NCBI GenBank assembly: GCA_011050685.1
Contig: DRFF01000020.1
Location: 1-64,000 of the forward strand
Length of the DNA: 64,000 nt
DNA from: Aurantimonas coralicida
Lineage (GTDB): Bacteria; Pseudomonadota; Alphaproteobacteria; Rhizobiales; Rhizobiaceae
Reading direction: 5' to 3'
The number at the start of each line of letters is the position of its first letter. Within the stretch, counting starts at the first letter, position 1. The position numbers and the translations under genes are program-made. Under the pieces are notes generated by a model, which was not told the DNA's origin, did no database searches, and worked only from the letters and a program-made list of their open reading frames with translations. Below are positions 1 through 64,000 of the stretch, piece by piece.

Positions 1-685
1 CCCGCCGGTCGCCAAGATCGTCGGCCCCGGCAACGCTTACGTCGCCGCCGCCAAGCGCCAGGTGTTCGGAACGGTCGGCATCGACATGATCGCCGGTCCG
101 TCCGAGATTCTGGTGATCGCCGACGGCGCCAACGATCCGGACTGGATCGCCGCAGATCTTTTGAGCCAGGCCGAGCACGACGCAGCGGCGCAGTCGATCC
201 TGATCACCGACGACGGCGATTTCGCCGATGCGGTCGAAGCGGCCGTCGAGCGGCAGCTGCGGCTTCTGTCGCGCGGCGAGACCGCCGCCGCCAGTTGGCG
301 CGACCACGGCGCCATCATCCGCGTGGCATCCCTCGACGAGGCCCCTGCCCTGTCGGACCGGATCGCGCCCGAACATCTGGAACTCGCCGTCGAAGACCCC
401 GAGGCGCTGTTCGCCAAGGTGCGCAACGCCGGCGCTGTCTTTCTCGGCCGCCATACGCCGGAGGTCATCGGCGACTATGTCGGCGGCTCGAACCACGTCT
501 TGCCGACCGCTCGCTCGGCCCGTTTCTCGTCGGGATTGTCGGTTCTCGACTTCGTCAAGCGCACTTCGATCCTTAAGCTCGGGCCGGAGCAGTTGCGGGC
601 GCTTGGCCCCGCCGCGATCGAACTGGCCCGCGTCGAAGGCCTTGACGCTCACGGCCGGTCCGTGGCGATCCGGCTGAACCTTTGA
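1..685 (+). CDS. hisD: Histidinol dehydrogenase, C-terminal part (cut by window edge)
   Basis: This is the C-terminal half of histidinol dehydrogenase, which catalyses the last two steps of histidine synthesis, oxidising L-histidinol to histidine with NAD+ and a bound zinc. The reading frame is already open at base 2 and begins inside the conserved block [19 protein letters not shown]. It continues through [14 protein letters not shown] and the late motif APEHLEL, which carries the Glu-His pair used in catalysis and zinc binding. GGSNHVLPT and the [11 protein letters not shown] segment near the end are also typical. About 228 residues are present of a usual 430, so the gene starts upstream of the window. 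It lies 7 bases before the UPF0262 gene on the same strand, so the two are probably co-transcribed. Identification is secure. Confidence 0.97.
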
Positions 686-692
686 CCTTGCG

Positions 693-1181
693 ATGACCGG
701 CGTCGGCGACCAGAAGAGCGGCAGGCTCATCGACATCGAGCTCGACGAAACCATCGGCCGGGCAACGCCGGATGTCGAGCACGAGCGCGCGGTGGCGATC
801 TTCGACCTCATCGAGGAAAACGTCTTCGATCCGGCCGGCGCTCCCGAGGACGGCCGCTTCAAGCTCAAGCTCTCGCTCGCCGACAAGCGCCTGGTCTTCG
901 ACGTACGGGACGAGGCCGGCGAGCCGGTCGTCGCGCATATCTTGTCGCTCACGCCTTTCCGCCGTGTGATCAAGGATTATTTCCTGATCTGCGACAGCTA
1001 TTATGAGGCGATCCGCAGCGCGACGCCGCAGCAGATCGAGGCGATCGACATGGGCCGGCGGGGCATCCACAATGACGGATCGCAGACCCTGATGGACCGC
1101 CTGGAAGGCAAGATCGCCGTCGACCTCGATACGGCGCGCCGGCTGTTCACGCTGATCTGCGTACTGCACTGGCGGAACTGA
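693..1181 (+). CDS. UPF0262 family protein
   Basis: This 162-residue protein belongs to the UPF0262 family, which is largely confined to alphaproteobacteria and has no established function. The N-terminal stretch [13 protein letters not shown] and the later [26 protein letters not shown] and a C-terminal [11 protein letters not shown] match my recollection of the family. It has no signal peptide or membrane helix and looks like a small cytosolic protein. It starts 7 bases after the hisD stop. The next gene is a low-molecular-weight phosphatase. The order hisD - UPF0262 - phosphatase recurs in Rhizobiales, which suggests an old housekeeping neighbourhood rather than a histidine-specific role. 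Confidence 0.9.
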
Positions 1182-1289
1182 GCCCACGATGGCGCCGCGA
1201 ACGAAACCGGCAATTGGCACAATATCTGGCGTATCGTGCAACGACCGAGGCGTCGGATTCCATGTTGTTGAAACAGCGGGGGCCGGCCA

Positions 1290-1745
1290 ATGACAGCGGT
1301 CGACCCCTCTGGCAAGGTCGCGGTCTCGTCACTCCTGTTCGTCTGCGGCATGAACGCGATCCGCTCACCGATCGCTGAGGCGATCGCCCGCTCGATCCTT
1401 CCCGCCTCGGTCTACATCGCCTCGGCCGGCGTCCGCAGCGGGCAGCGCGACCCCTTCGTCGACATCGTGCTGGCCGAGCGGGGTCTCAGCCTCGGTGACT
1501 ATAGGCCGAAGCGCTTCGAGGAACTGCAGGACGGCTATTTCGACCTGATCGTCACCATGGCTCCGGAGGCGCACCACGCCGCCCTCGACGCCACAGGAAC
1601 GGCCTCGGTCGACGTCGAATTCTGGCCGATGCCGGACCCGTCCGTGGCGGAGGGCAGCCGCGAACAGATTCTCGATGCCTATCGCGAGGTCTGCGACCGG
1701 ATCGAGTCGCATATCCGCAGGCGGCTGCTGGACAAGGACGGCTGA
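1290..1745 (+). CDS. Low-molecular-weight protein tyrosine phosphatase family protein
   Basis: This is a 151-residue protein of the low-molecular-weight phosphatase fold, which also includes arsenate reductases. The N-terminal P-loop reads FVCGMNAIRSP, giving the CX5R(S) catalytic signature directly after a hydrophobic beta strand. The general-acid loop is probably FWPMPDPS around residues 111-118, with Asp as the proton donor. It would hydrolyse phosphotyrosine or a small phosphate ester in the cytosol; the true substrate is not known. The CX5R loop has Met-Asn-Ala-Ile in place of the classic Leu-Gly-Asn-Ile, so arsenate reduction is less likely. It follows the UPF0262 gene by 108 bases on the same strand. 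Confidence 0.85.
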   Translation: MTAVDPSGKVAVSSLLFVCGMNAIRSPIAEAIARSILPASVYIASAGVRSGQRDPFVDIVLAERGLSLGDYRPKRFEELQDGYFDLIVTMAPEAHHAALDATGTASVDVEFWPMPDPSVAEGSREQILDAYREVCDRIESHIRRRLLDKDG

Positions 1746-1849
1746 AGGAACGTCGATGGTTGGTCGACAAGGCATGCTCCGACAAGAACGACGCCATTGC
1801 TCTCGCTCGATCCGGCGCTTAGCTTCGCTGTGTGACCCTGGAGACCCCC

Positions 1850-2077
1850 ATGCCCAATCCCGCACGCACCGCCAGTCTCGCGATTGATCCGACACTCTTT
1901 GCGGAAGCGAAGGCTCTGAAGATCGACCTTGCGAAAGCGGCGGAGGACGGGATTGCCAAGGCCGTTCGCGCCGTCCATGCCGCGCAATGGCAGGAGGCAA
2001 ACCAGGACGCCCTGGCCAGTTCCAATCGCTATGTTGAGGCCGAGGGCATTCCGCTGGCGAAGCATCGCCAGTTTTAG
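1850..2077 (+). CDS. ccdA: CcdA-type antitoxin
   Basis: This is a 75-residue antitoxin of the CcdA family, which wraps around and neutralises CcdB and normally represses its own operon. The N-terminal half (residues 1-40) would form the ribbon-helix-helix DNA-binding part. The C-terminal half contains a CcdA-like tail with NRYVEAEGIPLAKHRQF, the toxin-binding segment. I chose the ATG at 1850 because a GGAG motif lies about 7 bases upstream; a GTG at 1832 in the same frame would add six residues without a good ribosome-binding site. The stop codon is immediately followed by the ATG of the toxin, so the pair is translationally coupled. Base composition is less GC-rich than the neighbours, as expected for a transferred cassette. 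Confidence 0.88.
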   Translation: MPNPARTASLAIDPTLFAEAKALKIDLAKAAEDGIAKAVRAVHAAQWQEANQDALASSNRYVEAEGIPLAKHRQF

Positions 2078-2377
2078 ATGGCCCGCCATGACGTTCACGC
2101 CCTGAGTGACGGGCGCGGTCTTGTCCTGAATGTTCAGTCAGACATACTCGATGCCCTCAACACGCGGGTCGTGGTTCCGCTTCTTCCGATCGCACATGCG
2201 CCGAAGCCGGCAAAGCGCCTCAATCCCGTCTTCGAGATCGGCAGGATGAAAATGGTCATGGCGACGCAGTTCCTCTCCGCCATACCGCTCTCAGCGCTCG
2301 GCGAAACGGTTCAAAACCTTTCGTCGGAGCACGATGCCATCGTGGCCGCGCTCGATATGATCTTCCAAGGGTTCTGA
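2078..2377 (+). CDS. ccdB: CcdB-type toxin (gyrase poison)
   Basis: This is a 99-residue protein of the CcdB/MazF-like fold. CcdB toxins bind DNA gyrase subunit A and trap the cleaved complex, blocking replication. The order of hydrophobic strands (GLVLNVQSDIL, RVVVPLLPI, MVMATQFLSAIP) and the closing helix ending in DMIFQGF fit CcdB, whose C-terminal residues carry the gyrase-poisoning activity; the terminal Gly-Phe differs from the Trp-Gly-Ile of plasmid F CcdB. It begins at the base after the ccdA stop, which is the usual arrangement. Its 3' end lies 12 bases from the convergent engB gene. Whether it is active cannot be judged from sequence. Confidence 0.87.
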   Translation: MARHDVHALSDGRGLVLNVQSDILDALNTRVVVPLLPIAHAPKPAKRLNPVFEIGRMKMVMATQFLSAIPLSALGETVQNLSSEHDAIVAALDMIFQGF

Positions 2378-2389
2378 GGGCTTCGGCGC

Positions 2390-3067
2390 TCAGTCCGCCA
2401 GCGACTGGATCTCGGCCTTGAGATCGTCCAGCCCAACGCCCTTTTCCGACGAAGTCGACAGGATCCGCGGAAACGCCGCCGGACGTTTGGCAATCGCGGC
2501 CGCGGTCGCCTCGACCAGCTTGGGGACGGCCGGCGCCTTGATCTTGTCGATCTTGGTCAGGACGATCTGGTAGGAGACCGCCGCCTTGTCGAGCAGCCCC
2601 ATCACCTCCGCGTCGTTGGGCTTGATCCCGTGCCGCGCGTCGACCAGCAGGAAAACCCGCTTCAGGCTGACCCGTCCGCGCAGATAGGAAAACACCAGCC
2701 GCGTCCAGGCGTCGACCTGGTCCTTCGGCGCCTTGGCGTAGCCATAGCCGGGCATGTCGACCAGGGCGATCGGCGGCAGCTCCGTCGTCTCCCCGCCATA
2801 GCCATCCGGCACAAAGAAATTCAACTCCTGCGTGCGTCCGGGCGTATTCGAGGTTCTGGCCAGGCCCTTGCGGCCGAGCAGCGCGTTGATCAGCGACGAC
2901 TTGCCGACGTTGGAGCGGCCGGCGAAGGCGATCTCGGGCGGGCCTTCCGGCGGCAGGAACTTCATCGCCGGCGCGCCGCGCACGAAGATCCAGGGCCGCG
3001 CGAAAAAGCGCGGATCCGCCGCTTCCGGAAGCGTCGCGGCCTGGTCGGTTTCGTCAGCCATGGTCAT
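2390..3067 (-). CDS. engB: Ribosome biogenesis GTPase EngB (YihA/YsxC)
   Basis: EngB is an essential small GTPase that assists late assembly of the 50S ribosomal subunit. The 225-residue product shows the G1 loop GRSNVGKSS at residues 50-58, the G3 motif DMPGYG, and the G4 motif TKID, in the right order. An N-terminal extension of about 40 residues is usual for alphaproteobacteria. There are two possible ATG codons two residues apart (3067 and 3061); I used the outer one, which overlaps the upstream acetyltransferase stop by 4 bases. It belongs to the rpmH-rnpA-yidC cluster read leftward, a standard place for engB. Confidence 0.96.
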
Positions 3068-3702
3068 TGCGCCTTCTCAAGCTTGTCGATATCGGCGCCC
3101 CGGATCGCTCCGAGATTGCGACTGATCTTGTCGATCGGCCAATCCCACCATCCGATCAGAAGCAGCCGCGCGATGGAAGGCTCGGAAAACCGCAAGCGGA
3201 TGATCCGAGCCGGGTTGCCGCCGACGATGCCATAGGCCGGCACGTTCCCGGTCACGACCGACCGCGTCGCCACGATCGCACCATCACCGATCGTCACCCC
3301 CGGCATGATCGTCGCGCCCTCGCCGATCCAGGCATCGTTGCCGATGACCGTGTCGCCTTTCATGCCGGCGAGGATGGTCGCAAAATCGAACCCCTCTTCC
3401 CAGCCAAGGCCAAAGATATTGAAGGGATAGGTCGAGATACCGGTCATCGCGTGGTTCGCGCCGTTCATGACGAAAGACACGCCGGCGGCGATGGCGCAGA
3501 AGCGCCCGATCACCAAGCGATCCCCGAGAAACGGATAGAGATGACCGACGCAGCGCTCGACGAAGTGTTCCGGTCCCGCCGGATCGTCGTAATAGGTGTA
3601 TGCGCCGATTTCGATCTGCGGATGGTCGACGATCGGCTTCAGGAAACCAACCCGTGGATGCCCCTCCACCGGGTAGAGATCGTCCGGGTCGGGTCCATGC
3701 AT
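3064..3702 (-). CDS. Vat/CatB-type O-acetyltransferase (hexapeptide-repeat)
   Basis: This 212-residue protein looks like a xenobiotic acetyltransferase of the left-handed beta-helix class that includes streptogramin A (Vat) and type B chloramphenicol acetyltransferases. It uses acetyl-CoA to acetylate a hydroxyl. Visible signatures are [10 protein letters not shown] near residue 30, the [11 protein letters not shown] turn, [15 protein letters not shown] carrying the probable catalytic His, and hexapeptide turns in [48 protein letters not shown] closes the helix. It overlaps engB by 4 bases and starts 34 bases after yidC, so it is embedded in a core translation and membrane-insertion operon. 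Many chromosomal members acetylate unknown natural substrates, so drug resistance should not be assumed. Confidence 0.88.
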
Positions 3703-3736
3703 CGTCGGCCCCTCATCTTTGTCCGTCGATTTCGGC

Positions 3737-5554
3737 TCAGCTCTCCGACGGCTTTTCCCGTCGCCGGAACAGGCCGCGCAGATTGTCCCACAGCTCGATC
3801 TTGGTGCCGTTGCGCTTCATGATCACGCTCTGCTGGATGATCGACAGGGTGTTGTTCCACGTCCAGTAGATGACGAGGCCTGCCGGGAACGAGGCCAGCA
3901 TGAAGGTGAAGATCACCGGCATCCAGGTGAAGATCATCTGCTGGGTGGGGTCCGGCGGCGTCGGGTTGAGCCGCATCTGGATGAACATCGTGATGCCCAT
4001 CATGATCGGCCAGACGCCGACCAACAAGAAGCTCGGCAGATCGACCGGAACCAGGCCGAAGAGGTTGAAGATGCTCGTCGGATCGGGCGCGGCGAGATCC
4101 TGGATCCAGCCGAAGAACGGCGCATGCCGCATTTCGATGGTCACATAGAGGACCTTGTAGAGGGCGAAAAAGACCGGAATCTGGATCAGGATCGGCCAGC
4201 AGCCGGCCGCCGGATTGATCTTCTCTTCCTTGTAGATCCGCATCATCTCCTGCTGCTGCTTCGGCTTGTCGTCCTTGAAGCGTTCGCGCAGTTCGGTGAT
4301 CTTGGGCTGCATGTTTTTCATGCGCGCCATCGATTTGTACGACTTGTTGGCGAGCGGGAAGAAGATCAGCTTGAGGACGACGGTGACCGCCAGGATCGCC
4401 AGGCCGAAATTGCCGATGAAGCGATAGAACCAGTCCAGCGCGTGGAACATCGGGCGGGTGATGAAATAGAACCAGCCCCAGTCGATCAACTGGCCGAACT
4501 GGCGGATGTCGAGCGTGTCCTCGTAGCTGTCGATGACGTCGACGACTTTCGCGCCGGCGAAGGTGCGGTTAGTCGCGGTCGCGGTAGCGCCCGGAGCCAG
4601 CGTCATCGGATCGGCGACATATTCGGTCTGATAGCGCGGCCGGTTGCCGGTCAGATAGAGGAAGCGCGACTGGAAGGGCTGGCCAGCCTGCGGGATCAGC
4701 GTCGTCGCCCAGTATTTGTCGGTAATGCCGAGCCAGCCGCTGGCGACCTTCGGTGGAACGTAGCGCAGATCGTCCTCGATCGCGGAATATTTGACCTCGG
4801 AGAGCCCATCCTCGCCGAACACCCCGAGCAGTCCCTCGAACAGGACGTAGACCGAAGCCACTTCCGGCTTGGAGTAGCGCGTGACACGCCCGTAGGACGA
4901 CAGGGTGACCGGCTGCGCGCCGTCGTTGCGCACCGTGTCTTCGACCGTGAACATGAAATTGTCATCGACGGAAATCTGCCGCGAGAAGGTCACGCCCGCG
5001 CCGTTCGTCGTGGTCAGCGTCACCGGCGTTTCCGGCGTCAGGCTCTGGTTGCCCTCGGCCTGCCACTTCGTCGTTGGACCGGGCAGATCGCCGGCATTCT
5101 GACCGATATAGCCGAATTCGGCGAAATAGCCGGTCGGCAGATTCTCGGGCGACAGAAGCACGATGGTCGGCGAGGTATCCTTGACGGTCTCATGGTAATT
5201 CTTGAGCCGCAGATCGTCGAGGCGGGCGCCGGTCAGGTTGATCGAGCCGGACAGCGCCGGCGTGTCGATCGGGATGCGCGCACCGGAAGCGACGGCCTCC
5301 TCGCGGGTCGCCGGAACCGCGGCGACGGAACCCTCACTCGGAACGACGCTCTCGCGCCCCGCCGGCGCGACGACATTTTCCTGGGGGGTCCCCGCCGGCG
5401 TCTGCGGGGTCTGCAACGAACCCTCGTTCTGAACCGTCTCCGTCGATTGCCTCTGCGCGTCCATGCGCGGGCTGACCACCAGAAACTGCCAGCCGACGAG
5501 AACCGCGATGGACAGCGCCATGGCAATCAGAAAGTTGCGGTTGTTTTCCATCAA
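3737..5554 (-). CDS. yidC: Membrane protein insertase YidC
   Basis: YidC inserts proteins into the inner membrane, alone or with SecYEG. The 605-residue length fits the Gram-negative form. Residues 1-25 contain the first membrane helix ([21 protein letters not shown]), followed by a low-complexity linker and the large periplasmic beta domain. The conserved core begins near residue 365 with [23 protein letters not shown], then the cytoplasmic hairpin with [14 protein letters not shown]. Further membrane segments include [18 protein letters not shown] and the final [10 protein letters not shown] and [24 protein letters not shown]. The ATG overlaps the rnpA stop by 4 bases. Confidence 0.97.
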
Positions 5555-5940
5555 TCAGACCCCGATGGACGCCCTAGCGGACGCCGCTTCACTATGGTCG
5601 GATCGCGATCCGGCCGCTTCGCACGCGCAAACCGTCGGGACAGTTCGTCCTTCAGGGTGGCGAAGGGCATGGCCAGCACCTCGCGCCGCGCGACGATCAC
5701 ATAATCGATGCCGGGCGCCATGTCAGCCTCGGCTTCGAGGCGGATCGCCTCGCGTAGCCGGCGGCGGATGCGATTTCGCACGACGGCGTTGCCGACCTTC
5801 TTGGTCACGGTCAGACCGACGCGGGGAGCCTCGCCATCGCCCCGATCAAGGGCTTCGACAAAGAAAAACGGGCCGTTCAAGCGACGGCCCTTGCGCGCGG
5901 CCAGAAATTCCGCGCGATTTCTCATCTTGCCGACGGCCAT
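5551..5940 (-). CDS. rnpA: Ribonuclease P protein component
   Basis: This 129-residue basic protein binds the RNase P RNA and helps it remove 5' leaders from pre-tRNAs. The N-terminus has [22 protein letters not shown], then [25 protein letters not shown], the RNR signature helix, and [15 protein letters not shown] in the last strand. It sits between rpmH and yidC, its standard location, 27 bases downstream of rpmH, and it overlaps yidC by 4 bases. The start at 5940 reads [12 protein letters not shown]; an inner Met at residue 6 is possible. Confidence 0.96.
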
Positions 5941-5967
5941 CGGAGATCTCCGGCGGCCGCGACGTGA

Positions 5968-6102
5968 CTAGGCCGAGAGCCGCTTGCGGCCCTTGGCGCG
6001 ACGCGCCGCGATGACCTTCTGGCCACCGTTGGTCGCCATGCGCGAGCGGAAGCCATGACGGCGTTTACGGACGAGCCGGGACGGCTGATAGGTACGTTTC
6101 AT
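5968..6102 (-). CDS. rpmH: 50S ribosomal protein L34
   Basis: This very small gene encodes 44 residues. Reading the minus strand gives [16 protein letters not shown] at the start and a basic body ending in [11 protein letters not shown], which is the canonical bacterial L34 sequence. L34 is a late-assembling protein of the large ribosomal subunit. It heads the rpmH-rnpA-yidC group, and a strong promoter lies about 120 bases upstream. There are no oddities in length or sequence. Confidence 0.97.
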
Positions 6103-6219
6103 CGTATCAATCCCGCGCTCGGATGCGCGGACCCTTCATGTGTTCCGAAATCTGGGTACGGAGCAGGAGGAAAGCGCACAACAACCCGTCGCGCGGAACG
6201 CTGCCCACTCGTGTGGGCG

Positions 6220-6249
6220 CTTATAGGAAGGGTGGGGGGCAAAAGTCAA
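6220..6249 (-). promoter_or_regulatory. Sigma-70-type promoter for rpmH-rnpA-yidC
   Basis: On the minus strand the sequence reads TTGACT (6244-6249), an 18-base spacer, then TATAAG (6220-6225). This is the best housekeeping promoter match in the window. It points leftward into rpmH, leaving an untranslated leader of about 110 bases, long enough for a structured leader. Its position fits a shared promoter for rpmH, rnpA, yidC, the acetyltransferase and engB. Confidence 0.7.
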
Positions 6250-6335
6250 TCGGCCGATGGCGCCTTCAAAGTGCGTTCGCGCAACATGGCCGACGCGACG
6301 CCAAGGGCTTCATGGCTACGCCGTCGCCTCCGACA

Positions 6336-7868
6336 CTATTCCGTGACGATCTTGTAGCGCCCTCCCGCGCGGACCTCTTCCCGGCCCTCAAGGCCGTTCA
6401 AAAGACGGAACATCTGCGATTTGCGGTCGACGCCGACCATGCGAGTCGCCAACCTTTCGGCCGTGTCTCCCGCCGCAGCCGTCACGATTCGGATTCGCAG
6501 GGGCTTGAGCGCGGCCTTTTCCGAGGCGCTGAGCAGACGAAAGGAACTGGCGACACGATCGGCGACGGTGCCGACGGAAGCCGCGGACGCCGCCTGGACA
6601 GCCGTCAGGAACCGATAGACCTGGCCGCCCACACGGATGATCGTCACCTCGAAGGCGTACTCGCCCCCGCGCGCCCGCGCCGAAACCGCGTCCAGATTGC
6701 CGATCCGCCGTTTGCGGATGGTCGATGGATCAAGTCCGCCGATCCAGCCGCTGTTGACGTAATCGACGAGGCTGGTGGTTGCCGGCAGGGCCACTCCATC
6801 GAATCGAATCGCGGTGTCGCCCGGCCCCGTCGCCATAACGGCTTCGGCGGTATTGTCGATAAGAAAGCCATCGGGAACCTCGAAGGTGATGCCGAGGCCG
6901 GGATGATAGAAACGCCGCTCGCGCACGTAACCTTCGGCAGCCGAGTCCCCGAACAGCATCCCGTCAATGCCCGACAGATAGCGGTCGCGGTCGGTCGCGC
7001 CGGTACCGGACGGGCCATATTGGCGCGCGTGACGCGCGGCGAGGTCGATGCGTTGGGGCGCCGACGGATGCGAGGCGAGAAAATCGAGATTGGGATCGTT
7101 GGCCTGAAAGGCATTCCGGATCTTGGAATAGGAATCCATCGCACCCAGGAAGCGCGAAGCCGCAAACGGGTCGTAGCCGGCGCGGGCGACGTGGCGGATC
7201 CCGAGCACATCGGCCTGTAATTCCTGCTTGCGCGAGAACTGAGCGAGATTCAACCGATTGCGGGCAAGTGCGATCTCCCCGGCCGGCTCGCTGGCCAGAA
7301 CTTCGTTCACGACGCGGCTGGCGATCTCGGCCGCCTGCTCGCGCTGCTGGCGCTCGATGCCGTGATTGGCGGTGACATGGCCCATCTCGTGACCGATCAC
7401 GGCGGCCACTTCGGCGGAATCGTTGGCCAGCGCCAGCAGACCGCGGGTCACATAGACGTAGCCGCCCGGCAGCGCGAAGGCGTTGACGTTCGGAGAATTC
7501 AGAACGGTAATTCGGTAGGCGCGGTTCGGATCCTCCGTCACCGCCTGAAGCTTGCCGACGACCGTCGCCAGGGTTCGTTCGAGTTTCGGATCGGAATAGG
7601 CGCCACCATACGCCGCCAGGATCTTCGGATGCTGCGCCCGTCCGATGACCGACTGCGGGTCACCCTGCTGGATGTTTTCGAAGGTGATCGGCTGGCGCGT
7701 CGCCGCATAGCCGGACTTGGCGTCGCGGCCGACATCGCCGGCCAGACCGTCCAGGCTCGCCTCCAACGACGTACACGCGCCAACCGCCATCAACGCGGCC
7801 AGCGCCGCGCCGCGAAGCGCCGCGCGTGTCACACGCCTTGCGGACCAGACCCCGGACATCATTTCCAT
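6336..7868 (-). CDS. M48-family zinc metallopeptidase, lipoprotein
   Basis: This is a periplasmic M48 peptidase probably anchored as a lipoprotein. The early segment AALAALMAVGAC ends in a lipobox-like Cys after a hydrophobic stretch. The zinc site is HEMGH, around residue 160, in AAVIGHEMGHVTANHG. The third ligand is probably the Glu in RKQELQADVLGIRH. The following ARAGYDPFAASRFL is typical of BepA-like M48 proteins. The C-terminal 60 residues (RIVTAAAGDTAERLATRM and later) resemble a LysM-like peptidoglycan-binding unit. BepA-type enzymes degrade or assist misassembled outer-membrane proteins. The start is uncertain: ATG 7868, ATG 7862 and an outer TTG at 7892 are all possible. It stands alone between rpmH and thiQ. 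Confidence 0.88.
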   Translation of the reverse strand: MEMMSGVWSARRVTRAALRGAALAALMAVGACTSLEASLDGLAGDVGRDAKSGYAATRQPITFENIQQGDPQSVIGRAQHPKILAAYGGAYSDPKLERTLATVVGKLQAVTEDPNRAYRITVLNSPNVNAFALPGGYVYVTRGLLALANDSAEVAAVIGHEMGHVTANHGIERQQREQAAEIASRVVNEVLASEPAGEIALARNRLNLAQFSRKQELQADVLGIRHVARAGYDPFAASRFLGAMDSYSKIRNAFQANDPNLDFLASHPSAPQRIDLAARHARQYGPSGTGATDRDRYLSGIDGMLFGDSAAEGYVRERRFYHPGLGITFEVPDGFLIDNTAEAVMATGPGDTAIRFDGVALPATTSLVDYVNSGWIGGLDPSTIRKRRIGNLDAVSARARGGEYAFEVTIIRVGGQVYRFLTAVQAASAASVGTVADRVASSFRLLSASEKAALKPLRIRIVTAAAGDTAERLATRMVGVDRKSQMFRLLNGLEGREEVRAGGRYKIVTE

Positions 7869-8053
7869 CGGTGCGATCACCGCCCCCGCCAATATGCCGC
7901 AGAAATTCAGCTCTGCCCTGTTCGCACAAGACCCTTAGCCGAAACGCCACGCTCCGCGGAAGGATCGATCCGCAACACGACGTCGCAAATCCGCGGCGCG
8001 CCCCCTCATCATGGATACCCTCCCGGCTAACAAGCAAATTCGCCGGAAATGCG

Positions 8054-8791
8054 TCATGAATCAGAAACCTTTGTGCCGAGATAGCGAGCGACACGCGGAT
8101 CGGTCCGGCCCGACAGGATCGCGCGCGTCGGCCCCACCGCGAGCACCACGCCCCGATCGAGAAATGCGACGCGATCGGCGTGGTCGGCCGCGTCGTCCGG
8201 ATGATGGGTCACCATCACCACGGTCATGGGACGCGGCGCGCGTTCCGCGCGAAGAGTCTTCAGCATCCCCAGCATTTCCTTGCGCAGCGCCGGCCCCAGC
8301 GCCGCAAAGGGCTCGTCGAGCAGCAGCAGCGGACGATCGCGGAGGAAAGCGCGAGCGAGCGCGACGCGCTGGCGTTCGCCGCCGGACATCGTGGCGGGAC
8401 GACGGGCCTCGAAACCCGCAAGGCCGACGGCCTCCAGCGCGTCCAAGACGCGGCGCCGGTCGCCGCCGGACAGACGAAGATTCGGGGCGATGCCGAGCGC
8501 GACGTTGCGAAACACATCGAGATGGGGAAACAGATTGTTTTCCTGGAAAACGATGCTGAGCGGCCGTTCGGCGGGGGCGATCCCGCTCATATCGGTGCCG
8601 GCGATGACGACCCGTCCCGAATCGGGCGTCGCGAAACCGGCCCCCAGATCGAGGAGCGTCGACTTGCCGGCGCCGCTCGGGCCGATCACCGCCAGCCATT
8701 CGCCCTCGATCACCTTGAGATCGAACCGCATGTCGCTGCCCTCATAGGCCAGGCGAACGTCTTCGAAGGATAAGGCCGGCACCTCGCTCAT
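8054..8791 (-). CDS. thiQ: Thiamine ABC transporter, ATP-binding protein
   Basis: This 245-residue ATPase energises thiamine and thiamine-phosphate import with ThiB and ThiP. It shows the Walker A motif GPSGAGKST, the Q-loop in SIVFQENNLFPHL, the signature MSGGERQR, the Walker B LLLLDEPF and the H-loop VTHHPDDAADHAD. The start MSEVPALSF at 8791 overlaps the thiP stop by 4 bases; the frame is open further upstream inside thiP, but the family begins here. QENNLFPHL is characteristic of ThiQ. It is the last gene of a thiBPQ operon governed by the TPP riboswitch upstream of thiB. Confidence 0.95.
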   Translation of the reverse strand: MSEVPALSFEDVRLAYEGSDMRFDLKVIEGEWLAVIGPSGAGKSTLLDLGAGFATPDSGRVVIAGTDMSGIAPAERPLSIVFQENNLFPHLDVFRNVALGIAPNLRLSGGDRRRVLDALEAVGLAGFEARRPATMSGGERQRVALARAFLRDRPLLLLDEPFAALGPALRKEMLGMLKTLRAERAPRPMTVVMVTHHPDDAADHADRVAFLDRGVVLAVGPTRAILSGRTDPRVARYLGTKVSDS

Positions 8792-10413
8792 CGCTTTTCT
8801 CCCGCGCCTGCCAGCCCGCGCTCGGCCAGCACCATCAGGCCGAGGCACAAAATACCGAGAATCAGCGCCAGGCCGGCCGCGTCGCTGGTGCGATAGCTGC
8901 CCATGCGCTGCAACAGCAGATAGGGCAGCGTGACGAGGTCCTGGTTGCCGAACAGGGCGATCGCGCCGAGATCGCCGAGCGAAATCGCCAGCGCGAAGGC
9001 GAAGGCGAGGCCGAGCGCCGGACGCATGGCCGGCCAATCGACGAAGCGCAGCCGCGACAGGCCGGCGAGCCCCAGGCTGTCCGCCAGTCGCCCGGTCGCC
9101 TGATTGGCTGCGGCGAGCGCCGGCCCGACGATCCGCACGATGAACGGCACCGCCATGGCGGCGTTGGTGGCGACGACGACATAGGGCGCGGCGGCGAAGA
9201 CGTCGGTGACCTGACGCAGCGCCAGGAACCATCCCGCACCGACGACGATCGGCGGGACCACCAGGACGAGGCTGGCAACCGTCTCCAGCCCCTTGCGCGC
9301 GGTATCACGGCCACGACGCGCCCCGGACGGCGCGCCGCGCAAAGCTTCGAGGGCGAGGATCACCAGAATCGACACGACAAGCGCCAACGACGCCGCGGCA
9401 ATGGCGATGACCAGACTGGTCAGCGCCGCGCGGCGGACCGCCGGATCGACGGCGAGCGAGACGAGGTCGGCCTGCAGTCCGCGCACCAGAACCGCGACGA
9501 AGGGCGACAGCACGAAGGCGATGCCGAGCGACAGGATCGCGGCATCCATCGCCGCTCGCGCCCGGCTCGGCCGGTCGTAGCGCAGTGCCCGGCCGCCGAG
9601 GCCGAACCCGGCCGCGACATCGCCGCCGAGCCGTGTCGCGAGCCACAGGATGATGGCGGTGAGCCCGATCTGCAGAAGCGACAGCGCGATCGCCCTGCCG
9701 GGATCGAATTCATAGCGAAGCGCCTGATAGATCGCGACTTCCAGCGTCGTCGCGCCGGGTCCGCCGCCGAGGACGAGTACGAGCGTGAAGCTCGTCACGC
9801 AGAGCATGAAGACGAGGCTCGCCGCCGCCGGAAGGCTGGCGCGGATCGCCGGCCATTCGAGCAGCCGGAAGGTGGCGAGCGGCGTGAGGGACAATTGCCC
9901 GGCGAGCTTCCAGCTTTCGGCCGGCACGCGATCCAGCGCCGCCACCATCAGCCGGGCGGCGAGCGGCAGGTTGAAGAAGACATGGGCAATCAGGATGCCG
10001 GCAAGCCCATAGACGTCGAGGCGCGGCAGCCCGATCGCGGCGAAGGCGCCGGACAGCACGCCGTTGCGACCCCAGATCGTGATGATGGCCAGCGCCCCGA
10101 CGAGAACCGGCAGCGCCTGCGGCAAGAGGAACAGCCGCAGCACCGCCCGGCGTCCGGGAAAGCGGGCGCGGTGGAGCGCGGCGGCCAGCGGCACAGCGCC
10201 GGCAAGTGACAAGAGTGTCGACAGCGCCGCCTGCTCCAGGGTGAAGAGCACGACGCCCCGGATATAACGGTCGGCGAAGAGCGCCGGCAGATCGGGCACG
10301 GCACCCGTCGCCGCGAGCAGGAACACGAAAGCGCCGCCGAGAAAGACGATCAGGACCGCGGCGGCGGCAAAGCCGAGGCCGATGCGAAGGGTCCGGTCGG
10401 TGGCGCCGGTCAT
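8788..10413 (-). CDS. thiP: Thiamine ABC transporter, permease
   Basis: This 541-residue inner-membrane protein carries two homologous permease halves and about 12 predicted helices. EAA-type coupling loops are visible at ESWKLAGQLSLTPLATFRLLEWPAI in the first half and GRLADSLGLAGLSRLRFVDWPAM in the second. Such fused double permeases are typical of ThiP. I set the start at MTGATDRTLRIGLGF (10413), because the open frame upstream overlaps the thiB 3' region with Arg-rich sequence unlike the family. The spacing to the thiB stop is 55 bases. Its partners are thiB upstream and thiQ downstream with a 4-base overlap. Confidence 0.94.
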   Translation of the reverse strand: MTGATDRTLRIGLGFAAAAVLIVFLGGAFVFLLAATGAVPDLPALFADRYIRGVVLFTLEQAALSTLLSLAGAVPLAAALHRARFPGRRAVLRLFLLPQALPVLVGALAIITIWGRNGVLSGAFAAIGLPRLDVYGLAGILIAHVFFNLPLAARLMVAALDRVPAESWKLAGQLSLTPLATFRLLEWPAIRASLPAAASLVFMLCVTSFTLVLVLGGGPGATTLEVAIYQALRYEFDPGRAIALSLLQIGLTAIILWLATRLGGDVAAGFGLGGRALRYDRPSRARAAMDAAILSLGIAFVLSPFVAVLVRGLQADLVSLAVDPAVRRAALTSLVIAIAAASLALVVSILVILALEALRGAPSGARRGRDTARKGLETVASLVLVVPPIVVGAGWFLALRQVTDVFAAAPYVVVATNAAMAVPFIVRIVGPALAAANQATGRLADSLGLAGLSRLRFVDWPAMRPALGLAFAFALAISLGDLGAIALFGNQDLVTLPYLLLQRMGSYRTSDAAGLALILGILCLGLMVLAERGLAGAGEKR

Positions 10414-10468
10414 GGCCGCGCGCGCGAGCGAGCCCCGCCGCGCCGTCCACCGCGGACGCCCAGGCGCA

Positions 10469-11491
10469 TCAGCGGCCGATCGCCTCGAGCCATTCCTGCG
10501 TCCAGGCCTTGCGGTTCGCCGCAACCGTCTCGGGATCGATGAACAGCGGCGTCTCCACCTTGACCAACCGGTCGAACGCCTCCGGCATTTCGATGCCGTC
10601 GATCACCGGCAGCGTCCAGTTGGTGGTCGGAATGATCGACTGGATTTCGGGGGTCAGCATGAATTTTAGGAATTGCCGCGCCAGATCCGGCTGATCGGCG
10701 TTCTTGAGCAGGCCCGCGACCTCGATCTGGAGATACTGGCCTTCCGAAAAGGCGGCGGCCTGATAGCGCTCGGAGCCTTCCTCGACCATGTGATAGGCTG
10801 GCGACGTCGTGTAGCTCAGCACCAGCGGCACCTCGCCATTGGTGAACAGGCCATAGGCCTCGCTCCAGCCGGGCGTGACGGTCAGGATGCGGTCGGAGAG
10901 CTTTGCCCACTTGGCTTTCGCCTCCTCGCCATAGACCGCCTTCATCCACAGAAGCAGACCGAGCCCCGGCGTCGAGGTCCGCGCGTCCTCGATGGCGATC
11001 TTCTGCTCGGAATCGCCGGACACGAGGTCGTCGAGGCTCTTCGGCGGATTGTCGATAGCCTCGGTGTCGTAGACGACGGCGAGATAGGAATAGTCGTAGG
11101 GCACGAAGACCGGATCGGAAAAACCCGTCGGCACCGTCAGCTTGGACAGATCGACGCCGCTGTCGGCGAACAGGCCCGTGGCCTTGGCTTCCGGAATGAG
11201 GTCGGAGGTCAGGCCGAGCGCGATGTCGGCGTCGCTCGATTCGCCTTCCAGCTTCAACCGGTTGAGGATCGCCACGCCGTCCTCCAGGCCGACGAATCTC
11301 AGGTCGCAATCGCAGACCGCCTCGAACGCCGCCTCGATCTTCGGCCCCGGACCCCATTCAGGGGTGAAGCTCTCATAGGTATAGACGGTGAGCGTCGGCT
11401 TGCCATCCTGCGCCAAGGCGGGGGCGGCGAAGGCGGACAGCGCGGCGAGGACAGCGGCGCCAGACAAAAGTTGCGAACGGATGGGAGTCAT
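10469..11491 (-). CDS. thiB: Thiamine ABC transporter, periplasmic binding protein
   Basis: ThiB binds thiamine or its phosphates in the periplasm and delivers it to ThiPQ. The 340-residue precursor has a clear signal peptide (residues 1-27, ending in APALAQ), followed by LTVYTYESFTPEWGPGPKIEAAFE, a hallmark of ThiB. FVPYDYSYLAVVYD and the RTSTPGLGLLLWM block line the ligand cleft in this family. The C-terminus contains IIPTTNWTLPVI. The ATG at 11491 is preceded by AAAGG at a suitable distance. The gene begins about 65 bases downstream of the TPP riboswitch, so expression should fall when thiamine diphosphate is plentiful. Confidence 0.96.
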   Translation of the reverse strand: MTPIRSQLLSGAAVLAALSAFAAPALAQDGKPTLTVYTYESFTPEWGPGPKIEAAFEAVCDCDLRFVGLEDGVAILNRLKLEGESSDADIALGLTSDLIPEAKATGLFADSGVDLSKLTVPTGFSDPVFVPYDYSYLAVVYDTEAIDNPPKSLDDLVSGDSEQKIAIEDARTSTPGLGLLLWMKAVYGEEAKAKWAKLSDRILTVTPGWSEAYGLFTNGEVPLVLSYTTSPAYHMVEEGSERYQAAAFSEGQYLQIEVAGLLKNADQPDLARQFLKFMLTPEIQSIIPTTNWTLPVIDGIEMPEAFDRLVKVETPLFIDPETVAANRKAWTQEWLEAIGR

Positions 11492-11552
11492 GGCGGGGCC
11501 TTTCGATGCCGCGACGTCGGAAGAGCCGCGCCGCGAGGACCCCGCGAACGCC

Positions 11553-11632
11553 CGCAATCCCTCCGCCGGTACGATCCGGATCAGGTTCGACGGGTTGGCG
11601 TGACGCCTCTCAGCCCGAAGGCACCCCGTGTG
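11553..11632 (-). promoter_or_regulatory. TPP riboswitch (THI element) upstream of thiBPQ
   Basis: Reading the minus strand, the element contains GGGGTGC, then GGCTGAGAGGCGTCACGCC, then AACCTGATCCGGATCGTACC and GGCGGAGGGA, in the order and spacing of the TPP-binding aptamer. CTGAGA and the CCTGATC core are nearly invariant in this class. The 3' end lies about 60 bases before the thiB ATG, so control is probably by hiding the ribosome-binding site or by early termination. No oligo-U terminator is obvious, which favours translational control. Confidence 0.95.
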
Positions 11633-11760
11633 AGCTGCCGAAGATTTAGCGGCAAGCTCCGCCACCGGCAAGGGCAGCCAGTCCAACGGCCACTGCTTCG
11701 AGCGGGTGGACACGTTTTCCCCCTCCCCTTCGCCGCTTCCACGCGCTAGATCACGGCGCC

Positions 11761-12399
11761 ATGCGCTTCACGATCCTTCTTGCCGGCCGCGTCGATCCGA
11801 CACCCGCCCTTGTTAATGCAGTATCCGGCACGCGGGTGATCGCCGCCGACGACGGAATTCGCCATGCCACGGCGTTGGGGCTCACCCCGGAACTGTGGGT
11901 CGGCGATTTCGATTCCAGCCCGGCGATTGCGGCCGGCGACTTCTCCGACGTCCCTCGGAAGACCTTTCCGCGCGACAAGGACCAGACCGACGGCGAACTC
12001 GCCATCGACGCGGCGGTGGCCCTGGGCGCGACCCGGCTGCTGCTCGTCGGCGCGCTCGGCGGGCCGCGCAGCGACCATGCCTTCGCCCATCTCATCCTGG
12101 CGTTGCGCTTTGCCGCGCGCGGCCTCGACGTCGCGCTGTTCGACGGCCGCGAGCATGGTTGGCCGCTGTCCCCGGAGCCGCGCCGCTTCGATCTGGCCCC
12201 CGGCGCGCAATTCTCGATCCTGAAATTCTCGGACCTGTCGGGGCTGACAGTCGTGGGTGCAAAATGGCCGCTGGCCGATGTCGACGTCCCGTTCCATTCG
12301 ATCCTGACTCAATCGAACGAGGCGCTCGGCGAGATCGTCGTCGGGTTGCAGGAGGGCTCAGCGATGCTGATCGCCCAGGCCGATCCCACGGTGCGGTGA
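11761..12399 (+). CDS. Thiamine diphosphokinase
   Basis: This 212-residue enzyme transfers pyrophosphate from ATP to thiamine to make thiamine diphosphate. Conserved motifs are VIAADDGIRHA (substrate and nucleotide binding), LWVGDFDS near residue 43, FPRDKDQTDGELAID around residues 72-86 and the glycine-rich LLVGALGGPRSDHAFAHL. The C-terminus contains SNEALGEIVVG, typical of the thiamine-binding domain. It is transcribed away from thiBPQ. Imported thiamine would thus be activated by the neighbouring gene, a simple salvage module. The riboswitch faces only thiB, so this gene may be constitutive. Confidence 0.93.
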   Translation: MRFTILLAGRVDPTPALVNAVSGTRVIAADDGIRHATALGLTPELWVGDFDSSPAIAAGDFSDVPRKTFPRDKDQTDGELAIDAAVALGATRLLLVGALGGPRSDHAFAHLILALRFAARGLDVALFDGREHGWPLSPEPRRFDLAPGAQFSILKFSDLSGLTVVGAKWPLADVDVPFHSILTQSNEALGEIVVGLQEGSAMLIAQADPTVR

Positions 12400-12415
12400 G
12401 GCGATGCCGAGCAGT

Positions 12416-13768
12416 TCAATCCTCCCGGAAGGCTCTTGAGAAACTGTCGGTGATGGGCTTGGCGAGATATTCCAGGAAGGTGCGCTCGCCGGTCGCGATA
12501 TAGGCCTCCACCGGCATGCCCGGATAAATCTGGTCGCGGCTGATTTCGGGTGGCAGGTCGTCGATCATGCTGAGCCGGGCGGTGTAGTAGGGTTGCCGGG
12601 TGGTCTGGTCGATCAGCCGGTCGGCGGAAAGATAGGTGACCTTCGCCTCCACGGTCGGCGTGGTGCGCGTATTGAGCGCGCTGAACCGCAGCCGGGCCCT
12701 TTGTCCGAGCGAGATGACGTCGACATCCTGCGGCGAGACCCGAGCCTCGATGAGGAGATCTTCGCCGGTCGGCAGGAGTTCGAGGAGCTGATCGCCAGGC
12801 CTCACTACGCTGCCGGAGGCATTCACGCTCATCTTGATGATGATCCCATCGCTCGGCGAACGAACGATGATGCGATCGAGCACATCCTCGGCCGACCGCA
12901 GCTGTTCTTCGGTATCGGAGACCTGCGCCCGGATTTCATTGAGCTGCGTCACCGCGGTCTCGACGCGCTGCGTTTCGAGCCGCGCCAGCTGCGCCTGCGC
13001 TTCGACGATCTGGATTTTCGCCGCCAGAATGCTGGAAACACCCTGCCCTACCTGACCGACCAGATCTGCCTCGCTGCGAAGCAGCGCGGTATATTCCGAG
13101 CGATTGGTCAGGCCCTTGTCCAGCAGCGTGCGCTTGCGCGACACTTCCTCCCGAACGACTTCGAGTTGGCGCTCGATCGCCGTCTGCTGCGCGGTCATCC
13201 CCTCGATCTGCTCGCGGAGGGCCTGGACACGCTGGCCCATGATCACCTGTTCCTGGCGGTGACGGTCCAATCGTGCGGTGAACTCGCGTTCCTGCTCGAT
13301 GAGAAGATCGCCGATGCCTTCTGTCCCGGCCAACTGGCGCAACACCGGCGGAAACGACAACATCTCCAGGCCGTCGCGCTCGGAGGTCAGCCGCTCGGTC
13401 CGCGCCTCCAGGCCAACCATCTGTTTCTGCAGACGATTGCGTTGCGCTTTGGGAGCTGTCGGATCCAGGGCGAACAGCGCTTGTCCCGCCTTGATGCGCT
13501 CGCCCTCGCGCACGAGGATGCTCCGTACGATCCCACCTTCTAGATGCTGGACCGCCTGGTTCTTGCCGGCCGCCGCGACCACCCCCGGCGCGACCGCGGC
13601 GCTCGCCAGCGGCGCCAGTGCGGCCCAAGCCCCGAAGCCCAACAGGAAGATCGCCGAGAGCGCGACTCCCGTCACGGTGATCAGGCGTATTCCGGTCTTG
13701 ACGTCGCTAGCCCAGCCGTCGCCGTTCTTCGTCATGGGTATCCGCTCCATTGTCGGCGACCGCGCCAT
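12416..13768 (-). CDS. Type I secretion periplasmic adaptor (HlyD/PrtE family)
   Basis: This 450-residue membrane-fusion protein links an inner-membrane ABC exporter to an outer-membrane TolC-like channel. One N-terminal membrane helix (ITVTGVALSAIFLLGFGAWAAL) is followed by the lipoyl-like motif QHLEGGIVRSILVREGERI. A long alpha-helical hairpin with heptad character runs from about residue 100 to 290, then comes the second half-lipoyl RIIVRSPSDGIIIKM. The C-terminal beta-barrel contains ISRDQIYPGMPVEAYI, typical of PrtE-like adaptors. The ATG at 13768 has GGTGG just upstream and lies 11 bases after the ATPase stop; a TTG one codon earlier is possible. No outer-membrane channel gene is nearby. 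Confidence 0.93.
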   Translation of the reverse strand: MARSPTMERIPMTKNGDGWASDVKTGIRLITVTGVALSAIFLLGFGAWAALAPLASAAVAPGVVAAAGKNQAVQHLEGGIVRSILVREGERIKAGQALFALDPTAPKAQRNRLQKQMVGLEARTERLTSERDGLEMLSFPPVLRQLAGTEGIGDLLIEQEREFTARLDRHRQEQVIMGQRVQALREQIEGMTAQQTAIERQLEVVREEVSRKRTLLDKGLTNRSEYTALLRSEADLVGQVGQGVSSILAAKIQIVEAQAQLARLETQRVETAVTQLNEIRAQVSDTEEQLRSAEDVLDRIIVRSPSDGIIIKMSVNASGSVVRPGDQLLELLPTGEDLLIEARVSPQDVDVISLGQRARLRFSALNTRTTPTVEAKVTYLSADRLIDQTTRQPYYTARLSMIDDLPPEISRDQIYPGMPVEAYIATGERTFLEYLAKPITDSFSRAFRED

Positions 13769-13779
13769 CAAGCCACCGG

Positions 13780-15582
13780 TCAGCTGTCAGCGGCCTCGGG
13801 GTTCCGCCCGCCAGTGACGACGGCCGGAAAACGCCCGGTGACGACCGGGAACGATGCCGGCGAGGCTTCCGCCCGATCGTTGGAAGCCGCCCGCGCGGCC
13901 TCCTGGGCCGCCTTCGCCTTCTGGACCTGGCGCGCGAACACCTCTTGCCGCGGCCCGAAATCCTGCACGGCCCCGTCGCGCAGGATCATGATCTTGTCGG
14001 CTCGTTCGGCAATCGGCCGGCGCTGTGTGACCAGGAGCACCGTCACCTTCGCCTCGCGGGCCGATGCAAGCGCCTTGTCCAACGCCATCTCCCCTTCGGT
14101 GTCGAGATTGGCGTTGGGCTCGTCGAGAACGAGCAGCTTCGGCGATCCATAAAATGCCCGGGCCAGGCCGACGCGCTGGCGTTGTCCGCCGGATAATTGC
14201 TGTCCCGCCGGCCCGATGATCGTGTCATAGCCCTTCGGCAATCGCTGGATCAGGTCGTGAACCTCGGCTTTCCTCGCCGCATCGATGATTGCCTCATCAT
14301 GCGCGTCGGGATCGAATCTGGCGATGTTTTGCGCGATCGTCCCCGGTAAGAGCTCAACGTCCTGGGCCAGATAACCGACATGGCGTCCGAGATTCTCCCT
14401 GTCCCAGTTGCGGATATCGGCCCCATCGACACGAATGGCGCCCGAACGGATCTCGAGGCCCCCGACGATGGCGCGCATGAGCGTCGATTTGCCGGCGCCC
14501 GAGGGACCAACCACCACGACGCAGTCGCCGGCCGGAATCTCGGCCGAGATCCGTTTGAGCAACGGGTCGGCGTTCGGTGCATTGGGCGGAAACACGACGA
14601 CATTCTCGAGCGACAGGCGCCCGACGGGATCGGGCAGATCGGTCGCGGCGGGCTTGGTTCCAAGCAGGGCGAGCAGCACGCTTAGCCGGCCCCAGGCCTT
14701 GCGCGCATCGACGGCGGGCTTCCACCCGGCGATGACCTGGTCGATCGGCTGGAGTCCGCGACCGGAAATCAGCGAGGAGGCGAAGATCATCCCGGCGGTC
14801 ATTTCGCCTGCCAGCACCAAATAGCCGCCATAGCCGAGGATGGCGATCTGCAATCCGATGCGAAGCGTGCGGGAGACACCGGCATAGATCGCATTGATGC
14901 GGTTCAGCCGGTCCTGCGCGTCGAGCGACCGCGCTTCCTGTCCGCCCCATGCTCCCACGACATTGCCCACCATGCCCATCGCCGCGATACTTTCGGCGCC
15001 GCGGGCGAAGGACTGCGCCGCGAGCATCGCGGCCATCGCCTGCTCGCCGGCTTCGCCGACCGGGCGCTGCATCGCGTGCTGATTGGCCCAGGCGAGCAAA
15101 GCCAGGACGGTCGCGCCCCCCAGCGTCAGCCAGAAAAGATGCGGGTGGATGAAATAGAGAATCCCGATGAAGAACGGAACGAAGGGCAGGTCGAAATAGG
15201 CCAGCAGGGCGCGGCCGGATATGAACCCGCGGACCGTGGCGAGATCGCGCAGCGGCTGGACGTCGCCGAGCGAGGCTCGCGGGCCGCGCATCGCGCCGAT
15301 GAGCGCCCGAGCGCCGGTCCCGGCCTCCAGCCGAGCGGCGATCCGGCCGCAGATCATCGAACGGATCGCGTCGACCGCGCCGAGCAAGACCAGCGCCGCC
15401 ACCGCGATGACGGAAATGAACGCCAGCGTCTCGACGGAGGCCGACGACAGCACGCGGTCATAGATCTGCAGCAGATAGATCGGTTGAATCAGAAGCAGGA
15501 TGTTGATGACGAAGCTGAAGACGATCAGAGCGATGAAGCCGCTGGCAAGATCAAGGCCGAAACGTCGATCATATCCGGTCAA
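13780..15582 (-). CDS. Type I secretion ABC transporter/ATPase (PrtD family)
   Basis: This 600-residue half-transporter has a six-helix membrane domain (about residues 15-300) and an ATPase domain with Walker A GPSGAGKST, the signature LSGGQRQR and Walker B LLVLDEPNANLD. The combination LLVLDEPNANLD and GYLAQDVELLPGTIAQNIARF is characteristic of PrtD/AprD exporters of RTX proteases and lipases. There is no N-terminal C39 peptidase domain, so substrates would be recognised through an uncleaved C-terminal signal. A tail of about 60 residues beyond the ATPase is rich in Ala, Arg and Gln. The adaptor gene follows by 11 bases. No calcium-binding RTX substrate is seen in the window. Confidence 0.93.
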   Translation of the reverse strand: MTGYDRRFGLDLASGFIALIVFSFVINILLLIQPIYLLQIYDRVLSSASVETLAFISVIAVAALVLLGAVDAIRSMICGRIAARLEAGTGARALIGAMRGPRASLGDVQPLRDLATVRGFISGRALLAYFDLPFVPFFIGILYFIHPHLFWLTLGGATVLALLAWANQHAMQRPVGEAGEQAMAAMLAAQSFARGAESIAAMGMVGNVVGAWGGQEARSLDAQDRLNRINAIYAGVSRTLRIGLQIAILGYGGYLVLAGEMTAGMIFASSLISGRGLQPIDQVIAGWKPAVDARKAWGRLSVLLALLGTKPAATDLPDPVGRLSLENVVVFPPNAPNADPLLKRISAEIPAGDCVVVVGPSGAGKSTLMRAIVGGLEIRSGAIRVDGADIRNWDRENLGRHVGYLAQDVELLPGTIAQNIARFDPDAHDEAIIDAARKAEVHDLIQRLPKGYDTIIGPAGQQLSGGQRQRVGLARAFYGSPKLLVLDEPNANLDTEGEMALDKALASAREAKVTVLLVTQRRPIAERADKIMILRDGAVQDFGPRQEVFARQVQKAKAAQEAARAASNDRAEASPASFPVVTGRFPAVVTGGRNPEAADS

Positions 15583-15919
15583 TTCGATCCCGCCCTGCTC
15601 CAGTTTTCACCAATGAGGTAACTCTCGATAGCACAAGGCCGTGGAAACCCCGACCCAAATTGCCGGTCGCGCGACAGCGGTCGGAAGCCGGCCCCCACGA
15701 GACTTGCCTTGTTTCATTCAAACGCATTTACCGGAAAACGACAATACGGCCGCCCAGGCGCGCCCCGCGCCTTGGGCGCCGTAGCGGCCGCGATCGCCCT
15801 GCGCGGGCGTGGGCCAGGCTTTGCGCGGCGGCCCCGATGGGCGGCGGGGTCCTCGATGCCCGCCTCATCGAACAAGGCTTGGCGCCGGCGGCGGGATTCG
15901 ATTATGGTGCGCCCCGCGT
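15583..15919. other. Intergenic region without a convincing gene
   Basis: The 337 bases between the exporter ATPase and the tRNA contain only short open frames on both strands with strongly biased, low-complexity products, none recognisable. A near-perfect inverted repeat at about 15750-15780 (CGCCCAGGCGCG paired with CGCGCCTTGGGCG) could form a stable hairpin but has no T-tract. The last 40 bases probably hold the tRNA promoter. Confidence 0.5.
15879..15907 (+). promoter_or_regulatory. Weak candidate promoter for tRNA-Arg
   Basis: TTGGCG at 15879-15884 and a GATTAT/TTATGG stretch at 15900-15907 lie just upstream of the tRNA, with a 15-17 base spacer depending on the choice of -10 hexamer. 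The match is modest and supported mainly by position. Confidence 0.3.
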
Positions 15920-15996
15920 GGTCCCGTAGCTCAGCAGGATAGAGCATCAGATTCCTAATCTGAGGGTCACTGGTTCGAATCCAGTCGGGATCACCA
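15920..15996 (+). tRNA. tRNA-Arg(CCT)
   Basis: The 77 bases fold into a complete cloverleaf with an encoded CCA end. The acceptor stem GGTCCCG pairs with CGGGATC (one G-T pair). The D-stem is GCTC/GAGC. The anticodon stem TCAGA/TCTGA encloses the seven-base loop TTCCTAA with anticodon CCT. The T-stem ACTGG/CCAGT encloses TTCGAAT. The anticodon reads AGG arginine codons. Confidence 0.96.
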
Positions 15997-16102
15997 TTCG
16001 TCTCGAACTCTCGGCACCCTGGTAGGCGAGGCGTTGCGACCGGCGGCTCCGCCCTCGTGCGGCGATGTCGGGCGCCGCTTCGGCCAAGGAGCCTGGAGGC
16101 GT

Positions 16103-17545
16103 TCAATCGATCCAGGTCGCGGGAAACAGGAGAACGAGAACCGTCACGATCTCGAGCCGCCCGAGCAGCATGATCGCCGAGAGCACCCAGAGCGTCGAAT
16201 CGGAGAATTTGCCGAAATTGCCGGACGGGCCGATGATCTGGCCAAATCCCGGACCGACATTGGCGAGTGCCGTCAGCGCCCCGGAAAAGGCTGTCAGAAA
16301 GTCGAGCCCGAGCGAGGTCAGCACGACGGTGCCGATCAGCAGAACACCGAAAAACAACAAGACGAACAGCGTCACGGTCTGCAGCAATTCCGGCGTCACC
16401 TCCTGATTGCCGTAGCGCAGTCGTCGAATCGCGTGCGGGCGGAACAGCCCCCGGGCGCTGGCCTTGACGAGAAGGAAGAGGATGACCAGCCGGTTGGCCT
16501 TAATCCCGCCGGCGGTAGACCCGGCGCAACCGCCCAGGAACATGGCGAGGAAGAAGACGCCCGTCGCGGCGTTCGACCAGAGCGTATAGTCCTCTGACGC
16601 AAAGCCGGTGGTGGTGATCACCGAAATGAGGTTGAACGCCGAACTGACGAACGCCTCGTTGAAGGGCGTCGCGTTGAGAGCGTGGCGGGTGGCGGCCAAA
16701 GCGACGCTCAGCACGAGGCAGGTCGCCAGGAAAACCGGAATCTGCGGATCGTTCCAGCGCTGGAACCGGAGCGGCAGCAGCGCCCGGATGTAGATCACGA
16801 AGGGAAGCGAGGCGAGCACCATGAACAGGCTGGATACAACCAGGATGCGGTTGTCGTCGAAATAGCCCATCGAGGAGTCGTGGGTCGAAAACCCGCCCGT
16901 TGCCAACGTCGTCATCGCATGGTTCACGGCATCGAAGACGCTCATGCCGAGGGCCGCATAGGCCATGACGCAGAGCACCGTCAGCACGGCATAGGCAGCC
17001 ATCAGGCCGGCCGCCAACTGGTTGACGCGCGGCAGGATCTTCTCGGATTTGTCCGAACTCTCCATGTGGAACAAGGAGAGACCGCCGCCCCGGATCGACG
17101 GCAAGATCAGGATCGCCATGCCGATGATGCCAATGCCGCCGAGCCATTGCAGCAGCGAGCGCCACAAAAGAAGGCCCGGCGGGAGCGCATCGAGGCCGGA
17201 AATCACCGTCGAACCAGTCGTCGTCAGGCCGGACATCGATTCGAAGAAAGCACCGGCAAAGCTGACGTTGACCGAGCCGAAGTAAAGCGGCAGGGCGCCG
17301 ATGCCGGCGGTAACCAACCATACCGACGTCACCAGCAGGAAGCCGAGGCGGGGCGTGAACGGAACACGTTCGCCCCGGGTGGCGGCGGCGACGAGGACGC
17401 AAATGATCGCGACGAGGACGGCGGAAAACACGAAAATTCGCCAGTCGTCATTGGCCTTGGCGAAATCCGTCAACGCCGGAATCAGCATGGCTCCGGCCAA
17501 GGCCAGTCCGAAGATCGAAGCCGTATGGAAGGTTGTTCGGAGAAT
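16103..17545 (-). CDS. trkH: TrkH-family potassium uptake channel subunit
   Basis: TrkH forms the ion-conducting pore of Trk potassium uptake. Four pore-loop signatures are visible: SGLTTTGSTV, TTLATGGFSTHD, SVITTTGFASED and ANVGPGFGQ, with about ten membrane helices between and around them. The first conventional codon is a TTG at 17500 (MAGAMLIPAL), but the frame continues upstream with LRTTFHTASIFGLALAGAML, which completes the first membrane helix. The only plausible initiator there is ATT at 17543-17545, preceded by GGGAG with a 6-base spacer. I therefore set the start at 17545 (480 residues plus stop). No TrkA regulator gene is adjacent. Confidence 0.9.
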   Translation of the reverse strand: MLRTTFHTASIFGLALAGAMLIPALTDFAKANDDWRIFVFSAVLVAIICVLVAAATRGERVPFTPRLGFLLVTSVWLVTAGIGALPLYFGSVNVSFAGAFFESMSGLTTTGSTVISGLDALPPGLLLWRSLLQWLGGIGIIGMAILILPSIRGGGLSLFHMESSDKSEKILPRVNQLAAGLMAAYAVLTVLCVMAYAALGMSVFDAVNHAMTTLATGGFSTHDSSMGYFDDNRILVVSSLFMVLASLPFVIYIRALLPLRFQRWNDPQIPVFLATCLVLSVALAATRHALNATPFNEAFVSSAFNLISVITTTGFASEDYTLWSNAATGVFFLAMFLGGCAGSTAGGIKANRLVILFLLVKASARGLFRPHAIRRLRYGNQEVTPELLQTVTLFVLLFFGVLLIGTVVLTSLGLDFLTAFSGALTALANVGPGFGQIIGPSGNFGKFSDSTLWVLSAIMLLGRLEIVTVLVLLFPATWID

Positions 17546-17907
17546 GGGAAGCTCCCGAAAGGGTCGCCGCGATCCGGCCAGCCGGACGGCGTGCGCGCGC
17601 TTTTATACCCGCGCTGCGACGTCGACAACTGGGGGGCGTCTGCGACGCGGGCGGCGCTTGCCTGCTTGCCGACCCACAAACCCGGCTGCCGATCCCGCGC
17701 TGCGATCAAGCCGGCAGGCGCTTTCCCGTCGCGTAGAAATCCATTCCGCCGAAGTGCCCATGCCGCGACATGCTTTGCCCTTGTCAGTCTTCGAGCGAGC
17801 GGTTACGTCCGGGCGAAACGAGGATGCGCCGGCGTTCGAGCCGGCACTGTCGCTCGCGCAAGGACCGGACCCTTTTGAACGGGGTCCGACAAGACCGAGG
17901 TTCCGTC
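17546..17907. other. Intergenic region between divergent trkH and fdxA
   Basis: These 362 bases separate two divergent genes and should hold both promoters. On the minus strand TTGTCG (17623-17628) and TATAAA (17602-17607), 15 bases apart, form a weak candidate for trkH. Toward fdxA only the ribosome-binding GAGG at about 17896 is clear. Open frames here have no recognisable product. Confidence 0.45.
17602..17628 (-). promoter_or_regulatory. Candidate promoter for trkH
   Basis: The minus strand reads TTGTCG, a 15-base spacer and TATAAA. The -10 hexamer is good and the spacer is short. It stands 57 bases before the proposed ATT start, leaving a short leader. Confidence 0.35.
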
Positions 17908-18246
17908 ATGACCTATCTGGTGACCGATAACTGCATCAAGTGCAAATACATGGACTGTGTGGAGGTCTGTCCGGTCGACTGTTTCTACGAGGGCGACAAC
18001 ATGCTCGTCATCCATCCCGACGAGTGCATCGACTGCGGCGTGTGCGAGCCCGAATGCCCGGCCGAGGCGATCAAGCCGGACACCGAGCCGGGCCTCGACA
18101 AATGGCTGACGATCAACACCGAATACGCCGAGAAATGGCCGAACATCACGATCAAGCGTGAGCAGCCGGCCGACGCCGAAAAATTCGACGGCGAGGCAGG
18201 CAAGTTCGAGAAATACTTCTCGCCCGAGCCCGGCGAAGGCGACTGA
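17908..18246 (+). CDS. fdxA: Ferredoxin FdxA, 7Fe type
   Basis: This is a 112-residue electron carrier with one [3Fe-4S] and one [4Fe-4S] cluster. Cysteines lie at positions 9, 12, 17, 21 and 25, then 40, 43, 46 and 50. By comparison with Azotobacter ferredoxin I, Cys9, Cys17 and Cys50 should bind the 3Fe cluster and Cys21, Cys40, Cys43 and Cys46 the 4Fe cluster. The C-terminal half is acidic and ends PEPGEGD. A GAGG sequence precedes the ATG. It is convergent with the S4 RNA-binding protein gene. The same families are neighbours in many Rhizobiales, but often all in one direction. Confidence 0.96.
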
Positions 18247-18307
18247 GCCGTCGCCATCGGGTGACGCCTGGCCGGAACCCGCCGGGCGCGATCAACCCCG
18301 GGGCCGC

Positions 18308-18691
18308 TCAGTCCCAGCGCAGGCGCTCATGCGCGCGGCGCTCTTTCTTGTTCGGTGGCCGTTTCGGCGGCGTATAGCCGCCCTCGGGAGGCGCGTCGTC
18401 CTTGCGCTTGGCTTTCTCCTCCGGCGGCGACATATCCTCGTACAATTCCGCCGCTTCGCTGGCCGGCCCGCGGCGGGTGCCGCCATCGCGAATCTTCAAG
18501 ATACGAACCGTATCGTGGATCGACACGGTCAACGTGTCGTCCGCACGCACCAGACGCGCCGCATTGGTCGTCTTGTCGCGGTTGATCCGCACGCCGCCCG
18601 ATTGGACGAGCTTCTGGGCAAGGCTGCGCGACTTCACGACCCTCGCGAAGAAGAGCCATTTGTCGATGCGCTGCCCCGCTCCGTCAGCCAT
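18308..18691 (-). CDS. S4-domain RNA-binding protein (Hsp15-like)
   Basis: This 127-residue protein has an N-terminal S4 domain: QRIDKWLFFARVVKSRSLAQKLVQSGGVRINRDKTTNAARLVRADD covers the two helices and the beta-hairpin that grips structured RNA. The remaining 60 residues are basic and charged, ending in PPKRPPNKKERRAHERLRWD. Hsp15 binds free 50S subunits carrying nascent chains; this family member probably acts on rRNA or stalled ribosomes. It follows the large helicase gene by 17 bases on the same strand, so both are likely in one operon with RNA-related function. Confidence 0.9.
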   Translation of the reverse strand: MADGAGQRIDKWLFFARVVKSRSLAQKLVQSGGVRINRDKTTNAARLVRADDTLTVSIHDTVRILKIRDGGTRRGPASEAAELYEDMSPPEEKAKRKDDAPPEGGYTPPKRPPNKKERRAHERLRWD

Positions 18692-18708
18692 CGGAACTGC
18701 TTTCGGGC

Positions 18709-21700
18709 CTATTTGCCAAGCTTGTCCTTGAGCGCCGCGAGCTTGGCGAAGGGCGAATCGGGGTCGACGCGCTGCGGCCTTGTCTGCACCGGCTTGTTGT
18801 ATGAGGTTTGCGGCTTGTCCAAGCGGCGGCCACCGCCACCCTCCTTGCGCTCGCCGCGCTCCTTCCAGTCACGATTCGACCGGCCTTTGGCCTGACGCTC
18901 GTTCTCGGTCCGGCCGTCGCTCTTCTGGCCACCCTTACCGAAGCGCTGGCCGCGCTCCGGCGCGGCCGCACCGTCGCCGGTCTCGCGGGCCTTGCCACGC
19001 TGACCTTGGCGATGGCCCGCCCGTCCGCCGGCGCGCTGCGGCCGCCAGACCTGCACGAGCTTCGGCGCGGCCGGCTCGCCATCGGACTCGGAGGCCGGCT
19101 CGCCAACCACCGTTTCGTCCGGCGCCGTTTCCGCCACAGGCGACTCCACCGAACTTGTCGCGGCAGGTGTGTCGTCGGTCGCTGCGACCGGGTCGGCCGT
19201 GCTGGCGGCAGGCTCTCCCATGGCGACTTCCTCGGAAGCGACCGGCGCCACCGGCACAACCGCGTTGGCAGTGGAACCATCGCTCGACTCAGCGGGCGGC
19301 TGCTCCTCCGCCGGTTCGCCCGCGGCTTCGCTCGTGGCAGCGGCGTCGCCGGATTCGTCCTGCGGCTGCGGCGTTTCGAGCGTCGCAACGGCCTCCGCCG
19401 CCTTGCGCTCGGCTTCGGCCCGGCTTGCCACTTCGGCGGCTTTGGTCTCGGCGTCGAGACGCTGGATCTCGGCTTCGACCGTACCCGCCTCGATGCCGTC
19501 GGGGCGATAGCCGAGGCCCTTGAGCACCTCTTCCATGTCCTCGGCGGTGGCGCCGAGAATCGACATCATTGCTGGCGTCACCAGGAATTGCGCGCCGTTG
19601 TAACCGCCCTCGGGACGTTTTCCCGTTCCCGGTTTCCAGGCCAGCGCCGGCCGGATCAGATCGGCGAGACGTTCCAGAATGTCGACCCGCACCGCCCGAC
19701 GGCCGAGCAGCCGATAGCCGGCAAGGCCGAAGAACACCGGATCGATGGCCGGATCGGCAACCGCCGACGTCCGGCCGGTCGCCAATAGATGCGTGACCTC
19801 GCCATAGCCGGGCCGCTCGCGTCCATCCTTGTTCACCGCCCACAGCAGCGTCAGCAAGGCCGCCGGCGCCGGCTTGATCAGCGCCGGGATGAAGATGTGA
19901 TAGGCGCCGAAGCGCACGCCGCAGCGCCGCAGCGCTGCCCGCGCGTCCTGATCAAGCGAACGGACTTCCTCGGCGACGTCGCGGCGTTGCACCATGCCGA
20001 GATTCTCGGACAGGCGAAAGGCGAGCCCTTTCGCGGTCCCCTCAAGGCCCTCGGCCGAATTCAGGTCGACCAGCGGCTTCAGCACGGTCGAGACCTGATA
20101 GGTGACGGAGCGCTCGGCCCGCGCCGCGACCTTGTCGCGCTCCGGACCGCTCAGTTGTTCGTCGGCGAACAGGACGACTTTCGGCTTCAGCGGATCGTCA
20201 CTCGCGGCAAGGCTGGCCACTGGCGCACCGAGCCAGCGGATCAATCCGTCGGAGCCCAGGGCGATGTCACCGTTCGGCGCGTTGGCGAAGCGCTCGGCCC
20301 GCTTTTCGAACTCGCCGGCCAAGGCTTTTTGCGAGGCCGCGCGCACCGCCTTGCCGTCCTGGCCCTCGGCCTTGCCGTCAAGCGTGAACCTGAACCCCTG
20401 CAGCTCCCCGACAGTGTGGCCCTCGACCACGACCGTGCCGTCGCCGCTGATCTCAGCTTCCATGAACGCGTTCTCTCTCAGCCGCTTCATCAAGACGCTT
20501 GTCCTGCGGTCTACGAAGCGTTTCGTCAACCTGTCGTGAAGCGCGTCGGAAAGACGGTCTTCGATGGCGCGTGTCTTTTCCTGCCAGTGTGTCGGATCGG
20601 CCAACCATTCCGGGCGGTGGGAAATATAGGTCCATGTCCGGATTTCGGCGATGCGCTGGGACAGGGTGTCGATGTCGCCGTCGGTGCGATCGGCACGATT
20701 GACCTGGCTTGCCATATAGTCTTCGGCGACATGGCCGCGGACGGCGAGATCGACGTAGATCGCGGCGATGATCTCGGCGTGCTGCGCCGGAGCAATGCGG
20801 CGATAATCGGGAAGCTTGCACGCTTCCCAGAGGAGCTCCACCCGCTCCCGGCCCCGCGCGAGATCGGCAACATTGGCATCGCGCGATAGGTACTCCAGGG
20901 CCCGCTGATCGACCGAGGGCAGGGATTTCGTCAGTTCCGGACAGGGCGGCGGCCGCTCGAGACTGTCCTTCAACGCCGCGATGGATGCGAAATCGAAGTC
21001 GCGGCTGCGCCACTGCAGCACCCGCACCGGCTGAAACACGTGGGCTTCGAGCGCCTCGGCGAGTTCGCCCGGCAGCGGATCGACCCGGCCGGTAACGCCG
21101 AAGGTCCCGTCGCGCAGATGCCGGCCGGCGCGACCGGCGATCTGGCCGAATTCGGCAGCGGTGAGTTGGCGGTACTGGAAGCCGTCGAACTTCCAGTCCT
21201 GGGCGAAGGCGACGTGATCGACGTCGAGGTTCAGCCCCATGCCGATCGCGTCTGTCGCGACCAGGAAGTCGACGTCGCCCGACTGATAGAGCGCGACCTG
21301 CGCGTTGCGGGTGCGTGGGCTGAGCGCACCGAGGACCACGGCCGCGCCGCCGCGCTGACGGCGAATCAGCTCGGCGATGGCGTAGACCTCGTCGGCGGAG
21401 AAGGCGACGATGGCGGTGCGGCGCGGCAGGCGGGTGATTTTCTTGGAACCGGCATAGACGAGGTTCGACAGGCGCGGCCGCGTCACCGTCTGGACGCCCT
21501 TCAACAGGCGCTGCAAGACGCCCTGCATCGTCGACGCCCCGAGCAGCAAGGTCTCCTCGCGCCCCCGCGCATGCAGGATGCGATCGGTAAAGACGTGGCC
21601 GCGTTCGAGGTCGCCGGCCAGTTGCACCTCGTCGATCGCGACGAAGGCGGTATTCGGCGCGCGCGGCATCGCCTCTACGGTGCAGACGGCATAGCGCGCG

Positions 21701-21945
21701 TTCGGCGGCTTGATCTTCTCTTCGCCGGTGATCAGCGAGACCGCCGCCGGCCCCACCCGGTCACAGACCTTCTGATAGACTTCGCGCGCCAGCAGCCGCA
21801 GCGGCAGGCCGATCGTTCCGGACGAGTGGGCCACCATCCGTTCGATCGCCAGGAACGTCTTGCCGGTGTTGGTCGGCCCTAGCACGGCGGTGACATTGGT
21901 TCCGTCAAAGCGGATGGTTTCTTGGACGGGGGGAAATTGAGCCAT
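18709..21945 (-). CDS. SUV3-like superfamily 2 RNA helicase with disordered tail
   Basis: This is a 1078-residue helicase. The Walker A motif GPTNTGKT is at residues 23-30, the motif II-like DEVQ near residue 113, and late motifs ATDAIGMGLNLD and GQIAGRAGRH near residues 235-275. These match the SUV3/MgpS group, known from mitochondria as an RNA helicase that works with RNA-degrading nucleases. Residues 500-800 form a conserved alphaproteobacterial extension. Beyond about residue 830 the sequence becomes Ala/Glu/Pro-rich, then Arg/Gly/Lys-rich, and ends in DSPFAKLAALKDKLGK. The tail is probably disordered and RNA-binding. It is followed closely by the S4-domain gene. Confidence 0.92.
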   Translation of the reverse strand: MAQFPPVQETIRFDGTNVTAVLGPTNTGKTFLAIERMVAHSSGTIGLPLRLLAREVYQKVCDRVGPAAVSLITGEEKIKPPNARYAVCTVEAMPRAPNTAFVAIDEVQLAGDLERGHVFTDRILHARGREETLLLGASTMQGVLQRLLKGVQTVTRPRLSNLVYAGSKKITRLPRRTAIVAFSADEVYAIAELIRRQRGGAAVVLGALSPRTRNAQVALYQSGDVDFLVATDAIGMGLNLDVDHVAFAQDWKFDGFQYRQLTAAEFGQIAGRAGRHLRDGTFGVTGRVDPLPGELAEALEAHVFQPVRVLQWRSRDFDFASIAALKDSLERPPPCPELTKSLPSVDQRALEYLSRDANVADLARGRERVELLWEACKLPDYRRIAPAQHAEIIAAIYVDLAVRGHVAEDYMASQVNRADRTDGDIDTLSQRIAEIRTWTYISHRPEWLADPTHWQEKTRAIEDRLSDALHDRLTKRFVDRRTSVLMKRLRENAFMEAEISGDGTVVVEGHTVGELQGFRFTLDGKAEGQDGKAVRAASQKALAGEFEKRAERFANAPNGDIALGSDGLIRWLGAPVASLAASDDPLKPKVVLFADEQLSGPERDKVAARAERSVTYQVSTVLKPLVDLNSAEGLEGTAKGLAFRLSENLGMVQRRDVAEEVRSLDQDARAALRRCGVRFGAYHIFIPALIKPAPAALLTLLWAVNKDGRERPGYGEVTHLLATGRTSAVADPAIDPVFFGLAGYRLLGRRAVRVDILERLADLIRPALAWKPGTGKRPEGGYNGAQFLVTPAMMSILGATAEDMEEVLKGLGYRPDGIEAGTVEAEIQRLDAETKAAEVASRAEAERKAAEAVATLETPQPQDESGDAAATSEAAGEPAEEQPPAESSDGSTANAVVPVAPVASEEVAMGEPAASTADPVAATDDTPAATSSVESPVAETAPDETVVGEPASESDGEPAAPKLVQVWRPQRAGGRAGHRQGQRGKARETGDGAAAPERGQRFGKGGQKSDGRTENERQAKGRSNRDWKERGERKEGGGGRRLDKPQTSYNKPVQTRPQRVDPDSPFAKLAALKDKLGK

Positions 21946-22098
21946 GCGTATCGCTATGTGGGATCACGCATCGTTTGGAAAAGGTTCTGCATTGATTTGC
22001 AACGACTTCGGTCGCCCGGGAGGCCGCCGACGAACCGCCTCGGTGGCTTCGCGATTGGCGGGCGCAAAAAAAAAGTTTTGTCTGGCGCGACTTTTTTT

Positions 22099-22123
22099 GG
22101 AACCTCTTTCACGCCCCCGCATT
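22099..22123 (+). promoter_or_regulatory. Candidate EcfG-type (general stress) promoter of the small RNA
   Basis: GGAAC at 22099-22103 is followed after 16 bases by CATT (22120-22123). The EcfG sigma factor of alphaproteobacteria recognises GGAAC, a 16-17 base spacer and CGTT, so this matches with one change in the -10 element. A start near 22130 would put the first base just before hairpin 1 of the candidate small RNA. Confidence 0.4.
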
Positions 22124-22129
22124 ATTCAG

Positions 22130-22204
22130 ACACCCCAAGCGATCATCCCCCCTCGATCGCTCTATGCAGACGGAAAAAGGCAGCTCCCCCTCGCTGCCTT
22201 TTTT
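22130..22204 (+). ncRNA. Candidate small RNA with two C-rich hairpin loops
   Basis: Two consecutive perfect hairpins are visible. The first has stem AGCGATC/GATCGCT (22138-22161) with loop ATCCCCCCTC. The second has stem GGCAGC/GCTGCC (22179-22198) with loop TCCCCCTC and is followed by six T residues, so it is also a Rho-independent terminator. No open frame explains the sequence. Small RNAs with anti-Shine-Dalgarno loops (CCUCCUCCC-type; the alpha-r14/CcsR or 'cuckoo' group) are known in alphaproteobacteria and have this two-hairpin plan. The loops here are similar but not identical. The strand is set by the T-tract. Confidence 0.6.
22174..22204 (+). terminator. Rho-independent terminator of the small RNA
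   Basis: AAAAAGGCAGC, an 8-base loop, then GCTGCCTTTTTT. The A-tract on the left makes it work in both directions, but the gene to the right starts only at 22341 and the helicase start lies to the left, so only a transcript from the intergenic region would need it. Confidence 0.8.
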
Positions 22205-22340
22205 CGCGTCTGGAGGTGGGTATCGCGGCACAGGCCGCGAAAAAATTTGGGGGGCGTTCCGAACGTGGGCGAATTCGGTTGCATCATAAGACGGGATTAG
22301 CATAGCGACAGGCTCCTGCCGCCCTCTCGGATCGTCAAAC

Positions 22341-23225
22341 ATGCAAGCCGGAATCCTCCTGGCCTTCGCCGCCTATTTTTCCTTCGCCGGCGCCGATGCC
22401 AGCCTGAAGTGGATCGGCCCCGACCTGCCGATTTTCGAGATCGGTTTTTTCGTTTCGCTGTTTGCCCTGCTGCCTGCGCTGTTTACCAAGCGCCCGGACG
22501 ACAATTGGGGCAACGTCTTCCTGCCCAAGCGTCCCGGCCTGCTGGCGCTGCGGATGTTGAGCGGCACGCTCGGCGGTATCGGCGGCGTCATCGCCTTCAC
22601 AACCCTGCCGCTGGCCGAGGCCTACGCCCTGATCTTTCTTCTGCCGATCTTCGTGACGGTGTTTTCCCGTGTGGTGCTGAAGGAGCCCGTCGGCTGGCGG
22701 CGCTGGCTCGCCGTCTTCGGCGGCCTCATCGGGGTCCTGCTCGTCGTCAGACCCGGTTTCCGGGAAATCCTGCCGGGCCATTTCGCCGCCATCCTCGTCG
22801 CGATCTGCGGCGCCGCGACCGTCATCATCCTGCGCGTCCTCGGCCCGTCCGAACGCCGGATCACCCTGATCGGTGCCGTTCTCGTCGCCGGTATCATCGT
22901 CAATGGCGTGTTGATGATCCCGAATTTCGAAACGCCCGGCCCCGCCCTCTGGCCCGTTCTCCTGCTCGGCGGCGTGTTCGCCGGCATGGGCCATCTGCTC
23001 ATCGTCTTCGCCACCCGGCTTGCCCCCGCCGCCCGGGTAGCCCCCACCCAATACAGCCAGATCGTCTGGGCCGCCGTCATCGGCGCCACCTTCTTCGGCG
23101 AATATCCGGACGGTCTCGCGATGGTCGGCATGGCGCTGGTTGGCGTCTCCGGCCTGTTCACCCTGGTGCGCGAGGAGCAGCGGTTCGGCTGGCCGAGCCG
23201 CATTCCGCTGATTCGCAACCGCTAA
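22341..23225 (+). CDS. DMT-superfamily transporter (EamA domains)
   Basis: This 294-residue inner-membrane protein has about ten predicted helices in two EamA repeats. The first repeat ends in AFTTLPLAEAYALIFLLPIFVTVFS, followed by the typical KEPVGWRRWLAVFGGLIGVLLVVRPG. The second ends with ATRLAPAARVAPTQYSQIVWAAVIGATFFGEYPDG. Family members export amino acids, purines or metabolites; the substrate here cannot be read from sequence. It stands alone on the plus strand between the small RNA and pyruvate carboxylase, 111 bases before the latter. Confidence 0.88.
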   Translation: MQAGILLAFAAYFSFAGADASLKWIGPDLPIFEIGFFVSLFALLPALFTKRPDDNWGNVFLPKRPGLLALRMLSGTLGGIGGVIAFTTLPLAEAYALIFLLPIFVTVFSRVVLKEPVGWRRWLAVFGGLIGVLLVVRPGFREILPGHFAAILVAICGAATVIILRVLGPSERRITLIGAVLVAGIIVNGVLMIPNFETPGPALWPVLLLGGVFAGMGHLLIVFATRLAPAARVAPTQYSQIVWAAVIGATFFGEYPDGLAMVGMALVGVSGLFTLVREEQRFGWPSRIPLIRNR

Positions 23226-23336
23226 CGAGAGGGCATGGCGGCATTTCGCACTTGCGAAACGCGCTGCGGCGCCGCAATCTTGAGCGATTGGCGAAAGCGA
23301 TTATAAGTCGCGCGACTTCAGTAGGAGGAGCAGTCC

Positions 23337-26300
23337 TTGGCCATCCGCAAGATCCTTGTCGCCAACCGATCCGAAATCGCCATCCGCGTCTTTCGTGCCG
23401 CCAACGAACTCGGCCTGAAAACCGTGGCGATTTGGGCGGAGGAGGACAAGCTGGCACTTCACCGCTTCAAGGCGGACGAGAGCTATCAGGTGGGGCGTGG
23501 CCCGCATCTGGCCAAGGATATGGGACCGATCGAGAGCTATCTGTCGATCGAGGAGGTGATCCGCGTCGCCAAGCTGTCCGGCGCCGACGCCATCCATCCG
23601 GGCTACGGGTTATTGTCGGAAAGTCCGGAATTCGTCGATGCCTGCCACGAGGCCGGCATCGTCTTCATCGGCCCTACGGCCGACACCATGCGCCGGCTCG
23701 GCAACAAGGTCGCCGCGCGCAATCTGGCGGTCGAGGTCGGCGTGCCCGTCGTGCCGGCGACCCAGCCGCTGCCCGACGACATGACCAAGGTCCGCGAGAT
23801 GGCCGCCGAAATCGGCTACCCGGTCATGCTCAAGGCTTCCTGGGGCGGCGGTGGGCGCGGCATGCGCGCGATCCGCGCCGAAAAGGATCTCGAGCGCGAG
23901 GTGATCGAGGGCAAGCGCGAGGCCATGACGGCGTTCGGCAAGGACGAGGTCTATCTCGAAAAACTCGTCGAGCGCGCCCGTCATGTCGAGGTGCAGATTC
24001 TCGGCGATACCCACGGCAACGTCGTCGATCTGTTCGAGCGCGATTGCTCGATCCAGCGCCGCAACCAGAAGGTCGTCGAGCGCGCGCCCGCGCCGTATCT
24101 GAACGATGCCCAGCGGCGCGAGATCGCCGGATACGCCCGCCAGCTCGCCGACGCCACCAGCTATGTCGGCGCCGGCACCGTCGAGTTCCTGATGGATGCC
24201 GACACCGACGCCTTCTATTTCATCGAGGTCAATCCGCGCGTCCAGGTCGAGCACACGGTCACCGAGGAGGTGACCGGCATCGACATCGTCAAGGCGCAGA
24301 TCCACATCCTCGACGGCGCCGCGATCGGCACGCCGGAATCGGGCGTGCCGCGCCAGGAGGACATCAAGCTCAACGGCCATGCCCTGCAGTGCCGCATCAC
24401 CACCGAGGATCCGGAACAGAACTTCATTCCCGACTATGGCCGCATCACCGCCTATCGCGGCGCGACCGGCTTCGGCATCCGCCTCGACGGTGGCACCGCC
24501 TATTCGGGCGCCGTCATCACGCGCTTCTACGATCCGCTGCTGGAAAAGGTGACGGCCTGGGCGCCGACGCCGCAGGAGGCGATCGCCCGCATGGACCGGG
24601 CGCTGCGCGAGTTCCGCATTCGCGGTGTGGCGACGAACCTGACCTTTCTCGAGGCGATCATCGGCCACGAGAAGTTCCGCGACAACACCTACACGACCAA
24701 ATTCATCGACGACACGCCGGCGCTGTTCAGCCAGGTCAAACGCCGCGACCGCGCCACCAAGCTCTTGACCTATCTCGCCGACGTCTCGGTCAACGGCCAT
24801 CCGGAGACGAAACACCGGCCTCGCCCCGTTGAAGGGCAGGTCGTCCCGGTGCCGCCGCTGTTCAACGCACCGATCGTCGATGGCACCCGCCAGAAATTCG
24901 ATGCCCTCGGCCCGGTAGGCTTCGCCGAATGGATGCGCGCCGAGCCGCAGGTCCTGATCACCGACACGACGATGCGCGACGGGCCGCAATCGCTGCTGGC
25001 GACCCGCGTCAGGACCCATGACATCGTCGCCATCGCCGACGCCTATGCGCGCGCCCTGCCACAGCTTCTCAGCCTCGAATGCTGGGGCGGCGCGACCTTC
25101 GACGTCGCCATGCGCTTCCTCACCGAAGATCCGTGGGAGCGGCTCGCGCTGATCCGCGAGAAGGCGCCGAACATCCTTCTGCAAATGCTGCTGCGCGGCT
25201 CCAACGGCGTCGGCTACACCAACTACCCCGACAATGTCGTCAAGCGCTTCGTTTCCGAGGCGGCGAAGGGCGGCGTCGATCTGTTCCGCGTGTTCGACTG
25301 CCTCAACTGGGTCGAGAACATGCGCGTCTCGATGGATGCCGTGTGCGAAGCCGGCAAGCTCTGCGAGGGCGCGATCTGCTACACCGGCGACCTGTTCGAT
25401 CCGGACCGGGCCAAATACGACCTCAAATACTATGTCGCTCTCGCCAAGGAGATGGAGGCCGCCGGCGCCCACATCCTCGGCGTCAAGGACATGGCGGGAC
25501 TGTTGAAGCCCGCCGCCGCGCGCGTCCTGTTCAAGACGCTGCGCGAGGAGACCGACCTGCCGATCCACTTCCACACCCACGACACTTCCGGCATTTCCGC
25601 AGCCACCGTGCTCGCCGCGATCGAGGCCGGGGTCGATGCGGTCGACGCGGCGATGGACGCCTTCTCCGGCAACACCTCGCAGCCCTGCCTCGGCTCCATC
25701 GTCGAGGCGTTGAAGGGGACGGATCGCGATCCGGGCCTGTCGGCGGACGCGATCCGGCGCATCTCCTTCTACTGGGAGGCGGTGCGGGCCCAGTACGCGG
25801 CCTTCGAGAGCGACCTGAAGGGTCCCGCTTCCGAAGTCTATTTGCATGAGATGCCCGGCGGGCAGTTCACCAATTTGAAGGAGCAGGCCCGCTCGCTCGG
25901 CCTCGAGGCGCGCTGGCACCAGGTCGCCCAGACCTATGCCGACGTGAACAGGATGTTCGGTGACATCGTCAAGGTGACGCCCTCGTCCAAGGTCGTCGGC
26001 GACATGGCGCTGATGATGGTCAGTCAGGATCTGACCGTCACCGACGTGCTCGACTCGGCCAAGGATCTCGCCTTCCCCGATTCGGTAGTGGCGATGATGC
26101 GTGGCGACCTCGGCCAGCCGCCGTCCGGCTGGCCGGCGGATATCCAGGCGAAGGTGCTGAAAGGCGAGACGCCGATCACCGTGCGGCCCGGCTCGCTGCT
26201 CGGCGAGGCCGATCTCGATGCCGAGCGCGCCACCATCGAGACCAAGCTCGAGCGGCCGGTGAGCGACCCGGAATTCGCCTCCTATCTGATGTATCCCAAG

Positions 26301-26798
26301 GTCTTCGCTGATTTTGCCGCGATCCAGGAACTCTACGGCCCGGTCTCGATGCTGCCGACGCCCTCCTATTTCTACGGCATGGACCAGGAGGAGGAGGTTC
26401 TCGTCGACATCGAACGCGGCAAGACCCTGGTCATTCGCTGCCTCGGCTTCGGCGAAACCGACGAGAAGGGCATGCGCACGGTGTTCTTCGAGCTCAACGG
26501 CCAGCCGCGGCGGGTCAAGGTGCCCGATCGCGCCCACGGCGCGTCCGGCGCAGCGGTCCGGCCGAAAGCCGAGATCGGCAACGCCAATCATGTCGGCGCG
26601 CCGATGCCAGGCGTCGTCTCGACGCTGGCCGTCGCGCCGGGCCAGGCGGTCAAGGCCGGCGACGTCCTGTTGTCGATCGAGGCGATGAAGATGGAAACCG
26701 CGCTGCACGCCGAGCGGGACGGCATAGTGGAGGCCGTGCATGTCACCGCCGGCGCCCAGATCGACGCCAAGGATCTGCTGGTGGTCTACGCGGCCTGA
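23337..26798 (+). CDS. pyc: Pyruvate carboxylase
   Basis: This 1153-residue biotin enzyme carboxylates pyruvate to oxaloacetate, refilling the TCA cycle. In order there are a biotin carboxylase domain (residues 1-460, with KASWGGGGRGMR and EVNPRVQVEHTVTEE), a carboxyltransferase TIM barrel (about 535-800, with DTTMRDGPQSL and metal ligands in HFHTHDTSG), a PC-specific region, and a biotinyl domain with EAMKMET, where Lys1118 carries biotin. The start is TTG at 23337, supported by a strong AGGAGGAG 7 bases upstream. All four parts are intact. The gene seems monocistronic. Acetyl-CoA activation is usual for this single-chain form. Confidence 0.97.
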   Translation: MAIRKILVANRSEIAIRVFRAANELGLKTVAIWAEEDKLALHRFKADESYQVGRGPHLAKDMGPIESYLSIEEVIRVAKLSGADAIHPGYGLLSESPEFVDACHEAGIVFIGPTADTMRRLGNKVAARNLAVEVGVPVVPATQPLPDDMTKVREMAAEIGYPVMLKASWGGGGRGMRAIRAEKDLEREVIEGKREAMTAFGKDEVYLEKLVERARHVEVQILGDTHGNVVDLFERDCSIQRRNQKVVERAPAPYLNDAQRREIAGYARQLADATSYVGAGTVEFLMDADTDAFYFIEVNPRVQVEHTVTEEVTGIDIVKAQIHILDGAAIGTPESGVPRQEDIKLNGHALQCRITTEDPEQNFIPDYGRITAYRGATGFGIRLDGGTAYSGAVITRFYDPLLEKVTAWAPTPQEAIARMDRALREFRIRGVATNLTFLEAIIGHEKFRDNTYTTKFIDDTPALFSQVKRRDRATKLLTYLADVSVNGHPETKHRPRPVEGQVVPVPPLFNAPIVDGTRQKFDALGPVGFAEWMRAEPQVLITDTTMRDGPQSLLATRVRTHDIVAIADAYARALPQLLSLECWGGATFDVAMRFLTEDPWERLALIREKAPNILLQMLLRGSNGVGYTNYPDNVVKRFVSEAAKGGVDLFRVFDCLNWVENMRVSMDAVCEAGKLCEGAICYTGDLFDPDRAKYDLKYYVALAKEMEAAGAHILGVKDMAGLLKPAAARVLFKTLREETDLPIHFHTHDTSGISAATVLAAIEAGVDAVDAAMDAFSGNTSQPCLGSIVEALKGTDRDPGLSADAIRRISFYWEAVRAQYAAFESDLKGPASEVYLHEMPGGQFTNLKEQARSLGLEARWHQVAQTYADVNRMFGDIVKVTPSSKVVGDMALMMVSQDLTVTDVLDSAKDLAFPDSVVAMMRGDLGQPPSGWPADIQAKVLKGETPITVRPGSLLGEADLDAERATIETKLERPVSDPEFASYLMYPKVFADFAAIQELYGPVSMLPTPSYFYGMDQEEEVLVDIERGKTLVIRCLGFGETDEKGMRTVFFELNGQPRRVKVPDRAHGASGAAVRPKAEIGNANHVGAPMPGVVSTLAVAPGQAVKAGDVLLSIEAMKMETALHAERDGIVEAVHVTAGAQIDAKDLLVVYAA

Positions 26799-26811
26799 CA
26801 GTGCGCCTTTA

Positions 26812-26924
26812 GAGCGGGATGAGGAAAAGTGGGAACCGGTTTTCCGCCCACATCCCGCTCAAAAATTACTGGAATCGATCACGTTTATGAAATGGGATCA
26901 AATCGATCCTATTTCATCGTGATC
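26812..26924. repeat. Double-palindrome intergenic repeat of Rhizobiales type
   Basis: Two imperfect palindromes lie side by side after pyc. The first runs 26812-26860 with arms GAGCGGGATG and CATCCCGCTC and inner pairing GTGGG/CCCAC. The second runs 26877-26924 with arms GATCACG and CGTGATC and inner ATGAAAT/ATTTCAT and GGATC/GATCC. I recognise this paired layout, including the linker ATTACTGGAATCGATCACGT, from intergenic repeats in many Rhizobiales genomes. It is seen once in this window. Transcribed, it would form two long hairpins able to end pyc transcription or protect its 3' end. Confidence 0.8.
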
Positions 26925-26993
26925 TAGCGGGGCGGACCGGCGAGCGACTGGCGTCCATGGCCGAGGATCGGCACAAGCGAAACGGAACTGTGG

Positions 26994-28259
26994 ATGTCTC
27001 TGCCCGCTGAACCGACCGCCACTGCGTCAGGACTTTCGCGCACCTACCCGTCGGCCCGCACCGCCGCCGCCATCGCTTTTTTCGTCAACGGCTTCGTGCT
27101 CGGCAGTTGGGCGCCGCAGGTGCCGGTACTGGCCGACCGGCTCGCCATCTCCCAGTCGACCCTCGGCCTGTTCGTTCTGGTGCTCGGCCTCGGCGCCATG
27201 ACCGCGATGCCGCTGATCGGCGCGACGATCGCCAAGGGCGGTTCGCGGCGGCCCGTGCTTATAACGCAGATGCTGCTGGCTTTCGCCCTGCCGCTGCTGG
27301 CGCTGGCGCCGACAGTGCCCCTCGCCGCTCTGGCGATCTTCTTCTACGGCATGACGCTGGGCGGCATGGATGTGGCGATGAACGCCAACGCCGTCGCGGT
27401 CGAGCGTGGTGCCGGCAAGGCGATCATGTCGTCCTTTCATGGCTTCTGGTCGATCGGCGGATTTGTCGGAGCCGGCGCCGGCGGAGCCGTCATCGCGGCG
27501 ATCGGGCCGGTCGGCCACACGCTCCTCGTCGGTGGCCTGACCTTTGCGATGCTGTGGCCGGTATGGCGGCACATGCTGGAAGACAGGCAAGCCGCCGCGA
27601 TCGACGACGACCAGAGGGCGGTTGGGCTAGCCGGCCTGATCGCGGCCGCGAGACGGGATCGCACGGCTCTCGCGACGGCCTTGGCCATCGGTGTTTTTTC
27701 GTTGTTCGCGATGGTGCCGGAGGGCGCGGCAATCGACTGGAGCGCCATCTATCTGCGCCAGGATCTGAACGTCGACATCGCCGCATCGGGGTTTGGTTTC
27801 GCGGCTTTCTCGGCAGCGATGGCCCTGTTCCGCTTCGTCGGCGACAGAATCCGCAACCGGATCGGGGCGGTCGGCACTGTGCGCCTGTCCCTCCTCGTCG
27901 CGGTGGCGGGTCTGGTTCTGATCGGCGCGGCGGGCAATCTTTCCACCGTCCTCGCCGGATTCGCGCTCCTCGGGATCGGCCTGTCCAACATCGTGCCGAT
28001 CGCCTTTTCGGCAGCCGGCAATATCGATGGGCTGAAGCCAGGCATCGGCATCGCGATCGCGACGACCTTTGGCTATTCCGGCATCCTGATCGCGCCGGCT
28101 GCGATCGGCGCGCTGGCGGATCGCTTCGGCTTCCCTGCCGTGTTCCTGGGGATGTCGACGCTGCTGGTGGTCATTCTCGCGATGTCAGCTCTGATGGCCG
28201 GCGCCGACGATGGCAACGCGCAACGACGACAGGAGACCGGCACGAAGCCGGTCCCCTGA
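26994..28259 (+). CDS. MFS transporter (YbjJ-like)
   Basis: This 421-residue permease has about 12 predicted membrane helices. FVNGFVLGSWAPQVPVLADRLAISQSTLGLFVL at the start, GMTLGGMDVAMNANAVAVER and MSSFHGFWSIGGFVGAG resemble the YbjJ subgroup of major facilitator transporters. A central hydrophilic loop near residue 205 divides two six-helix halves, and a GDRIRNRIG segment is the usual inter-helix motif. The substrate is unknown; a proton-driven exporter or sugar permease is possible. It lies between the repeat and a convergent small membrane protein gene. Confidence 0.88.
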   Translation: MSLPAEPTATASGLSRTYPSARTAAAIAFFVNGFVLGSWAPQVPVLADRLAISQSTLGLFVLVLGLGAMTAMPLIGATIAKGGSRRPVLITQMLLAFALPLLALAPTVPLAALAIFFYGMTLGGMDVAMNANAVAVERGAGKAIMSSFHGFWSIGGFVGAGAGGAVIAAIGPVGHTLLVGGLTFAMLWPVWRHMLEDRQAAAIDDDQRAVGLAGLIAAARRDRTALATALAIGVFSLFAMVPEGAAIDWSAIYLRQDLNVDIAASGFGFAAFSAAMALFRFVGDRIRNRIGAVGTVRLSLLVAVAGLVLIGAAGNLSTVLAGFALLGIGLSNIVPIAFSAAGNIDGLKPGIGIAIATTFGYSGILIAPAAIGALADRFGFPAVFLGMSTLLVVILAMSALMAGADDGNAQRRQETGTKPVP

Positions 28260-28286
28260 TATTCGTGACCAGTCAGGCTATGGCCG

Positions 28287-28445
28287 TCAGATCCGTCCGA
28301 GCAAAAGCAGGACCAGGATCACGACGACGATCAGGCCAAGGATACCCGACGGGCCATAGCCCCAACCGCGCGAGTAACCCCACGACGGCAGCGCGCCGAT
28401 GAGGAGAAGAATAAGGATGACGAGAAGGATAGTACCGATGCTCAT
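28287..28445 (-). CDS. DUF3309 small hydrophobic protein
   Basis: This 52-residue protein consists almost wholly of two hydrophobic stretches, SIGTILLVILILLLIGALPSW and GILGLIVVVILVLLLLGRI, joined by YSRGWGYGPSG. That pattern is the DUF3309 family, small membrane proteins of unknown role common in alphaproteobacteria and often linked to stress conditions. I place the start at the ATG at 28445; an upstream in-frame start would add nine residues foreign to the family. A possible EcfG promoter lies about 40 bases upstream, which would fit stress control. Confidence 0.85.
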   Translation of the reverse strand: MSIGTILLVILILLLIGALPSWGYSRGWGYGPSGILGLIVVVILVLLLLGRI

Positions 28446-28486
28446 GGTGAGGTCCGATCGTTTTTTTGACAACAGTCACCATCACA

Positions 28487-28511
28487 AACCGTTGAACGCC
28501 GTTTGGGTTCC
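28487..28511 (-). promoter_or_regulatory. Candidate EcfG-type promoter for the DUF3309 gene
   Basis: On the minus strand GGAAC (28507-28511) is followed after 16 bases by GGTT (28487-28490), against the EcfG consensus GGAAC, 16-17 bases, CGTT. Start of transcription would be near 28479, leaving a leader of about 34 bases before the ATG. One base of the -10 element deviates. Confidence 0.35.
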
Positions 28512-28676
28512 CGTCGAAGGAAGCAAATGATGCTGTTGGTTAAGCCGGACCAAATCCTCCGATCGCGACGATCACCGCGAGCAGGGTGAAGCCGGCAGGG
28601 CCTTCGCGTTCAGCGACCGGTGGCCGAGCGAATTGACAAGGGGGCGTCAAGACGCCACCTCGCAGGTGGAAAGCAT

Positions 28677-29960
28677 ATGTCCTCAAGGTTCGCCATGACT
28701 GTTCAGACTTCGATCGACACCGTCGACGCCGATCCCGCGCCCCGCCGCCTGACTGTCGGTGTCGATGTCGGCGGCATCGTCGTTGGCGGCGACGCGCCGG
28801 TCGTGGTGCAGTCGATGACGAACACCGACACCGCCGACATCGACGCGACGGTGGCGCAGGTCGCCGCCCTTGCCGAGGCGGGCTCCGAGATCGTGCGGAT
28901 CACGGTAGATCGCGACGAATCCGCCGCGGCGGTGCCGAAAGTGCGCGAACGGCTCGACCGGCTGGGTGTCTCAGTGCCGCTGGTCGGCGACTTCCACTAT
29001 ATCGGCCACAAGCTTTTGGCCGACCATCCGGCCTGCGCCGAGGCACTGGCCAAATACCGCATCAATCCGGGCAATGTCGGCTTCAAGGAAAAGAAGGACC
29101 GGCAGTTCGTCGCGATCGTCGAAACGGCGATCCGTTACGACAAGCCAGTGCGGATCGGCGTCAATTGGGGCTCGCTCGACCAGGCGCTTTTGACCCGGCT
29201 GATGGACGCCAACAACGACTTGCCGCAACCGCGTTCGGCCCGCGCCGTGACCCGCGAGGCGATCATCCAGTCGGCGCTGCTTTCGGCGGCGCTCGCCGAG
29301 GAAACCGGACTTGCGCGCGATCGCATCATCCTGTCGGCCAAGGTCAGCCAGGTGCAGGATCTGATCGCTGTCTACCGCGATCTGTCGCGCCGCACCGACC
29401 ACGCACTGCACCTCGGCCTCACCGAGGCCGGCATGGGCTCGAAGGGCATCGTCGCGTCCTCGGCTGCGATGGGCATCCTGCTCCAGGAGGGAATCGGCGA
29501 CACGATCCGCGTCTCGCTGACGCCGGAGCCCGGCGGCGACCGCACCCGCGAGGTGCAGGTCGCCCAGGAACTCCTGCAGACGATGGGCTTTCGCCAGTTC
29601 GTGCCGATCGTCGCCGCCTGTCCCGGCTGCGGCCGAACCACCTCGACCGTCTTTCAGGAACTCGCCGAAAAAATTCAGACGGACCTGCGTGTCAACATGC
29701 CGGCCTGGCGGGAGAAATATCCCGGCGTCGAGGCGCTCAACATCGCGGTGATGGGCTGTATCGTCAACGGGCCGGGCGAATCCAAGCACGCCGATATCGG
29801 CATTTCGCTGCCGGGAACCGGCGAGACGCCGGCCGCGCCGGTCTTCGTCGACGGCAAGAAGACCGTGACGCTGCGCGGGCCGAACATCGCGACCGAGTTC
29901 CAGGCGATGGTCGCCGCTTATATCGAGCGCCGCTTCGGAGAAAAGCAGGCGGCGGAATAG
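28677..29960 (+). CDS. ispG: 4-hydroxy-3-methylbut-2-enyl diphosphate synthase
   Basis: IspG (GcpE) performs the next-to-last step of the MEP pathway, converting MEcPP to HMBPP with a [4Fe-4S] cluster. The 427-residue protein shows [13 protein letters not shown] at the barrel entrance, [21 protein letters not shown], and the cluster-binding cysteines in ACPGCGRTT and [12 protein letters not shown]. The ATG at 28677 follows AGGTGG with a 7-base spacer; a further in-frame start at 28620 lacks one. The protein is of normal length. Downstream ispA, also isoprenoid synthesis, is on the other strand 1.8 kb away. Confidence 0.97.
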
Positions 29961-30060
29961 TCGCGTCCGGGCGGCGGCCAGGATTCTAGCGCGTTTTTTC
30001 GTCGACCTTTTCGCCGGGCCGCCGCTTCGTCATAGTGGCGGGGAGCCGGGGCAGCTTTGG

Positions 30061-31086
30061 TTGCGCTCCTACGACCCGATGCGGATTAGTCCGATGCAAG
30101 ACGACCTTTTCCCATTTCGGCATGCCTGCCTCTGCGTCGCCGCAGGAGTCTTTGCTCTCGCCGCTATCACGCCGACTCGGGCCGCTCCCGCCGGTGACGA
30201 CGCCGGCTCATCGCTGACCCTGCCCGCCCTCGCCTATCCGAACACCCCGCCAAGGATCGTCGCCGACCCGAGCCGCACGCCTGATGATAGCTCCGCCAAG
30301 GCGGCAGCGCTGCGGACGTCAAAGCCGGCCGCCACCGATATCTGCGCCCTGATCGCCGCGAACGCCGACGCCGTCGGCATGTCCAGGGACTTTTTCGCCC
30401 GGCTGATCTGGAAGGAAAGCCGCTTCGACGTCGGCGCGATCTCTCCCGTCGGCGCGCAGGGCATTGCCCAATTCATGCCCTATACGGCGGACGAGCGCGG
30501 CCTCGCCGACCCTTACGATGTTGTCTCAGCCATCCGGCACTCGGCGCTCTATCTCCACGATCTGAAGGCCGAACTCGGCAATTGGGGGCTTGCCGCGGCC
30601 GCCTACAATGGCGGTATCAACCGGGTGAAAGGCTGGGTCGCCAATGGCGGATCGCTTCCGTCGGAGACCGAGGAATACGTCAACGCCATCACCTTTCGTC
30701 CGGCCGACTGGTTCAAGGAAGACGGCAACGAACTGGAGCCGAAGCCGCTCGAAGCCGAACGCGAATTCCTGCAAAGCTGCGCCCGGTTGCCCATCATGAA
30801 GACGCGGGCGATCTTCGCCACTGTCGAAAGCGCCCCGATGCGCCCCTGGGGCGTGCAGGTCGCCGGTCATGTGAAGCAGTCGGTCGCGATGCAGATGTTT
30901 CGCCGCGTACAATCGGTCCATCCGGGGATCCTCGGCGGCAAGGCACCGCTCGTCCTGCGCGATCGCGCCGGCGGACGCATTAAAATCTACGCCGTCAGGA
31001 TCGGCGCCGAGACGCGGGGCGAGGCCGACCAGCTTTGCCAGCGTCTGCGCGGCGCCGGCGGCTCCTGCGTGGTGATGAAGAACTGA
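30061..31086 (+). CDS. Lytic transglycosylase (SLT domain) with SPOR-like tail
   Basis: This secreted murein-cleaving enzyme has a hydrophobic leader (CLCVAAGVFALAAITPTRA) and an SLT domain around residues 100-220. WKESRFDVGAISPVGAQGIAQFMP carries the catalytic Glu and the GAQG motif, and AAAYNGGINRVKGW is the late SLT motif. The C-terminal 75 residues (WGVQVAGHVKQSVAMQMFRRVQ through GEADQLCQRLRGAGGSCVVMKN) look like a SPOR fold, which binds denuded glycan at the septum. It probably cuts peptidoglycan during growth or division. The start is not certain: TTG 30061, ATG 30079 and ATG 30094 are possible. Confidence 0.87.
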   Translation: MRSYDPMRISPMQDDLFPFRHACLCVAAGVFALAAITPTRAAPAGDDAGSSLTLPALAYPNTPPRIVADPSRTPDDSSAKAAALRTSKPAATDICALIAANADAVGMSRDFFARLIWKESRFDVGAISPVGAQGIAQFMPYTADERGLADPYDVVSAIRHSALYLHDLKAELGNWGLAAAAYNGGINRVKGWVANGGSLPSETEEYVNAITFRPADWFKEDGNELEPKPLEAEREFLQSCARLPIMKTRAIFATVESAPMRPWGVQVAGHVKQSVAMQMFRRVQSVHPGILGGKAPLVLRDRAGGRIKIYAVRIGAETRGEADQLCQRLRGAGGSCVVMKN

Positions 31087-31147
31087 AGCTTTCACCTTGC
31101 GGACTTTGCCGGATGGGCTACGCTACTTCCGCGAACTGGAGATGCCG

Positions 31148-31345
31148 ATGCGCAAGACGATCGCCCTTGATGATGACTTGGTTGCAAAGGCACAGGATTT
31201 TACGGGGCTTAAGGAGAAAAGTGCGCTCGTACGCGAAGCGCTGAAAGCCCTGATCGAGAGAGAGAGCGCGAGACAGCTTGCGCGCTTGGGCGGCAGCGAG
31301 CCGGACTTGATCGTCGCCCCGCGTAGGCGCACGCCACCGGAATGA
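31148..31345 (+). CDS. vapB: VapB-type antitoxin
   Basis: This 65-residue protein begins MRKTIALDDDLVAKAQDFTGLKEKSALVREALKALIERESA, the ribbon-helix-helix DNA-binding form of VapB found in type II toxin-antitoxin pairs. The C-terminal tail SEPDLIVAPRRRTPPE would wrap the toxin. GGAG six bases before ATG 31148 favours that start over the ATG at 31142. The last codons overlap the vapC ATG by 4 bases, so the two are translationally coupled. It probably represses its own promoter together with VapC. Confidence 0.88.
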   Translation: MRKTIALDDDLVAKAQDFTGLKEKSALVREALKALIERESARQLARLGGSEPDLIVAPRRRTPPE

Positions 31346-31713
31346 TCCTTGTCGACACGTCGATCTGGATCGATCATCTCCGCCGCGCAGATGCAAAGTT
31401 GTCGGAATACCTTCTCCAGGCACAGGTCTTGACGCATCCTTTCGTCATTGGGGAACTAGCCCTTGGAAATCTGCGTCAGCGCCAGACCATTCTCCAAGCC
31501 TTGGATGATCTTCCGCGAGCCATCATTGCCTCTGATGCGGAGGTGCTGCGCTTCATCGAAGACGAAAAACTGTTCGGCGCCGGTATAGGATATGTCGACG
31601 CACACCTGCTCACCTCAACCCGGATTATGCCAGAAGTCACCTTATGGACCGGGGACAAGCGCCTCCGCGCGGCGGCCGAGCGGCTGTCGCTTGCCGGCAA
31701 TGGGGGCGAGTAG
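31342..31713 (+). CDS. vapC: VapC-type PIN-domain ribonuclease toxin
   Basis: This 123-residue PIN protein would cleave RNA, often initiator or other tRNAs, when released from VapB. The acidic metal-binding residues are visible: Asp5 in ILVDTSIWIDHL, Glu38 in VIGELALGNL, Asp86 in IGYVDAHLL and Asp105 in LWTGDKRL. The order and spacing match VapC. The ATGA overlap with vapB is typical. All acidic positions are intact, so the toxin is probably functional. A tRNA-like remnant begins about 28 bases after its stop. Confidence 0.92.
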   Translation: MILVDTSIWIDHLRRADAKLSEYLLQAQVLTHPFVIGELALGNLRQRQTILQALDDLPRAIIASDAEVLRFIEDEKLFGAGIGYVDAHLLTSTRIMPEVTLWTGDKRLRAAAERLSLAGNGGE

Positions 31714-31806
31714 ACGACGCCCTTGTCGGGACGTCCTTGTCGGATAGGCCGGGCTCGAACGATCGACATTGCGTCAACTGCTCCGAAACCACTCAATTCT
31801 GCCGCG

Positions 31807-32709
31807 CTAACGCGTCCGCTCCGCTACGAACCGCGCCGCCTCGACCAACGTCGTCGCTTTGTCGCCATAGGGCGCCAGTTCCGCTTCGGCCTGCGCCACG
31901 AGTTCGGCGAGGCGGTCTTGCGTCCAGGCGATGCCGTTGAGCGCGGGCAGCGTCTTTTTGCCACGGCTCCGGTCTTTGCCCGCCGCCTTGCCGAGCGTCG
32001 TGGCGTCCGCCGTCTCGTCGAGGAGATCGTCGGCGAGTTGGAAGGCGAGCCCGACGATCTCGCCGAAGCGCCGCAACCGGGCACGATCGGGCGCTGCCGC
32101 ATCGGCGATCACCGGCCCGGCCTCACAGGCGCAGGCGATCAGCGCGCCGGTCTTCATCGCCTGCATCGTCGCGATTTCATCCTCCGATAGAGTGCGCCCC
32201 TCTGCCTCCAGATCGAGCGCCTGGCCACCTGCCATGCCCGCCGCCCCAGCGTCGCGCGAGAGCAGAGCGACGAGGCCGATCCGCGCGGAGGGGGAAAGAC
32301 CGTCCTCATCGGCGATCAAACCGAAGGCGAGTGTCAACAGGCTGTCACCAGCGAGAATCGCCGTCGCCTCGTCGAACGCCTTGTGAACGGTCGGCTTGCC
32401 GCGCCGCATCGCATCGTCGTCCATGGCCGGCAAATCGTCATGGACCAGCGAATAGCAGTGGACGCATTCGAGCGCGGTCGCCGCGGCGAGCGCCTCGTCC
32501 GGATCGGCGCCGAACAGGCGGGCGCTCTCCACAAGCAGAAACGGCCGCAGCCGCTTGCCGCCGTCGAGTGCGCCATGACGCATCGCCCTGAGAAGCCGCT
32601 CGGGAATCGCCTCCAGCAGCCGGTCCGAGCCGCCGAGCCGGCGCGCCAAAGAGGCCTCGATCGCCTTTGCCGACGCGGCCAGCCGCGTTTCGAAATCACT
32701 CGCGCTCAT
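31807..32709 (-). CDS. ispA: Farnesyl/geranylgeranyl diphosphate synthase
   Basis: This 300-residue trans-prenyltransferase condenses IPP with allylic diphosphates. The first Asp-rich motif is HDDLPAMDDD around residue 92 and the second is FQLADDLLDE near residue 230. GGKRLRPFLLVE and GMAGGQALDLEAEG are also typical of the IspA group. I took MSASDFETRL (32709) as the start; the frame is open 20 codons further up but that part is not family-like. Product length cannot be set with certainty from sequence; farnesyl diphosphate is most likely. Its 3' end abuts the tRNA-like remnant. Confidence 0.94.
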   Translation of the reverse strand: MSASDFETRLAASAKAIEASLARRLGGSDRLLEAIPERLLRAMRHGALDGGKRLRPFLLVESARLFGADPDEALAAATALECVHCYSLVHDDLPAMDDDAMRRGKPTVHKAFDEATAILAGDSLLTLAFGLIADEDGLSPSARIGLVALLSRDAGAAGMAGGQALDLEAEGRTLSEDEIATMQAMKTGALIACACEAGPVIADAAAPDRARLRRFGEIVGLAFQLADDLLDETADATTLGKAAGKDRSRGKKTLPALNGIAWTQDRLAELVAQAEAELAPYGDKATTLVEAARFVAERTR

Positions 32710-32881
32710 TCGCGTATCCCTGCTCCCCAACCTCGCGTCCGGCTTTGCCCATGTCGCGCCGCCGGTCAAGCAAAGCGGCGTTGCGGCGCCTCGGCGAGCC
32801 GGCTAGAACGCTCGTCATGAGCCTTCGCCGTTGCCTCCGCATCGTGGATAGTCCGGACGCCCGTCGTGGCCGGCCGCTCTG

Positions 32882-33568
32882 ATGCGCCGCATTTTCGCCG
32901 GCGCTTTCCTGATCGTTCTGCTGCTTGGGGCGATTCCGCTCGTCCTGACGCCGGTCTACGCCATCCGCGCAGTGCATCCGATCTCGACGCTCATGTTGGC
33001 CGATCATTTCACCTTCCGGCCGATGCTCCGCGAGTGGGTCTCGATCGACGATGTCGCGCCGGTGATGGTCTATTCGGTGATGATGTCGGAGGACGGCCAG
33101 TTCTGCCGGCATGACGGCATCGACTGGGGCGAGATGCGCGCCGTCGTCGAGGAGGCCTTGGCGGGCGAGGAAACGCGCGGGGCCTCGACCATCCCGATGC
33201 AGATGGTGAAGAACCTGTTTCTGTGGAACGGGCGGTCCTATCTGCGCAAGGGACTGGAAGCGCCGCTGGCACTTTACGCCGACGCCATCTTGTCGAAGCG
33301 ACGGATCATGGAAATCTACTTGAACATCGTCGAGTGGGACACTGGCGTCTACGGTGTCGGCGCGGCGAGCCAGCACTTTTTCGGCCGCTCCGCCGCCGAA
33401 CTCAACGCCCGCCAGGCCGCTCTCCTCGCCGTCACGCTACCGGCTCCGGGAGCACGCAGCCCGGCCAACCCGAGCAAGAGCCTCGATCGCCTGGCCCGCC
33501 GTGTCGAGCGCCTCGCAAGCCGGTCCGGCGACTATATCGGCTGCCTGAAACCGGCGAAGGTGAGCTGA
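32882..33568 (+). CDS. mtgA: Monofunctional peptidoglycan glycosyltransferase
   Basis: This 228-residue GT51 enzyme polymerises lipid II into glycan strands without a transpeptidase domain. An N-terminal membrane anchor (residues 5-28) precedes the catalytic region with [19 protein letters not shown] (catalytic Glu in EDxxF), [17 protein letters not shown], and [50 protein letters not shown] closes the domain. It starts 112 bases beyond the proposed start of ispA, which runs the other way, and precedes rpmF, an arrangement familiar from Rhizobiales. Confidence 0.95.
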
Positions 33569-33798
33569 CGGTTTTCGCCTCGGCCCCTTTCCAAAGCCGC
33601 TGGGCTTTGCTATGGGCACCCTCGAATTCCCGTCATGGTGAAGCCTTGCCGCGATCGCAGCGTGATCGCAGTGGCTTTGGACGTGAAAGCGCGGCGCGAA
33701 GAAGCGGGACGTTTCCTGGCGTTGGCGCGCAACAGATCAGACTGACGTCGCCGATGCGCCTCGCGGGCCATCGCCCGACAGCCCGAACGGAGCAGAAC

Positions 33799-33984
33799 AT
33801 GGCCGTACCCAAACGCAAAACATCCCCGTCGAAGCGCGGCATGCGCCGCTCGATGGATGCGCTGAAGGCGCCGACCTACATCGAGGACAAGGATTCGGGC
33901 GAGCTGCGCCGGCCGCACCACGTTGACCTGAAGACCGGCATGTATCGCGGTCGTCAGATCCTGACGATCAAGGAAAAAGCCTGA
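33799..33984 (+). CDS. rpmF: 50S ribosomal protein L32
   Basis: This 61-residue basic protein starts [22 protein letters not shown] and ends [11 protein letters not shown], the standard alphaproteobacterial L32. The zinc-binding cysteines found in some L32 proteins are absent, so it is the zinc-free form. GGAG precedes the ATG. It is separated from mtgA by 230 bases, which should hold its own promoter. A bidirectional terminator lies 140 bases downstream. Confidence 0.96.
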
Positions 33985-34124
33985 CCCCGAAGCTGGCGCC
34001 ATGCGTCATCAGGCGCACACGGCAATTGGCGTGTCTGGGCATGATGGCGTGAGGGCGGCCGCGATCCGTTGCGGATGTCGGCTCCTGCGCCGGAATGGCG
34101 CAGCCATATCCTGACTCAGAATCG

Positions 34125-34155
34125 AAAAAGGCCGGTTTCAGCAACCGGCCTTTTT
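34125..34155. terminator. Bidirectional Rho-independent terminator between rpmF and phaR
   Basis: AAAAAGGCCGGTT, loop TCAGC, then AACCGGCCTTTTT. The 8-bp stem flanked by A5 and T5 can end both the rightward rpmF transcript and the leftward phaR transcript. Confidence 0.85.
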
Positions 34156-34213
34156 CGCGTTTGAGGGCCAAGGAAGCTGGCGTGAAGCCTTTCCGGCCTC
34201 TAAACGCCAGGCC

Positions 34214-34822
34214 TCAGTCCTTCTTCTTGCCGTCGAGGGCCTCGATGCGCTTCTGCATTTCGGCGAGTTGCTGGCGCATCGCTTTCAGGTCCTCCTGGCC
34301 GGACGCCGCGTCGCTGTCCGAGCCTTGCGCCGGCGCGCTCTCGCCTTTCCCGGCCTCGCCCATCGCCCCCGCGACGAAAGGGTTGAACACCGCCATGGCC
34401 TTCCGGAACATCTCGGTGTTGCGGACGACCTGCGCCTCCATCATCTTGATCGGCGACTGGGCCATGGGCCCGGCCATCTTGTCGCGAAACCCCTCCTGTT
34501 CGCGGGTAAACGCGCTCATCGACTGCTCGAGATAGCCTGGGATGACCATTTGCATTTGGTCGCCATAGAAGCTGATGAGCTGGCGCAGGAAGGCGATCGG
34601 CATCAGGTTCTGCCCGCCCTTGTTCTCCTGCTCGAAGATGATCTGGGTCAGCACCGAATGGGTGATGTCCTCGCCGGACTTGGCATCCTGGACGACGAAT
34701 TCCTCGTTGCTCTTGACCATCGCGGCCAGGTTTTCGAGCGTCACATAGGTGCTGGTGCCGGTATTGTAGAGCCGACGGTTGGCGTATTTCTTGATGACCG
34801 TAACGTCCGAATTCTTGGCCAT
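34214..34822 (-). CDS. phaR: Polyhydroxyalkanoate synthesis regulator PhaR
   Basis: PhaR represses phasin and sometimes synthesis genes and binds polyester granules, coupling expression to stored polymer. The 202-residue protein has the conserved DNA-binding region VIKKYANRRLYNTGTSTYVTLENLA at residues 9-34 and the granule-associated part with SVLTQIIFEQENKGG and FLRQLISFYGDQMQMVIPGYLEQSM. The C-terminal 70 residues include a Gly/Ser/Ala-rich linker and a short coiled coil. It is divergent from phaA; an inverted repeat in the shared region could be its operator. Confidence 0.95.
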   Translation of the reverse strand: MAKNSDVTVIKKYANRRLYNTGTSTYVTLENLAAMVKSNEEFVVQDAKSGEDITHSVLTQIIFEQENKGGQNLMPIAFLRQLISFYGDQMQMVIPGYLEQSMSAFTREQEGFRDKMAGPMAQSPIKMMEAQVVRNTEMFRKAMAVFNPFVAGAMGEAGKGESAPAQGSDSDAASGQEDLKAMRQQLAEMQKRIEALDGKKKD

Positions 34823-34868
34823 GCCTCACCCCTTGTCCACGATACCGTCGGCGCCCCGAGGACGCTTT

Positions 34869-34888
34869 GTGCAACTGCTTCGTTGCGC
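34869..34888. promoter_or_regulatory. Candidate PhaR operator in the phaR-phaA intergenic region
   Basis: GTGCAAC, six bases TGCTTC, then GTTGCGC form an inverted repeat with one mismatch, rich in TGC/GCA as reported for PhaR sites in Paracoccus and Rhodobacter. It lies 47 bases upstream of the phaR ATG, a fitting place for autorepression. Confidence 0.4.
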
Positions 34889-35086
34889 CGCATAAATGAT
34901 AGGCACAAAACCGGGCGCTTTCCAAACCTTTCAGCTATTGGCGGCAGCGAGGCGAACCGACGAAGCGGGTTTGACAGCCGTGAACCGCCTCTGCGACAAC
35001 TGAGAAAAGTGCGACGGCGCCCTATCTGCATCTGAACCAACGGCACCGGATTCGGCGCGGCGCTCACCTCCAGGGAAGGACATGCC

Positions 35087-36271
35087 ATGAATAACGGACA
35101 ATCGGTCGTCATCGTCGGGGCCGCGCGCACGCCGGTCGGCTCGTTCAACGGCGCCTTCGCGACCGTGCCCGCCCACGAGCTGGGCGCCGCCGTGATCCGC
35201 GAGGCGCTCTCGCGGGCCAAGGTCGACGCAGGCGAGGTCGACGAGGTCATCATGGGCCAGATCCTGACCGCCGGCGAGGGTCAGAACCCGGCCCGCCAGG
35301 CGGCGATGCTGGCGGGCTGTCCGAAGGAAACCACCGCCTGGGCGCTGAACCAGCTTTGCGGCTCAGGACTGCGCACCGTCGCCATCGGCATGCAGCAGAT
35401 CGCTTGCGGCGACGCCAAGGTGATCGTCGCCGGCGGCCAGGAGTCGATGTCGATGGCGCCGCACGCCGCGCATCTGCGCTCCGGCCAGAAGATGGGCGAC
35501 CTCAAGCTGATCGACACCATGCTGAAGGACGGGCTGCTCGACGCCTTCAACGGCTATCACATGGGCACCACCGCCGAGAACGTTTCGCGCCAGTGGCAGA
35601 TCACCCGCGAGATGCAGGACGAATTCGCGGTGAAGTCGCAGAACAAGGCCGAGGCCGCCCAGAAGGCCGGTCGGTTCAAGGACGAGATCGCGCCCTTTAC
35701 GGTGAAGGGCCGCAAGGGCGACACGATCGTCGAGGACGACGAGTACATCAAGCATGGCACCACGCTCGACAAGGTGCAGAAGCTGCGCCCCGCCTTCGAC
35801 AAGGAGGGCTCGGTCACGGCGGCCAACGCCTCCGGTATCAATGACGGCGCCGCGGTGACGGTGCTGATGAGCGAGGCCGAGGCTGAGCGGCGCGGGCTCA
35901 CCCCGCTGGTGCGGATCGTCTCCTGGGCGACCGCCGGCGTCGACCCGTCGATCATGGGCACCGGCCCGATCCCGGCCTCGCGCAAGGCGCTGGAAAAGGC
36001 CGGCTGGAGCGTCGAGGATCTCGACCTCGTCGAGGCCAACGAGGCCTTCGCGGCGCAGGCCTGCGCGGTCAACAAGGATCTCGGCTGGAACCCGGACATC
36101 GTCAATGTGAACGGTGGAGCGATCGCCATCGGCCATCCGATCGGCGCGTCGGGCAACCGGGTCCTCAACACGCTGATCCACGAGATGATGCGCCGCGACG
36201 CCAAGAAGGGCCTCGCCACGCTCTGCATCGGCGGCGGCATGGGCGTCGCCATGTGCTTCGAGCGAATGTAG
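35087..36271 (+). CDS. phaA: Acetyl-CoA acetyltransferase (beta-ketothiolase)
   Basis: This 394-residue thiolase joins two acetyl-CoA molecules to acetoacetyl-CoA, the first step of polyhydroxybutyrate synthesis. The acyl-carrying Cys91 lies in NQLCGSGLRT, the His of the active site in AIGHPIGASG near residue 350, and the second Cys380 in LCIGGGMG. EANEAFAAQ and GGQESMS are also in place. Its length and motifs match biosynthetic PhaA. It is followed by phaB after 80 bases that hold a hairpin. phaC is not in the window, so polymerase must be encoded elsewhere. Confidence 0.97.
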   Translation: MNNGQSVVIVGAARTPVGSFNGAFATVPAHELGAAVIREALSRAKVDAGEVDEVIMGQILTAGEGQNPARQAAMLAGCPKETTAWALNQLCGSGLRTVAIGMQQIACGDAKVIVAGGQESMSMAPHAAHLRSGQKMGDLKLIDTMLKDGLLDAFNGYHMGTTAENVSRQWQITREMQDEFAVKSQNKAEAAQKAGRFKDEIAPFTVKGRKGDTIVEDDEYIKHGTTLDKVQKLRPAFDKEGSVTAANASGINDGAAVTVLMSEAEAERRGLTPLVRIVSWATAGVDPSIMGTGPIPASRKALEKAGWSVEDLDLVEANEAFAAQACAVNKDLGWNPDIVNVNGGAIAIGHPIGASGNRVLNTLIHEMMRRDAKKGLATLCIGGGMGVAMCFERM

Positions 36272-36292
36272 AACGACGATAGTAACAGCCGG

Positions 36293-36314
36293 CGGGCGGA
36301 TGGAGGTCCGCCCG
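36293..36314 (+). other. Intercistronic hairpin between phaA and phaB
   Basis: CGGGCGGA, loop TGGAGG, TCCGCCCG, then TTTG. The stem is strong but the T-run is only three bases, so it would act as a partial terminator or an RNA-stability element that adjusts the phaA:phaB ratio. Confidence 0.5.
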
Positions 36315-36351
36315 TTTGATGCCGGCATAAACACGCAACGGGAGGAAACAC

Positions 36352-37077
36352 ATGGGCAAAGTAGCCATCGTGACGGGAGGCTCGCGCGGCATCGGCGCGG
36401 CGATCTCCAAGGCGTTGAAGGCGGCCGGTCATACGGTGGTCGCCACCTATGCCGGCAATGACGAGAAGGCGAACGCCTTCAAGGACGACACCGGCATCCC
36501 GGTCTATAAATGGGACGTGTCGTCCTTCGAGGCGTGCTCCGAAGGGATCGCCAAGGTCGAGGCCGAACACGGCCCGGTCGAGATCCTGGTCAACAATGCC
36601 GGTATCACCAACGACGCCATGTTCCACAAGATGACGCCGGAGCACTGGCAGGCGGTCATCGGCACCAATCTGTCCGGCCTGTTCAACATGACCCGCCCGG
36701 TCTGGGAGGGCATGCGCGAGCGCAATTTCGGCCGGATCATCAACATTTCGTCGATCAACGGCCAGAAGGGCCAGGCGGGCCAGGCCAACTACTCCGCCGC
36801 CAAGGCCGGCGACGTCGGCTTTACCAAGGCGCTGGCGCTGGAAGGCGCCAAGAAGGGCATTACGGTCAACGCGATCTGTCCCGGCTACATCAACACCGAC
36901 ATGATGGCGACGATCTCCGACGACGTCATGCAAAAGCACATCCTGCCGCAGATCCCGGTCGGACGGCTGGGCGAGGCGGACGAAATCGCCCGCTGCGTGG
37001 TGTTCCTCGCCTCCGACGACGCCGGCTTCATCACCGGCTCGACGCTGTCGGCCAATGGCGGCCAGTATATGGATTGA
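36352..37077 (+). CDS. phaB: Acetoacetyl-CoA reductase
   Basis: This 241-residue short-chain dehydrogenase reduces acetoacetyl-CoA to (R)-3-hydroxybutyryl-CoA with NADPH. The cofactor loop is VTGGSRGIGAAIS at residues 7-19, the NNAG motif is at about residue 82, the catalytic Ser is in INISSINGQKGQAGQANYSAAKAG, and the Tyr-x3-Lys pair lies in NYSAAKAG. GFITGSTLSANGGQYMD at the end is diagnostic for PhaB. A GGAGG stretch precedes the ATG. It probably shares the phaA promoter. No phasin gene is seen in this window. Confidence 0.96.
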   Translation: MGKVAIVTGGSRGIGAAISKALKAAGHTVVATYAGNDEKANAFKDDTGIPVYKWDVSSFEACSEGIAKVEAEHGPVEILVNNAGITNDAMFHKMTPEHWQAVIGTNLSGLFNMTRPVWEGMRERNFGRIINISSINGQKGQAGQANYSAAKAGDVGFTKALALEGAKKGITVNAICPGYINTDMMATISDDVMQKHILPQIPVGRLGEADEIARCVVFLASDDAGFITGSTLSANGGQYMD

Positions 37078-37119
37078 GTTCGGTCCGGGGCGGCTGACAA
37101 TCCACCGCCCCGCTGCCCG

Positions 37120-38211
37120 TCAGCCGACTGGCAGCATCCGTCGCTCCGCGTCCGACACGAAACAGAGATCGAGCAGCTTCTGGACCTCGGCGGCACGGCG
37201 GAAATCCGGCTCGCCATTGACCCCCGACAAGAGCGCGATGACGAACCGGTCGGCGTTGCGTGGTGTCGGCGGACATTCGAGCGGCTTCCAGGTCTGGGTC
37301 TCGATATCCGATCCGAGACAGACCCGCAGCATCGAATCGGTCTGGTTCGCCCAGATCTTGAGGGCGCCCTTGTCGCCGTGGATGGTCAGGTCGAGGTCAT
37401 TGGCCCGACCGGTGGCGTAGCGGCTCATATGGACGACGCCGAGCGCGCCGTTCGAAAACTCCACCGTCATCGCGCAGGAATCGTTGGCATCGAGCTTGTA
37501 GGCGCCGATGGCCCCGCCCTCGGCCTTGTCGAAGGTCTTCAGCCTTGCCTGCAAGGCGACGATGTCGAGGCCGGTGCCATAGGTGGCGAAGTCGAGGATG
37601 TGGATGCCGATGTCGCCGAGCACGCCCTTGGAGCCGTGCGCCGTCGAGAGGCGCCACAGCCATCGCTCGTCGATGCGCCAGTCGCCCCAATGCTGACCGG
37701 TCAGCCAGCTCTGCAGATAACTCGCCTCGACGTGGCGGACCGTGCCGATTTCGCCCGCTTCGATCATCCGCCGCGCCATCTGGATACCGTGGGCGTTGCG
37801 GTAGGTGAGGTTGACCATGTTGATCAGCCCCGCCCGCTCGGCCGCCTCAGCCATCTCGAAGGCGTCGTCGGCGTTGACGGCCAGCGGCTTTTCGCAAAAG
37901 ACCGCCTTGCCCGCCGCCAGAATTTCCAGCGTCGTCGGCTTGTGGACGTTATCGGGCGTCGAGTTGACTACGGCATCGAACTCACCCCATTGGAGCGCGG
38001 CGCCGAGGCTGTCGAAGGATTTCGGGATGGCGTGCATGTCGGCGAAGGCGCGGGCCCGTTCGCCATTGGTGTCGCAGGCCGCCACGATCCGGCAACCGGG
38101 AATCGACAGGAAATGTTCGGCATGGCGATGCGAGATGCCGCCAGTGCCGAGGATCATGATGCGCTTTTCGCCGGCGGCGGCCCCGGTCTCGCCGTCTCCT
38201 CCGCCGCTCAT
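37120..38211 (-). CDS. thuB: Gfo/Idh/MocA oxidoreductase, ThuB-like
   Basis: This 363-residue NAD(P)-dependent sugar dehydrogenase begins with a Rossmann motif ([17 protein letters not shown]) and has the family signature [20 protein letters not shown], with the Glu-Lys-Pro of this group. [19 protein letters not shown] matches the substrate-binding region. Its ATG overlaps the ThuA-like gene by 4 bases. In Sinorhizobium ThuA and ThuB act together in trehalose catabolism through 3-keto-trehalose. Given this pairing and the trehalose genes that follow, I infer the same role. Gfo/Idh/MocA members are diverse, so substrate is not proved. Confidence 0.85.
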
Positions 38212-38993
38212 CGGTAGCCGGCCTCCCCGGCCTTGTGCAGCCTCGGGCCCTTGACCTCGAGTGTCTCCGGCGCCTTGTCGGCCGGCACGTTCGGTGCCGC
38301 CGCAACATCCTTCCAGGCGGGCACCGGATTGTAGGCCCAGCGCACGGCATTCTTGACGACCGTCTGGATCTCCGCATTGTGGTAGATCGGATAGGTCTCG
38401 TGGCCCGGCCGAAAATAGAAGATCTTCCCTGCCCCGCGCTGATAGGTCAGGCCGGACCGGAACACTTCGCCGCCCTCGAACCAGGAGATGAAGACCGTTT
38501 CCATCGGCTCGGGCACCAGAAACGGCTCGCCATACATTTCCGCGTTCGGCAGTTCGATCGCAGGACCGATGCCCTGGACGATCGGGTGTGAGCGGTTCAC
38601 CGCCCATAGTCGCTCCCGTTCGCCCGCCTCGCGCCAGCGCAGCGAACAGGGCGTGCCCATCAGCCGCTTGAATACCTTGGCGAAATGACCCGAATGGAGG
38701 ACGATCAGGCCCATGCCCTCATGGACGCGGGCTGCGACGCGGTCCGCGATCTCGTCCGAAACCTGCCCATGCGCCTTGTGCCCCCACCACACGAGCACGT
38801 CGGTCTCGTCGAGGCGCGCTTGCGGCAGACCATGTTCCGGCTCGTCGAGCGTCGCGGTGGAGACCGCGAAGTCCTGATCGGTCGACAGGAATGCGGCGAT
38901 CGTACCGTGGATTCCGTCCGGATAGATCTCCTTGACGACCGGGTTCTCCCGTTCGTGGATGAACTCGTTCCACACCACGGTCCGGATGGTCAT
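38208..38993 (-). CDS. thuA: ThuA-domain protein (trehalose utilisation)
   Basis: This 261-residue protein shows the ThuA fold, related to class I glutamine amidotransferases. [34 protein letters not shown], and RSHPIVQGI with [18 protein letters not shown] are recognisable. [22 protein letters not shown] near residue 210 is typical of ThuA. It starts the thuAB operon (overlap ATGA) and lies 75 bases from the 3' end of treY, on the same strand. ThuA-type proteins are reported to act with ThuB on trehalose or related disaccharides. No transporter of the thuEFGK type is near, so internal trehalose is the likely substrate. Confidence 0.88.
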
Positions 38994-39068
38994 GGCTTCC
39001 TCCGCTCAGATATCGATCTCCGCCCGCTTAAAACGCGTCCATCTAGGCAGGCGGAACACCCCGTTTCG

Positions 39069-41774
39069 TCAGCTCGCCTCGAGAAGTGCGAAGGGCAGCT
39101 TGGCCAAAATCGCGGCAAGCGCAAGTTCGCCGGACGCTTCGACGGTCTCGCCGGTGAGGATGTTGCGCCAGGATCGAGCCGCCAGTTCCTCCGGCAAGCT
39201 GATGCGTGTGTCGCCCCAGCGCTCAGCCTGAACGTCGATGGCCTCGCGCCCGTCGAGAAGCGTCAGGCAAAGACGTGGTGCCACGGCAATCGCCGCGCCG
39301 CCGGTCTCGTCCGTCCGCGCGAAGGCGATGACGTGCCGCGCCATGTCGCCCACGACCGCCAGCGGCGCATAGCTGCCGGCGGTGAACAGCGCCGGCGTCC
39401 GGCCCCGCATCGCCAGCCCCGCGGCCGTCAACATCGCCTTGAGGCGGCCCGTGCGCCAGTCGGCCAGAGCGTCCTCAAACGCCACATCGCCAGCGATCGC
39501 CTCGCTGCGCGCGGCGAAATCGACGTCCCGCCTGTTGTCCGGATCGACGAGGGAGAAATCGTAGAATTCCGTGCCCTGGTAGATATCGGGAACGCCGGGG
39601 GCGGCGAGCTTGATCACCGTCTGCGACAGCGACGTCAGCGCTCCGGCAGCGACGAAGGGCTGCGCCGCGGCCCAGAAGTCGGCCAGGAACGAGCCCGATT
39701 TTTTCGGATCGAGCGCCGCATCGACGAAGCCGCGCAGCGCGCGCTCGTAGGGCTCGGCGGGAGAGGTCCAACTGGTCCAGCGCTTGGCCTCGCGCACGGC
39801 CTTTTCCGCGTAGGCCGCCAGACGACCGGCGATCGCCTCCCTCTGCGCCCCGTCGGTGGGGTCGAAATCGGCGGGCAATACGCCGAGCAGCGATTGGTAG
39901 AGCCCCCATTCCGTAGCGGGTTCCGGGGCCTCGACACCACCGTCGATGTCCTTGCGCCACGGCGCCATCCGTTCGGCGAATTCCGTGATGAGATCGCGCC
40001 AGTGCTCCGGCGCCTCCGACAGCGTGTAAAGCCGGGCGCGGGCGTCCTCGCCGCGTTTGGTGTCGTGGGTCGAGGTGGCGAGCAGGCCCTCGGGCTGGTC
40101 CTCTACCCGGATTTGCATGGCCGTGTGGAACGCATCCAGGTCGGCGCCGTAATGATCCGGTTCGCCGCCCACCTCGTTGAGTGCGATGAGCCGGTTGTAG
40201 CGGTAGAACGCGGTATCCTCGACGGCCTTGGCCATGACCGCGCCGGTGGTCTGCTGGAACCGCCGGGTGAAGTCCAGCGAAGCGGCGACATCGGCGCCGT
40301 CCTCGAAATCCAGCTTGAGCAGGCGGCCGATGAACTGGATCGGCTCGTCGGCCTCGACCTCGCGCCAGGTCATGGCGAGATCGACGGCATCGTCGATGAT
40401 CGCGATATCGCGCCGCGGCACACCGTCCACCGAGACATAGGTGCGATAGACCGGCAGCGCCGTTGCAACCTCGACGATGGCCCGTGCGATGGTGTCCTGG
40501 CCGAGGTCGCGGGTGGCGAGGCCCCTGCCCGCCACCGCCAAGGCGAGACCGGTCAGGTGCGACAGTTCGCCGGCGAGGTTGCGCTGGAAGATCGAGCGCT
40601 TCTGCCGGGTGATCATACCCCGTAAATCCTCGTCCTCGCCGAGGAAATCGTGATAGGCCGCCGTCATCGCCTCTTCCTGCCCGGCATCGACGTAGAGGCC
40701 CGACAGCGCGGTGATGAATTCGTAGCCGGTGGTCCCCTCGATCTCCCAGGATCGGCGCAACCGTTCGGGGCCGGTCAGGATTTTCTCGACGTGGATAGTC
40801 GGCGACCGGCGAACCGAGTGGAACGCCTGCTTCAGTTGTTCTAGGTAGCCCTTCGGGTCGGCCAGACCATCGACGTGATCGATCCGGATTCCGTCCAGCC
40901 GGCGCTCGCGGGCGAGCCGGATGACCAGTTGATGGGATTCGCGGAAGACACGCCGCGATTCCTGCCGGACACCGATCAGGTCGGCGATCTCGAAAAATCG
41001 CCGGTAGGTGAGTTTCTCGCGGGCCGTCCGCCACCAGGCGAGCCGCCAGGCCTGCGCCTCGTGCAGTTCGTGCAGGGCGTGTTGGTCGCCATTGATCGTC
41101 TCAAGCGCGTGCTTAAGGGCCTTGCTGAACCCCTTCTCGGTGAGATGTTCCGAAAAGCGCTCCGCCAGTTCCTCCGCCTCGGCCGGCGTCGAGACGGAAA
41201 AGCGTCGCACCATCCGGTCCTTTTCCGGATGATCCATCAAGCCGAAGACATGGCCGTAGGTTCTCGGATCGATCGGCAATCCATAGCCGGCGGCATCGAA
41301 GCGCAATTGAGCGTTCTCCGCGTCGAGCTCAACCGACAGATCGCCCTCGGCCAGCGCCTCGCCATAGGGCTTGCCAAGCACCGGAACGAGGATCTTTTCC
41401 GCTTCCCAGGAAATATCGAAGGTCTGGGCGTAGCGGCTTTCGGCGCCCCAGCGCAAAACGTCTTCCCACCAATAATTCTTCGGCGAGACCCCCATGTGGT
41501 TGGGAACGAAGTCGACGATCAGCGCCAGATCCGAAGCGACCAGGGCATCGCTCATGGCGGTGAAGCCACTCAGCCCGCCGAGATCGTCCTCGAAGGCGTT
41601 GTAATCGGTGACGTCGTAGCCGTGGGTCGAACCGGAAGAAGCCGCGAAGATCGGCGAGGCATAGAGATGGCTGACGCCGAGCCGCGCCATATAGGGGGCG
41701 AGATCCGCGGCCGTTTCGAACGTCGTGCCCTCGCGAAATTGCAGGCGGTAGGTGGCAACGAGAGGGCGGCTCAT
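39069..41774 (-). CDS. treY: Malto-oligosyltrehalose synthase
   Basis: TreY isomerises the reducing end of a maltodextrin to an alpha,alpha-1,1 bond, giving malto-oligosyltrehalose. The 901-residue GH13 protein opens with ATYRLQFREGTTFETAADLAPYMARLGVSHLYASPIF. Catalytic regions are IVDFVPNHMGV, GIRIDHVDGLADPKGYL with the nucleophile Asp, HVEKILTGPERL with the acid/base Glu, and STHDTKRGEDARARLYTLSE with the third acid. LPGVPDIYQG-like KLAAPGVPDIYQGTEF is near the C-terminus. It overlaps malQ by 4 bases. It works with TreZ to convert glucan into trehalose. Confidence 0.96.
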   Translation of the reverse strand: MSRPLVATYRLQFREGTTFETAADLAPYMARLGVSHLYASPIFAASSGSTHGYDVTDYNAFEDDLGGLSGFTAMSDALVASDLALIVDFVPNHMGVSPKNYWWEDVLRWGAESRYAQTFDISWEAEKILVPVLGKPYGEALAEGDLSVELDAENAQLRFDAAGYGLPIDPRTYGHVFGLMDHPEKDRMVRRFSVSTPAEAEELAERFSEHLTEKGFSKALKHALETINGDQHALHELHEAQAWRLAWWRTAREKLTYRRFFEIADLIGVRQESRRVFRESHQLVIRLARERRLDGIRIDHVDGLADPKGYLEQLKQAFHSVRRSPTIHVEKILTGPERLRRSWEIEGTTGYEFITALSGLYVDAGQEEAMTAAYHDFLGEDEDLRGMITRQKRSIFQRNLAGELSHLTGLALAVAGRGLATRDLGQDTIARAIVEVATALPVYRTYVSVDGVPRRDIAIIDDAVDLAMTWREVEADEPIQFIGRLLKLDFEDGADVAASLDFTRRFQQTTGAVMAKAVEDTAFYRYNRLIALNEVGGEPDHYGADLDAFHTAMQIRVEDQPEGLLATSTHDTKRGEDARARLYTLSEAPEHWRDLITEFAERMAPWRKDIDGGVEAPEPATEWGLYQSLLGVLPADFDPTDGAQREAIAGRLAAYAEKAVREAKRWTSWTSPAEPYERALRGFVDAALDPKKSGSFLADFWAAAQPFVAAGALTSLSQTVIKLAAPGVPDIYQGTEFYDFSLVDPDNRRDVDFAARSEAIAGDVAFEDALADWRTGRLKAMLTAAGLAMRGRTPALFTAGSYAPLAVVGDMARHVIAFARTDETGGAAIAVAPRLCLTLLDGREAIDVQAERWGDTRISLPEELAARSWRNILTGETVEASGELALAAILAKLPFALLEAS

Positions 41775-43630
41775 GAGGCGATGGGTCTTTCTTCACGCAT
41801 GGCGGCGGCAAGCGCACGGAAACGCTCGTTCCCCGGCAGGTCCTCGATCGGGACGTCCGAGCGGATACGCCAGTTCGGATATTGGTCGGTCGTACCGGGA
41901 AGATTGGGCTGGCGCTCGGCTCCGACCATGTCGTCGAGTTGCACCGTCACTAGCACGGATGGCGTGCGGGCGACGAAGCGGTGGATCGCGACGGCCAACT
42001 CGGCGGGCAATTCCGACGGCAGGTCGTCCGTCCCGGCCACCGCTGGGCGCAGATCGTCGGGGAGGATCCCCTCCTCCGCCAATGCCACCGCCAGCGCACG
42101 GCGATCATGCCGGCGGCTATCGCGGTCGCGCTCGGTCGCGGCGGCGTCCTGGGTGCCCATCTCGGCCCGCAACGCGATGTCGGCACCCTGCCACCATCCT
42201 GCGAGGGTGGCGAGATCATGGGTTGAGACGCAGGCGAGCGCGAGCTTCGGATAGGCGCTCGGCAGCAGAAACTCGGTCTCGCGGTGGCGCTCGAAATACA
42301 GCACCCGGTACGATAGAATTCGCGCCGCTTCCATATTGTGCCGGAAGCCCGGCGGCACCGTACCGAGGTCCTCGCCGATGACCAGACAGGCATTCGCCTC
42401 CGACGCCGCCGCGACCGCGTCGACCATCGCGCCGAGCGGGTAGCGCACATAGCCGCCGCCTGACGAGGGAATGCCCTCGGGAATCCACCACAGCCGCGCG
42501 AGTCCCATGACATGATCGATCCGGATCGCCCCGGCGTTGCGGGTCAGCGCCTCGAAGGAATCGCGCAGTGGCTGATAGCCGCGTTCGGCGAGGGCTTTGG
42601 GCGACAGCGGCGCCAGCCCCCAATCCTGTCCCTGGCTGTTGAACATGTCCGGCGGCGAGCCGACCCGCGCCGCGCCGATCGTCAGGGAAGGATCGGCCCA
42701 GGTCTCGGCCCCGTCGGGCGCCACGCCCACGGCCAGATCGAGATAGAGGCCGATGGGCATCCCTGCGGCAAGCGCACGCGCCTGCGCCTCGGCCAGTTGC
42801 TCCTCTGCGACATACTGCAACCAGCAGTGGAACAGGACGAGATCGGCATTATCCTCGGCAAAGCGCGCAACCTCCGCACTGTCCCGGTTCTGGAGCGCCG
42901 CCGGCCAGGAGTGCCAGCCCGCATGGGCTCCGGCCTCGACCTGCCGTTCGGAGATCGCCTCGAACAGCGCGAAGCCCGCAAGGGCCTCGTCGCCGCCGGC
43001 GCAAAAACGCTCGAACGCCTGATCCTCGCGGATGGCGTCGATCCGATCGTGGAAGATCTGCTTTAAAAGCCCGCGCTTCACCTTTCCGGCCGCCGGATAG
43101 TCGACAAGCGTCCCATCGAGACCCGCGAAAAGACTTGGCTCGGCATCCCTCAGCCGCGCGATCACCTCCGGCCCGCCCGCCAGTTGGTCGACGGCGATGT
43201 AGAGCGGATTGAGGAAGCGGCGGCTCGACGGCGAATAGGGGCTGTAACGCCCGGGATCGGCCAGGAAGAGCGCATGCAGCGGATTGACGCCGATGAAGGC
43301 CGCCCCTTCGGCGGCGGCCACTTGGGCCAGATTGGCCAAATCCTCGAAATCACCCATGCCGAGATTGCGGTGCGAACGCAGGCTGTAAAGCTGGCAGGCG
43401 ACGCCCCAGGCGCGATTTGCCGCGATCGCCTCGGGCAACGCGCAGCGCCGCGTCGGCGCGTCCTGCGCTTCGTCGAAGTCGCCGGCCTTGCCATGATCGG
43501 GATCGACGCTCAGAACGGCGAGCAGCGCCCGCTTGGCTTCGTCGGATATGACCTGGCGCTCTCCGAGTTCCGAGATATAGGCGAGTTGGATGCCATGGCT
43601 CGCGGCAAGTCTGTCGAGTTGCGCGCTCAC
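41771..43630 (-). CDS. malQ: 4-alpha-glucanotransferase (amylomaltase)
   Basis: This 619-residue GH77 enzyme transfers maltodextrin segments between chains. WGVACQLYSLRSHRNLGMGDFEDL marks the start of the barrel, followed by FIGVNPLHALF, AGAIRIDHVMGLARLWWIPEG with the nucleophile Asp, LVIGEDLGTVPPGF with the Glu, and VSTHDLATLAGWW with the third acid. It lies between treY and treZ with 4-base overlaps on both sides, so all three are probably made together. Placed there, it would lengthen short dextrins left by TreYZ and so let more glucan become trehalose. Confidence 0.96.
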   Translation of the reverse strand: MSAQLDRLAASHGIQLAYISELGERQVISDEAKRALLAVLSVDPDHGKAGDFDEAQDAPTRRCALPEAIAANRAWGVACQLYSLRSHRNLGMGDFEDLANLAQVAAAEGAAFIGVNPLHALFLADPGRYSPYSPSSRRFLNPLYIAVDQLAGGPEVIARLRDAEPSLFAGLDGTLVDYPAAGKVKRGLLKQIFHDRIDAIREDQAFERFCAGGDEALAGFALFEAISERQVEAGAHAGWHSWPAALQNRDSAEVARFAEDNADLVLFHCWLQYVAEEQLAEAQARALAAGMPIGLYLDLAVGVAPDGAETWADPSLTIGAARVGSPPDMFNSQGQDWGLAPLSPKALAERGYQPLRDSFEALTRNAGAIRIDHVMGLARLWWIPEGIPSSGGGYVRYPLGAMVDAVAAASEANACLVIGEDLGTVPPGFRHNMEAARILSYRVLYFERHRETEFLLPSAYPKLALACVSTHDLATLAGWWQGADIALRAEMGTQDAAATERDRDSRRHDRRALAVALAEEGILPDDLRPAVAGTDDLPSELPAELAVAIHRFVARTPSVLVTVQLDDMVGAERQPNLPGTTDQYPNWRIRSDVPIEDLPGNERFRALAAAMREERPIAS

Positions 43631-45507
43631 TGGGCCGGCCCGACAATCAGGCGTTGCTCCTCAAGCCGGAACACCACGGACGGTCCGGGCAAGATGCCGG
43701 TTTTCAGATCCGTGTCGGCGCCCTTTGGATGGGCGTGTACCAGCGTCCCACAGGTCAGGTCGCCCTTCATGACATCATCGGGGATCGCCCAGGGCTCGTC
43801 ATCCAGATTGGCGAAGAGATGCAGGACCGCGCCGCCCTTCAGCACCCAGGCGACGACGAACGCCTTGGAATTATCCGAAACGTGATAGCTGCCGCAATGA
43901 GGCGGAATGTCTTCGAGAAGCGGAACAATGTTTTGCCGACGCTTGGCCAGCAGCACCTTCGTCATGGCGAGACGGCGGGCATAAGTCGGCCGCGACATCA
44001 CCGACCAATCCAGCCGGGAATCACGGAAGGTGGTCTCGGCATTCGGATCGGGGATCAGCTTGCGCGCCTCCTCGTCGCGGAACGCGCCGAACTTCTTGAA
44101 CTCGCTACGGCGGCCTTCCCGCACGACGTCACCGAGTTCGCCGTCGAAATCCGTAAAGAAGCTGAACGGATGGGTGTCGCCATATTCCTCGCCCATGAAC
44201 ATCAAAGGGATCTGCGGCGACAACAGCAGGATGGCCTGGAGGCATTCGTTCACACGGCGCGACGCGAGATCCGTAAGCCGGTCCCCGAAGGCGCGATTGC
44301 CGATCTGGTCGTGGTTCTGCAGGAAATTGACGAAGGCCGTCGGCGGCAGATGGCCGGACGGCTGACCCACCTTACGGTCCCGCGTTTGCGAATGCTGACC
44401 CTGGTACACGAAGCCGGTAGCGAGACACTTGGCCATCTGCTCAACACTGTGGCGCACATAATCGGCGTAGTAGCTCTCCTCTTCATGGGTGGCGAGCACA
44501 TGAGCGCAATGATGAAAATCGTCGTTCCACTCGCCGGAGATAAGCTTGGGCTCGCCCGATGCCCCGCGTTCGATATGCCAGGTGATGTTGCGGTCGTCCT
44601 CGCTGGTGAGATGGACGTGCCGGTCCGGGAACGCCGCCCGTACCCGCGTCGCCAGTTCCTCTACCAACGGCGTCTCCGTCGTGTCCTCGATTGAGTCGAT
44701 GGCGTCGAGGCGAAGCCCGTCGATGCGGTATTCATCCAGCCAATACAGGGCGTTCTCGATCATGAATGCGCGCACCGGCGCCTCGTCATAGGCGATCGCC
44801 GCCCCCCAAGGCGTATGGATTTCCTCGTGGAAGAACTCGGGGGCATACGAATTGATGAAATTCCCATCGGGACCGAAGTGATTGTAGACGACGTCGAGGA
44901 AGACCATCAGCCCGCGCGCATGCGTGGCGTCGACGAGCCGCTTCAGTCCATCGACCCCGCCATATGCCTCATGCGGACAATAGAGCAGTACGCCGTCGTA
45001 GCCCCAGCCCCGCCGGCCGCCGAACTGGGCGACGGGCAGAAGTTCGATCGCGGTCACCCCGACCTCGCGCAGATAGTCGAGCTTGTCGATGACGGCGTCG
45101 AAGGTACCCTCGGGCGTGAACGTGCCGGTATGGAGTTCGTAGAACACCGCTTCCCGCCAGGGCCGTCCGGCCCAGTCGGCCGATTTCCACGCGAAGTCTG
45201 CGGGATCGACCAACTGCGACAGGCCGTGCACGTCGCCTACCTGCGCCCGCGCCGCCGGATCCGGCACCACATTGTCGCCATTCACGCGAAAACCATAGCC
45301 GCCGCCGACCGCGACACGATCCGTGGTGACGCGCCACCAGCCTTCCGCGTCCTTGTCCATGGGGAGAAATTCGAGCGAACCGTCTCCCGTCGCGGCGGCC
45401 AGCTCGATCGATTGCGCGCTGGGAGCCCATAGCCGGAACTCGGTATGATCACCGTGCCGGGCAGTACCCCAGGAGGTTTCGAAGGAAGATCTGTCGCTGC
45501 TTGCCAT
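43627..45507 (-). CDS. treZ: Malto-oligosyltrehalose trehalohydrolase
   Basis: TreZ cuts the alpha-1,4 bond next to the trehalosyl end, releasing free trehalose. The 626-residue protein has an N-terminal CBM48-like domain (TEFRLWAPSAQSIELAA), then the GH13 barrel with FLDVVYNHFGPDGNF, GLRLDAIDSIEDT (nucleophile Asp), HLTSEDDRN (Glu) and FLQNHDQIGNRAFGDRL (third acid). MFMGEEYGDTHPFSFFTDF is diagnostic of TreZ. I chose MASSDRSSFETSWG at 45507; an outer start at 45552 is possible. It is the first gene of treZ-malQ-treY. The 289 bases upstream hold its promoter, but I see no convincing match. Confidence 0.95.
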   Translation of the reverse strand: MASSDRSSFETSWGTARHGDHTEFRLWAPSAQSIELAAATGDGSLEFLPMDKDAEGWWRVTTDRVAVGGGYGFRVNGDNVVPDPAARAQVGDVHGLSQLVDPADFAWKSADWAGRPWREAVFYELHTGTFTPEGTFDAVIDKLDYLREVGVTAIELLPVAQFGGRRGWGYDGVLLYCPHEAYGGVDGLKRLVDATHARGLMVFLDVVYNHFGPDGNFINSYAPEFFHEEIHTPWGAAIAYDEAPVRAFMIENALYWLDEYRIDGLRLDAIDSIEDTTETPLVEELATRVRAAFPDRHVHLTSEDDRNITWHIERGASGEPKLISGEWNDDFHHCAHVLATHEEESYYADYVRHSVEQMAKCLATGFVYQGQHSQTRDRKVGQPSGHLPPTAFVNFLQNHDQIGNRAFGDRLTDLASRRVNECLQAILLLSPQIPLMFMGEEYGDTHPFSFFTDFDGELGDVVREGRRSEFKKFGAFRDEEARKLIPDPNAETTFRDSRLDWSVMSRPTYARRLAMTKVLLAKRRQNIVPLLEDIPPHCGSYHVSDNSKAFVVAWVLKGGAVLHLFANLDDEPWAIPDDVMKGDLTCGTLVHAHPKGADTDLKTGILPGPSVVFRLEEQRLIVGPAQ

Positions 45508-45796
45508 GTCCACGGGCCTGCTACCTGTCTCGTTTCGAGTCCCGGACCGCACGCATCCGCACGCGGGCCGCGATCTGAGGGTCGATCAAAATTCGCGGGA
45601 AAAAGTCAGCGGCGCGCGTCAACTCATCGGCCGTCGCGCGGACCCGCTTCAATCACCCGTCCCATCAAGGCTAATTGGAGCGGCAACGGTTCGTTCCACC
45701 CTCAGGCGCCGTCTATTTTTTCAATGACCAGCGAAATCCAACGTCTCAGGGCCGCCTGATCGCGCCCGCCTCAAGTGGGGAGCGTCATTCCGCCCG

Positions 45797-46876
45797 TCAC
45801 GTCCGCTTGCCGTGACCGATCCGGCCGTGAACCAGATCGTGGATGAAGCCCAGCTTGCCAATGACGACCTCGTTGAGGACGAACGGATAGAGGTCGGAAT
45901 GACCCATCGAGCGATTGAAGGAATTCAGCGCCGCTGAGAGCGCCAGCCAAGCCTCCGCGACTTCCTGGATGGTGATCTGATGGGCGAAGACGTCGAAATT
46001 GATCGTCGTCGTCAGAAGACCTTGGCCGTCAACCCGCGGATCGACCGTCACCCCCCAGCTATTGCCGGTCTCCAGCGTATCGACGATGTGGAAATAATGC
46101 GCCCAGGTCTCAGCAAAATCCTCCCAAGCGTGCGAGCCAGCGTAGGATGAGACGAAAAAGTTCTGCCAGTCGGGCCTCGGCCCGTTGGCGTAATGCGCCT
46201 TCAACGCGTCGCTGTAATCCTGTTCATCGTCGCCGAAGACCGCGCGGCAGGCCTCCAGCGCGCCGCCGTCACGCACCAGGCGGTCCCAGTACCAGTGACC
46301 GACCTCATGCCGGAAATGCCCGAGCAGCGTACGATAGGGCTCGCCCATGGCGGTGCGCCGCTTCTCCCGTTCGGCGTCGTCGGCCTCCGCCAAGGCAATG
46401 GTGATCAGACCATCGTCGTGGCCGGTCATCACCGCCTCGCCGGTCGCGATATCGCTGGAGAGGAATTCGAAGCCAAGCCCCTCGGGATGCTCCTCGCGGG
46501 TTTGCAGCGGCAGGCCGAGCCGCATCGCGGTATAGATCATCCGGTGCTTGGCGCCCTCCATGCGGCGCCACAGCGCAATGTTCTCGGCGTCGGCAAGGTC
46601 GGGTACAGTGACATTGTGCCGACAGGCACCGCAAAGCCCGTCGTCGCTGTCCGCGCCGATCAGCCAGTTGCAGACCCCGTATTGATGGTTCTGGCAATAT
46701 TTCCAGCGCCGTCCCTGCGCATGGTGCCCCGCCTCCACCCACAATCCATCGGCAGGTTCCAGAGCAAGCATCTGGTTCGCCCGCGGCTCGTAGCCGAGCG
46801 CGTGGTTGCAGCGTTCGCAGACGACGTTCTCGAAGAACACCACCTGGGAGCAGGACGGGCAGGAAAACAGCTTCAT
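45797..46876 (-). CDS. Zinc-ribbon zincin-like peptidase (DUF2248/PF10005-type)
   Basis: This 359-residue protein begins with two zinc-ribbon units: Cys6, Cys9, Cys20 and Cys23, then Cys61, Cys69, Cys82 and Cys85. Further on RHEVGHWYWDRL gives HEVGH at residues 190-194, a metallopeptidase zinc site. AWEDFAETWAHYFHIVDTLET near residue 275 probably supplies the third ligand, as in other zincins. No signal peptide is present, so it acts in the cytosol. The family is uncharacterised. It is transcribed away from the transglutaminase-DUF2126 gene from a shared 197-base gap. I chose ATG 46876, where the ribbon begins. Confidence 0.82.
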   Translation of the reverse strand: MKLFSCPSCSQVVFFENVVCERCNHALGYEPRANQMLALEPADGLWVEAGHHAQGRRWKYCQNHQYGVCNWLIGADSDDGLCGACRHNVTVPDLADAENIALWRRMEGAKHRMIYTAMRLGLPLQTREEHPEGLGFEFLSSDIATGEAVMTGHDDGLITIALAEADDAEREKRRTAMGEPYRTLLGHFRHEVGHWYWDRLVRDGGALEACRAVFGDDEQDYSDALKAHYANGPRPDWQNFFVSSYAGSHAWEDFAETWAHYFHIVDTLETGNSWGVTVDPRVDGQGLLTTTINFDVFAHQITIQEVAEAWLALSAALNSFNRSMGHSDLYPFVLNEVVIGKLGFIHDLVHGRIGHGKRT

Positions 46877-47073
46877 GATGTCATATCCCAAAATGCTTCT
46901 TGCGCCAGCAGTGCCGCGCCCATGAATACGCGAACGACCCGGTGGTTCGGGACGCACGAGGGCGATGAAGAGCCCTTCCCGCCCCTTGCGCCGGGCCGGA
47001 CGGTTTGCCGGGCGGCGCCAAAGCCCTATTGTCCAATGGCCGTCCCGCCGGACCCGGTCCAACGAAAGCCCCG

Positions 47074-50000
47074 ATGTCGATCCTCGCAGCCCTTCACCAC
47101 GTGACCCACTACCGCTATGATCGGCCTGTGCGGCTAGGCCCGCAGGTGGTGCGGTTGCGGCCAGCGCCCCATTCGCGAACGAAGGTCCCGTCCTATTCGC
47201 TGAAGGTCCTGCCCGAGCCGCACTTCGTCAACTGGCAGCAGGACCCCTTTGGCAACTATCTGGCGCGGTTCGTGTTCCCCGAGCCGGCGACCGAATTTCG
47301 CATCGTGGTCGACCTCGTCGCCGACATGACCGTCTACAATCCCTTCGACTTCTTCGTCGAGGAGGCCGCCGAGGCGTGGCCGTTCGCTTATGAAGAGCCG
47401 CTGAAAACCGATCTGGCGGCCTATCTCGACGCCGAGCCCGCCGGGCCGCTGCTGACCCGTTATCTGGAAGAACTCGACCGCAGCGAGACGCACACGGTCG
47501 ATTTCCTGGTCGGGCTCAACCGCTCGCTCGAACAGAAGATCGACTATCTGGTGCGAATGGAACCGGGCGTCCAGACGCCCGAGGAGACGCTCGAACACGG
47601 TTCCGGCTCCTGCCGGGACACCTCCTGGCTGCTGGTCCAGATCATGCGCCATCTCGGCTTCGCGGCCAGGTTCGTCTCCGGCTACCTGATCCAGTTGAAA
47701 CCCGACACGGTGGCGCTCGACGGCCCCACCGGCACCGACGTCGATTTCACCGATCTGCACGCCTGGGCGGAGGTGTATCTGCCGGGCGCCGGCTGGATCG
47801 GGCTTGACCCGACATCCGGGCTGATGACCGGCGAAAGCCACGTTCCGCTTGCCGCCACACCGCATTTTCGTTCGGCCGCGCCGATCACCGGCGCCGTCAG
47901 CTTCGCCGAGGTCGAATTCGACTTCGAGATGACGGTGGACCGCATCGCCGAGCGGCCGCGCGTCTCGCATCCGTTTTCCGAAGAGAGTTGGCAGGCTCTC
48001 GACGCACTTGGCGAGCGGGTCGATGCCGATCTCGTGGCCGGCGATGTCCGGCTGACCATGGGGGGCGAGCCGACCTTCGTGTCGATCGACGATTTCGAAT
48101 CGGCCGAGTGGAACGCCGACGCGACCGGACCGATGAAGCGCGGCCTCGCCGACGATCTCATCCGGCGCCTGCGCGACCGTTTCGCGCCCGGCGGGTTCCT
48201 GCATTACGGCCAGGGCAAATGGTATCCGGGCGAGACCCTGCCGCGCTGGACCTTCTCGCTCTACTGGCGCAAGGACGGCGTGCCGGTGTGGAAAAACGCC
48301 GACCTCGTCGCCCGCGAGACCGACGCGCAGCCGGTCGGCGCCAAAGAGGCGGAACGCCTCTCGCGCAAGGTCGCCGAAGTTCTCGGCATCGATCCGGATT
48401 ATGCCGCCCCGGCTTTCGAGGATTCGGCCTATTGGCTGGCCCGCGAGGCGCAGCTTCCCGAAAACGTCGAGCCGACCGATTCCAAGCTGGAAGACCGCGA
48501 GGAGCGCGCGCGTCTGGCCAAGGTCTTCGATCGCGGCCTGTCGCAGCCGGCCGGCTACGTGTTGCCGGTCCAGGCCTGGCAAGCGAGAGGCAATATCCGC
48601 TGGCAATCGGAACGCTGGACGACCCGCCGCGGGCATCTGTTTCTCGCGCCCGGCGACAGCGCCCTCGGCTATCGCCTGCCGCTCGGCGCCATCCCGCATC
48701 TCGACGACGAGGATTATCCCTACACCCATCCGGCCGACCCAATGCAGCCCTTCCCGCCGCTGCCGCCGCAGAACCGCACCCAATACGGGCGCGTCGAAAT
48801 GCAGCCGCGGCGGGGCAGTGGCGACGATCGCCGGACGATGGCCGAGCCTGTCTCAACCAACGATGGATCGCCAACCGGTCGCCCGTCGACCGCCGCCGGC
48901 GCGCCAGACGCGTCGCCGACCGAGATCGAAGGCTCCGTGCGCACCGCGCTGGCGATCGAACCGCGCGACGGCAAGCTCTGCGTCTTCATGCCGCCGCTGG
49001 AGACGGTCGAATCCTATCTCGACCTGCTCGGCGCGGTCGAGGACGTGGCCGAAACCGAAGGTCTGCCGCTGCAGATCGAGGGCTACCCACCGCCGGAAGA
49101 TCCCCGACTCAACGTCATTCGCGTCGCGCCGGACCCCGGCGTCATCGAGGTGAACGTCCACCCGTCTGCCTCATGGCGCGATAGCGTCGACATCACCACG
49201 GCGGTCTACGAGGAAGCGCGGCTATCGCGTCTCGGCACCAACAAGTTCTTGATCGACGGCAAGCACGCCGGCACGGGCGGCGGCAACCATGTGGTCGTCG
49301 GCGGCGCGACACCACTGGATTCGCCGTTCCTGCGCCGGCCCGACCTGTTGAAGTCGCTGGTCCTCTACTGGCAGCGCCACCCGTCCCTGTCCTATCTGTT
49401 CTCCGGCCTGTTCATCGGACCGACCAGCCAGGCGCCGCGCATCGACGAGGCCAGGCACGATCAGCTCTACGAGCTGGAGATCGCCATGGCGCAGATCCCG
49501 GCCGAGTCGTCGCTCGTTCCGCCGTGGATGACCGACCGGCTGTTCCGCAACCTTTTGATCGACGTCACCGGCAACACCCACCGCGCCGAAATCTGCATCG
49601 ATAAGCTGTTTTCGCCGGACGGGCCGACCGGCCGCCTCGGGTTGGTCGAGTTCCGCGGCTTCGAGATGCCGCCAGAAGCCCGCATGAGCCTTGCCCAGCA
49701 ATTGCTGATCCGGGCGCTGATCGCAAAGTTCTGGAAGTCGCCTCAGACCGGCAAGTTCGTCCGCTGGGGCACCACACTGCACGATCGCTTCATGCTGCCG
49801 GAATTCGTCTGGCAGGACTTTCTGGACGTCCTCGCCGATCTCGGCGACGCCGGCTATCCGATGCGGCCCGAATGGTTCGAGGCGCAGGCCGAGTTCCGCT
49901 TTCCGTTCTGCGGCAAGATTGAGCGCGGCGGCGTCACGCTCGAACTGCGTCAGGCGCTGGAACCGTGGCATGTGATGGGCGAGACCGGCGCGATCGGCGG

Positions 50001-50451
50001 CACGGTCCGCTTCGTCGACTCCTCGGTCGAGCGCCTGCAGGTCAAGATGACGAATTTCGATCCGGCCCGGCACATGGTGACCTGCAACGGCCGCGAAGTG
50101 CCGCTAACGGCGACGGGCAGCGGTAAAGACGCCGTTGCCAGCGTCCGCTACAAGGCGTGGCAGCCGGCCTCGGGCCTCCACCCGACGATCCCCGTCGACG
50201 CACCGCTGACCTTCGACATCTACGATCGCTGGTCGAAGCGCTCCCTGGGGGGATGCATCTACCATGTCGCGCATCCGGGCGGGCTCAACTACGACGTCTT
50301 CCCGGTCAATTCCTACGAGGCAGAGGCGCGCCGGCTCGCGCGGTTCGAGGACATCGGCCATACGCCCGGCAGCTTCGAGCCGGCCGCCGAGGCGCCGAAC
50401 CCGACCTTCCCGATGACGCTGGACCTGCGCCGCCCCCAAGGACTGGCTTGA
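47074..50451 (+). CDS. Transglutaminase-like protease fused to DUF2126 (GS-like ligase)
   Basis: This is a 1125-residue fusion. Residues 1-90 are the transglutaminase N-terminal domain ([25 protein letters not shown]). The papain-like core has Cys180 in [12 protein letters not shown], His229 in [10 protein letters not shown] and Asp245 in GLDPTSG, a complete catalytic triad. From about residue 330 comes DUF2126: [24 protein letters not shown] at residues 733-744 and EFRGFEMPP at 859-867, which resemble nucleotide- and metal-binding strands of glutamine-synthetase-like amide ligases. There is no signal peptide. Partners often seen elsewhere, the alpha-E protein and the permuted ATP-grasp, are absent here. 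The function is unknown; forming or removing isopeptide tags is an inference. Confidence 0.85.
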
Positions 50452-50516
50452 TCATGTCAGCCGAGCGCTGAGAGCGCGTTTGGCGCCGCCTTTAAAATAA
50501 TCGATCGGAGTGGCTC

Positions 50517-51056
50517 TTGATATTCGATAGCTGGTACGACTTGTGGCAAATCCTGGTGACCGGCATTCTCGCTTACGCCGGGCTGGTTTTGCTCCTGCGA
50601 ACCACCGGCAAGCGCACGCTGTCGAAGATGAACGCCTTCGACCTAGTGGTCACTGTCGCGTTGGGCTCGATCCTGGCGTCGGTGATCTTGAACAAGGACA
50701 CCTCACTGTCTGAGGGCCTGTTCGCCTTTGTCCTCCTTTGCGGCCTGCAATACGCGGTCGCATGGACGTCGCTGCGGTGGAAGCCGGTTCAAAACCTCGT
50801 CAAGGCGGAGCCGACACTGCTGTTCTTCGACGGCCGTTTTCTATCGGCCATGCTCTCGAAGGAACGGGTCACGGAGCAGGAGGTCCTGGCGGCGATCCGG
50901 TCGCAAGGGACCGCCGACCTCGCCAATGTACGGGCCGTCGTGCTGGAGACGGACGGCTCGTTCAGCGTTGTGGTCGCCCCGCATGGTTCGCCTCTCACCA
51001 CGCTCCGCCATGTGCAGGGCAGTCCGGACGGAGTGTCACCCCCGTCCGAGGTCTAA
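50517..51056 (+). CDS. YetF/DUF421-type membrane protein
   Basis: This 179-residue protein has three N-terminal membrane helices (about residues 10-30, 45-60 and 66-86) with RTTGKRTLSKMNAFDLVVTVALGSILAS, the DUF421 signature. A cytosolic alpha/beta domain follows, including PTLLFFDGRFLSAMLSKERVTEQEVLAAIRSQG, typical of the C-terminal YetF region. Family members are linked to stress or sporulation in other bacteria but have no proven biochemistry. The start is TTG at 50517, with GGAG 7 bases upstream. It follows the transglutaminase gene by 65 bases on the same strand and may be co-transcribed with it. Confidence 0.85.
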   Translation: MIFDSWYDLWQILVTGILAYAGLVLLLRTTGKRTLSKMNAFDLVVTVALGSILASVILNKDTSLSEGLFAFVLLCGLQYAVAWTSLRWKPVQNLVKAEPTLLFFDGRFLSAMLSKERVTEQEVLAAIRSQGTADLANVRAVVLETDGSFSVVVAPHGSPLTTLRHVQGSPDGVSPPSEV

Positions 51057-51075
51057 GACTGCCTTGCCAACAGCG

Positions 51076-53301
51076 TCAACCCTCCTGGACAAGCACGATG
51101 GTCGCCAAAGGCGGCAGGGTCAGCGACACCGAATAGGGGCGGCCATGGACTGAGTGTTCCTCGGCTTCCTTGCCGCCGAGATTGCCGACATTCGAGCCGC
51201 CGTAGATCTCCGCGTCGGTGTTCAGCCGCTCCACCCACTTGCCGCCTGACGGAACGCCAATCCGGTAGTCGTGTCGTGGCATCGGCGTGAAGTTGGAGAC
51301 GACGAGCACCGGCTTGTCGTCGCGGTCCTTGCGCAGGAAGGCAATCACGCTCTGCTCGACATTCGATGTGTCGACCCACTCGAAACCGGCGGGATCGCAG
51401 TCGAGTTGGTGGAGCGCGGGGATCTCCCGGTACATGGCGTTGAGATCGCGCACGAGGCGTTGGACGCCCTTGTGCTCGGTGTATTCGAGCAGATGCCAGT
51501 CGAGCGACAGATCGTGGTTCCACTCCCGCGACTGGCCGAACTCGCCCCCCATGAAGATGAGCTTCTTGCCCGGATGCGTCCACATGAAGCCAAAATAGGC
51601 CCTGAGATTGGCGAATTTCTGCCATTGGTCGCCGGGCATCTTGCCGAGCAAAGAGCCCTTTCCGTAAACCACTTCATCGTGGCTGAGCGGCAGGATGAAA
51701 TTCTCCGAATAGGCATAGACCATGCCGAAGGTCATCTGGTGATGGTGATAGCGCCGATGCACCGGTTCCTTGGACATGAATTCGAGCGTGTCGTGCATCC
51801 AGCCCATGTTCCATTTGAAGTGGAAACCGAGGCCGCCGGCGAAGGTCGGCTTGGAGACGTCAGGGAAGGCGGTCGACTCCTCGGCATGGGTGGTTGCCTT
51901 CGGATAATACTCGCCGACCCGCTCGTTGGTGTCCTTCAGGAACGCCATCGCCTCGAGGTTTTCGCGTCCGCCATGGATGTTGGGCTCCCACTCGCCATGC
52001 TCGCGCGAATAGTCGAGATAGAGCATCGAGGCGACGGCATCGACGCGCAGCCCGTCGATGTGGAAGCGGTCGAGCCAGTAGAGCCCGTTGGCGACGAGGT
52101 AGTTGTCGATCTCCGGCCGTCCGTAATTGTAGATCAGCGTATCCCAGTCCTTGTGGAAGCCGCGGCGTGGGTCGGGATGTTCGTAGAGCGCGGTCCCGTC
52201 GAACTGGCCGAGGCCGTGGATATCGGTCGGGAAGTGCCCCGGGACCCAGTCGAGCAGCACACCGATGCCGGCCTGGTGCAGCGCGTCGACGAGGCGGGCG
52301 AAGGCCTCGGGCGAGCCGTAGCGGGACGTCGGAGCATAAAGCCCGATCGGCTGGTAGCCCCATGAGCCATAGAAGGGATGTTCGGAGACCGGCAGGAACT
52401 CCACATGGGTAAAGCCCATGTCCTTCACATAGGACACGAGCTCATCGGCCAGAGCGTCGTAGGTGAGGAAGCTGTTGTCGTCGCCCCGTCGCCATGAGCC
52501 CAGATGCACCTCGTAGATCGAGATGGGCTTTTCGCGATCCTGCCAGTCGGCGCCATGCTTCTGGAATTCGCCGTCCTGCCAGTCGTGCTCGACCAGCCCT
52601 TCCACGACGGAGGCCGTCGACGGCGCCGCCTCTTGCAGGAAACCGACGGGATCGGCCTTCAGCGGCATGATATTGCCGTCCGGCCCGGTCAGTTCGTATT
52701 TGTAGACCTCGCCCTTACCGACGCCGGGAACGAACAGCTCCCAGACCCCGCACTCGTGGCGCTTGCGCATGACGTGACGGCGGCCGTCCCAGGAATTGAA
52801 GTTGCCGACCACCGACACCCGACGCGCACTCGGCGCGAGCACGGCGAAGGCCGTTCCCTCGACGCCGTCCATCGTGGTGGGATGGGCGCCGAGCTTTTCG
52901 TAAAGCCGGTAGTGATTGCCTTCGTTGAGAAGATAGACGTCCTGTTCGCCCAGGATGGTTCCGAAGCGATAGACGTCCTCCTCCTTCCAATGGTCGCCGC
53001 CATGGGCGTATTGCAGTCGATAGACGTCGCCGGGCTTGAGGCCTTTGACGAAACCGGAATGAAAGCCCGCGGGACCGAAGCGTTCGAGCTCGCCAAGGAC
53101 CTTGCCCTGGCTATCGACGACGGCCGCCGCTTCGGCGCCGGGCCGAAAGACCCGCACAATGGAGCCGCCCTGGACCGGCCGCGGCCCAAGCACGGCGAAG
53201 GGATCGCCATGCACGCCGCGACCGATCTCATGTGCTTCGTGCTCGTCCGGGCGATGGTCGACCAGGGCCGCTCCACCGCTCTTTTGTGCCGTCTTGTTCA
53301 T
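51076..53301 (-). CDS. glgB: 1,4-alpha-glucan branching enzyme
   Basis: GlgB makes alpha-1,6 branches in glycogen or related glucan. The 741-residue protein has an N-terminal extension with [19 protein letters not shown], a CBM48 domain ([23 protein letters not shown]), and a GH13 barrel with [27 protein letters not shown] (nucleophile Asp), HAEESTAFP (Glu) and [20 protein letters not shown]. Length and motifs are complete. The ATG overlaps the treS/pep2 stop by 4 bases, making glgE-treS/pep2-glgB an operon. In the GlgE pathway, GlgB branches the linear chains built by GlgE. Confidence 0.97.
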
Positions 53302-56300
53302 TTCAAAACCTGTCGTTTTTCAAGAAGCGCGATGATCCCGCGCAACGGGATCGACAGCCAGGCGGGCCGCATCGCCGCCTCGTAGCGAAGTTCGTAGAAA
53401 GCCTTCTGCAACACGAAGAGATCGAGCAGTTGCGCCGTGGCCGGATCGTCCAGCGCGATGCCGGAGGCCGCGCTCCAATGGACGAGGAAGCTCTCGGCCA
53501 CCTCGTCGCGCCAGCTTTCCGCCATCTCGCGCAGACGCTCCATCGTGGCGTCATCCGCCGGTCCCGCCTTGTCGCGGGCCGCGAAGGCGGCGTAATCGAA
53601 GGATCGCAGCATGCCCGCCACGTCCCTGAGCGGCGAGGATTTGCGCCGCCGCTCTTCGAGCGGGCGCCCCGGCTCACCCTCGAAATCGAGGATGACCACG
53701 TCATTCTTGGCGACCAACACCTGACCGAGATGGTAGTCGCCGTGGATACGGATCCGATGCGTCGATACCGCCAGGTGCGAAAAACCGTCAAACCAGGTCA
53801 GGATGTCCTTTTCCGCGCCGAGCAACCGCTCCACCCCGTCAGCCGCGGAATCACCGGCCGCGTGCCGCATGCGCGACAGCGCAACAAGCGTATCGCTCAC
53901 CTCGCGCTTGGCTTCCGCAACGATCTCGGCAAGCGCCGTCGCATCGATCGGCTCGGGATCGAAAGCGGCGTCGCCGGTCTTCGTCGCCAGCGCGGCGTGC
54001 ATCTCGCCGGTTCGTGTGCCGATGACCGCGCCGGGGTCGATCTGGATGGCCAGTTGCGGCTCTCCGCCGAGGGCTCCGAGGTCTGCGCTTTCATCGCCGG
54101 TCGGCTGCTGGCCATAGGCGTTATCGCGCAGATAGCGGGACAGCGCATCGGTAACCACCGTCCAGGCGTCGCCTTGATTCAACACTTGCTCGAACAGGGC
54201 GGCGACCGCCGTCCGGCTGCCGTCCTGGCGAACCAGTTCGATCGAGCCGAGCAGAGCGGGGGCTGCTTCGAAATTAGTCTTCTCGGTCAGGAAGCGCGTG
54301 ACCTCCAGTTCCGGCTGGATGCCGTCGCGCAAACGGCGATAGAATTTCAGGATCGCCTCCTGGCCGATTTGCAACGAGGTGTTCGACTGCTCGCCACTCA
54401 GCGCATGGATGTCGTCGGCCTCAACCCCGGCTGCCCGCGTCAGCGCCTCATGCGCCGATTGCGATGTCGCGATCACGAAGGCGCCGCCGGCGAGATCGAT
54501 CGTCTTGCCGTCGGCGATCATGGCCACCACGAGTTTGGCGAGATCGGGATCGCGTGCCCCGTCGACGACCGCGCCGATCCGCGGCCCCTGGCGGATCTTC
54601 ATCAAGGTGTAGGGAAGCATCGGCGCCTGATGATGGAGATTGTCTTCTCCCCACCTGGCGCTGAGCGGCAGCAGATAACGGTGCTCGCCCTCGGCCGTGG
54701 TCACGGTCAATTCGGTGAAGAGATGCCGCCGCGAACCCATCGGCGGAGGACCGAGCACGTCCACCCGCACCCTGCCCGGCCGCTCGGATTTGCCGGCGAA
54801 CCAACGCTGCCCCGCGATGAACTCCGGCAGAACGGATTCCATCTCTTGCTGGTTGCGCGTGTTGATCGTGCCGTGAAGGTCGTTGGCGGCGACAATCGTC
54901 GAGAAGGCCGGAAGCGGCGCCGGTTCGGTCGATTCGCGCCCCGAGGAGGCCAGGTCGAACCAGAAGAAACCGTAGGCCGGCAGCGTCAGAACGTAGCTTC
55001 CCGACCCCACTGTCGGAAACACCGAAAGACCGAGCATTTCCACCGGCGTCGCGCCGGCGTGGGTGGAGAGATCCAATTCCACCGCCTGGGCCGAACTCGA
55101 TAAATTGGCGACGCACAGGATGCGCTCACCGCCATATTCGCGCAGATAGGCGAGAATCTTGCGGTTGGAGGGATAAAGGAAGGTTATCTCCCCACGGCCA
55201 AACGCCTCCTTGGTACGCCGGACCTGAATCAGGCGCCGCATCCAGTTGAGCTGCGAGGACGGATTGTTGGACTGCGCCTCGACGTTGACCGCCTGATAGC
55301 CGTAGACCGGGTCCTGGATCACCGGCAGATAAAGCCGTTGCGGGTCGGCGCGGGAAAAGCCGCCATTGCGGTCGGCGGACCATTGCATCGGGGTGCGCAC
55401 GCCGTCGCGATCGCCGAGATAATAGTTGTCGCCCATGCCGATCTCGTCGCCGTAATAAATGGTCGGCGTGCCCGGCATCGACATCAACAGGGCGTTGAGG
55501 AGTTCCACCTTGCGCCGGTCGTTGCCCATCAGCGGCGCCAAGCGCCGGCGAATACCGAGATTGATCCGCGCCCGCGTATCGCTGGCATAGGTCGACCACA
55601 GATAGTCCCGCTCTTCCTCGGTGACCATTTCCAGCGTCAGCTCGTCATGGTTGCGCAGGAAGATCGCCCATTGGCAGTTTTCCGGGATTTCCGGCGTCTG
55701 CCGCATGATGTCGGTGATCGGGTGCCGGTCCTCCTGGGCCAGCGCCATGTACATGCGCGGCATCAGCGGGAAGTGGAACGCCATGTGGCATTCGTCGCCG
55801 TCGCCGAAATAGGGGTGCGTGTCCTCCGGCCACTGATTGGCCTCGGCCAACAGCATCCGGTCGGGATAGTGTTTGTCGAGATCGGTGCGGATGGCCTTCA
55901 GGACGACGTGGGTCTCGGGCAAATTCTCGTTGTTGGTGCCTTCCCGCTCGACCAGATAGGGAATCGCGTCGAGCCGCAGCCCGTCGACGCCCTTGTCCAG
56001 CCAGAAGTGCATGACCGACAGCACTTCCTCGAGAACCTTCGGATTGTCGAAGTTCAGATCCGGCTGGTGCGAATAGAAGCGGTGCCAGAAATACTGGCCC
56101 GCCACCGGGTCAAAGGTCCAGTTCGACGTCTCCGTGTCGAGGAAGATGATGCGGGTCTGGTCGTAGCCCTTGTCGTCATCGGCCCAGACGTAGAAATCGC
56201 GCTCGGGCGAGCCCTTCGGCGCGTTGCGCGCCGCCTTGAACCAAGGATGCTGGTCGGAGGTGTGATTGATGACCAACTCGGTGATCACCCGCAGTCCGCG

Positions 56301-56624
56301 CTTGTGCGCTTCCTCGATCAATCGCTCGATGTCGTCCAGATTGCCGTAGGACGGATTGACCGAGCGGTAGTCCGCGATGTCGTAGCCGTCATCGCGCAGC
56401 GGCGACGGATAGAACGGCAACAGCCAGATGGCCGTGACCCCGAGCTCCTGGACATAGTCCAGCCGGTCGAGCAGCCCGGCGAAGTCTCCGATCCCGTCGC
56501 CGTTCGAATCGGCGAAGGTCTTGACGTGGAGTTGGTAGATGATCGCATCCTTGTACCAGTCCATGGCCTCGGGATCGGGGCCCGGGGTCGGCTCGTTCGG
56601 AGCGATGGAGACTTGCTCGTTCAT
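53298..56624 (-). CDS. treS: Trehalose synthase fused to maltokinase (TreS-Pep2)
   Basis: This 1108-residue bifunctional protein interconverts trehalose and maltose and phosphorylates maltose to maltose-1-phosphate. The TreS part (residues 1-545) includes [41 protein letters not shown] (nucleophile Asp), [11 protein letters not shown] (Glu) and [13 protein letters not shown]. The kinase part (about 590-1108) has an [15 protein letters not shown]-cap, [11 protein letters not shown] near residue 960 and DFEGEPGRP near 980, the catalytic and metal sites of maltokinase. Mycobacteria keep these as separate TreS and Pep2 proteins; fusion is common in proteobacteria. It overlaps glgB and is 28 bases from glgE. 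Confidence 0.96.
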
Positions 56625-56652
56625 GTTGGTTGCAGCTTCCGGCGTTGGGGTG

Positions 56653-58689
56653 TCAGCGGGAGATCTTGAAGACGGCGTAGGGCCGGTCGTGCGGGTTCAT
56701 CCACCAGTGCTGGACCTTGCCCTTCCAGGCGAAGCTCTGACCGGTGACCATGTCCTCGACCATCACCGATCCGTCGTCCGGCAGCCCGAATTCCCATAAG
56801 GGCACCTCGAAATGGCCGCCCTGCGGCGCATGCGGATCGAGGGTGACGGCGAAGAGCAGGAAGGAGGAGAGGTCGGCCGTCCGCTTGCCGTAATAGAGGA
56901 TGTTGTCGTTGTGGAAATTGTAGAAGGCGAGGCTGCGGAAATCCTGCATCGCCTTTTCCGAGCGGCGCAGCCGGTTGAAGAAGGCGATGTCGTCGCGAAT
57001 GTTGCCCTCGGCCTTCCAGTCGAAGGCGCGAATCTCGTATTTCTCGGAGTTGAGATATTCCTCCTTGCCCGGAACCGGCAGGAACTCGCAGAGCTCGAAA
57101 CCCGAATAGACACCGTAATTGCCGGCGAGCGTCGCGGCCAGCGCGAGGCGGGTGCGAAACCCCGGCCGACCGCTGACCTGGAGATAGATCGGGTTGATGT
57201 CCGGCGTATTCACGAAAAAATTCGGCCGCATGTATTCGGCCGCTTCCGTGCGCGTCAGCTCGGTCAGATACTCGGTCAGCTCCGCCTTGGCGTTGCGCCA
57301 GGTGAAATAGGAATAGGACTGGTTGTAGCCGACCTTGCCGAGCCGCTTCATCACCTTCGGCCGGGTGAAGGCCTCGGCGAGGAACACCACGCCGGGATCG
57401 ACCTTGCGGACCTCCGCGATCATCCATTCCCAGAACGGAAACGGCTTGGTGTGGGGATTATCGACGCGGAAGATCCTGACGCCCTTGTCGAGCCAGAACA
57501 GGACGATGTCGCGCAGCTCGTACCAGATCGAGGGTAGCGCACCGCGATAGAAATGGACGTTGACGATGTCCTCGTACTTCTTCGGCGGGTTCTCGGCGAA
57601 TTTGATGGTGCCGTCCGGCCGCCAGTCGAACCATTCGGGGTGCTGCTTGATCCAGGGATGGTCCGGCGAGCACTGGATGGCGAAATCGATGGCGATTTCC
57701 AATCCATGCTGCTTGGCCGCCTCGACCAGCCGCGCGAAATCCCCGAAGCTGCCGAGTTCGGGATGGATGGCATCGTGGCCGCCCTCGTCCGAGCCGATCG
57801 CGTAAGGACTGCCGGGATCGTCAGGCCCCGGCGTCAGCGTATTGTTCTTGCCCTTGCGGTTGGTGCTTCCGATCGGATGGATCGGCGGAAAATACAGAAC
57901 GTCGAAGCCCATCTCCTGAATGTCGGGCAGACGCTGGATGACGTCGTCGAAGGTTCCGTGCCGGTTCACGTCGCCGGATTGCGAGCGCGGCATCAGTTCG
58001 TACCAGGCCGAAAACGCCGCCGCCGTCCGGTCGACCCAGACCGGCACGTCGATGTGATAGCGGGACAGATGCGTGCGGTGGCCGGCGGCGTCGAGCAGCG
58101 CGATCGTGTCGGCGGCCTGCATCAGCACGTACTGGCCGTCGGCGTCGCCCTTGGCGCTGAGCTTCTCCAGCTTCTCGTGAAGCTTCGCCACCGCCTTCTG
58201 ATCGGATTTGGAACCACGCCCTGACGTTGCGGCGTTTTTGACCAACTCACGCGCTTCGGTCAGTTCCAGGTCGCTCAGCTTGCCCGCGTCGCGCTTCTTC
58301 GTCGCCTCGTCGCGCCAGGTCGCATAAAGATCGCGCCAGGCGATGATCGAAAAGCGATAGGGACCCGGAACCTCGAAGACGATGTCCGCCGACCAGCGGT
58401 CGTTCGCGACGAATGTCAGTGGCGTCTCGCTCCAGGCCTCGTCGTCCGCCGAGCCGTAGACGACCGCTGCGGCGATTTCGTCGTGCCCGTCGGAAAACAC
58501 GTCGGCGGAGACGGTTAGCGGTTCGCCCTCGGCGCGCTTGACCGCGAAGCGTCCGCCATCGATCTCAGGCGCGACGCCCTCGATAGCGATGCGGTTTTCG
58601 GCCAGCGCCAGGAGGCGCGTTTCGCTCTCGGCAACCTTGGATGTCAAAGCTTTTTTCTGCTTGCGGGCTGCGGCGACGGGTTTGTCCAT
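56653..58689 (-). CDS. glgE: Alpha-1,4-glucan:maltose-1-phosphate maltosyltransferase
   Basis: GlgE adds maltosyl units from maltose-1-phosphate to a growing alpha-1,4-glucan. The 678-residue GH13 protein has an N-terminal beta domain (GRFAVKRAEGEPLTVSADVFSDGHD), then the barrel with GFDVLYFPPIHPIGSTNRKGKNN, EIAIDFAIQCSPDHPW, VRIFRVDNPHTKPFPFWEWMI (nucleophile Asp), VFLAEAFTRPKVM (Glu), and RPNFFVNTPDINP. These are specific for GlgE. It is the first gene of the glgE-treS/pep2-glgB operon, with its promoter in the 215 bases before FAH-family gene 58905. A hydrophilic, Lys/Arg-rich N-terminus of about 20 residues precedes the fold. Confidence 0.96.
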   Translation of the reverse strand: MDKPVAAARKQKKALTSKVAESETRLLALAENRIAIEGVAPEIDGGRFAVKRAEGEPLTVSADVFSDGHDEIAAAVVYGSADDEAWSETPLTFVANDRWSADIVFEVPGPYRFSIIAWRDLYATWRDEATKKRDAGKLSDLELTEARELVKNAATSGRGSKSDQKAVAKLHEKLEKLSAKGDADGQYVLMQAADTIALLDAAGHRTHLSRYHIDVPVWVDRTAAAFSAWYELMPRSQSGDVNRHGTFDDVIQRLPDIQEMGFDVLYFPPIHPIGSTNRKGKNNTLTPGPDDPGSPYAIGSDEGGHDAIHPELGSFGDFARLVEAAKQHGLEIAIDFAIQCSPDHPWIKQHPEWFDWRPDGTIKFAENPPKKYEDIVNVHFYRGALPSIWYELRDIVLFWLDKGVRIFRVDNPHTKPFPFWEWMIAEVRKVDPGVVFLAEAFTRPKVMKRLGKVGYNQSYSYFTWRNAKAELTEYLTELTRTEAAEYMRPNFFVNTPDINPIYLQVSGRPGFRTRLALAATLAGNYGVYSGFELCEFLPVPGKEEYLNSEKYEIRAFDWKAEGNIRDDIAFFNRLRRSEKAMQDFRSLAFYNFHNDNILYYGKRTADLSSFLLFAVTLDPHAPQGGHFEVPLWEFGLPDDGSVMVEDMVTGQSFAWKGKVQHWWMNPHDRPYAVFKISR

Positions 58690-58904
58690 GGACGGCCTTC
58701 AGGTTCAACAGTCAGGAAAGACGACGCGGAGGTAAACGCTACCGCGCGAAAAACTCCGAACCTTAAGGGATAGGAAACCTTTGTCCCATGTCCAGTCTCG
58801 GCTACCGGTACGGAATGCGAAATGACCCGCTCGATCAGATTAAGGGCCGAGACGGGCAGGTTGTTCCGGCGAATCCGGTGAAAGTCCCGCCGGCTTGACG
58901 CTGT

Positions 58905-59753
58905 TCACCCCGCGAAGGCCTGCACCGTCTGGCGTTGCTCGCCCAAGCCCCGGCCGCCCAGCGTGATGATGTCGCCGGGCTTGAGATAACGCTCCGGCTT
59001 CATTCCCATGCCGACGCCGGGCGGGGTTCCGGTGATGATCACATCGCCCGGCATCAGCCGCATGAATTGCGAGATGTAGGAGACCAGCGTGGTGATCGGG
59101 AAAATCATCGTCGCGGTCGAGCCGGTCTGCATGCGCTCGCCATTGACGTCGAGCCAGAGATCGACGGCCTGCGGGTCGCCGAGCGCATCGGGCGTGACCA
59201 GCCAGGGGCCGAGCGGGCCGAAGCTGGGGGCGCTTTTGCCCTTCATCCACTGCCCACCGCGCTGCGTCTGGAAGGTGCGCTCCGAGACGTCGTTGCACAG
59301 GCAAAAGCCGGCGACGTGGTCCATCGCCTGCGCTTCCGACACGTAGAGCGCCTCCTCGCCGATCACGATGGCGATCTCGACCTCCCAGTCGAGCCGGTCC
59401 GAACCTTTCGGGACGATCACATCGTCATGCGGCCCGACGATCGAAGAGGGCGCCTTGTTGAACAGGATCGGCTCCGCCGGAATGTCCATCCCGGACTCCT
59501 TGGCGTGATCGGCATAGTTGAGCCCCACCGCGATGAAGTTCCCGACCCGGCCGACCGGCGGGCCGATGCGATGCGACGGGTCCACTTTGGCCAAGCCCTT
59601 GGGATTGAGCGCGCGCAGCCGCTCAAGCGCCGCCCGAGAGAGCGTCTCGCCAGCAATATCCTCGACCTCCTCCGACAGATCGCGAAGAACGTTTTCGTCG
59701 TCGATCAGACCCGGCTTTTCCGCGCCGCTCTCGCCATATCGCACCAGTCGCAT
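58905..59753 (-). CDS. Fumarylacetoacetate hydrolase family protein
   Basis: This 282-residue protein has a short N-terminal domain and a C-terminal FAH fold. FIAVGLNYADHAKESGMDIPAEPILFNKAPSS gives the entry motif; DWEVEIAIVIG and EDV-type SERTFQTQRGGQWMKGKSAPSFGPLGPWLV hold the metal-binding acids and the catalytic Lys. TGTPPGVGMGMKPERYLKPGD closes the site. Family members cleave C-C bonds in 2-oxo acids or isomerise them; 2-hydroxyhepta-2,4-diene-dioate isomerase or ureidoglycolate lyase-like roles are possible. It is followed by guaD on the same strand, but its gene lies downstream by 126 bases, so any purine link is only suggested. Confidence 0.88.
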   Translation of the reverse strand: MRLVRYGESGAEKPGLIDDENVLRDLSEEVEDIAGETLSRAALERLRALNPKGLAKVDPSHRIGPPVGRVGNFIAVGLNYADHAKESGMDIPAEPILFNKAPSSIVGPHDDVIVPKGSDRLDWEVEIAIVIGEEALYVSEAQAMDHVAGFCLCNDVSERTFQTQRGGQWMKGKSAPSFGPLGPWLVTPDALGDPQAVDLWLDVNGERMQTGSTATMIFPITTLVSYISQFMRLMPGDVIITGTPPGVGMGMKPERYLKPGDIITLGGRGLGEQRQTVQAFAG

Positions 59754-59879
59754 CCGCTTCTCCCTTGCTTGCGGGCTTCAGGCCAGCACCATTTGGCGCC
59801 GTCGCCTTGTCTGCAGGGAAGATAGCCGCGAACACGCATTTGTCGCGGTGGGTGCGCGATATTTACCGGGTGCGACCTG

Positions 59880-61274
59880 CTACTGCGCCGCTTCGCCCGC
59901 CTGCTTTGAGCCTGTCAGAGGCGCATGGTCGGGACGCGGCGGCAATGGCTTCGAAGCCGCCGCCCCGCGGTCATAGAGGCGGTAGCCGTGCGCATAGGTC
60001 GCGACAGTGGCGCGTTCGTCGCCGAGGATCATTAGCACGAACAGCTCTTCCTCCAGGGTCTCGACCCGCGCCATGCGCCGGCGCATGGCCGAGGTCGCGC
60101 AAGTATCGAGGACGACGAGGTCGGCCTCGAGCCCCGGCGCGATGCGCCCAATCCGGTTGTCGAGCCCCATCGCCGCCGCGTTGCCGGCGGTCAGCATGTG
60201 GAAGGCGTCGAAGGCGGGCAGTTTCTGCCCCTGCAGCGCCAGCACCTTGTAGGCTTCGGCCGCCGTCCGCAGCATCGAATAGCTGGTGCCGCCGCCAATG
60301 TCGGTCGCGAGCCCCACCTTGATGCCGGCGGCGCGCGCGGCAGCGAGATCGAACAGCCCCGAGCCGAGGAAGAGGTTCGAGGTCGGACAGAACACTGCCG
60401 TTGCGCCCTTTTTGGCGAGCGCCTCGCGCTCGCGCTGCGACAAATGGATGCAGTGACCGAACAGCGCTCTGGGACGGACAAGGCCGAAGCGTTCGTAGAC
60501 TTCCGTATAGTCCTTCGACCAGGGGAACGCCTCCCGGACGAAGGCGATCTCGGCGGCATTCTCGGACAGGTGGGTCTGGATGTGGAGGTCGGGGTGCTCG
60601 ACCGCCAGCGCCTCGCAGGCTTCCAGTTGCGCTGCGCTCGAGGTCGGCGCGAAGCGCGGCGTGATGGCATAGTCAAGCCGGCCCTTGCCGTGCCATTGGC
60701 GGATCAGCGACTTGGACTGCTGATAGCCGGACTCGGCAGTGTCGAGCAACGCCGGCGGCGCGCCGCGATCCATCATCACCTTGCCGGCGACCATGCGCAG
60801 GCTCCGCCACGCCGCCTCGGTGAAGAACGCCTCGACGCTTTCGGGATGGGTGGTGCAATAGACGCCGGCCGTCGTCGTGCCGCTCGCCAGAAGCTCGTCG
60901 AGGAGGAACCGCGCGCCCTCGGCCGCCACCGCCGGGTCGCCGTAGCGGCTCTCCGCGGGAAAAGTGTATTTCGCCAGCCATTCCATCAACTCGGTGCCGT
61001 AGGAGGCGATCACCTGCGTTTGCGGCATGTGCAGATGCGGGTCGATGAAGCCGGGCATCACCAGATGCGGCCGGTGATCGGCGACCGGCGTTTCGGGCCG
61101 CAGTCTGGGCAGCAGCGTCGCGGCTTCGCCGACTTGGCGGATGATCCCCTTGTTGACGACGACCAGCCCGTCCGTGATGTAACGGACCGCCGCCCCCTCG
61201 CCCTCCTCGGCCGGGTCGGCGTCGAACCAGAGCAACCGCCCCCGGATCGCGATGCTGCCACCGACGCGTGTCAC
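59880..61274 (-). CDS. guaD: Guanine deaminase
   Basis: This 464-residue amidohydrolase converts guanine to xanthine and ammonia. The metal site is FIDPHLHMPQ (His80, His82), with further ligands in QTHLSENAAE, FGHCIHLS and TDIGGGTSYSML. SYGTELMEWLAKYTFPAESRY matches the guanine deaminase substrate region. The start is GTG at 61274, overlapping the puuD stop as GTGA; the frame is open upstream inside puuD, but that part is not family-like. It feeds xanthine to oxidation, while the neighbour handles urate, so both belong to purine catabolism. Confidence 0.94.
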   Translation of the reverse strand: MTRVGGSIAIRGRLLWFDADPAEEGEGAAVRYITDGLVVVNKGIIRQVGEAATLLPRLRPETPVADHRPHLVMPGFIDPHLHMPQTQVIASYGTELMEWLAKYTFPAESRYGDPAVAAEGARFLLDELLASGTTTAGVYCTTHPESVEAFFTEAAWRSLRMVAGKVMMDRGAPPALLDTAESGYQQSKSLIRQWHGKGRLDYAITPRFAPTSSAAQLEACEALAVEHPDLHIQTHLSENAAEIAFVREAFPWSKDYTEVYERFGLVRPRALFGHCIHLSQREREALAKKGATAVFCPTSNLFLGSGLFDLAAARAAGIKVGLATDIGGGTSYSMLRTAAEAYKVLALQGQKLPAFDAFHMLTAGNAAAMGLDNRIGRIAPGLEADLVVLDTCATSAMRRRMARVETLEEELFVLMILGDERATVATYAHGYRLYDRGAAASKPLPPRPDHAPLTGSKQAGEAAQ

Positions 61275-62539
61275 GGTTGCCCGCCGTCGGCGACATAGCG
61301 GCCGGAGCCGGATGCGATCCACGCGGCAAGGGTCTCGCGTTCGGCCGGTTCGAGGCCGGTGACGTTGCCGGGCGGCATGGCGTGGCTGCGCACGGCCTGA
61401 CGCTCGATCAGCGACGCGTAATGGATGATGTCGTCTCCCGTTTCCAGGCGGATATCCTTCGGTGCCGTCGCGAGCCCCGGCCACAGCGGCTCGCTGGCGT
61501 GGCACATGGAGCAGCGCGACAGCACGATCGCCTCCGCCTCGGCGAAATGCGGCGAGGCGGCCAGCGCGACGACCGGGTCGCCGTCCCACCGGCGCGACGC
61601 TTCCGCACCCTCACCGGACTTCGCCTCGGCCCGCCAGCCCGGCGCACCCGACAGGGTGATAACTGCGGCGAAGAGCAGACCGGCGACCGCCCAGCACCAC
61701 CAGAGCTGCCGACCGGTGGCGTGCATCGTGTTGAAGTAGTGCCGGATGACCGCGCCGATCAAAAGCACCAACCCGGCGATCGCCCAGTTCCACTCCGTCG
61801 CGAAGGCCAGCGGATAGTGGTTCGACAGCATCAGGAAGATAACCGGCAACGTCAGGTAATTGTTGTGCAGCGAGCGCTGCTTGGCTTCCTGGCCGAGCCG
61901 TGGCTCGGGTGTGCGGCCCGCCTTGAGGTCGGCGACGACGATCTTTTGGTTCGGGATGATGATGAGGAACACGTTGGCGGTCATCAGCGTCGCGATCATC
62001 GCGCCGGTGTGGAGCATCGCGCCACGGCCCGAGAAAACCTCCGAGAATAGGAAACTCGCCGCGACCACGTAAACGAACAGGACGGCGAGCAAGGCCGTGT
62101 CGTTCTTCTTCAGTGGCGACTTGCACAGCCGGTCATAGACCAGCCAGCCGAGCGCCAGCCCGCCAATGCCGAGCGCGCTCGCGCCCCAGACCGGCAGATC
62201 GGCCTTTGCGGGATCGATCAGATAGAGATCGGCGCCGACATAGTAGACCAGGAAAAGCAGCGCGAAGCCCGACAGCCAGGTGGAATAGCTCTCCCATTTG
62301 AACCAGGTCAGATCCTCCGGCATCGCTGGCGGCGCGACCATGTATTTCCGCAAATGGTAGAAGCCACCGCCATGCACCTGCCAGGCTTCGCCGCCGACGC
62401 CCTCGGGCAGTTCACGCGGCTTGCGCAGCCCGAGATCCAGCGCGATGAAATAGAAGGACGAGCCGATCCAGGCGATGGCGGTGACCACGTGCAGCCAGCG
62501 CACGGCGAAGCCCAGCCATTCGGAGAAATAGGTCCACAT
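61271..62539 (-). CDS. puuD: Membrane urate oxidase with cytochrome c domain (PuuD)
   Basis: PuuD-type urate hydroxylases are membrane enzymes that oxidise urate to 5-hydroxyisourate and pass electrons to a cytochrome. The 422-residue protein has about eight membrane helices (residues 8-320) with conserved His in FAVRWLHVVTAIAWIGSSFYF, WQVHGGGFYHLRKYMVAP and LPVIFLMLSNHYP. The C-terminal cytochrome c domain has CSMCH at 343-347 and the axial Met388 in HAMPPGN. It overlaps guaD by 4 bases. The heme would be placed on the periplasmic side and feed the respiratory chain, so no peroxide would be formed. Confidence 0.92.
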   Translation of the reverse strand: MWTYFSEWLGFAVRWLHVVTAIAWIGSSFYFIALDLGLRKPRELPEGVGGEAWQVHGGGFYHLRKYMVAPPAMPEDLTWFKWESYSTWLSGFALLFLVYYVGADLYLIDPAKADLPVWGASALGIGGLALGWLVYDRLCKSPLKKNDTALLAVLFVYVVAASFLFSEVFSGRGAMLHTGAMIATLMTANVFLIIIPNQKIVVADLKAGRTPEPRLGQEAKQRSLHNNYLTLPVIFLMLSNHYPLAFATEWNWAIAGLVLLIGAVIRHYFNTMHATGRQLWWCWAVAGLLFAAVITLSGAPGWRAEAKSGEGAEASRRWDGDPVVALAASPHFAEAEAIVLSRCSMCHASEPLWPGLATAPKDIRLETGDDIIHYASLIERQAVRSHAMPPGNVTGLEPAERETLAAWIASGSGRYVADGGQP

Positions 62540-62660
62540 TCGCGAGTTGCCTCGAAGCGCCGCCCCCTTGTCGCGGTGCCTCCTGATAGGTCTCGAATAA
62601 GGCTGTCATGCGCCCGCCGTTCAGGAGACGGGGAAGGCGCGAGCCTGTTGGGTTCGGTAT

Positions 62661-62690
62661 CGGCAAGGGGCGGCGAAGCGCCCCTTGCCG
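62661..62690 (-). other. Strong hairpin downstream of the BMP-family gene
   Basis: The 12-base arms CGGCAAGGGGCG and CGCCCCTTGCCG enclose a six-base loop. It lies 30 bases past the stop of the binding-protein gene on the minus strand and ahead of puuD. There is no T-tract, so it is more likely an RNA-stability or processing element that limits read-through. Confidence 0.6.
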
Positions 62691-62719
62691 TGTCGTCGGG
62701 CGCTTGAGAGCGCCGTGCC

Positions 62720-63814
62720 TCAGCTCTTCACGCCTTCGACGTACCAGTCCATCTTCAGAAGGTCTTCGTCCGACATGGCGTCGCCTTCCTGAACCTTCAC
62801 CTCGCCCGACTGGTCCTTGATCGGGCCGGTGAACACCTCGTAGGAGCCGGCCTTGGTGTCGTCGACGATCTTCTGCGCCGCTTCCTTCACGTCGGCGGGC
62901 ATCTTGTCGTTGAAGGGCGCCATCTCGACCTCGCCCTCCTTCATGCCGAGCCAGACATTGTCGGCCTTCCAGGTGCCATCGAGCATCGCCTGTACGCGCT
63001 CGACATAGTAAGGACCCCACTGGTCGACGATCGCCGTCATGTGGGCGTTGGGCGCGAAGCTGGTCATGTCCCAGGCCTGGCCGAAGGCGATCGCCCCGCC
63101 CTGCTCGGCGGCCTGCAGCGGTGCCGGCGAATCGGTGTGCTGGGTGATGACGTCGGCGCCCTGACTGAGCAGCGCCTTGGTCGCATCGGCCTCCTTGGCG
63201 GGATCGTACCAGGAGTTGACCCAGACCACCTGAGTCTCGAAATCCGGATTCACCGCCCGCGCCGCCAGCGTGAAGGCGTTGATGCCCATCACCACTTCCG
63301 GGATCGGGAAGGAGGCGATGTAGCCGGCCTTGCCGCTCTTTGACATCTTCCCGGCGATCGTGCCGAGCACTGCGCGACCCTCGTAGAAGCGGGAATTGTA
63401 AAGGCCCATATTGTCGGAGCCGGTCTGGTAGCCGGTCGCGTGCTCGAACTTCACGTCCGGGAACTGCTTGGCGACCTTGATGGTCGGGTTCATGAAGCCG
63501 AAGGAGGTGGTGAACACGATGTCGTTGCCGTCCTGGGCAAGCTGACGGATCACCCGCTCGGCGTCGGGCCCTTCCGCGACATTTTCGACAAAGGTGGTCT
63601 CGACCTTGTCGCCGAGCTTCTCCTCCAGATATTTGCGCCCCTGGTCGTGAGCATAGGTCCAGCCGAAATCGCCGACCGGGCCGACATAGACGAAGGCGGC
63701 CTTCACCTTGTCCTTTTTCTCGCCGTCCTGCGCGGTCGCCGGCAGGCCGAACGAGACTGCGGCAACGAGTGTGACGGCTCCTGCCATCAATCGGCGTCGA
63801 TTGGTGTTGAACAT
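62720..63814 (-). CDS. BMP-family ABC transporter substrate-binding protein
   Basis: This 364-residue periplasmic protein has a signal peptide (RRRLMAGAVTLVAAVSFGLPATAQ) and a BMP/PnrA-like binding fold: KVKAAFVYVGPVGDFGWTYAHDQGRKYLEEKLG, DIVFTTSFGFMNPTIKVA, and KAGYIASFPIPEVVMGINAFTLAARAVNP. Members bind nucleosides or purines. AAGGAG lies 8 bases before the ATG. It follows an ABC permease gene on the same strand with 32 bases between them, and purine catabolic genes lie downstream. Uptake of purines, nucleosides or related compounds is the likely role, though the exact ligand is not settled. Confidence 0.92.
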   Translation of the reverse strand: MFNTNRRRLMAGAVTLVAAVSFGLPATAQDGEKKDKVKAAFVYVGPVGDFGWTYAHDQGRKYLEEKLGDKVETTFVENVAEGPDAERVIRQLAQDGNDIVFTTSFGFMNPTIKVAKQFPDVKFEHATGYQTGSDNMGLYNSRFYEGRAVLGTIAGKMSKSGKAGYIASFPIPEVVMGINAFTLAARAVNPDFETQVVWVNSWYDPAKEADATKALLSQGADVITQHTDSPAPLQAAEQGGAIAFGQAWDMTSFAPNAHMTAIVDQWGPYYVERVQAMLDGTWKADNVWLGMKEGEVEMAPFNDKMPADVKEAAQKIVDDTKAGSYEVFTGPIKDQSGEVKVQEGDAMSDEDLLKMDWYVEGVKS

Positions 63815-63846
63815 CGCGGGACTCCTTGGGGTGGTTGGGGTTGCTG

Positions 63847-64000
63847 TCAGGCGCTCGCCCGGAACGGTTGGCCGAGGCAGGCCGGTGCCGCGGTTCGGAC
63901 GCTTCCCTTGCCGGCCGAAATGATGGCAAGGACGAGGATGGTTGCCAGATAGGGCAGGCTGGCAAGAAATTCCGGCGCGAACAGATTGAAGCCGGCCGCC
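63847..64000 (-). CDS. ABC transporter permease, C-terminal end (cut by window edge)
   Basis: The minus strand reads in frame from the window edge as AAGFNLFAPEFLASLPYLATILVLAIISAGKGS and ends about 20 residues later in RASA. Ending with a hydrophobic helix after SLPYLATILVL is typical of permeases of the BMP-associated (branched-chain type) transport class. It is upstream of the binding-protein gene by 32 bases, so the importer operon extends to the right of the window. Only about 50 residues are visible. Confidence 0.8.
   Translation of the reverse strand, partial: AAGFNLFAPEFLASLPYLATILVLAIISAGKGSVRTAAPACLGQPFRASA

What the first reader, a model, noticed from the sequence alone, without database searches (positions are those of the whole stretch)
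22099..22204. Probable small RNA with twin C-rich loops, possibly under general-stress control
Two perfect hairpins carry loops ATCCCCCCTC and TCCCCCTC, the second doubling as a terminator with T6. C-rich loops can pair with Shine-Dalgarno sequences, and alphaproteobacterial small RNAs with this design (CCUCCUCCC-loop group) are known. Upstream, GGAAC with CATT 16 bases later resembles an EcfG promoter, and the predicted start falls right before hairpin 1. A stress-induced RNA that sequesters ribosome-binding sites is an attractive inference. The loops differ from the described motif, so this may be a variant family.
Basis: partly seen in the sequence, partly recalled or inferred. Interest (0 to 1): 0.66.

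Follow-up and report, generated by a model that had tools for sequence, protein, structure and literature searches.

The report
Stress-controlled small RNA with C-rich loops

Summary
Window 22099-22206 (an Aurantimonas genome) carries GGAAC-N16-CATT, then two perfect hairpins with loops AUCCCCCCUC and UCCCCCUC, the second followed by T6. The gene is conserved in 23 genomes of Aurantimonas, Jiella and Fulvimarina. GGAAC, the 16-base spacing and a [CT][AG]TT box are kept in 23 of 23; hairpin 2 shows compensatory changes, hairpin 1 never varies. The clade's phyR promoters use the same boxes, which supports sigma-EcfG control. It is not ar14 or CcsR1: Rfam gives no such hit, and the genome has three ar14 copies elsewhere. 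It works like ar14/NfeR1 and GsrN, but membership of GsrN is not shown. Both loops share CCCCUCG, complementary to CGAGGGG. Of all CGAGGGG-N4-8-ATG places in two genomes, the one gene start shared is phyR, so RNA-mediated damping of PhyR is the most novel reading. Duplex energies support it only weakly, one genome has lost the match, and no transcript has been shown. Verdict: a new, lineage-specific sRNA family of a known kind, with a testable feedback hypothesis.

The parts
22099..22103 (+). -35 element GGAAC of an EcfG-type promoter
   Evidence: identical in 23 of 23 genomes; rule GGAAC / CGTT with 15-17 bases between read in PMC5869019
22120..22123 (+). -10 element CATT (one base off CGTT)
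   Evidence: CATT 19, TGTT 3, CGTT 1 of 23; among 20 phyR leaders of the clade 7 have CATT and 8 CGTT, and 3 have a divergent TGTT site
22130..22206 (+). predicted small RNA, about 75 nt; both ends inferred, not mapped
   Evidence: model R1 match 22128-22206, 99.6 bits (the window's sequence is one of the 11 the model was built from); alignment A2
22133..22138 (+). C-rich 5' segment CCCCAA, conserved, largely unpaired in the folds
   Evidence: alignment A2; folds of 23 sequences
22139..22160 (+). hairpin 1, loop AUCCCCCCUC
   Evidence: stem identical in 23 of 23, so covariation cannot be tested
22171..22206 (+). hairpin 2, loop UCCCCCUC, read as intrinsic terminator with T6
   Evidence: three pairs with two-sided changes among 23 sequences
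22167..22213 (+). outer inverted repeat CAGACG / CGTCTG that flanks hairpin 2 and its T-run
   Evidence: in-register complement of 5 or more bases in 14 of 23 genomes, absent or broken in 9 (register counted by hand)
22341..23225 (+). downstream EamA-family transporter gene: a neighbour, not a part of the sRNA
   Evidence: Pfam EamA; in the fetched stretch of 17 of 21 named relatives
18709..21945 (-). divergent Suv3-type helicase gene: a neighbour
   Evidence: Pfam DEXQc_Suv3; in the fetched stretch of 6 of 21 named relatives

Best explanation
A trans-acting small RNA of about 75 nt, transcribed by sigma-EcfG during the general stress response. Hairpin 1 and the terminator hairpin each present CCCC(C)UC in the loop, followed by G as the first stem base: two redundant seeds for G-rich ribosome-binding sites (CGAGGGG), where the RNA would block translation. 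One likely target is phyR, so the RNA would damp the stress switch that makes it. Shown by computation: conservation, structure, promoter elements, presence of the GSR genes, complementarity to phyR. Inferred: transcription, sigma-EcfG dependence, pairing in the cell, repression, and which mRNAs are targets.
For: One match in its own genome; 19 of 394 family genomes at 74-108 bits, 8 of them not in the model; 23 genomes with the named set. Promoter boxes and spacing fixed in 23 of 23. The same boxes stand at phyR: 15 of 20 leaders have GGAAC-N16/17-C[AG]TT within 90 bases of the start. PhyR, NepR, an EcfG-like sigma factor and an HWE kinase are present. The four C before UCG are predicted unpaired (0.99 or more) in both loops of 23 of 23. 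The phyR ribosome-binding site has GAGGGG in 18 of 19 sRNA-bearing genomes and in 0 of 10 leaders read from 9 other-genus genomes without the sRNA. In a 276-gene sample that deliberately includes phyR, CGAGGGG lies in that position once, at phyR. Of all 48 places of CGAGGGG-N4-8-ATG in G004 and all 34 in G029, after a filter for coding-like frames of 50 or more codons, the only shared gene start is phyR. Precedent: NfeR1 (ar14) silences ntrBC through C-rich loops at the ntrB translation start (passages of PMC10746234).
Against: No transcript data. The usual -10 box CATT is one base off the published rule. By duplex energy phyR ranks only 13th of 276 leaders, and 9 of 200 shuffled loop pairs rank it as high. 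The phyR idea arose after seeing its leader, and shared ancestry could explain the shared ribosome-binding site. G027 keeps the sRNA but has lost the phyR match; G005 has the match without the sRNA, though an assembly gap is possible. Five g21 (Jiella) genomes show no EcfG-type site within 300 bases of phyR. Hairpin 1 never varies, so covariation cannot support it. In Caulobacter, GsrN was reported not to feed back on GSR transcription (passage of PMC5869019).
Confidence: 0.6

Rival explanations
1. A leader and attenuator of the downstream EamA transporter gene: the hairpins lie in its 5' UTR and hairpin 2 is a conditional terminator.
For: Same strand, about 135 bases upstream; EamA lies in the fetched stretch of 17 of 21 named relatives, and three of the four misses (L043, L065, L071) are cut short downstream. 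Presence of EamA agrees with presence of the sRNA in 11 of 12 genomes: the 11 positives plus G005. Bases beyond the T-run can pair with the RNA: with its 5' end in the fold, or with the linker in 14 of 23 genomes.
Against: G030 (Leaf443) keeps the sRNA without this EamA gene. In two relatives EamA is about 1.3 kb away. Neither hairpin opens in the predicted fold of the longer stretch.
Confidence: 0.1
2. A GsrN ortholog: a sigma-EcfG-dependent RNA whose C-rich 5' loop activates mRNAs such as katG rather than repressing.
For: Same promoter type, C-rich exposed 5' loop and 3' hairpin (passages of PMC5869019).
Against: A katG-type peroxidase was found in only 1 of 9 sRNA-bearing genomes examined. 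The gene is not on the contig of phyR-nepR-ecfG. Model R1 found no strong match outside this clade in 397 order and 385 class genomes, under filters that lose weak matches. Direct comparison with gsrN was not made.
Confidence: 0.15
3. An ar14/CcsR-group anti-Shine-Dalgarno RNA that has drifted.
For: Same design of repeated C-rich loops plus terminator; R1 scores the scanned ar14 loci at 36-40 bits.
Against: No ar14 or CcsR1 hit at E up to 10. Three ar14 copies exist elsewhere in the same genome. No CCUCCUCCC in any loop of the 23, two hairpins instead of three.
Confidence: 0.06
4. A bare intrinsic terminator or repeat element with no regulatory RNA.
For: Hairpin 2 is terminator-like and its inverted repeat reads similarly on both strands (one search gives a weak minus-strand match); terminator hairpins give weak R1 hits elsewhere.
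Against: Fixed promoter boxes, invariant hairpin 1 and conserved 5' segment, one match in its genome.
Confidence: 0.04

Closest known systems
ar14 family (Rfam RF02344), e.g. NfeR1 of Sinorhizobium meliloti
   Same: hairpins that each present the same unpaired C-rich motif; redundant seeds that block a ribosome-binding site (PMC10746234 passages)
   Different: CCCC(C)UCG instead of CCUCCUCCC; two hairpins plus a C-rich 5' segment instead of three hairpins; EcfG-type promoter; no ar14 model hit; coexists with three ar14 copies
GsrN of Caulobacter and GsrN-like RNAs of Rhizobiaceae (PMC5869019)
   Same: general-stress sigma promoter, exposed C-rich 5' loop, G-rich target motif
   Different: two C-rich hairpin loops; not near the GSR genes in this genome (in C. 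crescentus it is not either); katG found in only 1 of 9 genomes; sequence homology not tested directly
CcsR1 (Rfam RF02791)
   Same: RNA with C-rich motif, named by Rfam as stress-induced
   Different: CCUCCUCCC motif; no match at this locus
MicA/RybB of Escherichia coli
   Same: repressive sRNA arm of an ECF sigma regulon (passages of PMC8103513)
   Different: no sequence relation looked for; targets include the major outer-membrane protein mRNAs

Membership tests
ar14 (RF02344) | match to the Rfam covariance model at or above its gathering score | tested here: not met
   no ar14 hit at gathering or at E up to 10 in 22000-22330
ar14 (RF02344) | three hairpins each with CCUCCUCCC (PMC10746234) | tested here: not met
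   two hairpins with CCCCCCUC and CCCCCUC
CcsR1 (RF02791) | match to the Rfam model | tested here: not met
   other CcsR members were not looked at by name
GsrN | sigma-EcfG promoter (GGAAC, CGTT, 15-17 bases between) | tested here: inconclusive
   GGAAC and 16 bases in 23 of 23; exact CGTT in 1 of 23, CATT in 19, TGTT in 3; these boxes also occur upstream of phyR and divergent from it
GsrN | exposed C-rich loop near the 5' end | tested here: met
   23 of 23, by prediction
GsrN | location near ecfG-nepR-phyR (criterion used for Rhizobiaceae; not true of C. crescentus itself) | tested here: not met
   GSR genes on contig C190, sRNA on C20; no R1 match in the 8.5 kb GSR stretch
GsrN | sequence homology to Caulobacter gsrN | not tested
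   the gsrN sequence was not in hand; R1 found no strong match beyond the own genome in 385 class genomes, and I do not know whether Caulobacter is among them
GsrN | katG as target | tested here: not met
   PF00141 found in 1 of 9 sRNA-bearing genomes
sigma-EcfG regulon sRNA | loss of expression in an ecfG or phyR mutant | not testable with these tools
   needs RNA work

The most novel reading that the evidence does not exclude
A general-stress RNA that closes a negative feedback loop on the partner switch itself: made from a sigma-EcfG promoter, it uses two redundant CCCCUCG seeds to shut the ribosome-binding site of phyR (CGAGGGGAG), the protein that frees sigma-EcfG, so the stress response limits its own duration after transcription has begun.
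Probability: 0.28. Interest if true: 0.68.

Novelty: new member of a known kind. Interest (0 to 1): 0.5.

Why it matters
In the papers seen here, GsrN is the one functionally worked-out small RNA of the alphaproteobacterial general stress response, and it was reported not to feed back on that response. If this RNA silences phyR, it would be a post-transcriptional brake on the switch, easy to test in a cultured Aurantimonas. It would also be another use, beside ar14/CcsR and GsrN, of exposed C-rich loops as seeds for G-rich sites, which suggests (inference) that this design has arisen more than once.

Tried and rejected
Membership of ar14 or CcsR1: rejected. The weak R1 matches in the family search looked like homologs at first. 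Of 36 weak places, 11 had loci: 7 were scanned and all 7 hit ar14 (6 over the gathering score, L041 below it); L035, L038 and L040 show CCTCCTCCC loops by eye; L034 was printed out of register and not pursued. Two more (G113, G421) were read; the other 23 were not read. In the order search 3 of 15 new loci were ar14; the other 12 look by eye like tRNA ends or plain terminators. In the class search none of 7 weak loci hit ar14; L256 has a below-threshold match to STnc320 and L253 has twin CcsR-like loops by eye.

A recollection that GsrN sits beside a helicase gene (note) was wrong: the word helicase does not occur in the paper's main text.

Small protein: an ATG at 22164 opens a frame through hairpin 2, and two longer mechanical ORFs (21922-22305, 21944-22300) run across the locus. 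The ATG is missing in several relatives, and C-run and linker lengths vary by single bases. Rejected by eye; no codon-level test was run.

katG as general target: rejected for this clade.

Genome-wide pattern counts: 48, 34 and 63 places against 7, 11 and 10 for the reversed pattern. Not used as evidence, because the reversed pattern begins with GTA and may differ in expected frequency. Only 15 of the 63 G034 places were read.

First target ranking included stem letters and poorly called genes; replaced. Gene starts there come from a simple script, not annotation.

The genome-contig scan gave 32 loci: 21 are the sRNA, 11 are chance matches in unrelated bacteria without the promoter. One of the 21 (L055) is cut before the promoter; its genome is covered by L015.

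Literature searches. Aurantimonas with small RNA and general stress gave 0 papers; Aurantimonas with sRNA gave 2 that look unrelated from their listings. Papers outside the held library were not searched.

Full report
What is there. At 22099-22206, between a divergent Suv3-type helicase gene and an EamA transporter gene, lie GGAAC, 16 bases, CATT, then a C-rich stretch, hairpin 1 with loop AUCCCCCCUC and hairpin 2 with loop UCCCCCUC followed by T6. Folding gives z -4.96 with 0 of 200 shuffles as stable. Rfam has nothing here at its curated thresholds, and only four weak, unrelated-looking matches at E up to 10.

Conservation. A BLAST search found it in 11 of 100 related genomes, the own genome included. 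A covariance model from those 11 gave strong matches (74-108 bits) in 19 of 394 family genomes, in 5 genera; 11 of the 19 are the model's own sequences. Only G000 and G027 of 397 order genomes and only G000 of 385 class genomes had strong matches; these large searches use filters that lose weak matches and sample the groups. A named-genome pattern scan returned 32 loci: 21 are this gene, in records named Aurantimonas, Jiella or Fulvimarina, and 11 are chance matches. One same-genus genome, G005, lacks both the sRNA and the EamA neighbour; its assembly is in about 150 contigs, so a gap is possible.

Promoter. In 23 of 23 genomes GGAAC stands exactly 16 bases before a [CT][AG]TT box: CATT in 19, TGTT in 3, CGTT in 1; most spacer positions vary. 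The rule used for sigma-T is GGAAC and CGTT with 15-17 bases between (PMC5869019, passage), so the usual -10 box here is one base off. The clade's own GSR promoters weaken this objection: of 20 phyR leaders (19 sRNA-bearing genomes and G005), 15 carry GGAAC-N16/17-C[AG]TT within 90 bases of the start, CATT in seven and CGTT in eight, and three have a divergent GGAAC-N16-TGTT, which by analogy with G000 would face nepR. Five g21 (Jiella) genomes, G027, G292, G339, G378 and G410, have no such site within 300 bases of phyR. In 800,000 strand bases sampled from G004 the pattern with N16 occurs 10 times. The own genome has PhyR, NepR, an EcfG-like sigma factor and an HWE kinase together. Sigma-EcfG control is therefore likely but not shown.

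Structure. On 23 sequences all 391 cells of the 17 pairs are standard pairs. Three pairs of hairpin 2 change on both sides, in 14 cells (0 of 500 shuffles reach that number of cells; 54 of 500 reach that number of pairs). Hairpin 1 never varies and gives no covariation evidence. The four C before UCG are predicted unpaired in both loops in 23 of 23; the G is the first stem base. The strict conservation of hairpin 1 suggests selection on its letters as well as its shape (inference). An outer inverted repeat, CAGACG before hairpin 2 and CGTCTG after the T-run, is complementary in register over 5 or more bases in 14 of 23 genomes and broken in 9 (register counted by hand); some genomes change both arms (L021). 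In the 117-base fold of the window the downstream arm pairs instead with the RNA's 5' end. I leave open whether the transcript ends at the T-run or after this repeat.

What it is not. It is not ar14: the same genome has three ar14 copies in tandem on contig C32, two over the gathering score, and this locus has no ar14 or CcsR1 match. The weak family matches that were scanned proved to be ar14, 7 of 7. It is not tied to EamA in every host: G030 has the sRNA without that gene, and two relatives have about 1.3 kb in between. It cannot work through katG in most hosts examined: that family was found in 1 of 9. It is not at the GSR locus, the criterion used for GsrN-like RNAs of Rhizobiaceae.

How it probably works. 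Both loops with their first stem base hold CCCCUCG, complementary to CGAGGGG. The phyR ribosome-binding site in this clade reads CGAGGGGAG or close to it: GAGGGG in 18 of 19 sRNA-bearing genomes, CGAGGGG in 14 of 19, lost in G027; present in G005; GAGGGG in 0 of 10 leaders read from 9 other-genus genomes without the sRNA (G014 had no PhyR match, and further weaker PhyR-like matches in G010, G016 and G022 had no locus). In 276 genes called by script from a 400 kb sample of G004 that deliberately includes phyR, CGAGGGG falls in the ribosome-binding window of one, phyR, and GAGGGG in two. Of all CGAGGGG-N4-8-ATG places in G004 (48) and G029 (34), filtered for coding-like frames of 50 or more codons, the one gene start in common is phyR; it is also found in G034, where only 15 of 63 places were read. 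Predicted duplexes with the better loop are -15.3 to -21.4 kcal/mol in 18 genomes and -8.7 in G027. Against this, energy alone ranks phyR 13th of 276, and 9 of 200 shuffled loop pairs do as well. The idea was formed after seeing the phyR leader, and shared ancestry could explain the shared ribosome-binding site. I give the phyR target about 0.28.

Precedents. NfeR1, an ar14 RNA, silences ntrBC by pairing C-rich loops with the ntrB translation start, in a double-negative loop (passages of PMC10746234). GsrN is sigma-T dependent, uses a C-rich loop, activates katG, and was reported not to feed back on GSR transcription (abstract and passages of PMC5869019). [quoted passage not shown] A general-stress RNA is therefore not new in kind. 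This family is undescribed as far as Rfam and eight searches of the held library show.

Noticed in passing
G000 contig C32:5429-5803 (-), loci L077-L079: Three ar14 sRNA copies in tandem in the same genome, two over the Rfam gathering score and one below it.
   Followed up: partly
window 22167-22172 and 22208-22213: Outer inverted repeat CAGACG/CGTCTG around hairpin 2 and its T-run, complementary in register in 14 of 23 genomes; the downstream arm can also pair with the RNA's 5' end.
   Followed up: partly
window 22066-22098: Upstream of GGAAC, an A-run and a T-run about 20 bases apart recur in several Aurantimonas copies although the bases between them differ; possibly an UP-like or bent promoter element.
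   Followed up: no
window 11540-11638 (-): TPP riboswitch over the Rfam gathering score.
   Followed up: no
window 34096-34190: Stretch that gives weak R1 matches on both strands, 20-21 bits; probably a palindromic terminator.
   Followed up: no
phyR leaders of G339, G378, G410, G292, G027: No EcfG-type site found within 300 bases upstream of phyR in these five g21 genomes, unlike the other 14 sRNA-bearing genomes examined.
   Followed up: no
L253 (G887 contig C27), about 1501-1573 in match orientation: Twin hairpins with TTCCTCCC and TCCTCCTCCC loops and a T-run in another family of the class; looks CcsR/ar14-like but no such Rfam hit at E up to 0.01.
   Followed up: partly
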